Source of the DNA: Phycisphaerales bacterium | Lineage (GTDB): Bacteria; Planctomycetota; Phycisphaerae; Phycisphaerales; SM1A02 | Assembly (NCBI GenBank): GCA_030748805.1 | Contig: JASMLG010000022.1 | Location: forward strand, 1-10,259 | Direction of reading: 5' to 3' | DNA: 10,259 bases | Part shown: piece by piece, positions 1-10,259 of the stretch | How positions within the stretch are numbered: position 1 is the stretch's first letter | How the letters are laid out: each line of letters opens with the position of its first letter | The notes under the pieces: generated by a model | Told to the model about the DNA's origin: nothing | What the model saw: only the letters and a program-made list of their open reading frames with translations | Database searches by the model: none | Position numbers and translations under genes: made by a program

Positions 1-424
1 TGTAAGCCATCGCAACCCCTGAAAATGGGTGGCGTAAACATTCGCCGTAGGAGCCCTTGATGACATTGCCGTTTTCATCTTTGTCAAACTCAAGTGGTTT
101 ACCACAGTCGGCTAGAAGTGAACCAGCAATGAGGTAATCCCGATTGATTGGAATATCGCACGCGAACGCTGATTCAAGAACATCTGCAATTGCAATGCAT
201 TGTCGAACGCACGAATTGAGATGCGCAATAAAAGTCATATCAATGTCGCCAGCAAGCAATGTGAATTTTACTGCACGCAATTCATCGAATGTCCAGCCAT
301 TGCCTCCGCAACCTGTAGTTATTGCTTCATTCCAAGTCGCAGCAACTGCATCGCGCAGTGATTCGTCTTGGATATCCATGATGTTTGGAAAAAGTTCTGC
401 GATATTATCTGTTGTATATGTCAT
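1..424 (-). CDS. HD-domain-like protein, N-terminal part (runs off the window)
   Basis: Partial gene of 141 codons, open at the window edge. It is too short at this edge to be listed as a complete reading frame, but it reads without a stop from an ATG that overlaps the lyase stop as ATGA. Residues 62-135 resemble the HD phosphohydrolase fold: H68 in an AHLNSC segment, then LIAGSLLADCGK (98-109) where family members usually have L-x-HD-x-GK, then LRHPFSG with H132. The usual His of the HD pair is therefore Ala105, while Asp106 and Lys109 are kept. HD proteins are metal-dependent phosphohydrolases or nucleotide hydrolases, and the substrate here is unknown. As the last visible gene of the CoA-ligase/lyase operon it probably has a linked role. 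The missing His may weaken metal binding or may be normal in this subfamily. The fold assignment rests on motif pattern only. Confidence 0.7.
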   Translation of the reverse strand, partial: MTYTTDNIAELFPNIMDIQDESLRDAVAATWNEAITTGCGGNGWTFDELRAVKFTLLAGDIDMTFIAHLNSCVRQCIAIADVLESAFACDIPINRDYLIAGSLLADCGKPLEFDKDENGNVIKGSYGECLRHPFSGVAMAY

Positions 425-1188
425 TTGAGTTTTCTTTCGGATGGGCCGTCGTATTCGTGATTTCCGGGGATGATTTTTCGCATTGGCTTCATGCGTGTTT
501 GTTCTTCGCGCACGTGCGCGACTAATCCGGGTGTTCTTGCAATCATAAATAAACCATTCATGACTTCTGGTTCAAAGCCAAGGTCTGCTAGAAGTGCAGC
601 AATTGCTCCGTCAACATTAATTGGCAATTTCTTCCCAGCATCAGCAAAGACCTGCGCAACTGCGCGTGCTGCTTCAATATACTTTCCGCAAACGTTTGCA
701 TCTTCAGCCAAATCCATAAGGCGTTTGGTTCGGGGGTCAGCAGAGTGTATACGATGACCGAAGCCACTCATACGCACACCAGATTGTTTCCATTCTGCAA
801 GACATGTTTCCGCGGCTAAATGCAAGTCCCCGCCATCTGATTTTGCAATTATTTCGCCAAGTTGTTTTGCACAGTTTGTAATAGCACCGCCGTGGTGTTT
901 ATTTATTGACATAATGCCAGCGGCAACTGAGGCGCTCAGCGTTGCACCAGTTGATGCAACGGTTCTTGCTGCAAGTACTGATGGCGGCGTTGCACCATGA
1001 TCAATACTTGAGACAATAATTGCTTCCATCAACTTACCTGTTGGTTCATCTGGCATTTCACCGCGAAGAATGAGATAGACCATCTGTCCAAATGAACTGT
1101 TGCCCATTAAGTCAGCAATGTCGTACCCGCGAACGCGTACTGCGTTTGGCTCGATTTCGGTGATTGCTGTCTTCCACGAGTCACTCAT
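421..1188 (-). CDS. citryl-CoA lyase-like protein (citrate synthase fold)
   Basis: A 255-residue protein with the citrate synthase C-terminal fold and the length of stand-alone citryl-CoA lyases (about 260), not full citrate synthases (about 370-430). Expected reaction: citryl-CoA to acetyl-CoA plus oxaloacetate, in the cytoplasm. Visible signatures are RGYDIADLMG near 20-29, SSIDHGATPPS (60-70), the catalytic-His segment HHGGA (98-102), GFGHRIHSADPR (142-153) matching the second active-site His and CoA/substrate region, INVDGAIA (190-197) carrying the expected catalytic Asp193, and TPGLVAHVREE (219-229). All three catalytic positions appear present, so it should be active. The ATG overlaps the stop of the alpha-subunit gene by four bases (ATGA), and its own stop overlaps the HD-like gene in the same way. 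This implies translational coupling and supports a complex or sequential pathway with the ligase subunits. The true substrate could be a citrate analogue. Confidence 0.88.
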   Translation of the reverse strand: MSDSWKTAITEIEPNAVRVRGYDIADLMGNSSFGQMVYLILRGEMPDEPTGKLMEAIIVSSIDHGATPPSVLAARTVASTGATLSASVAAGIMSINKHHGGAITNCAKQLGEIIAKSDGGDLHLAAETCLAEWKQSGVRMSGFGHRIHSADPRTKRLMDLAEDANVCGKYIEAARAVAQVFADAGKKLPINVDGAIAALLADLGFEPEVMNGLFMIARTPGLVAHVREEQTRMKPMRKIIPGNHEYDGPSERKLK

Positions 1189-2123
1189 GCGTTAATCCTC
1201 TCAAGGGAAAATGTTGCAAGCGCTGCTTCTGGCAAGTCACCAAAGGCATCGACGACAACGCCGCCCGCTTCTGTAATTGCTTTCACTTTGCCATCGTGCG
1301 TTCCACGACCACCTTCGATAATTGCGCCTGCATGGCTAAAGCGTGTGCCTTCTTTGGCTGCTTTACCGCCGATATAGGCGATGACTGGTTTTGTGATTCT
1401 TCCATCCTTCATGTGCTTTGCTAATCGCTCTTCTTGGCTACCTCCGATTTCGCCAAAGATAACTATGCCATCTGTCTCGTCATCATCTTCCATCATCAGT
1501 GCTACGTCGGGAATTGGTAATCCAATAACGCTATCACCACCAACATGGCAAAGTGTGCTTAAACCAAAACCAGCTTGTGCAAGGTAATACCCACAAGAAC
1601 TTGTCATGCCACCCGAACGCGAAATCACTCCAAGCGTCGTGCCATTACTTTCGGGAGCTTTCGGGGGGGTGAACCATTTGCGGGCTGACTCTGCTTTGCC
1701 GCCAATCATTCCAAGAACTGCCTTGCCTGGGCTAATAATTCCAAGAGTGTTTGGACCAACAAAGTTTGCACCCGCTTCTTTTGCTCTTGCAGCAATTGCC
1801 ATTGCATCCCAAACAGGAACGCGGTCTGGAACAAGTACAACAAGTTTCACGCCAGCGTCAATTGCTTCGATAGCAGCGTGCTTCACAAGACGTGCTGGGA
1901 CAAAGACAACTGAAATATCTATGTTACCCCCAGAGGACTCAATAACTTCAGCAACCGTGTCGTGTACTGCGATGCCTTCAACTTCTTGTCCGCCCTTTCC
2001 GGGCGTGCAACCGCCTACTATGTTCGTGCCAAACTCCTTCATAAGCCGAGTCCGTGCCCTGCCCTCTCGGCCAGTGATGCCCTGCACCATGACACGTTTA
2101 TTTTGATCAATAATGACTGCCAT
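1185..2123 (-). CDS. SucD-like acyl-CoA synthetase alpha subunit (succinyl-CoA/citryl-CoA synthetase family)
   Basis: A 312-residue alpha subunit of the ADP/NDP-forming acyl-CoA synthetase family. The Rossmann CoA-binding domain shows GITGREGRARTRLM (15-28) and CTPGKGG (39-45), then GPNTLGI (123-129). The ligase domain shows ISRSGGMTSS (167-176), VGGD (194-197), GEIGGSQEE (224-232) and the phospho-histidine segment FSHAGAIIEGG with His264. It forms the phosphohistidine intermediate that passes phosphate from ATP to the carboxylic acid before thioester formation. It is slightly longer than a typical SucD (about 290). The extra length lies mainly around residues 144-160, between the GMIGGK and TLGVISRSGG strands. 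SRSGGM resembles ATP-citrate lyase more than the SRSGTLT form of classic SucD, whereas CTPGKGG is SucD-like. Given the adjoining citryl-CoA lyase, a citryl-CoA synthetase role is more likely than a TCA-cycle succinyl-CoA synthetase. Start: TAATG overlap with the upstream gene. Confidence 0.9.
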   Translation of the reverse strand: MAVIIDQNKRVMVQGITGREGRARTRLMKEFGTNIVGGCTPGKGGQEVEGIAVHDTVAEVIESSGGNIDISVVFVPARLVKHAAIEAIDAGVKLVVLVPDRVPVWDAMAIAARAKEAGANFVGPNTLGIISPGKAVLGMIGGKAESARKWFTPPKAPESNGTTLGVISRSGGMTSSCGYYLAQAGFGLSTLCHVGGDSVIGLPIPDVALMMEDDDETDGIVIFGEIGGSQEERLAKHMKDGRITKPVIAYIGGKAAKEGTRFSHAGAIIEGGRGTHDGKVKAITEAGGVVVDAFGDLPEAALATFSLERINA

Positions 2124-3601
2124 TAATCAAGTCCTTTCACAGGCATATCTACAAAGACAACATTGTGTCCTGCTCGCAAACATTCTATTTCACAAGCGAT
2201 TAAATCGCTATCTTTATCAGTAATATCTTCAGTTGGTTCTGGTTGACCGGAATCGCCAATAGTTAGGAGGCCATTACTCTCGCGCACAACTATTTCTGCA
2301 ACTTCCGGTTGGACATTGTCAATCCAAAGTGCGCCGTACTTAATTGGAAAACTTGAAGCGTCTTCACTTCCCACAAAATCGGGGACGTGCCTAGCCATTG
2401 AGTCATTTGTTGCACTCGTTTCTTCAACCAATTTCGCAAAAACTTCAGCGCACTTTCCGGGCGTGTCATCTTTCTTGAAGCCCCGGACCTGTGCAGGCAA
2501 ATTACTGCACGAATCCTCAAGAATATCAACTGCTCTGTCTTCACTGTTTCCGCCCAAGCGAATGACTGCTGGTACTTCAATCTTCATTTCGATGAATGCT
2601 TTTGCAAGACCATACGCTGAGTGATACTGTTCTTGGGAAGCGACTCCCGATCCACTCCCAAAGTAACCGCTTAGATTTGGTTGAGATAAAATTATGCGCG
2701 CTGCCTGATAGACCTTGGCAACCGAAGGATTACCACTCGTATCAGTAAAGTTCGCAAGGGTAAAACCCTCGTTTGAAACCGCGTCCATTGACATCATTGA
2801 GCCGCCACCGCCTGCCCCGTGGAAAGCAATCAATCCCTTTGTATTTTCCCAACCAGAGGTTGGTAATTTTGCAAAGTAAAACGTTCCTCGATGATCTTCC
2901 TGTTCAATTTCGTACGCAAGTTGTTCAAGTTTTGTTGGCGGGTGATCAAGTTCGCGGGCAATTCCAATGCCTAAATCATCATGCCTAAAGACAGCGTAAT
3001 CGTCGATGGTTACCCTGCAGTCAGCGGCAACGATAGAGCCATCTGTTAAGCGAACAAGTGGATTGACTTCCATTGATCGTGCTTCGTGTGTTCGTGCTGC
3101 CAAAACAATTTTTACAATGGCATCGACAACGGCTTCGTCTTTTGTAACTTCAAGTAATGTTTCTTTTGAAATCTCACCATCTGCAGTCACTGGTATTCTT
3201 GCAACGGTGTCCGCCCTATCTTCGATACCACTACCACCTTGACAATCTAGTAAAAGAAGCGGCGCTTGATTTGCATCGTCTATCGTTAGCGACACAAAAA
3301 ACTCATCTTTAATGTCGAGCAATTCTTCGACTAACAGTTCTTCAACTGGAAAGTTGCCAAATTGCAGTGAAAACATTTTTTCAGCGGACTCTTTTGCTTC
3401 TTGAGCAGAGTGTACAAGCGCCACTCCACCAAGTGCCTTGCGACCTGTTACCCATGCTTGGACTTTTACAACAACGTTGCCGCCAAGTTCATTTGCTATT
3501 TCAAAAACTTGTTCTGGTGAATTGGCAACTCTGCCGCGAGGAATCGAAAGACCTGCCGCTGCTAAAAGTTGCTTACCTTGGTATTCATGTAAACGTGCCA
3601 T
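2123..3601 (-). CDS. SucC-like ATP-grasp acyl-CoA synthetase beta subunit with C-terminal extension
   Basis: A 492-residue ATP-grasp subunit that should bind ATP and the carboxylic acid and phosphorylate the partner alpha subunit. The N-terminus LHEYQGKQLL is the classic SucC opening. ATP-grasp features are VVKVQAW (44-50, Lys46), TGRKALGG (52-59), LVEELLDIKDE (90-100), metal ligands E178 and N180 in MEVNPLV, and D194 in AADCR. The C-terminal CoA-ligase domain includes FHGAGGGGSM (260-269), NFTDTSGNP (284-292) and VIRLGGNSEDRA (346-357). A normal SucC is about 390 residues. The remaining ~97 residues (from about 396) are a separate acidic segment that I do not recognise, so this is not an ordinary TCA-cycle SucC. 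The gene starts 18 bases after the membrane-protein gene and overlaps the alpha-subunit start by one base. A candidate internal -10 (TATCAT, 3611-3616) lies nine bases before the ATG. Confidence 0.9.
   Translation of the reverse strand: MARLHEYQGKQLLAAAGLSIPRGRVANSPEQVFEIANELGGNVVVKVQAWVTGRKALGGVALVHSAQEAKESAEKMFSLQFGNFPVEELLVEELLDIKDEFFVSLTIDDANQAPLLLLDCQGGSGIEDRADTVARIPVTADGEISKETLLEVTKDEAVVDAIVKIVLAARTHEARSMEVNPLVRLTDGSIVAADCRVTIDDYAVFRHDDLGIGIARELDHPPTKLEQLAYEIEQEDHRGTFYFAKLPTSGWENTKGLIAFHGAGGGGSMMSMDAVSNEGFTLANFTDTSGNPSVAKVYQAARIILSQPNLSGYFGSGSGVASQEQYHSAYGLAKAFIEMKIEVPAVIRLGGNSEDRAVDILEDSCSNLPAQVRGFKKDDTPGKCAEVFAKLVEETSATNDSMARHVPDFVGSEDASSFPIKYGALWIDNVQPEVAEIVVRESNGLLTIGDSGQPEPTEDITDKDSDLIACEIECLRAGHNVVFVDMPVKGLD
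2126..2416 (-). other. C-terminal extension of the SucC-like subunit
   Basis: Residues 396-492 lie beyond the end of the standard SucC fold, which appears to finish near KCAEVFAKLVEE (383-394). The segment contains two small predicted alpha/beta units: KYGALWIDNVQPEVAEIV (421-438), then an acidic linker EPTEDITDKDSD (455-466), then IACEIECLRAGHNVVFVDMP (468-487) with a CEIEC cysteine pair. I recognise no family. It could mediate docking with the lyase or the membrane protein, or regulate activity. It is in frame with no break, so it is unlikely to be read-through of a lost stop. Confidence 0.6.
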
Positions 3602-3619
3602 AGAGCGTGCATGATACCC

Positions 3620-4450
3620 CTACGGAGCAACTTTTTTGTCTATTTCAGGCACCGTATTTTCATCATGAGAGGAAGTCCAGCCAAGCCCTAATGCGAGACC
3701 AATAATAATGCCAGCGGCATATTCAATTGGCATTGGGAAGAGTAGTGATGAAATTTTTTGCTGAGCAAAAGAGGCAGGGCTTGTGTCACTAAGCAGTAAA
3801 CCGATTAGGTACCCAAGCCCACCACAAGCGATCGGTAATGCAAACAATATGATTGGTTGCATAGAACGAAGAAATTGTCTTGACAAAATGCCAATTAGAA
3901 CTCCACCAACTGCAGATGCTCCGAGAACTTGACCTTTTGCAGGCGTAGATGCAATGAACCAAATTACTGGCAGAATGGCAAGTGAAAGACAGATGGAAAT
4001 TCCAAGTTGTTTAGCTGTATTTTCGTCTTCCATTGGCTTGCTCACGCATTTCAGGGGGCCACCCAATGCGAACACAACTAAAGTTCCTAACAAGACAAGA
4101 ACACTAATAAATGCCGCTTCAAGAGCAAGCACATTGAAATTGCCGTTATTCATGACAAGTTCTTGCATCCCTTCAAGTTTCATTGCCATGGCAAATAGTG
4201 AAAAACCAAGAATAAACATTCCTGTTGTTGAAGTAGTACATTTTGCTACAAAACCAGCAACTACAGATGCCACTCCAATTGTCAGTGCCACTGCGAGCAT
4301 CGAAGAAATTGGCGAGATTGATTGGAAGATTGTTGGACCTAAAACACCACGAGTAGAAACCAGCGCTGAAGCTTGCCAAGCACCAAAAAAACCAACAAAC
4401 CCAGTTGCCAAGAGTACGATTATGCTTCGAATCCATGTGTCCATCGGCAC
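3620..4450 (-). CDS. unrecognised polytopic membrane protein, eight predicted helices
   Basis: A protein of 274-276 residues that I do not recognise as a named family. Hydrophobic segments fall near residues 9-27, 48-68, 75-92, 108-130, 149-167, 173-190, 195-220 and 236-258, giving about eight membrane helices. A short charged cytoplasmic-type tail follows (SSHDENTVPEIDKKVAP). Loops are short, with no visible ATP-binding, metal-binding or enzyme motif. Gly/Ala/Ser-rich helices (for example GASAVGGVLIG, near 176-186) would suit a small transporter or channel. It is the first gene of the minus-strand operon, 18 bases upstream of the SucC-like gene, so uptake or export of the ligase substrate (a di- or tricarboxylate) is a reasonable guess but only a guess. 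The longest frame starts at GTG (4450), but ATG at 4444 lies six bases after a TATTAT -10-like box and is the more likely start. Confidence 0.8.
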   Translation of the reverse strand: MPMDTWIRSIIVLLATGFVGFFGAWQASALVSTRGVLGPTIFQSISPISSMLAVALTIGVASVVAGFVAKCTTSTTGMFILGFSLFAMAMKLEGMQELVMNNGNFNVLALEAAFISVLVLLGTLVVFALGGPLKCVSKPMEDENTAKQLGISICLSLAILPVIWFIASTPAKGQVLGASAVGGVLIGILSRQFLRSMQPIILFALPIACGGLGYLIGLLLSDTSPASFAQQKISSLLFPMPIEYAAGIIIGLALGLGWTSSHDENTVPEIDKKVAP

Positions 4451-4511
4451 ATAATACTCGCTGACTAGGGCTAGTGCCCCGCGAGGTATCCTTGCGTTGT
4501 AAGATGTAAGG
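4451..4511. promoter_or_regulatory. divergent intergenic region with short inverted repeats and two -10-like boxes
   Basis: The only spacer between the divergent membrane-protein operon and hutH. It holds a perfect 5-bp inverted repeat, ACTAG-GG-CTAGT (4464-4475), and a near-perfect one, GCGAGG-TAT-CCTTGC (4481-4495, one mismatch). TATTAT on the minus strand (4451-4456) is a good -10 match for the operon. TAAGAT on the plus strand (4500-4505), six bases before the hutH ATG, is a weaker -10 candidate. I see no convincing -35 for either, which fits activator-dependent or weak promoters. The inverted repeats are short enough to be chance. Confidence 0.4.
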
Positions 4512-6008
4512 ATGAATCAAGAAGTTCTAGTTTTAGATGGAGGACCACTTTCAGGACCACAGGTTGTTGGAGTAGCTCGAAATGGAGTGCAAGTAGATGT
4601 TAGCACGCTTGCAATTGAACTCATGGAGTCTGCACATGCAGTCGTTGCGGAAGCCGCCTCATCTGATGCGGCTGTATACGGAGTGAATACTGGTTTTGGG
4701 GCGCTATCAACTACTTGCATTGAAAATGGGAAACTCGCAGATTTACAGATGAACCTTCTACGTTCCCACTCCGCAGGTGTAGGCGAACCACTAGAAGAAG
4801 AAATAGTTCGTGGCATGATGATTCTCCTTGCTGCAAGTTTGTCCCGTGGACATAGCGGTGTTCGACCAGTTGTAGTACACACCCTTGTGGAGATGCTAAA
4901 TGCTGGAGTGACACCCACCATTCCATCTCGGGGATCAGTTGGTGCCTCTGGCGACCTTGCCCCACTTGCTCACCTTGCACTCGTACTTTGCGGAGAAGGC
5001 AAGGCCACCCTTGGTGAAAAAGTAATGCCTGGCAAAGCAGCGATGACTGCAGCTGGAATTACTCCAATAGTACCTTCTGCAAAGGAAGGGCTTGCACTTA
5101 TCAATGGCACGCATCTCATGGCTTCCATTTCTGCATTGGCATTAGCTGATATTGCTGTTCTCTGCGAAGTCGCAGTAATCGCAACTGCGATGTCGATTGA
5201 CGCGGCAAAAGCTACTGATTCTTTCCTCGACCAACGGCTACATGCAGCACGGATTCAAAGTGGACAACAGACTGTTGCTAGTACTCTTCGAGCTCACTTA
5301 GTTAACTCAACAATACTTACATCGCATCAAGAAGATGATCAACGGGTACAAGACCCGTACAGTTTCCGTTGCTCTCCTCAAGTTCTCGGTGCAGCGATAG
5401 AAGCTATCGCAAAAGTAACTGGTGTTGTTTCTGCTGAACTTGGTGCTGTCACGGATAACCCTTTAGTCTTTCCGAAGGACAATGCGATTATTTCCGGAGG
5501 CAACTTCCACGGAATGCCTCTTGCAATTGCCATGGATGAATTGCGCATAGCACTCTGTCACATTGCAGGCATTGCTGAAAGGCGTATTGAATGGATTTTA
5601 TCTGGTCGTTGTATACACAATGATTTACCCGCCTTTTGCGCATGCGACCCAGGATTAGAAAGCGGGCTCATGATTGCCCAATACACTGCTGCTGCGTGCT
5701 GTGCAGAGTTAAGAACGCTTTCGATGCCAGCGAGTGTTTCAAATATTTCGACTTCAGGAGGGATTGAAGATTACAACTCCATGGGTGCAACTTCTGCACT
5801 GATGCTTCGTCAATCTATCAACCTGTGCCGGAGTGTCATAGCTATTGAATTATTGGTTGGTTGCGATGCTCTTGACCATCACAGACCTCTTAAAAGTGGC
5901 GATGCAGTCGAACATTTATATTCTAAAGTCCGCGAAGTTGTTCCAGAACGAAATTGCGACCGATCACCTGCACAAGATATTCTTGCAATTGAAAAATTGC
6001 TCCGTTAA
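4512..6008 (+). CDS. hutH: histidine ammonia-lyase (histidase)
   Basis: A complete 498-residue enzyme of the MIO-dependent aromatic ammonia-lyase family, close to the usual ~510. It converts L-histidine to trans-urocanate plus ammonia, the first step of histidine catabolism, as a cytoplasmic homotetramer. The MIO cofactor forms from Ala145-Ser146-Gly147 in GSVGASGDLAPLAHL. Other active-site residues seen are Tyr56 in YGVNTGFG, Asn198 in LINGTH, Gln280/Tyr283/Arg286 in VQDPYSFRC, Phe332 in GGNFHG and Glu419 in GGIEDYNSMG. Each sits 3-5 positions from its Pseudomonas putida HutH counterpart. Specificity is set by Ser85-His86 in LLRSHSAGVG, the histidase pair; tyrosine and phenylalanine lyases have His-Leu or Phe-Leu. 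Glu419 also supports histidase over PAL/TAL, where Gln is usual. The gene stands alone: no hutU, hutI or hutG is visible. The ATG is preceded directly by TAAGG with no normal SD spacing. Confidence 0.95.
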   Translation: MNQEVLVLDGGPLSGPQVVGVARNGVQVDVSTLAIELMESAHAVVAEAASSDAAVYGVNTGFGALSTTCIENGKLADLQMNLLRSHSAGVGEPLEEEIVRGMMILLAASLSRGHSGVRPVVVHTLVEMLNAGVTPTIPSRGSVGASGDLAPLAHLALVLCGEGKATLGEKVMPGKAAMTAAGITPIVPSAKEGLALINGTHLMASISALALADIAVLCEVAVIATAMSIDAAKATDSFLDQRLHAARIQSGQQTVASTLRAHLVNSTILTSHQEDDQRVQDPYSFRCSPQVLGAAIEAIAKVTGVVSAELGAVTDNPLVFPKDNAIISGGNFHGMPLAIAMDELRIALCHIAGIAERRIEWILSGRCIHNDLPAFCACDPGLESGLMIAQYTAAACCAELRTLSMPASVSNISTSGGIEDYNSMGATSALMLRQSINLCRSVIAIELLVGCDALDHHRPLKSGDAVEHLYSKVREVVPERNCDRSPAQDILAIEKLLR

Positions 6009-7783
6009 GGTGCAGCGCAATCAACAAGGTCGCAAATTGTATTGTCCCCAAAATATTCACCGTTCTTAACAGCACACCCGACTTCATGCAGTTCAGAACA
6101 CTGTTGAAACTGAACGCAACATGCCCCAGTTACATCTGGCAATGTATACACAGAACACTCACCCCAAGAAATAATAAGTATTAGTAAATCTTCTACATCA
6201 ACAACATTATCTACATTTAGATCCTCATCAACTGGATCGCCATGGGGTATAGGGTTCTCGCCCCATGCTGCAATCAAAGTAATAACATCCTGCACACCTA
6301 CTTCACCATCAGAAGAAAAATCAGCAATACATTGACAATCATCTGGCACCCAATCCTCATTTATATCTTCTTCACACCCATCGAGAATGCCATCTTCATC
6401 GCAATCTCCAAGTACAACCCAATCGCAATCATCTGGGATTTCATTTTCATTACAATCAGTCACCAGGCCCTGCGAAATTTCATAGGTATCAGGAATTAAA
6501 TTGTCGTTACAGTCAACTTGACATTCATCTGGTACACCGTCCCCATCATAATCTAGGGAATTACCAAGAGAAATGTCGCAGTCATCAGGCATGCCATTCA
6601 AATTACAATCTGGCAATTCGCAAATGTCTCCAATCCCGTTCCCATTGCAGTCAAAGCCATCACAGAGCCCTTGTAGTCGAACACCAAGCCCTTTTTCTTC
6701 CCAATTTACATTTGCAGTCATAATATCAAGATCGCCATCGTTATTTAGATCTGCGAACTTGACCTCCGCTGTTCCGCCTCCCATCTCCACGGTCTCTACA
6801 GTCGAAAACAAACCACCTCCCTCATTGATAAACAATAGTTGTTGAGGTGCTCCAACATGAGAAACAATCAAATCTAAATCGCCATCTAAATCTACATCAC
6901 CTGCATCAATGGAATGAGGAATTAAATTTGTTGTCCATGTTGCTACAAGTGTAAAGTTCGCGCCACCATCATTGTGAAATATCCATAAACGGTCTTCATT
7001 CTTATCAACTGCAGCAATATCCACATCAGAGTCGTTATCAAAATCACCTAGAACCACATATCTCGGCGCACCTGTAAGCTGAATCGAAATCTCATCAGCC
7101 CACTGTCGCTTTCCCATCCCCAGCAATATCGATAGCGAACTTGAAACGTAGTTTGCAACAACCACATCTTTATGTCCATCTCCGTTCAAATCTGCCGATG
7201 CTCCTCCGCGAGGCTGCACACCTATTTGAGTAGATGGATACGCAACAAATGTGCCATCGCCATTATTAATCAAAGGAGTAAACTTGGCAGGGTTTTGACT
7301 TGGAGGTGATGCATCTACATCCCAATGGGTGACCAATATGTCTGGGAAACCATCACTGTCAATATCATCTACCCATGAAAACGCAGGAGTCTCAAGGGAA
7401 AACTGAGCAACTATGGTGAAAGCTCCAGTTCCATCATTTTCAAGAACTGTTTCTGTCATACCAGTAAAATCAGGAGTGCAAAGATCTATATCGCCATCAC
7501 CATCGAAATCTGCTCCGTGTACATATCTAGGGTTGATGCCGGTTGGGAAGTTTATTCTGTTTTGGAAGATGCCACTCCCATCGTTGTACATAACTGATAC
7601 GTCATTCGTACCACGATTTGCAACTACTAAATCTACATCACCATCACCATCAACATCAGCAGGAAAAACACCAGTGGAATAGAGTCCAGTTTGATAATGC
7701 CGCAATGGCTCAAAAGGTACAGCACCAGAGGCAAATGCGCTAACCATTAATAAGAGGAGATATAGTAATACTGTTCTATTCAT
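6005..7783 (-). CDS. secreted seven-bladed FG-GAP/VCBS propeller protein with Cys-rich Ca repeats and dockerin-like C-terminus (paralogue A)
   Basis: A 592-residue exported protein. Residues 1-20 are a typical Sec signal peptide (NRT, hydrophobic core, cleavage near ASG-A). Seven FG-GAP/VCBS Ca-loops of the D-x-D-x-D-G-D-x-D type begin near residues 42, 91, 139, 197, 246, 295 and 344, giving a seven-bladed beta-propeller. Residues 373-483 are a run of Cys/Asp-rich calcium repeats resembling thrombospondin type 3. Residues 485-543 are a dockerin-like EF-hand pair ending in WGEC, and 552-592 a Cys-rich tail opening with GACC. No catalytic motif is visible. Propellers of this type usually serve in adhesion or binding outside the cell; the ligand is unknown. 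The upstream neighbour is a paralogue with the same propeller but another tail. The stop overlaps the convergent hutH stop. There is no SD before the ATG, but a promoter is placed for a leaderless mRNA. Confidence 0.9.
   Translation of the reverse strand: MNRTVLLYLLLLMVSAFASGAVPFEPLRHYQTGLYSTGVFPADVDGDGDVDLVVANRGTNDVSVMYNDGSGIFQNRINFPTGINPRYVHGADFDGDGDIDLCTPDFTGMTETVLENDGTGAFTIVAQFSLETPAFSWVDDIDSDGFPDILVTHWDVDASPPSQNPAKFTPLINNGDGTFVAYPSTQIGVQPRGGASADLNGDGHKDVVVANYVSSSLSILLGMGKRQWADEISIQLTGAPRYVVLGDFDNDSDVDIAAVDKNEDRLWIFHNDGGANFTLVATWTTNLIPHSIDAGDVDLDGDLDLIVSHVGAPQQLLFINEGGGLFSTVETVEMGGGTAEVKFADLNNDGDLDIMTANVNWEEKGLGVRLQGLCDGFDCNGNGIGDICELPDCNLNGMPDDCDISLGNSLDYDGDGVPDECQVDCNDNLIPDTYEISQGLVTDCNENEIPDDCDWVVLGDCDEDGILDGCEEDINEDWVPDDCQCIADFSSDGEVGVQDVITLIAAWGENPIPHGDPVDEDLNVDNVVDVEDLLILIISWGECSVYTLPDVTGACCVQFQQCSELHEVGCAVKNGEYFGDNTICDLVDCAAP
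6155..6331 (-). other. dockerin-like EF-hand pair in paralogue A
   Basis: Residues 485-543: two Ca-loop/helix units, DFSSDGEVGVQDVITLIAAW (488-507) and DLNVDNVVDVEDLLILIISW (521-540), each followed by G. The pattern matches dockerin-type loops widespread at C-termini of secreted planctomycete proteins. No cohesin is present in this window, so cellulosome-type docking should not be assumed. Sorting, folding or surface attachment are alternatives. Confidence 0.7.
6335..6667 (-). repeat. Cys/Asp-rich calcium repeats (thrombospondin-3-like) in paralogue A
   Basis: Residues 373-483 contain imperfect repeats of the form D-C-N-x-N-x-I/M-P-D-x-C. Examples are DCNGNGIGDIC (378-388), DCNLNGMPDDC (392-402), DYDGDGVPDEC (411-421), DCNDNLIPD (424-432), DCNENEIPDDC (443-453), DCDEDGILDGC (460-470) and DINEDWVPDDC (473-483). 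Seven units vary in spacing from 11 to 19 residues. One unit (DCNDNLIPDTYE) has lost the closing Cys. They probably form a Ca-bound, disulfide-stapled stalk between propeller and dockerin-like domain. Confidence 0.75.
6722..7660 (-). repeat. seven FG-GAP/VCBS blade repeats of paralogue A
   Basis: Seven Ca-loops spaced 49, 48, 58, 49, 49 and 49 residues apart within residues 42-354. Loops include ADVDGDGDVDL, ADFDGDGDIDL, ADLNGDGHKDV and ADLNNDGDLDI. The longer third blade carries an extra loop rich in Pro/Ser around DASPPSQNP (157-165). All seven loops keep most acidic ligands. Confidence 0.85.
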
Positions 7784-7790
7784 AAGTAGA

Positions 7791-7818
7791 ATTCTAAATC
7801 ATTAATGTTTGAACTCAA
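7791..7818 (-). promoter_or_regulatory. candidate promoter of paralogue A
   Basis: On the minus strand, TTGAGT (7818-7813), a 16-base spacer, then TAGAAT (7796-7791) match 4/6 and 5/6 of the sigma-70 consensus. Only seven bases separate the -10 from the ATG at 7783, which would place the transcription start at or next to the start codon. The same geometry recurs before the paralogue at 9917. Confidence 0.45.
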
Positions 7819-7841
7819 AACATAATCATTTCTTTTCTTCT

Positions 7842-7861
7842 AAAAAAGCAAGTGGTTGCTT
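7842..7861 (-). terminator. candidate intrinsic terminator at the stop of paralogue B
   Basis: Read on the minus strand: AAGCAA, loop CCAC, TTGCTT, then TTTT. The 6-bp stem has only two G-C pairs, so it is weak. Its 5' arm shares bases 7860-7861 with the TAA stop (7862-7860). Position and T-run fit a rho-independent terminator separating the two paralogues, which agrees with a separate promoter for the downstream one. Confidence 0.4.
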
Positions 7862-9917
7862 AAACTTCACATGGCCCCCACGTTCCGATAACAGCCAAAA
7901 GATCCACAACATCAACCAAACCGTCAGAATTTAAATCAGCAGGACCGCAGGTTTGCCCCCAAGCCCCAACAATCATTAGGAAATCCGAAATATCCACAAT
8001 CCCATCATTCGTTGCATCTGCGAAACATGAAGTTACACAGGTGCCCTCTGGCCCTTCGATGTATATAGTTCCATCGCCAAACGAAAATTCAGTCGCCCCA
8101 CCAATTCGAATAAAATAATCCTCCCCTAACTCAATCGAATACACAATGATTGAAGAACCTCCGTTGCAACCACTATCATCTCCATTGCAATCGATTTGTG
8201 ACAAGTTGCAACAGTTGCCTTCATACACTACGATATCTGAGTCAAAATTTAATCCACACGCATCAATGAGCAGTTCTCCAGCGTTGCATGCTACATAACG
8301 CAACCACAAGTCATTTCGCATTCCACCAAAGTTGCTTGTGCTACATTGAGTTGGGTCAAAACTATCCACAGAATCTGTTGCTTGAAAATTCGAAATATCT
8401 AAAAAACCATTTGCAACATCCCATGAAGCACTGCATTCATCTGGGAACGGTGGATTCACTTGTATAGAAACAAGTGATTCGCTCGATTGTTCGCAATCGT
8501 TCACATGGTAAAAAAAGAAATCGTCTCCGACATATCCATTCGATGGGTAATATCGAAGTGAATCATTCGACAAATAATAAGGAACATAATTTATTTCCAA
8601 ACCGCTTGGCTCCCGAAGCACACCTTCATTGGGCAAAGAAGAAATGACATACTCAAGCGAATTTCCCGTGAAGGTTTCCCCGACAAGTTGCATACTTAAT
8701 TCTTCATATAAACTTGCAACAAATTCTAAATCGTAAGACACTGGGGGGCAAACACCGCCGCTTCTAAAAGTAGTTTTTCTGAGACATGGGAGACATTCTT
8801 TTTGTAATAACACACTTGAACCCAGATGCGAGCCATTCACGTTTGCAGTCATAATGTCAAACATTGCATCACCATTCAAATCAGCTATTTTTACTTCGGC
8901 AGCACCACCAGGGATGTTGATTGACTGAATTGAATCTACATGCCCAGTTCCATCGTTATGCAGAATATACTGAACAGTAGAACCAACGTGGACAACAATA
9001 AAATCTAAATCACCATCAGCATCGATATCTTCCAGAACCATCGAATGTGGCGATCCTTGGACAGGAACTGTTTCGCCAAGTGTAAAGTTGGCTTGACCAT
9101 CATTGAAAAGCACCCAAAATTTATCAAAAAGTTTATCAAGCGATGCAATGTCAATATCTCCATCACCATCTAAATCGCCTAATGCAATGTACCTTGGAGT
9201 CCCTGGCCACATAGAAATTTGAACACTCGGTTGCCACGTTCTTGGGCCGCTCGACAATACAATCGAAATTGTACGAGAGTAAATGTCAGCAACAACAACG
9301 TCAATAAAACCGTCCCCGTTCAAATCTGCCGATGCGCCACCACGTGGTTGAACACCCACTGTTGCAGAAGATCCAACCGTAAATGTTCCATCTCCATTGC
9401 TGTAGAGTGGCGTCATGAAGCCATTACTTTGTTCTGGGTTTTTTACACTTCCATCCCAATGCAGCGTAGCGATATCTTTGTTTCCATCTGAATCTAGATC
9501 TTCAATCCAAAGAAAAGAAGGTGTAAATAAATTGAATTGGTGCTGGATAGAATAACTACCAATTCCATCATTTGCTAACACTGTGATTGACATGCCATCA
9601 AAGTCGGCGGTACACAAATCGATGTCTCCATCACCATCAAAATCTGCGCCTTCAACGTACCTCGGATGAGCACCTGTTTGAAAATCAATGCTGCTTTCAA
9701 ATATTCCTGCGCCGTTGTTATACAACACCGTTACAGAATCTGAAGAACGGTTCGCCACCGCTATATCAATATCTAAATCACCATCAAAATCTGCAGGAAA
9801 GATTCCAGTAGACATTCCACCAGTTTGATATTGAGCGACATTCTGAAATCGTAAGTCACCAAAGGAAAAATTTGCAATTAATAAAACGCACGCTAAAAGT
9901 AAGACGTGATTCCTCAT
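7860..9917 (-). CDS. secreted seven-bladed FG-GAP/VCBS propeller protein with cadherin-like, PPC-like and dockerin-like modules (paralogue B)
   Basis: A 685-residue exported protein with a signal peptide at about 1-20 (core VLLLACVLLIA). Seven FG-GAP/VCBS loops begin near residues 42, 91, 139, 197, 247, 296 and 345, almost the same register as paralogue A. The two share identical stretches, for example GVQPRGGASADLNGDG at 188-203 in both. After the propeller come a cadherin-like/tandem-95-type beta domain (393-488, with NEGVL, RYYPSNGYVGDDFFFYHV), a PPC-like domain rich in Cys (493-627, with DLWLRYVAC, DIVVYEG, YFIRIGG), and a dockerin-like EF-hand pair (631-683, ending WGPC). It is likely an extracellular or surface-bound Ca-dependent binding protein; no enzymatic motif is seen. 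Loops one (DFDGDLDIDI) and seven (DLNGDAMFDI) are degraded. The start is supported by TTGACA/CATACT upstream. GGAG lies only two bases from the ATG, too close for a normal SD. Confidence 0.9.
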   Translation of the reverse strand: MRNHVLLLACVLLIANFSFGDLRFQNVAQYQTGGMSTGIFPADFDGDLDIDIAVANRSSDSVTVLYNNGAGIFESSIDFQTGAHPRYVEGADFDGDGDIDLCTADFDGMSITVLANDGIGSYSIQHQFNLFTPSFLWIEDLDSDGNKDIATLHWDGSVKNPEQSNGFMTPLYSNGDGTFTVGSSATVGVQPRGGASADLNGDGFIDVVVADIYSRTISIVLSSGPRTWQPSVQISMWPGTPRYIALGDLDGDGDIDIASLDKLFDKFWVLFNDGQANFTLGETVPVQGSPHSMVLEDIDADGDLDFIVVHVGSTVQYILHNDGTGHVDSIQSINIPGGAAEVKIADLNGDAMFDIMTANVNGSHLGSSVLLQKECLPCLRKTTFRSGGVCPPVSYDLEFVASLYEELSMQLVGETFTGNSLEYVISSLPNEGVLREPSGLEINYVPYYLSNDSLRYYPSNGYVGDDFFFYHVNDCEQSSESLVSIQVNPPFPDECSASWDVANGFLDISNFQATDSVDSFDPTQCSTSNFGGMRNDLWLRYVACNAGELLIDACGLNFDSDIVVYEGNCCNLSQIDCNGDDSGCNGGSSIIVYSIELGEDYFIRIGGATEFSFGDGTIYIEGPEGTCVTSCFADATNDGIVDISDFLMIVGAWGQTCGPADLNSDGLVDVVDLLAVIGTWGPCEV
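7869..8027 (-). other. dockerin-like EF-hand pair in paralogue B
   Basis: Residues 631-683 carry two loops, DATNDGIVDISDFLMIVGAW and DLNSDGLVDVVDLLAVIGTW, each followed by G-x-x-C or GPC. They end the protein almost exactly at the C-terminus. This is the one C-terminal module shared in kind with paralogue A, although A carries a further GACC tail after it. Confidence 0.75.
8037..8441 (-). other. PPC-like Cys-rich domain in paralogue B
   Basis: Residues 493-627. Visible are DECSASWDV, the pattern N-D-L-W-L-R-Y (535-541), CG with DSDIVVYEG (559-567), DCNGDDSGC (576-584) and the closing YFIRIGG (601-607). This order matches the bacterial pre-peptidase C-terminal (PPC) beta-sandwich variant common in planctomycete secreted proteins. 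No peptidase domain accompanies it. Confidence 0.6.
8454..8741 (-). other. cadherin-like / tandem-95-type beta domain in paralogue B
   Basis: Residues 393-488. The pattern L-E-Y-V-I-S-S-L-P-x-E-G-V-L, then R-Y-Y-P-x-N-G-Y-x-G-x-D-x-F-x-F-x-V-x-D, then S-x-V-S-I-Q-V matches the Ig/cadherin-like repeats found in large bacterial adhesins. Only one copy is present. Confidence 0.65.
8853..9794 (-). repeat. seven FG-GAP/VCBS blade repeats of paralogue B
   Basis: Loop starts are spaced 49, 48, 58, 50, 49 and 49 residues apart (residues 42-355), the same as in paralogue A except for one extra residue between loops four and five. The third blade has the same long insertion, here with KNPEQSNG. Loops one and seven have lost Gly or Asp positions. 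Confidence 0.85.
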
Positions 9918-9924
9918 CTCTCCA

Positions 9925-9952
9925 AGTATGTTGATTTCAATGCTTTTGTCAA
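9925..9952 (-). promoter_or_regulatory. candidate promoter of paralogue B
   Basis: On the minus strand, a perfect -35 TTGACA (9952-9947), a 16-base spacer, then CATACT (9930-9925, 4/6 match to TATAAT). Seven bases follow before the ATG at 9917. The predicted start of transcription is at or beside the start codon. It lies in the 56-base gap after the VOC gene, where I see no clear terminator. Confidence 0.5.
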
Positions 9953-9973
9953 GAATTTAGCCATGAATTATCA

Positions 9974-10259
9974 CTAGGAACACCCACAATCATCACTACA
10001 ACGCTCAGAAAGTCCGGTAAAGACGGCTATTGCTGCTCCAGCTGCATCTGTAAAGACAGAAAACCTACCGATTCCAGGAATGTCTGCTGGTTCGCAGATT
10101 ATGGTTGCACCAAGTTCGGCTGCTTTCGCGGTTGTCTCATCGACACTTGCAACACTTATGTAGCCAAGCCATGCAGGCTGTCCTTCCCATTGCATTTTCA
10201 TCATACCACCAGCCCAAACTTCTCCGTTCATAAACACTGTGTAAGGTTCTTCGCTTGTG
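9974..10259 (-). CDS. VOC (glyoxalase/bleomycin-resistance fold) family protein, 3' part
   Basis: The C-terminal 94 residues of a gene that continues past the window edge: the frame stays open to base 10259 (upstream residues TSEEPYTVF), so the GTG at 10237 or ATG at 10231 are internal, not starts. The pattern VFMNGEVWAGGMM, then WLGYISVASVDETTAKAAELGA, then EPADIPGIGRFSVFTDAAGAAIAVF is the second beta-alpha-beta-beta-beta unit of a VOC protein, of the kind with a V-G-R-F and D-x-x-G-A ending. VOC members are metal-dependent lyases, isomerases or dioxygenases, or binding proteins; the substrate cannot be told. The last eight residues carry CxxxCxC (CSDDCGCS), not part of the usual fold. It is on the same strand as paralogue B, but that gene has its own promoter candidate. 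Confidence 0.88.
   Translation of the reverse strand, partial: TSEEPYTVFMNGEVWAGGMMKMQWEGQPAWLGYISVASVDETTAKAAELGATIICEPADIPGIGRFSVFTDAAGAAIAVFTGLSERCSDDCGCS

Follow-up and report, generated by a model that had tools for sequence, protein, structure and literature searches.

The window, by which we mean the whole 10,259-nucleotide stretch of DNA that was analysed, contains five minus-strand open reading frames in the order MEM-BET-ALF-LYA-HD, and all coordinates below are window positions. MEM and BET are separated by a gap of 18 nt, and the genes that follow overlap by 1 nt (BET/ALF), 4 nt (ALF/LYA) and 4 nt (LYA/HD); the first-pass annotation had described this arrangement, and both the coordinates and the family matches agree with it. 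MEM (3620..4450) encodes a 276-aa membrane protein with approximately eight helices, and its AlphaFold2 model (mean pLDDT 87) shows eight long ones when the interrupted helix at 143-164 is taken as a single helix. HD (2..424, 141 aa) encodes an HD-domain protein that is open at the window edge, and the truncated piece had no Pfam match; among four full-length relatives, two passed the Pfam HD cut-off and all four passed that of NCBIfam HDIG. The dyad reads AD (LLADCGK, 98-118) in the window piece and in all 41 full-length module HD proteins, an intact HD dyad being present in six distant HD proteins (L083-L088). With the presumed metal-binding histidine lost, binding or regulation would be a likelier role for this protein than hydrolysis.

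The ligase and lyase subunits

BET (2123..3601, 492 aa) is a SucC/AclB-like ATP-grasp ligase subunit that matches PF08442 (ATP-grasp_2) at 2e-31 and has about 95 additional aa at its C-terminal side (2126-2416). Its score against the curated SucC equivalog, 188 bits, is below the cut-off of 370, and its bit score is higher with SucC (157.7) than with CcsA (94.3). A TSGNPS motif (2723..2740) is kept in 77/77 near-full-length BET relatives, at a position that reads SG(D/A)P in the ATP-citrate lyase (ACL) rows and GGGA or GGAA in the SucC rows shown. The loop GSGSGVASQEQ (2627..2659), at the position of the ACL IANFT loop, is likewise kept as GSGSGVAxQEQ in 77/77, and this substrate loop is unlike those of both ACL and SCS. 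The motifs of the module fit a citrate-type substrate.

ALF (1185..2123, 312 aa) is a SucD-like alpha subunit with PF02629/PF00549 matches, and its phospho-histidine motif, HAGA (1323-1334), is kept in 71/71 relatives. It scores 256 bits against the curated SucD equivalog, below the cut-off of 336, and its bit score with SucD (245) exceeds that with CcsB (161). LYA (421..1188, 255 aa) is citryl-CoA-lyase-like, matching PF00285 at 1.4e-40 and exceeding the cut-off of the NCBIfam citryl-CoA lyase model NF004869 (272 against 212 bits); its best match is Ccl (6hxp, 198 bits), compared to 69 bits for AclA. The residues of the citrate-synthase fold, both His, Asp and three Arg, are present in 60/60 sequences including the window; the two His, the Asp and two of the Arg match 6hxp in all 60, and the third Arg in all 60 aligns with a lysine of 6hxp.

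The known systems resemble the module in part. CcsAB with Ccl, the Hydrogenobacter/Aquifex type, also comprises three separate polypeptides and includes the nearest match of the window LYA; it differs in that BET has its own C-terminal part and the operon is another one, and since BET and ALF score nearer to SucC and SucD than to CcsA and CcsB, the module is not simply of the Hydrogenobacter type. AclBA/ACLY shares the AGGG(A/G)S and SG(N/D/A)P motifs of BET, and an ALF-LYA fusion in relatives resembles AclA, but the BET clade is separate, LYA is nearer to Ccl, the BET substrate loop differs and ALF and LYA are split in the window. The fused form, scored as an ALF reading frame of at least 360 aa (some of them cut by contig ends), accounts for 25 of 72 ALF.

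Recurrence and phylogeny of the module

BET relatives were found at 324 places in the genome contigs searched, which points to more than a chance arrangement, and the best 80 of these 324 loci were analysed. Among them, loci from both Planctomycetota and Verrucomicrobiota again combine a SucC-like, a SucD-like and a citryl-CoA-lyase-like gene. Some loci are not compact: where there was enough sequence, ALF was missing nearby in 3/66 loci and LYA in 7/53. Genes no more than 100 nt apart were seen for BET-ALF in 54/73 pairs, for split ALF-LYA in 33/41, for LYA-HD in 17/45 and for MEM-BET in 11/24, so the tight packing of the window operon is not general among relatives. The first-pass annotation had also predicted constant company of a membrane protein and an HD protein. 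For HD this mostly stood, as it is near BET in 37/47 loci with enough sequence and absent nearby in 10/47; for the membrane protein it did not (only 20/62 loci), and MEM is an optional partner of the module: 25 of the 80 loci have it close to BET, in one case by a weak match. Histidine degradation genes lie near part of the loci.

In a tree containing 33 of the 81 BET sequences (80 loci plus the window), BET is a clade of its own, next to SucC and ATP-citrate lyase, CcsA being absent from the tree. The 33 module rows and three ACL rows fall on separate sides (SH-aLRT 91 and 100), the ACL branches being long. The alignment omits the BET of L035, which has a broken frame, that of L012 is also broken (a 73-aa ORF) and absent from the tree, and one of 18 SucC sequences (L105, in-frame stop) was excluded. 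Within 18 related genomes, hand-picked from the 80 loci, a separate true SucC above the cut-off was present in 18/18 (the G006 copy with an in-frame TAG), as was citrate synthase. A housekeeping SucCD identity for BET and ALF was rejected, given the missed equivalog cut-offs and the other SucC in every one of these genomes. The earlier proposal that three polypeptides make up an ATP-citrate-lyase-like module, separate from housekeeping SucCD, is upheld by the separate BET clade, the additional SucC and the recurrence of the genes; in the relatives tested, we saw neither grouping with SucCD, nor lack of another SucCD, nor unconserved neighbours.

The wider operon and the exchange of the module with citrate lyase

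In relatives, HD is followed by genes for a homoaconitase-type hydratase, an isocitrate/homoisocitrate-dehydrogenase-like protein and a PrpD-like protein. The first-pass annotation missed these genes and the exchange described below because the window edge cuts the operon. The hydratase was present in 18/18 and PrpD in 17/18 of the related genomes. In all genome counts, matches with an in-frame stop were included (for the hydratase, those of G008, G013, G015, G086 and G243), and the hydratase match of G003 is partial. In a draw of 120 genomes from the class, BET, HD and the hydratase were found in nested sets of 3, 6 and 7 genomes, the three draws being taken as the same 120 genomes as judged from the genome handles shown.

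At the L111 locus, the order on one strand is dehydrogenase-hydratase-HD-PrpD-CitDE-CitF. The proteins in this slot fit citrate lyase models best (CitF slightly under its cut-off) and keep the same company of HD, hydratase, dehydrogenase and PrpD, but they match CitE and CitF models and are not those of the module. CitDE-CitF is known as a cleaving enzyme, and classical citrate lyase does not require ATP. No citF was found in 20 module genomes, and tblastn gave no CitE or CitF match across the 80 module loci. All three draw genomes with HD and hydratase and without BET had citF. Of the 11 genomes tested besides the module genomes, 5 had citF, and neither citF nor the module was found in the other six (G025, G035, G054, G072, G132, G147). 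The citrate lyase genes are on separate contigs from the hydratase in G084 and G086 and about 19 kb from it in G190. BET absence was determined genome-wide (E <= 1e-100) among citF genomes for G190, G219 and G243 only, and from fetched loci alone for G035, G084, G086, G132 and G147. Fisher's test, which ignores kinship, gave p = 5.7e-4 for citF in 0/20 compared to 5/8 genomes, the latter counting those five as BET-less, and 5.6e-4 (1/1771), again ignoring kinship, for 0/20 compared to the 3/3 with genome-wide absence. The exchange rests on few lineages, and two unrelated machines seem to fill one slot of an undescribed acid pathway.

Reaction, alternatives and significance

The genes, their conservation and residues, the fusion, the operon and the citrate lyase exchange can be read directly from the sequences, whereas the reaction, its substrate and direction and the roles of HD and MEM are inferred. 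Citrate, or an acid closely related to it, is the probable substrate of the split ATP-dependent cleaving enzyme of the cluster. Our best explanation, to which we give a probability of about 0.68, is that BET, ALF and LYA form an ATP-dependent tricarboxylate-cleaving enzyme, which would add a third lineage to those of ATP-citrate lyase and citryl-CoA synthetase/lyase and substitute for citrate lyase in a wider operon. In the predicted reaction, BET and ALF would use ATP, via the phospho-histidine, and CoA to form citryl-CoA or a close homologue, and LYA would split this citryl-CoA-type product, releasing acetyl-CoA together with oxaloacetate or the corresponding homologue. The module would occupy the place held by CitDE-CitF in related Phycisphaerae, and the hydratase, dehydratase and dehydrogenase may link the acid undergoing cleavage, which is of the citrate type, to a 2-oxo acid and to an acid of the isocitrate type. 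The odds of the alternatives overlap with this explanation, the homocitrate and reductive-TCA readings being in part special cases of it.

A homocitrate substrate is unlikely. In that reading, the operon would join 2-oxoadipate, homoisocitrate, homoaconitate and homocitrate in reversed alpha-aminoadipate steps, the PrpD-like enzyme would dehydrate homocitrate, and the module would yield acetyl-CoA and 2-oxoglutarate. The hydratases of L111, L002 and L080 (745.7, 712.2 and 736.3) exceed the NCBIfam homoaconitase cut-off of 529.9, and the three dehydrogenases scanned fit the AksF2 homoisocitrate dehydrogenase best (258.5, 320.7 and 329.5), although under its cut-off of 540. PMC3556520 states that fungal homoaconitases perform the homoaconitate/homoisocitrate half only and need a second dehydratase, which is consistent with this substrate. 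The operon departs from the alpha-aminoadipate steps in replacing homocitrate synthase with a citrate-synthase-fold lyase and a CoA ligase and in adding PrpD-like and HD proteins. Against homocitrate, citrate lyase models give the best fit to the enzyme that shares the slot, and a distant form in G147, whose two hydratases are far under the homoaconitase cut-off, has two genes for 2-oxoacid:ferredoxin oxidoreductase next to it, resembling a reductive TCA cycle.

Operation in reverse, with LYA condensing acetyl-CoA and a 2-oxo acid, BET and ALF regaining the thioester energy as ATP and the operon as a whole lengthening a 2-oxo acid by one carbon, is rather improbable: every step is reversible in principle and the hydratase and dehydrogenase resemble chain-elongation enzymes, but the same slot holds a cleaving enzyme and housekeeping citrate synthase is present in 18/18 genomes. 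Quite improbable is a place in a reductive TCA or reductive-carboxylation route from 2-oxoglutarate to acetyl-CoA. Dehydrogenase, hydratase and citrate cleavage do share one operon, some loci are near genes for breaking down histidine, a source of glutamate, and KorA is above cut-off in G147, G132, G219 and G014 and, including weaker matches (partly longer ORFs), is found in 17/20 module genomes in all; above the cut-off, however, it is in just 1/20, and such a route does not need a PrpD-like enzyme. That a SucCD paralogue and a citrate-synthase-like protein are merely adjacent is very improbable, as the best scores of BET and ALF with SucC and SucD are opposed by the ALF-LYA fusion, the co-occurrence of the module genes, the separate SucC in 18/18 and the ACL-like SGNP motif in 77/77.

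Returning to the cleaving enzyme, we tentatively propose, at somewhat less than even odds, that Planctomycetota and Verrucomicrobiota have a pathway not described before, in which a PrpD-like dehydratase, homoaconitase-type hydratase, homoisocitrate/isocitrate-type dehydrogenase and degenerate HD protein supply an acid of the citrate type either to CitDEF or to an independently built third ATP-citrate/homocitrate lyase that repeated the AclA-type fusion. A literature search, which covered few subscription journals, found no paper on the operon; PMC8307300 showed no bearing on it, and passages of PMC9802188 and PMC5441870 name two ATP-driven citrate-cleaving enzyme systems. If the best explanation is true, a third system, present in bacteria that possess SucC as well as citrate synthase, would be relevant to genome-based calls of autotrophy. 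ATP-driven citrate cleavage is a mark of the reductive TCA cycle and supplies eukaryotes with acetyl-CoA for lipids. The split and fused forms occur within one family, and the origin of an AclA-like fusion is therefore testable. The CitDEF exchange would offer a direct way to approach the question of the substrate, and HD is a candidate component of tricarboxylate metabolism.

The five-gene cluster and its catalytic residues

The first-pass annotation had placed five minus-strand genes at 1..4450, and the ORFs of the window agree with it in full, with one 18-base gap and overlaps of 1, 4 and 4 bases. Family model scans identified the beta protein (BET) as ATP-grasp/SucC-like, the alpha protein (ALF) as SucD-like and the lyase (LYA) as citryl-CoA-lyase-like with the citrate synthase fold. 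The HD gene is incomplete, extending past the window edge, and its short fragment gave no Pfam match; of four full-length relatives, two scored over the HD model and all four over the HDIG model. For the membrane protein (MEM, 3620-4450, minus strand), the structural model predicts the eight long helices that had been claimed, one of them broken. This helical model is confident, and a PDB search with it gave no clear match; 31 proteins were found, its own included, two of them with a taxon name (Phycisphaerales and Phycisphaerae).

An alignment of 77 near-full-length BET proteins had TSGNPS and a GSGSGVAxQEQ loop in every one. Where BET has the first motif, three ATP-citrate lyase (ACL) rows carry SGDP or SGAP, compared with GGGA or GGAA in the three SucC rows shown; the BET loop corresponds in ACL to IANFT, which binds citrate in that enzyme. 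Judged from these residues, the BET site resembles that of ACL in the first motif and is distinctive in the loop. HAGA, which bears the phospho-histidine, was present in 71/71 ALF proteins, and two His, the Asp and three Arg were conserved in 60/60 LYA proteins, including that of the window, with roles that we take to be those of citrate synthase.

Of 72 alpha proteins, 25 continue into LYA; they come from Verrucomicrobia and some of the Planctomycetota, and the complete fusion is ~570 aa long. In L080, a fused locus, the lyase part scored over three citryl-CoA-lyase models. The ALF tree points to two changes between split and fused forms, or possibly to one. From the LYA of the window, which scores higher to citryl-CoA lyase (Ccl) than to AclA, we infer that the fusion arose independently of the one in AclA.

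The wider operon

Neighbours were counted at 80 loci chosen by BET (the best of 324), with loci having enough sequence as denominators. ALF was near BET at 63/66, LYA at 46/53, HD at 37/47 and MEM at 20/62. Spacing was uneven, with gaps of 100 nt or less for BET-ALF at 54/73, split ALF-LYA at 33/41 and LYA-HD at 17/45. Clustering of all ORFs revealed the part that lies past the window edge: genes on the strand of the module, in most cases following HD, for a hydratase of ~660 aa (25 loci), for a dehydrogenase (14 loci) and for a PrpD-like protein (8 loci); at L002 all three precede BET. Where HD and enough sequence behind it were present, the hydratase was near at 27/31 loci, the dehydrogenase at 14/22 and PrpD at 8/11. 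The hydratases of L111, L002 and L080 passed the homoaconitase model, and the three dehydrogenases scanned best fitted homoisocitrate dehydrogenase AksF2, below its cut-off. All 18 module genomes searched had the hydratase (three with an in-frame stop, G003 partial only), and 17 of the 18 had PrpD, which was not found in G003.

A gene named GNAT-like by eye separates LYA from HD, its ORF cluster covering 22 loci (e.g. L003:11926-12483), and a ~200-aa family lies directly or closely behind HD at 8 loci (e.g. L005:11913-12524); neither had an NCBIfam match at E 1e-10. BET also occurs in records titled Vicinamibacteraceae, Cyanobacteria and Leptolyngbya (L008, L046, L062). The BET tree includes the first two of these and joins L008 to L024, and L046 to L058; the records of both partners are titled Phycisphaerales. 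The three titles are probably wrong.

On the other side of the cluster, a histidine ammonia-lyase gene (4512-6008, plus strand) is divergent from MEM, 61 bases away. An ORF cluster named urocanate hydratase by eye is represented nearby at 15 loci (L001, L005, L010, L013, L016-L018, L020, L026, L037, L048, L052, L053, L056, L061), and one named imidazolonepropionase, also by eye, at 11 of these. Two tandem, similar, secreted-looking minus-strand proteins (6005-7783 and 7860-9917) have repeated DxDGDxD stretches by eye, and the second matches dockerin_GC weakly, with 23.5 of 29 bits. An open-ended minus-strand ORF (9974-10258), glyoxalase/VOC-like by eye, matched no Pfam family at E 0.001.

The HD protein and exchange with classical citrate lyase

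The HD dyad reads AD in 41/41 full-length module HD proteins and likewise at L109-L111, L081 and L082; it is kept at L083-L088. Relatives are widespread, with 1641 matches to P0152, some named Krumholzibacteriota among the 120 listed, and a draw of 149 genomes from the phylum had HD in 9 at E <= 1e-10, mostly as distant forms. At 13 HD loci from two draws, G003 aside, tricarboxylate genes stood alongside in 9 (L082-L084, L087, L109-L113), and none were seen at L081, L085, L086 and L088.

Among 120 genomes evenly drawn from the class of G003, occurrence was nested: BET was found in 3 (E <= 1e-100), HD in the same 3 and three more (6 in all, E <= 1e-50), and the hydratase in these 6 and one other (7 in all, E <= 1e-130). 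The three genomes with HD in which BET was not found (G190, G219, G243) all had citF, the gene for a subunit of classical citrate lyase. A search of 31 genomes found citF in these and in G084 and G086, with all five matches falling just or somewhat short of the curated cut-off; it was found in 0/20 module genomes, and not in G025, G035, G054, G072, G132 or G147. At L111 (G219), dehydrogenase, hydratase, HD, PrpD, CitDE and CitF follow in succession on one strand, as do HD, CitDE and CitF at L083 (G084). CitF of G243 is convergent to dehydrogenase-hydratase, with HD and PrpD on a different contig; ~19 kb separate CitF from the hydratase in G190, and the two are on separate contigs in G084 and G086. 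G250 has the dehydrogenase, hydratase and PrpD, and neither BET nor HD was found there at the same thresholds.

Proposed reaction and substrate

In the proposed reaction, ATP, CoA and a citrate-type acid would yield an acyl-CoA via the phospho-histidine of ALF, which LYA would split into acetyl-CoA and a 2-oxo acid. Citrate as substrate and cleavage as direction are favoured by the exchange with citrate lyase, and homocitrate by the hydratase and dehydrogenase models. A literature search with limited coverage of subscription journals found no publication on this operon. Fungal homoaconitases are described in PMC3556520 as catalysing the homoaconitate/homoisocitrate half only, with another dehydratase required; the pairing of a PrpD-like dehydratase with a homoaconitase-type hydratase would be consistent with work divided in this way.

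In the reductive TCA cycle as described in PMC9802188 and PMC5441870, citrate is cleaved by ACL, by citryl-CoA synthetase with citryl-CoA lyase, or, where product-to-substrate ratios are low, by citrate lyase. G147, and G132 to the extent of its contig, show a third arrangement: genes for a dehydrogenase and HD, two hydratase-like genes and others that are distantly SucC/SucD-like. In G147 a single 716-aa ORF holds both the alpha and the lyase part. Upstream in G147 (L087, L089, L090), on the opposite strand, are two KorA genes, with KorB named by eye. This distant sister operon, from one of the genomes in the phylum draw above, is possibly a reductive-TCA cluster.
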